DNA of 6,960 bases from NCBI GenBank assembly GCA_029256485.1, contig JAQSXU010000186.1, positions 1 to 6,960 on the forward strand, read 5' to 3'. A model generated the notes under the pieces. That model was not told the DNA's origin. It saw only the letters and a program-made list of their open reading frames with translations, and ran no database searches. Position 1 is the first letter of the stretch. Each line of letters opens with the position of its first letter. Shown here one piece after another: positions 1-6,960 of the stretch. A program made the translations under genes and the position numbers. This DNA is from Clostridiaceae bacterium. Its GTDB lineage: Bacteria; Bacillota_A; Clostridia; Clostridiales; Clostridiaceae.

Positions 1-66
1 ATTTATAGGTGATAGATTTTAGCTGTATATATTGGTTGACAAACTATAGTTTCCCAAAATTCATTT

Positions 67-1326
67 TTGTACTACTTAAGAGTTAAGGCACTAGCTATAA
101 ATTTTGAACTGATACAAAGCACATATAACGAGATGAGAAACAATCAAGTGAATGAAAAAACTTATGAATTAAAGCCACTTATGGCAAAGAACCTTAAGAT
201 GTATACAAATGAAGAGAGGGAGAATTTCTATAGTATTGGTATAAATGCTATATCAGAAGGAAAGGTAGCTGTTTATTTAGTTGCTGGGGGCCAGGGAACT
301 AGACTTGGGCATAAAGGTCCTAAAGGTACATTTGATATAGGATTACCATCGAGAAAGTCACTGTTTCAACTTCAGTGTGAGAGACTTATTTATATATCAA
401 ATATAGCTAAAAAAGATATTCCTTTATATATTATGACGAGTACTGAAAATCATTATGATACGATAACCTTTTTTGAAGAACATAATTATTTTGGTTATAG
501 GAAAGATATGATAATGTTTTTTCAACAAAAAACTATGCCTGCTATAGATGAAGAGGGAAAGATACTTCTATCTGAAAGGAATAAAATAGCTATGAGCCCT
601 AATGGAAATGGTGGATGCTTTATAGCTTTAGAGGAGTCAGGAGCACTAAGGAATATGAAGCTTAAAGGGATTGAGTGGTTATTTTTATATGGTATTGATA
701 ATGCACTAGTTAGGGTAGCCGATCCATACTTTATAGGATTTACTATTTGTTCTAATCAGCTAGCAGCTAGTAAAGTAGTTGAAAAAAAATATCCTGAGGA
801 AAAAGTGGGCATTTTATGCTACAAGAATAATAAACCCTCAATTGTTGAGTACTCTGAAATACCAAAGACTATAGCTAGAGAGCTTAGAGAAAATGGTAAA
901 CTAGTTTATTCAAATGCTAATATATTAAATCATTTATTAAATTTAGATTTTATTGAATCAATAATAGATAAAACCATTCCATTACATATTGCTCATAAAA
1001 AAATAGAATATATTGATGAGCATGGAAAAAAGATAGTACCTAATCAACCTAATGGATATAAATTTGAATACTTTTTGTTTGATATATTTGAGATGCTAAA
1101 CGATATGACAGCATTAGAAGTCGAAAGAGAAGAAGAGTTTGCGCCAGTAAAAAATAGTAAGGGTAAAGATAGTCCTGAAACAGCTAAGGAAATGATATTA
1201 AATTTACATAAGACGTGGCTCATAAACGCTGGTATTAGCAAACAGACATTAGATAAGAAACAAATTGAGATATCACCGCTGATTTCTTACTATGGAGAGA
1301 ACCTGAATGATTACATTGTTAGATAA
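67..1326 (+). CDS. UDPGP-family UDP-sugar pyrophosphorylase (UDP-GlcNAc/UDP-glucose type), N-terminally shortened
   Basis: Predicted cytoplasmic nucleotidyltransferase that makes a UDP-sugar and pyrophosphate from UTP and a sugar-1-phosphate, of the UAP1/UGP-like UDPGP family. Seen: the UTP-binding loop AGGQGTRLG with PKG (about residues 73-87), the NGNGG motif (179-183), YGIDN (208-212), IVEYSEI (259-265), NANILNH (283-289), FEYFLFD (333-339) and EFAPVKNSKGKD (357-368) containing the conserved lysine. The body is therefore intact to the C terminus. The beginning is odd: the only available start is TTG at 67, it has no Shine-Dalgarno, and in-frame stops lie at 10, 13 and 37. Relatives carry roughly 30 more residues before the segment matching INFELIQSTYNE (11-22). 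I infer 5' loss or decay, or a weakly translated remnant. Substrate (GlcNAc-1-P or Glc-1-P) cannot be decided from sequence alone. A convincing terminator was not seen after it. Confidence 0.85.
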   Translation: MYYLRVKALAINFELIQSTYNEMRNNQVNEKTYELKPLMAKNLKMYTNEERENFYSIGINAISEGKVAVYLVAGGQGTRLGHKGPKGTFDIGLPSRKSLFQLQCERLIYISNIAKKDIPLYIMTSTENHYDTITFFEEHNYFGYRKDMIMFFQQKTMPAIDEEGKILLSERNKIAMSPNGNGGCFIALEESGALRNMKLKGIEWLFLYGIDNALVRVADPYFIGFTICSNQLAASKVVEKKYPEEKVGILCYKNNKPSIVEYSEIPKTIARELRENGKLVYSNANILNHLLNLDFIESIIDKTIPLHIAHKKIEYIDEHGKKIVPNQPNGYKFEYFLFDIFEMLNDMTALEVEREEEFAPVKNSKGKDSPETAKEMILNLHKTWLINAGISKQTLDKKQIEISPLISYYGENLNDYIVR

Positions 1327-1419
1327 AGATTAAAATAAATATACTGTTCAACAATACAAAGCGGTACGTAAATATAATTTTATATAAGCAAAGTGGCAGC
1401 TCAAAGGTTTTAGTTATTT

Positions 1420-1425
1420 TATAAT
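1420..1425 (+). promoter_or_regulatory. Candidate -10 box for the GNAT gene at 1496
   Basis: A perfect TATAAT lies about 70 nt upstream of the acetyltransferase start. No good -35 hexamer is found 16-18 nt upstream, so this is only a candidate in AT-rich DNA. Confidence 0.25.
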
Positions 1426-1495
1426 GATACAATTGTAATATATTGCGTTATAAACAACCATAGAAATAATAAAAGGAATATTGTGGTGACTAAAC

Positions 1496-1927
1496 ATGGA
1501 TAATGAAATAATAATTCGTGCAATGAAAGAATCAGATTTAGAGGAAGCTCTCAAATTATGGAGAATATCGTTTAATGCAGGGTTTTCAACAAATTTTGAT
1601 TCTAAAGAGGTTCTAATAAAGTACTTAAATAGAAATCCTGAATTGAGTTCTGTGGCATGTATAAGAGATGGGGAAATAGTTGGGGCTTTAATGTGTGGAC
1701 ATGATGGTCGAAGAGGTTCTATTTATCATACGGCAGTTTATAAAGAGTATAGAAATAAAGGTATTGGGAGAAGGATGGAACAACGCTCTTTAGAAGAACT
1801 AAAAAAAGTTGGCATTTCAACAGGCTTTCTGTTTATTAATGTTAATAATCCTGGTTCACAGGAATTTTGGAATTCTATTGGATGGACTGTGATTCCAGAC
1901 GTAAAATACCTATATAAAGAATTTTAG
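1496..1927 (+). CDS. GNAT family N-acetyltransferase
   Basis: Cytoplasmic acetyl-CoA-dependent N-acetyltransferase of unknown substrate. Seen: the N-terminal strand IIIRAMKESDLEEAL, the acetyl-CoA pyrophosphate-binding motif A as RNKGIG (residues 86-91) after the strand YHTAVYKEY, and the C-terminal NVNNPGSQEFWNSIGW block (115-130) typical of motif B. At 143 residues it is full length for a single-domain GNAT. The start ATG is supported by GGTGA at 1485-1489, 6 nt upstream. It is followed by a clear intrinsic terminator and is preceded by about 170 nt of non-coding DNA, so it is probably its own transcription unit. Many small GNATs in accessory regions act on amines, antibiotics or peptides; nothing here says which. 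Confidence 0.9.
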   Translation: MDNEIIIRAMKESDLEEALKLWRISFNAGFSTNFDSKEVLIKYLNRNPELSSVACIRDGEIVGALMCGHDGRRGSIYHTAVYKEYRNKGIGRRMEQRSLEELKKVGISTGFLFINVNNPGSQEFWNSIGWTVIPDVKYLYKEF

Positions 1928-1952
1928 TTTAAGACATATGATTATTATTAAC

Positions 1953-1984
1953 CGTCACAAACAATAAAAGTTTGTGGCGTTTTT
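1953..1984 (+). terminator. Rho-independent terminator after the first GNAT gene
   Basis: CGTCACAAAC (1953-1962) pairs with GTTTGTGGCG (1970-1979) over 10 bp with one G-T wobble, closes a 7-nt loop, and is followed by TTTTT (1980-1984). It lies 26 nt after the stop codon. The left arm can alternatively pair with TTGTGACGG at 1987-1995 (see findings). Confidence 0.75.
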
Positions 1985-2013
1985 AGTTGTGACGGATTAG
2001 ATTTATTACATGG

Positions 2014-2046
2014 ATAAAGATCGGGTAATACCTAATCTTTATTTTT
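2014..2046 (+). terminator. Second terminator-like hairpin in the spacer before the membrane methyltransferase
   Basis: ATAAAGAT (2014-2021) pairs perfectly with ATCTTTAT (2035-2042). Inside it GGT/ACC can pair, and TTTT follows. The stem is AT-rich, so strength is uncertain. Its right arm also takes part in a competing pairing with 1995-2009. Confidence 0.45.
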
Positions 2047-2117
2047 ATGTTAAAAAGTGGTAACATTGAATCGTAGTTGTAAAAAATTGTACATTTCTTG
2101 ACGAGTATATTTTTTAA

Positions 2118-2185
2118 GCAATTGTAAGTCTACATATTTTGGTATATTAGTAATATAAATAATGTAGTAATAAACTGCAATTGTA
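2118..2185 (+). promoter_or_regulatory. Candidate extended -10 promoter flanked by a 9-bp direct repeat
   Basis: TGG-TATATT at 2140-2148 fits an extended -10 (TGn plus 5 of 6 bases of TATAAT). It sits about 65 nt upstream of the methyltransferase start. A weak -35-like TTGTAA lies at 2122-2127 (15-nt spacing). The identical 9-mer GCAATTGTA occurs on both sides (2118-2126 and 2177-2185), which could be paired operator half-sites or chance in AT-rich sequence. Confidence 0.35.
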
Positions 2186-2212
2186 GATTAAAGACCTAAA
2201 AGGTGGGATAGC

Positions 2213-2731
2213 ATGAATGCATTTTTGACAGTTATACCAATTATACTTATAAGGTATGGTCTATTGAGTGCAATAAGTAAAGATGGACTTAAACGTGCAG
2301 GTTTCTTTGCTCCATTATTGGGAAAAGAAAAAGTAGCTTTCTGGATTTATCAAATTACGACTGCCCTTATTCTGCTACTTTTATTACAACTCAAAATCAG
2401 AACAGACTCGGTTTGGTTCTATATCGGCCTGATAGTCTATATTTCAGGAATTGCTTTATATGCGGTATCTCTAGTAAATTATGCTAATGCTAAAATGAAT
2501 GGGATAAGTATAAATGGGTTATATCGAATATCCCGCAACCCTATGTACATTACATATTTCATTTATTTCTTAGGTTGTGTATTGCTTACACATTCATGGA
2601 TATTGTTTGGGTTATTAATAATTTTCCAAATATCATCGCACTGGATTATTCTTTCAGAAGAAAGATGGTGTATCAAGAAATTTGGGGAAGAGTATGTAAA
2701 ATATATGAATAGAGTGAGACGGTATTTTTAG
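2213..2731 (+). CDS. Integral membrane methyltransferase of the isoprenylcysteine/phospholipid methyltransferase (ICMT/PEMT) superfamily
   Basis: Predicted multi-pass membrane protein using S-adenosylmethionine to methylate a lipid or lipid-linked substrate. Seen: hydrophobic segments near residues 3-21, 42-60, 67-90 and 111-140, then the family signature: GLYRISRNPMY (102-112), an EE pair (149-150) and a final G-x-x-Y-x-x-Y-x-x-x-V-x-R pattern (158-170), which in ICMT-type enzymes forms the cofactor pocket. 172 residues is normal for bacterial members. The ATG is supported by AGGTGG at 2201-2206, 6 nt upstream. Bacterial members are mostly uncharacterised, so a substrate cannot be given. No terminator is apparent downstream; repeat copy A begins about 125 nt after the stop. 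It appears complete, unlike several neighbours. Confidence 0.85.
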   Translation: MNAFLTVIPIILIRYGLLSAISKDGLKRAGFFAPLLGKEKVAFWIYQITTALILLLLLQLKIRTDSVWFYIGLIVYISGIALYAVSLVNYANAKMNGISINGLYRISRNPMYITYFIYFLGCVLLTHSWILFGLLIIFQISSHWIILSEERWCIKKFGEEYVKYMNRVRRYF

Positions 2732-2857
2732 ATAGGTAGGGTACAAATTTCACATTCAAGTGGTGATACGCCATTTTCTTATATTGTTAACTACATGAAA
2801 AGAAATTATGTGTAGAAAGTCTTTCGCAACTAGATAGCAATAGGCTAAAAACATCAG

Positions 2858-2966
2858 TTAACAAAATGTTCAAGTCCGCTTTGCATGAGAAGACTGCAAA
2901 GCACACTGCGAAGCCAAGTGCGGCCGTACTAGGCTTCTCGACATCTTGAACACGAAACATTATATG
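2858..2966. repeat. Imperfect palindromic repeat, copy A (attC-like / structured element)
   Basis: Three helices are visible. P1: TGTTCAAG (2867-2874) with CTTGAACA (2945-2952). P2: GCTTTGCA (2878-2885) with TGCAAAGC (2895-2902), 9-nt loop. P3: GAAGCC (2910-2915) with GGCTTC (2932-2937), then an A-A mismatch (2916/2931), then AGTGC (2917-2921) with GTACT (2926-2930, one wobble) closed by GGCC. Outside P1, TAAC (2859-2862) on the left and ATTATATGA (2959-2967) on the right are shared in part with the other copies. The left flank CATCAG (2852-2857) is also shared with copy B. It lies between the membrane methyltransferase and the truncated TIM-barrel gene. Confidence 0.85.
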
Positions 2967-3021
2967 AAAGGATATGCTCATGATAGTTTAGTTCCGTACA
3001 AAGCTAAATCAGTTTAGGGAT

Positions 3022-3396
3022 ATGTGCAAAAAAGCCATAGGTGATAGCAATTTAAAAATATGTATTGAAAATTGCAGCGGTTATAAGGAATTTACCATGG
3101 AAGGTATAGAACTTCTATTAGAGAGTAATATTTTTGCATTAACTCTTGATATTGGTCACAGTTATGTCGTAAATGGCATTGATGAACCATTTATAAATAA
3201 GCATGTAGACAGGCTTTATCATATGCATGCTCACGATGCAAAGAACAAACACAATCATCTTCCGCTAGGAGCAGGAGAGGTAAATATAAGTGAAAGACTT
3301 TCACTTGCAAGAGAGCATGGTTGTCGTGTAGTTCTTGAAACAAAAACGATTGTAGGGCTTAAAGAGTCAGTAGAAAGACTAAAAAATTATATATAG
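3022..3396 (+). pseudogene. C-terminal half of a sugar-phosphate isomerase/endonuclease IV-like TIM-barrel protein (5' truncated)
   Basis: Matches the second half of the AP-endonuclease-2/xylose-isomerase-like TIM barrel (sugar isomerases, epimerases, endonuclease IV relatives). Seen metal-site motifs: IEN (15-17), LDIGH (42-46), HMHAHD (68-73... ending HD), HLPLGAGEV (79-87) and LETK (105-108). Relatives are about 250-280 residues; only about 124-134 remain. The frame stays open upstream to 2992 and that segment also reads like family sequence (FRTKLNQFRD), so the ATG at 3022 is probably internal rather than a real start. It has no properly spaced Shine-Dalgarno; GGGA ends only 2 nt before it. 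The break lies within about 40 nt of the right end of repeat copy A. Half a barrel is unlikely to be active, so I call it a pseudogene. Confidence 0.75.
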
Positions 3397-3505
3397 AATC
3401 ATAAATATTTTTAAGAAGCGTAATGTATTCTACATAAAATATTTAATAAGAAATTAACTAGTAAGTGCTATCGATTTAAAAAGACAGAGAACACATTCCA
3501 TCAGA

Positions 3506-3612
3506 TAACAATTTATTCAAGTCTGCTTTGTATGAGAAGGCTGCAAGGCACACCTGCGAGCCTAAGAAAAGAGCTTTCTAAGGCTCTGGGCGTCTTGAAT
3601 AAGATACGTTAG
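3506..3612. repeat. Imperfect palindromic repeat, copy B (attC-like / structured element)
   Basis: Same architecture as copy A. P1: TTATTCAAG (3513-3521) with CTTGAATAA (3594-3602), 9 bp perfect. P2: GCTTTGTA (3525-3532) with TGCAAGGC (3542-3549), using two G-T wobbles, around a 9-nt loop. P3: GAGCCT (3558-3563) with AGGCTC (3581-3586), an A-A mismatch (3564/3580), then AGAAA (3565-3569) with TTTCT (3575-3579), loop AGAGC. TAAC (3506-3509) and GTTAG (3608-3612) form the outermost complementary pair. It sits 110 nt after the truncated TIM-barrel gene and 75 nt before the kinase gene. Confidence 0.85.
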
Positions 3613-3687
3613 TCATCATTATTTTATGAATTATTTTATTATGTTGATAAAAAATAATAATGTGTAAAAAAGAGAAGGTATGAATGA

Positions 3688-4137
3688 ATGGAAACAATTA
3701 TTCTAATAGGCATACAAGCAACTGGCAAAAGCACATTCTATAAACAAAAGTTTTTTAAAAGCCATATGCGTATTAATCTTGATATGTTGAAAACAAGGGT
3801 AAAAGAGGATATCTTTATTGATGCTTGCATAAAAGCAAAGCAGCCATTTGTTGTTGACAATACAAATGCTTCTATTGAGGAACGGAAGAAGTACATAGAG
3901 ATTTCAAAGGCAGCTGGTTTTAGTGTCATTGGTTATTATCTACAATCAAATATTAAAGATGCAATCAAAAGAAATGAGAGTAGAATTGGCAAAGAATATG
4001 TTTCTCCAAAAGGAATAGCGTACACATATAATAAGCTTATAATACCAACTTATGATGAGGGCTTTGATAAATTATATTACGTGAATATTGATAATGATAA
4101 TAACTTTATTGTTGAGGAGTGGCAAGATGAACTTTGA
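3688..4137 (+). CDS. Small P-loop kinase (AAA_33 / polynucleotide kinase-like)
   Basis: Predicted cytoplasmic ATP-dependent kinase of the zeta-toxin/polynucleotide-kinase-like P-loop group. Seen: Walker A GIQATGKST (residues 8-16), an acceptor-side D-x-x-x-x-R (LDMLKTR, 31-37), a Walker-B-like strand with aspartate (PFVVDNTNA, 53-61) and a lid-like basic segment (KRNESRIGK, 94-102). At 149 residues it is a complete single-domain member. Of three close ATGs (3680, 3684, 3688) only 3688 is in frame, with GAGAAGG (3672-3678) 9 nt upstream. The stop is followed after 5 nt by the Shine-Dalgarno of the next gene, so the two are almost certainly co-translated. The substrate could be a nucleic-acid 5' end, a nucleoside or another small molecule; no toxin-antitoxin partner is recognised. 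Confidence 0.85.
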   Translation: METIILIGIQATGKSTFYKQKFFKSHMRINLDMLKTRVKEDIFIDACIKAKQPFVVDNTNASIEERKKYIEISKAAGFSVIGYYLQSNIKDAIKRNESRIGKEYVSPKGIAYTYNKLIIPTYDEGFDKLYYVNIDNDNNFIVEEWQDEL

Positions 4138-4140
4138 TTT

Positions 4141-4704
4141 TTGGGAGGTGTTACTATTAACGAAAATAATATACTCAATATCTTAAATGGCCAGGGGTTG
4201 CATAATTACTTTAAACAAAATCATTATAATGAGGTCGTTTTAAAACCATTACAAATGTTATTTAAAAATCAGTTTTCTCACATTATTTTATGGTTTGATG
4301 ACGACATGTTTTGTCAAATAAACCTTCTTACAATTCTTGGCTATCTCGATCAAATTAATTACAATAGAAAAATAATTTTTAATTTAATTTGCCGGCAATT
4401 TAACAAGGAACCAATGGTAATTGATAGCTTTGAAATTGAGGCAAAGGGATATAAGGAAATTTATAAACAAGTAATGATTAATAGAAGTGTTCCTGAAAAT
4501 ATCAATTTATCTGTAATGAAAAATGGAATTAACCTTTATTTTCAATATTTAAAAGATGAAAATAAAATTACAGAGTACATAAGGCAGAATGTAAATTTAA
4601 ATAGTGATATTTTATTAGCAGGGTTATTTAAAACATTTCCTCAATATGGTTTAGGGGATACGCAATATAAACAATTAATTGAAAGACATAAAAGATTATT
4701 TTAA
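4141..4704 (+). CDS. Conserved protein of unknown function, DUF1835-like
   Basis: Function unknown. The acidic block WFDDDMFCQINLLTIL (residues 51-66) and the C-terminal FPQYGLGDTQY (166-176) recall clostridial proteins related to DUF1835, whose role is not established. No signal peptide or membrane segment is seen. The start is odd: TTG at 4141 overlaps the ribosome binding site GGGAGGTG (4143-4150). No ATG, GTG or TTG lies at good spacing, so ATT at 4156 (5 nt after the site) is the best positional candidate. As remembered, relatives begin with an ING-QA-like strand and have a further block of some tens of residues before the KPLxxLFK segment. Here NHYN (27-30) joins EVVLKPL directly, suggesting a small in-frame internal loss. 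It is translationally coupled to the kinase upstream. Confidence 0.65.
   Translation: MGGVTINENNILNILNGQGLHNYFKQNHYNEVVLKPLQMLFKNQFSHIILWFDDDMFCQINLLTILGYLDQINYNRKIIFNLICRQFNKEPMVIDSFEIEAKGYKEIYKQVMINRSVPENINLSVMKNGINLYFQYLKDENKITEYIRQNVNLNSDILLAGLFKTFPQYGLGDTQYKQLIERHKRLF
4143..4150 (+). promoter_or_regulatory. Ribosome binding site that argues against the TTG start at 4141
   Basis: GGGAGGTG is a near-perfect Shine-Dalgarno just after the kinase stop codon. It lies inside the open frame starting at 4141, so translation should begin after it. ATT at 4156 is the in-frame codon at suitable spacing; AUU starts are rare but known (infC). Confidence 0.6.
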
Positions 4705-4761
4705 TTAAAACCCAATATTATAACTTTAATGACAGATATTTAAAAGTCTATAATTTAGAAA

Positions 4762-4907
4762 CAACGGATTATTCAAATTGATTTGCAGTGCTTTTGTATC
4801 GTAATTTAAATATAATGCCAATTGAATTTAAAGATATCAGGAGTAGCGTCAGCTTAAAGTGTAGTGGCACTAGGCTTCTCAGTGACTTGAATAATAAACG
4901 TTATATG
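4762..4907. repeat. Divergent third copy (C) of the palindromic repeat
   Basis: The right part matches copy A closely: ACTAGGCTTCTC (4869-4880), CTTGAA within 4886-4891, and AAACGTTATATGA (4896-4908) compared with AAACATTATATGA in A. The outer helix is retained: ATTATTCAA (4768-4776) with TTGAATAAT (4887-4895), with CAAC (4762-4765) and GTTATATG (4900-4907) beyond it. The interior is longer (about 128 nt across P1 against 86-90). P2 and the lower part of P3 are not recognisable; only AGTG/CACT with the flanking A-A survives. The rest of the 4705-5029 gap holds no gene, only an AT-rich inverted repeat (4961-4996). Confidence 0.6.
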
Positions 4908-4960
4908 ATATTTTAAATCTAAGTAAGCTTATGTTTACGCATAACATTTTTTTATTAAAG

Positions 4961-4996
4961 ACACAAAATGAAAAATCATAATTGTAATTTTTGTGT
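4961..4996 (+). repeat. AT-rich inverted repeat upstream of the methyltransferase pseudogene
   Basis: ACACAAAA (4961-4968) pairs with TTTTGTGT (4989-4996) around a 20-nt loop, ending 17 nt before the purine run of the ribosome binding site. No T-run follows, so it is not a terminator. It could be an operator or chance. Confidence 0.35.
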
Positions 4997-5029
4997 ACTT
5001 AAGATTATTTATAAAAAGGAGTGCAACCT

Positions 5030-5483
5030 ATGGATTTGCGGCTGAAATCTAACGAGGATGAATCAAATTATGACAAATGGACATCAACCTATGTTTCTGG
5101 GTTGTTTAAAGAAATTATTCAATATTCAAGTATAAACTTGACTTGATTTATTCTGCAACAGCTTTTCATTGGATTCTAGAATAAGTTGGATATACAAAAG
5201 CTTTTGAACTTTTAAAGAGTGGTGGGGTCTTAGCCTTATTTTGGAATCATCCTTTTGTAAATCGGACTGATGATTTACTCCATTTGGAAATTCGAAAAGT
5301 CTACAACAAATTTCGACCATCTGATAAACAGCCGATTGAATTTGATAAAAGGGATTGCACAAAAATAGTAGAAATTATCAATCATTATGGATTTAAAAAT
5401 TGTTATTGAAAATTGTTCTTTCAAACTCGAACTTTTACTGCAGATGGTTATATAGCCTTATTGAATACATACTCTGAAACCAT
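5030..5483 (+). pseudogene. Class I SAM-dependent methyltransferase pseudogene
   Basis: A good start survives: ATG at 5030 with AAAAAGGAG (5013-5021) 8 nt upstream. It reads MDLRLKSNEDESNYDKW and on to EIIQYSSIN, then a stop at 5144. From 5134 a different frame continues the family sequence: KLDLIYSATAFHWI, GYTKAFELLKSGGVLALFWNH, then a segment ending NHYGFKN, then QTRTFTADGYIALLNTYSE. That second frame carries in-frame stops at 5182 and 5407. The region expected between the two parts, holding the glycine-rich SAM-binding motif I (typically EIGxGTGQAT), is absent, and the 3' end breaks off after about 5483 where relatives run on for some tens of residues. So there is an internal deletion with frameshift, two nonsense changes and a 3' truncation: clearly dead as a methyltransferase. 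Intact relatives are cytoplasmic small-molecule methyltransferases of mostly unknown substrate. Confidence 0.85.
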
Positions 5484-5557
5484 AATGTACAATCTGCCTA
5501 TATTATGAAATTGCGAACTATAGATTATATATAACATAGTGAAAGGAATATAAAGGA

Positions 5558-6085
5558 ATGAAAACACCAATATTAGAAACAGATAGATTAATATTGCGAC
5601 CATTTTGTCTGGAAGATGCGCAGGAAGTATTTGATTGTTGGGAAAGCGACCCTGATGTGGCAAAGTATATGTTTTGGACAAGTCATAATGATATAAACAA
5701 AACTATTAGCTGGGTAAAAAAAGAATTAAGCAAAATAGATGCTGATGATTGGTATAGATGGGCAATTTTATCCAAGAAAACGGGAGAATTGCTTGGAACT
5801 GGATTAATTTATGTTGAAGAAGAGTATGGAAAATTTGAAATAGCGTATAATTTAGGTAAAAAAGCGTGGGGATTTGGGTACACAAAAGAAGCAATGCAGG
5901 AAATTATAAAATTTGCCAAAGGGGTATTAGGCATAAAAGAAATAATGGGAAGACATGCAAAAGAAAATTCTGCTTCTGGTAGAGTATTGGAAAAGTTAGG
6001 ATTTACATATATTAAGAATGTACCATATGAATGTAATAATGGGAAAAATCTGTATGAGGGTAAAGAGTACATTTTGAAATTATAG
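5558..6085 (+). CDS. GNAT family N-acetyltransferase, RimJ/RimL-like
   Basis: Cytoplasmic acetyl-CoA-dependent acetyltransferase of the RimJ/RimL-like (Acetyltransf_3) branch, whose members acetylate protein N-termini, amino acids or antibiotics. Seen: the opening ETDRLILRPFCLEDA (residues 7-21), the substrate-side WYRWAI (65-70), acetyl-CoA-binding KKAWGFGYTKEAM (101-113) where the usual G-x-G turn appears as GFGY, and the hallmark ENSASGRVLEKLGF (136-149). At 175 residues it is full length. The ATG is supported by GAAAGGA at 5541-5547, 10 nt upstream. A second AAAGGA touches the ATG and is too close to serve. It starts about 75 nt after the last recognisable piece of the methyltransferase pseudogene. 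The substrate is not predictable. Confidence 0.9.
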   Translation: MKTPILETDRLILRPFCLEDAQEVFDCWESDPDVAKYMFWTSHNDINKTISWVKKELSKIDADDWYRWAILSKKTGELLGTGLIYVEEEYGKFEIAYNLGKKAWGFGYTKEAMQEIIKFAKGVLGIKEIMGRHAKENSASGRVLEKLGFTYIKNVPYECNNGKNLYEGKEYILKL

Positions 6086-6133
6086 CAAATAAGAATGATA
6101 TGAAGTTTGTGTTTCTTAAAGTATAATAATGTG

Positions 6134-6169
6134 TTAGTTACAAAAATATGGTATAGTCATTGTAACTAA
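6134..6169 (+). promoter_or_regulatory. Perfect 10-bp inverted repeat over an extended -10 box: candidate operator/promoter
   Basis: TTAGTTACAA (6134-6143) and TTGTAACTAA (6160-6169) are exact reverse complements separated by 16 nt. The loop contains TGG-TATAGT (6149-6157), an extended -10 with 5 of 6 consensus bases. There is no T-run after the right arm, so this is not a terminator. A dyad bracketing a -10 is what a repressor operator would look like. Confidence 0.45.
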
Positions 6170-6266
6170 TTCGAAATTGTATATTTGAACGAACCAACTA
6201 TTAAATCAATACATAACATAGATATTCTTAAAAATTGATAAATTTAATGGAATTATATTAATATTA

Positions 6267-6301
6267 TTAACAGTAATTGAATTTATGCTAGGATATTCCT
6301 A
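6267..6301 (+). promoter_or_regulatory. Candidate promoter for the gene at 6340, with a short palindrome over the -10
   Basis: TTAACA (6267-6272), a 16-nt spacer, then TGC-TAGGAT (6286-6294) fit a -35 with an extended -10. TAGGATATTCCTA (6289-6301) is a perfect palindrome with arms TAGGA/TCCTA overlapping the -10. The start codon lies about 40 nt downstream. Confidence 0.35.
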
Positions 6302-6339
6302 AGGGGTATAGTTTCGTCAATTTGGAAGGATGTTTGATA

Positions 6340-6960
6340 ATGGATAATAATCAAAGTTATAAAACTGCATATGTGGCAGCGTATGCTAGGTTAATTGAGC
6401 AATATCAATCAAAAGAACCATATAGAATATCAGGTATTAATGAAATCAAAGTATTTGAAGTAAATCAGCCAATTATTTTGGATAAAAAGCAAGCTATAAT
6501 AAAAAAATGTGTTAGGCTAGTTCCTAACAATGTAATTTTTACTCCTATGGACTTTAATATTCAGAAACTTGATGAAGTATTAGAAGCTAAGGATTTAGAA
6601 CTTTCACAGCTTATTTTATTTATATGGGAAGGAGTTACCCAATATATCACTGAAGAAGCTATTGATAATACATTAAAATTCATATCGAAAGCTTCTTCTG
6701 GAAGTAAGTTTGTTTTTACGTATATTTTAAAAAATGTTATTGATGGAACTTCAAATATGATAGCGGCAGAGGGCCTAGTAAATCTCTTTGAAGCTGGAGA
6801 ACAACCCTGGCGCTTTGGTCTTAATCCATTAGAGGTAATTGATTTTTTAAGTCAATATAACCTTAAACTCATTGAAGATATAGGAACTTCTTTCTATAAA
6901 GAAAATTATTTAAATCCTATAGGCCGAAAACTGGATATATCAGAAATTGAAAGAATAGCT
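6340..6960 (+). CDS. Leucine carboxyl methyltransferase-like (LCM) class I SAM methyltransferase, runs off the window, apparently lacking motif I
   Basis: Open from ATG 6340 to the window edge (207 codons, 3' end not seen), with GGAAGG (6324-6329) 10 nt upstream. It belongs to the LCM/Ppm-type SAM methyltransferases (PF04072, which includes O-methyltransferases of secondary metabolism). Seen: an N-terminal QSYKTAYVAAYAR (5-17), KVFEVNQP (37-44, the strand with the acidic residue that normally contacts SAM), TPMDF (68-72), FIWEGVTQYI (94-103), SGSKFVFTY (120-128) and GEQPWRFGL (153-161). Relatives carry some 70-90 residues between the first two blocks, including the GAGxDTR motif I. Here only about 20 residues link them and no glycine-rich loop is present. 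This looks like an in-frame internal deletion, so activity is doubtful even though the frame is open. Confidence 0.75.
   Translation, partial: MDNNQSYKTAYVAAYARLIEQYQSKEPYRISGINEIKVFEVNQPIILDKKQAIIKKCVRLVPNNVIFTPMDFNIQKLDEVLEAKDLELSQLILFIWEGVTQYITEEAIDNTLKFISKASSGSKFVFTYILKNVIDGTSNMIAAEGLVNLFEAGEQPWRFGLNPLEVIDFLSQYNLKLIEDIGTSFYKENYLNPIGRKLDISEIERIA

What the first reader, a model, noticed from the sequence alone, without database searches (positions are those of the whole stretch)
2858..3612. Two repeat copies share a three-way-junction fold with pairing-preserving base changes
Copies A (2867-2952) and B (3513-3602) each form P1, P2 and P3 in the same order with near-equal linkers (3 nt; 7 or 8 nt; 7 nt). 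Changes keep pairing. In P1, G2868-C2951 becomes A3515-T3600. In P2, T2880-A2900 and C2884-G2896 become T-G wobbles in B. P3 differs in sequence (GAAGCC/GGCTTC and AGTGC/GTACT against GAGCCT/AGGCTC and AGAAA/TTTCT), yet both keep 6 bp, an A-A mismatch, 5 bp and a 4-5 nt loop. The P2 loop TGAGAAG-R-C and the linker start ACAC are conserved in sequence. This is what selection on a folded nucleic acid, RNA or single-stranded DNA, looks like. I do not recognise it as a known riboswitch, ribozyme or other RNA family.
Basis: seen in the sequence. Interest (0 to 1): 0.8.

Follow-up and report, generated by a model that had tools for sequence, protein, structure and literature searches.

The report
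Folded intergenic repeat in a Clostridiaceae
Short non-coding repeats of about 105 bases sit between genes of an uncultured clostridial bacterium, and two of them can fold into the same three-armed shape; they are probably an unrecorded family of small interspersed repeats, and whether the shape has a job is still open.

Summary
Copies A (2859-2962) and B (3506-3611) each fold alone into P1-P2-P3 at the stated coordinates, and all 27 pairs are kept despite 15 stem changes. In an AT-rich window they are the two most GC-rich 88-nt peaks and the two most stable 110-nt peaks on either strand. C keeps an outer helix and the tip of P3, but P2 is not recognisable and the lower half of P3 is broken, so the full junction is seen in two copies only. 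No Rfam family matches. Searches of genomes, viral contigs, plasmids and phages gave only chance matches, with strict patterns. Best reading: a small interspersed, probably non-autonomous mobile repeat, MITE/bcr-like, with imperfect TA-ended inverted repeats, read out as a structured stretch of mRNA. A dedicated RNA, an attC-like site, and stems maintained by template switching remain possible; so few copies cannot separate selection from template switching. The attC reading fails on extra-helical bases and the recalled core consensus. A lead, not yet exceptional.

The parts
2859..2962 (+). Copy A of the repeat, TA-to-TA, 104 bp; the block shared with B starts at 2852 (CATCAG)
2867..2874 (+). 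A, P1 5' arm (pairs with 2945-2952)
2878..2902 (+). A, P2 hairpin, 8 bp, 9-nt loop TGAGAAGAC
2910..2937 (+). A, P3 hairpin, 6 bp, A-A mismatch, 5 bp, 4-nt loop
2945..2952 (+). A, P1 3' arm
3506..3611 (+). Copy B of the repeat, TA-to-TA, 106 bp; 82 of 110 aligned columns identical to A
3514..3521 (+). B, P1 5' arm (pairs with 3594-3601; extendable to 3512/3603)
3525..3549 (+). B, P2 hairpin, 8 bp with two T-G wobbles, loop TGAGAAGGC
3558..3586 (+). B, P3 hairpin, 6 bp, A-A mismatch, 5 bp, 5-nt loop
3594..3601 (+). B, P1 3' arm
4759..4903 (+). Copy C, decayed, about 145 bp; right half homologous to A and B; left end placed by eye from the P1 arm and AAAC, so uncertain
   Evidence: nhmmer 4850-4910 E 7.7e-6; repeats D1/D2; CM hit 4826-4907 E 0.0093, which places the left P1 arm elsewhere with 3 non-pairs
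4768..4776 (+). C, proposed P1 5' arm, pairs with 4887-4895 over 9 bp
4858..4871 (+). C, tip of P3: 5 of 5 pairs kept, with two one-sided pairing-preserving changes against A
4887..4895 (+). C, P1 3' arm

Best explanation
A, B and C are copies of one small, non-coding interspersed repeat (104, 106 and about 145 bp). Shown: imperfect terminal inverted repeats (TAACA...TTCAAG / CTTGAA...AC-RTTA), intergenic position, same strand as the neighbouring genes, and in A and B a GC-rich interior predicted to fold as RNA into a three-way junction. Inferred: copies spread non-autonomously, in the manner of MITEs and Bacillus cereus bcr repeats, with a transposase or recombinase encoded elsewhere acting on the ends. 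Inferred: the element is then transcribed by read-through as part of UTRs or intergenic mRNA, where its stable fold can shield or expose neighbouring sequence to nucleases. The ends and the outer helix are what all copies keep; the interior drifts once a copy is dead, as in C.
For: Three homologous copies within 2.05 kb, all intergenic. The ends are alike in all three while C's interior is not. 5 of 6 ends carry TA. No frame with a start codon common to A and B (by eye). No match to 4227 Rfam families at E up to 5 apart from one snoRNA match at E 2.7 outside the copies. Size, terminal inverted repeats and TA ends match the description of bacterial MITEs in PMC2229807 (passages seen). 40-51% of bcr copies were part of mRNAs in two B. 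cereus strains (PMC3446304, passages seen). The surroundings carry decayed genes: a truncated CbiR-like TIM barrel just after A and a broken methyltransferase after C (by eye), as in a plastic region.
Against: No target-site duplication beyond TA. A and B share CATCAG one base outside the left TA, and A and C share TATGA directly outside the right TA, which sharp transposon boundaries do not predict. The repeat is GC-rich, whereas most MITEs are described as A+T-rich. All three copies lie in one direction (1 in 4 by chance). C's left end is uncertain: the covariance model places it differently. No empty site, no copy beyond this window and no partner transposase could be shown; none of the eight window proteins scanned against Pfam looks like a transposase.
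Confidence: 0.45

Rival explanations
1. A dedicated structured RNA: a cis-acting leader or small RNA, present in several paralogous copies, whose three-way junction is kept by selection and whose P2 loop TGAGAAGRC and ACAC linker are the conserved functional letters.
For: All 27 pairs kept through 15 changes between A and B. A and B are GC-rich islands in AT-rich intergenic DNA, a signature used to find new bacterial RNAs (PMC6429828, passages seen). The + strand RNA is more stable than the - strand RNA in 3 of 3 copies, and in B the - strand fold shrinks P2 to 4 pairs. The tip of P3 keeps 5 of 5 pairs in C with two changes.
Against: In C, P2 is not recognisable and the lower part of P3 keeps 2 of 6 pairs. 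The following genes are unrelated: a CbiR-like fragment, an AAA kinase, a methyltransferase remnant (by eye). A and B share most P2 letters, so P2 is barely tested. By z-score B's two strands are equal, and A's strands differ by 0.9 kcal/mol only. No relative found outside the window, though these searches were weak.
Confidence: 0.22
2. An attC-like recombination site: the repeats close gene cassettes in a decayed integron-like array, recognised as folded single-stranded DNA (outer TAAC/GTTA box, unpaired spacer, P1 as inner box, P2 and P3 as the variable terminal structure).
For: Same orientation, 0.65 and 1.29 kb spacing, short accessory genes between copies. AAC...GTT ends in B and C. Lengths 104 to about 145 close to the 57-141 bp reported for attC (PMC5371416, passages seen).
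Against: P1 has no extra-helical base in any of the three copies. A has ATT, not GTT. None of the copies carries RYYYAAC or GTTRRRY (+ strand scan; consensus recalled). DNA folding energies do not clearly favour the bottom strand (A -19.9 against -18.8; B equal; C -11.2 against -11.3). 5 of the window's 8 gene junctions carry no recognised copy, one of them only 3 nt wide. The gaps from stop codon to repeat are 127, 109 and about 54 nt, long for cassettes (recalled). IntegronFinder 2.0 reports one complete integron in Firmicutes and a few CALIN (PMC9024848, passages seen).
Confidence: 0.1
3. A neutral duplicated inverted-repeat sequence: the copies arose by duplication, and hairpin arms stay complementary because replication template switching copies one arm onto the other, without any function of the fold.
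For: The P3 differences are clustered and, in a gapped alignment, include indels in both arms, the kind of multibase change template switching can produce (PMC8794818, outline with abstract seen). Only two well-kept copies.
Against: Template switching does not by itself explain the conserved unpaired loop TGAGAAGRC and ACAC linker, or the separate G-C to A-T exchange in P1 across an interior of about 70 nt. The former is also expected from recent duplication, however.
Confidence: 0.18

Closest known systems
bcr1-bcr18 repeats of the Bacillus cereus group
   Same: Small (100-400 bp) intergenic repeats in Bacillota; bcr1-3 are MITE-like; bcr10 and bcr18 have conserved secondary structure and are transcribed in 5' UTRs (PMC6542083 and PMC3446304, passages seen)
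   Different: bcr mobility is tied to a TTTAT motif, not seen at these ends; bcr sequences were not at hand, so no sequence comparison was made; different host family
RUP and other bacterial MITEs (Correia/NEMIS, RPE, RU-3)
   Same: About 100-200 bp, terminal inverted repeats, TA ends, stable RNA fold (PMC2229807, passages seen)
   Different: Here the interior of A and B branches into two hairpins instead of one long stem-loop, is GC-rich, and no target duplication beyond TA or partner IS630-type element was seen in the window
attC sites of chromosomal integrons
   Same: AAC...GTT ends in two of three copies, unpaired spacer outside an inner box, 104 to about 145 bp, same direction between accessory genes
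   Different: No extra-helical bases, recalled consensus boxes absent, GTT lost in A, 5 of 8 gene junctions without a recognised copy, no integrase among the eight window proteins scanned
Three-way-junction riboswitches such as the purine class (recalled)
   Same: P1-P2-P3 order around a junction
   Different: Linker and loop lengths differ (recalled comparison); no Rfam match in the copies

Membership tests
MITE / small non-autonomous repeat (PMC2229807) | Under 200 bp, encodes no protein | tested here: met
   104, 106 and about 145 bp; a - strand frame over A exists, but a search with it had 1 candidate and none at E 10
MITE / small non-autonomous repeat (PMC2229807) | Terminal inverted repeats | tested here: met
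   TAACA..TTCAAG against TAA(C/T)GT..TTCAAG, imperfect, in A and B; C has AAAC..ATTATTCAA against TAAC..ATTATTCAA
MITE / small non-autonomous repeat (PMC2229807) | TA at both ends | tested here: inconclusive
   5 of 6 ends; C's left end reads AA and its place is uncertain
MITE / small non-autonomous repeat (PMC2229807) | Target-site duplication | tested here: inconclusive
   Nothing beyond TA in the 10-nt flanks, by eye; no empty site available
MITE / small non-autonomous repeat (PMC2229807) | A+T-rich (said of most) | tested here: not met
   A core 51%, B core 46% GC against 30% for the window; C 33%
MITE / small non-autonomous repeat (PMC2229807) | Many dispersed copies and a partner transposase | not testable with these tools
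   No whole genome held for the window
attC site | Conserved AAC/GTT triplets at the ends | tested here: inconclusive
   B and C yes, A has AAC/ATT
attC site | Extra-helical bases in the inner stem | tested here: not met
   P1 unbroken over 8, 10 (one wobble) and 9 bp in A, B and C
attC site | RYYYAAC / GTTRRRY core boxes (recalled consensus) | tested here: not met
   None of the 3 + strand RYYYAAC and 4 + strand GTTRRRY matches in the window falls in a copy
attC site | Integron integrase in the genome | not testable with these tools
   Only the window is available; none among the eight window proteins scanned
Known Rfam RNA family | Match to a covariance model | tested here: not met
   4227 families, E up to 5: one match, snoRNA at 5061-5148, E 2.7, outside the copies
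New structured RNA family | Significant covariation over many homologs | tested here: inconclusive
   Only A, B and decayed C available
New structured RNA family | Transcript | not testable with these tools
   No RNA-seq

The most novel reading that the evidence does not exclude
The repeat is the first seen member of a new structured nucleic acid family in Clostridiaceae: either a multi-copy three-way-junction RNA with a conserved TGAGAAGRC loop, or a folded-DNA recombination site closing gene cassettes in a phylum where integrons are very rare. In both cases the fold itself would be under selection.
Probability: 0.25. Interest if true: 0.65.

Novelty: new member of a known kind. Interest (0 to 1): 0.35.

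Why it matters
Small structured repeats are a source of new regulatory RNA parts and of genome rearrangement, and I know of none described for this branch of the Clostridiaceae (recalled; the listings showed none, searches found no paper, and one search did not test the point because no listed paper held the genus name). If the fold proves to be selected, this gives a defined junction with a testable loop. If not, it is a natural case for asking whether template switching alone can keep hairpins paired.

Tried and rejected
Known RNA: cmscan with E up to 5 gave no match in the copies; no tRNA or tmRNA. Small protein: a search with 63 of the 64 residues of the - strand frame over A had 1 candidate and none at E 10; the + frame shared by A and B lacks a start codon in B (read by eye). 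Intrinsic terminator: no T-run follows P3 on the + strand; of the 6 terminator-like matches (2.0 expected) the one in a copy is on the - strand inside B's P3. Promoter matches (38) are fewer than the shuffled mean (44.3), so nothing was read from them.

Relatives: exact patterns in viral contigs gave 0 and 1 (L004, inside a 226-aa open frame: chance). The single genome-contig scan gave 1 (L001, Pontiellaceae), where by eye neither P2 arms nor P1 are present: chance. blastn of the A-B region in plasmids and phages: none at 1e-5; A and B alone against plasmids at E 10: three matches of 25-32 bases, E 0.3 to 3, chance. tblastn of two window proteins against plasmids gave only relatives under 60% identity. 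These absences are weak evidence: the patterns held 17 to 23 fixed letters, and copies 75% alike would often miss one.

A P2-loop/P3-strand pseudoknot (GAGAAG 2887 with CTTCTC 2934) fits A but not B or C. Further decayed copies: none convincing; the next covariance-model hits are a - strand hit overlapping copy A (E 0.13) and 18 more at E 2.3 or worse. Literature searches on clostridial MITEs, integrons, bcr repeats, template switching and structured RNAs: in the listings I saw, nothing specific to this repeat. Papers were seen as passages or outline only, none as a whole text.

Full report
What was checked. The window (6960 bases, 30% GC) carries eight + strand genes or gene pieces that I scanned: UDPGP, GNAT, PEMT methyltransferase, a CbiR-like TIM-barrel fragment, an AAA kinase, a protein without a family, a second GNAT and a TIGR00027 methyltransferase, and by eye a methyltransferase remnant at about 5031-5520. 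Among the 120 listed of 7983 UDPGP relatives the nearest with an organism name are a Clostridiaceae MAG (80%) and Oceanirhabdus sp. W0125-5 (78%); an unnamed one reaches 89%. The window's own proteins are listed on a 25,855-base contig. No whole genome is held for the window, which limited all further tests.

Copies A and B contain P1, P2 and P3 at the coordinates given, with linkers of 3, 7 or 8, and 7 nt. Each copy, folded alone as + strand RNA, gives the same junction. Between the copies 15 stem letters differ, and all 27 canonical pairs stay canonical: six pairs change on both sides and three on one side. If the same numbers of changes are thrown at random on A's stems, all pairs survive in 1803 of 200,000 trials for P1 and P2 together, in 27 of 200,000 for P3, and in none of 200,000 for all three. 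The P3 figure is flattering: its register was taken from the structure, while a gapped alignment reads the same difference as fewer substitutions plus indels in both arms.

A and B also stand out physically. They are the two highest-GC 88-nt peaks in the window (52% and 49%), in gaps whose remaining 359 nt are 27% GC. In a scan of 1371 windows of 110 nt they are the two most stable peaks on each strand. As RNA the + strand is the more stable strand in A, B and C (-33.8, -33.8, -32.3 against -32.9, -29.9, -23.3 kcal/mol); as DNA the strands are about equal. Against shuffles, however, B's two strands are equally unusual (z -2.68 and -2.75). This leans only slightly to RNA of the + strand.

There is a third copy. 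A profile of A and B finds 4850-4910 with E 7.7e-6, and the repeat finder shows the same. Going outward, C can form a 9-bp P1 (4768-4776 with 4887-4895). Its left arm would arise by chance within 182 nt in 0.55% of first-order random sequences, and the same 9-mer occurs once more in the window, at 5114. It has AAAC and GTTA at its ends. The tip of P3 keeps 5 of 5 pairs, with two one-sided changes against A; the lower part of P3 keeps 2 of 6 pairs, both wobbles. I could not recognise P2 in an interior some 40 nt longer, and C folded alone gives P1 with a different interior (z -2.42, 3 of 200). A covariance model of A and B scores C at E 0.0093 but places the left P1 arm near 4837-4845 with three non-pairs and P2 deleted, so C's left end is not settled; the model finds no further convincing copy. 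So the ends and an outer helix are common to all copies, and the complete junction is common to two.

What it is. No Rfam family matches in the copies. The ends form imperfect terminal inverted repeats beginning TAAC in A and B, with TA at 5 of 6 ends. Size, ends, non-coding nature and stable fold fit the description of small non-autonomous bacterial repeats (PMC2229807, passages). They also fit the bcr repeats of Bacillus cereus, of which 40-51% were part of mRNAs in two strains and some are thought to be RNA elements (PMC3446304, passages; PMC6542083, passages). I therefore place it, with confidence 0.45, as a MITE/bcr-like interspersed repeat; membership in either is not established. Against this stand the shared letters outside the TA ends (CATCAG in A and B, TATGA in A and C), the lack of a longer target duplication, the single orientation and the GC-rich interior.

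Rivals. A dedicated RNA (0.22) explains the kept pairs and the conserved loop, but not the decay of C or the unrelated neighbours. Neutral maintenance by template switching (0.18) is a real alternative, because that process can produce multibase compensatory changes (PMC8794818, outline with abstract). An attC-like site (0.10) was considered because of the direction, spacing, ends and accessory genes. It fails on extra-helical bases (P1 unbroken in all three) and on the recalled core boxes, A lacks GTT, and 5 of 8 gene junctions have no recognised copy. Integrons are very rare in Firmicutes (PMC9024848, passages).

Search for relatives. Five pattern scans of viral contigs, one of genome contigs, four blastn searches of plasmids and phages and a protein-level search with the frame over A gave nothing or chance matches. 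The patterns demanded 17 to 23 fixed letters, so diverged copies would be missed. Metagenome contigs could not be scanned. I do not claim that the family is confined to this organism.

Verdict. Its interpretation as selection on a folded nucleic acid is plausible but not established. Interest 0.35.

Noticed in passing
   Followed up: yes
1953-2040: Terminator-like hairpin CGTCACAAAC/GTTTGTGGCG followed by TTTTT, overlapped by a longer alternative pairing CCGTCACAA/TTGTGACGG, and by eye a second T-tailed hairpin just after; looks like tandem terminators with an alternative fold.
   Followed up: no
3022-3396: CbiR-like/xylose-isomerase-like TIM barrel that appears to lack its N-terminal half (Pfam match starts at profile position 115 of 249), beginning about 60 bases after copy A.
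   Followed up: partly
5031-5520: Remnant of a class I methyltransferase gene, broken by stops and an apparent internal loss (read by eye, no family search made).
   Followed up: no
67-1326: UDPGP-type protein appears shortened at its N-terminus: the window's own database entry has 397 aa against about 450 aa in its nearest relatives.
   Followed up: no
2887-2892 and 2934-2939: In copy A the P2 loop GAGAAG is perfectly complementary to CTTCTC at the 3' side of P3; copy B lacks CTTCTC and copy C lacks GAGAAG.
   Followed up: partly
4141-4704: Protein without a Pfam family; its closest relatives, many of about 220 aa, are mostly unnamed, a few labelled AraC family transcriptional regulator (120 of 178 listed); the window copy is about 30 aa shorter than those.
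   Followed up: no
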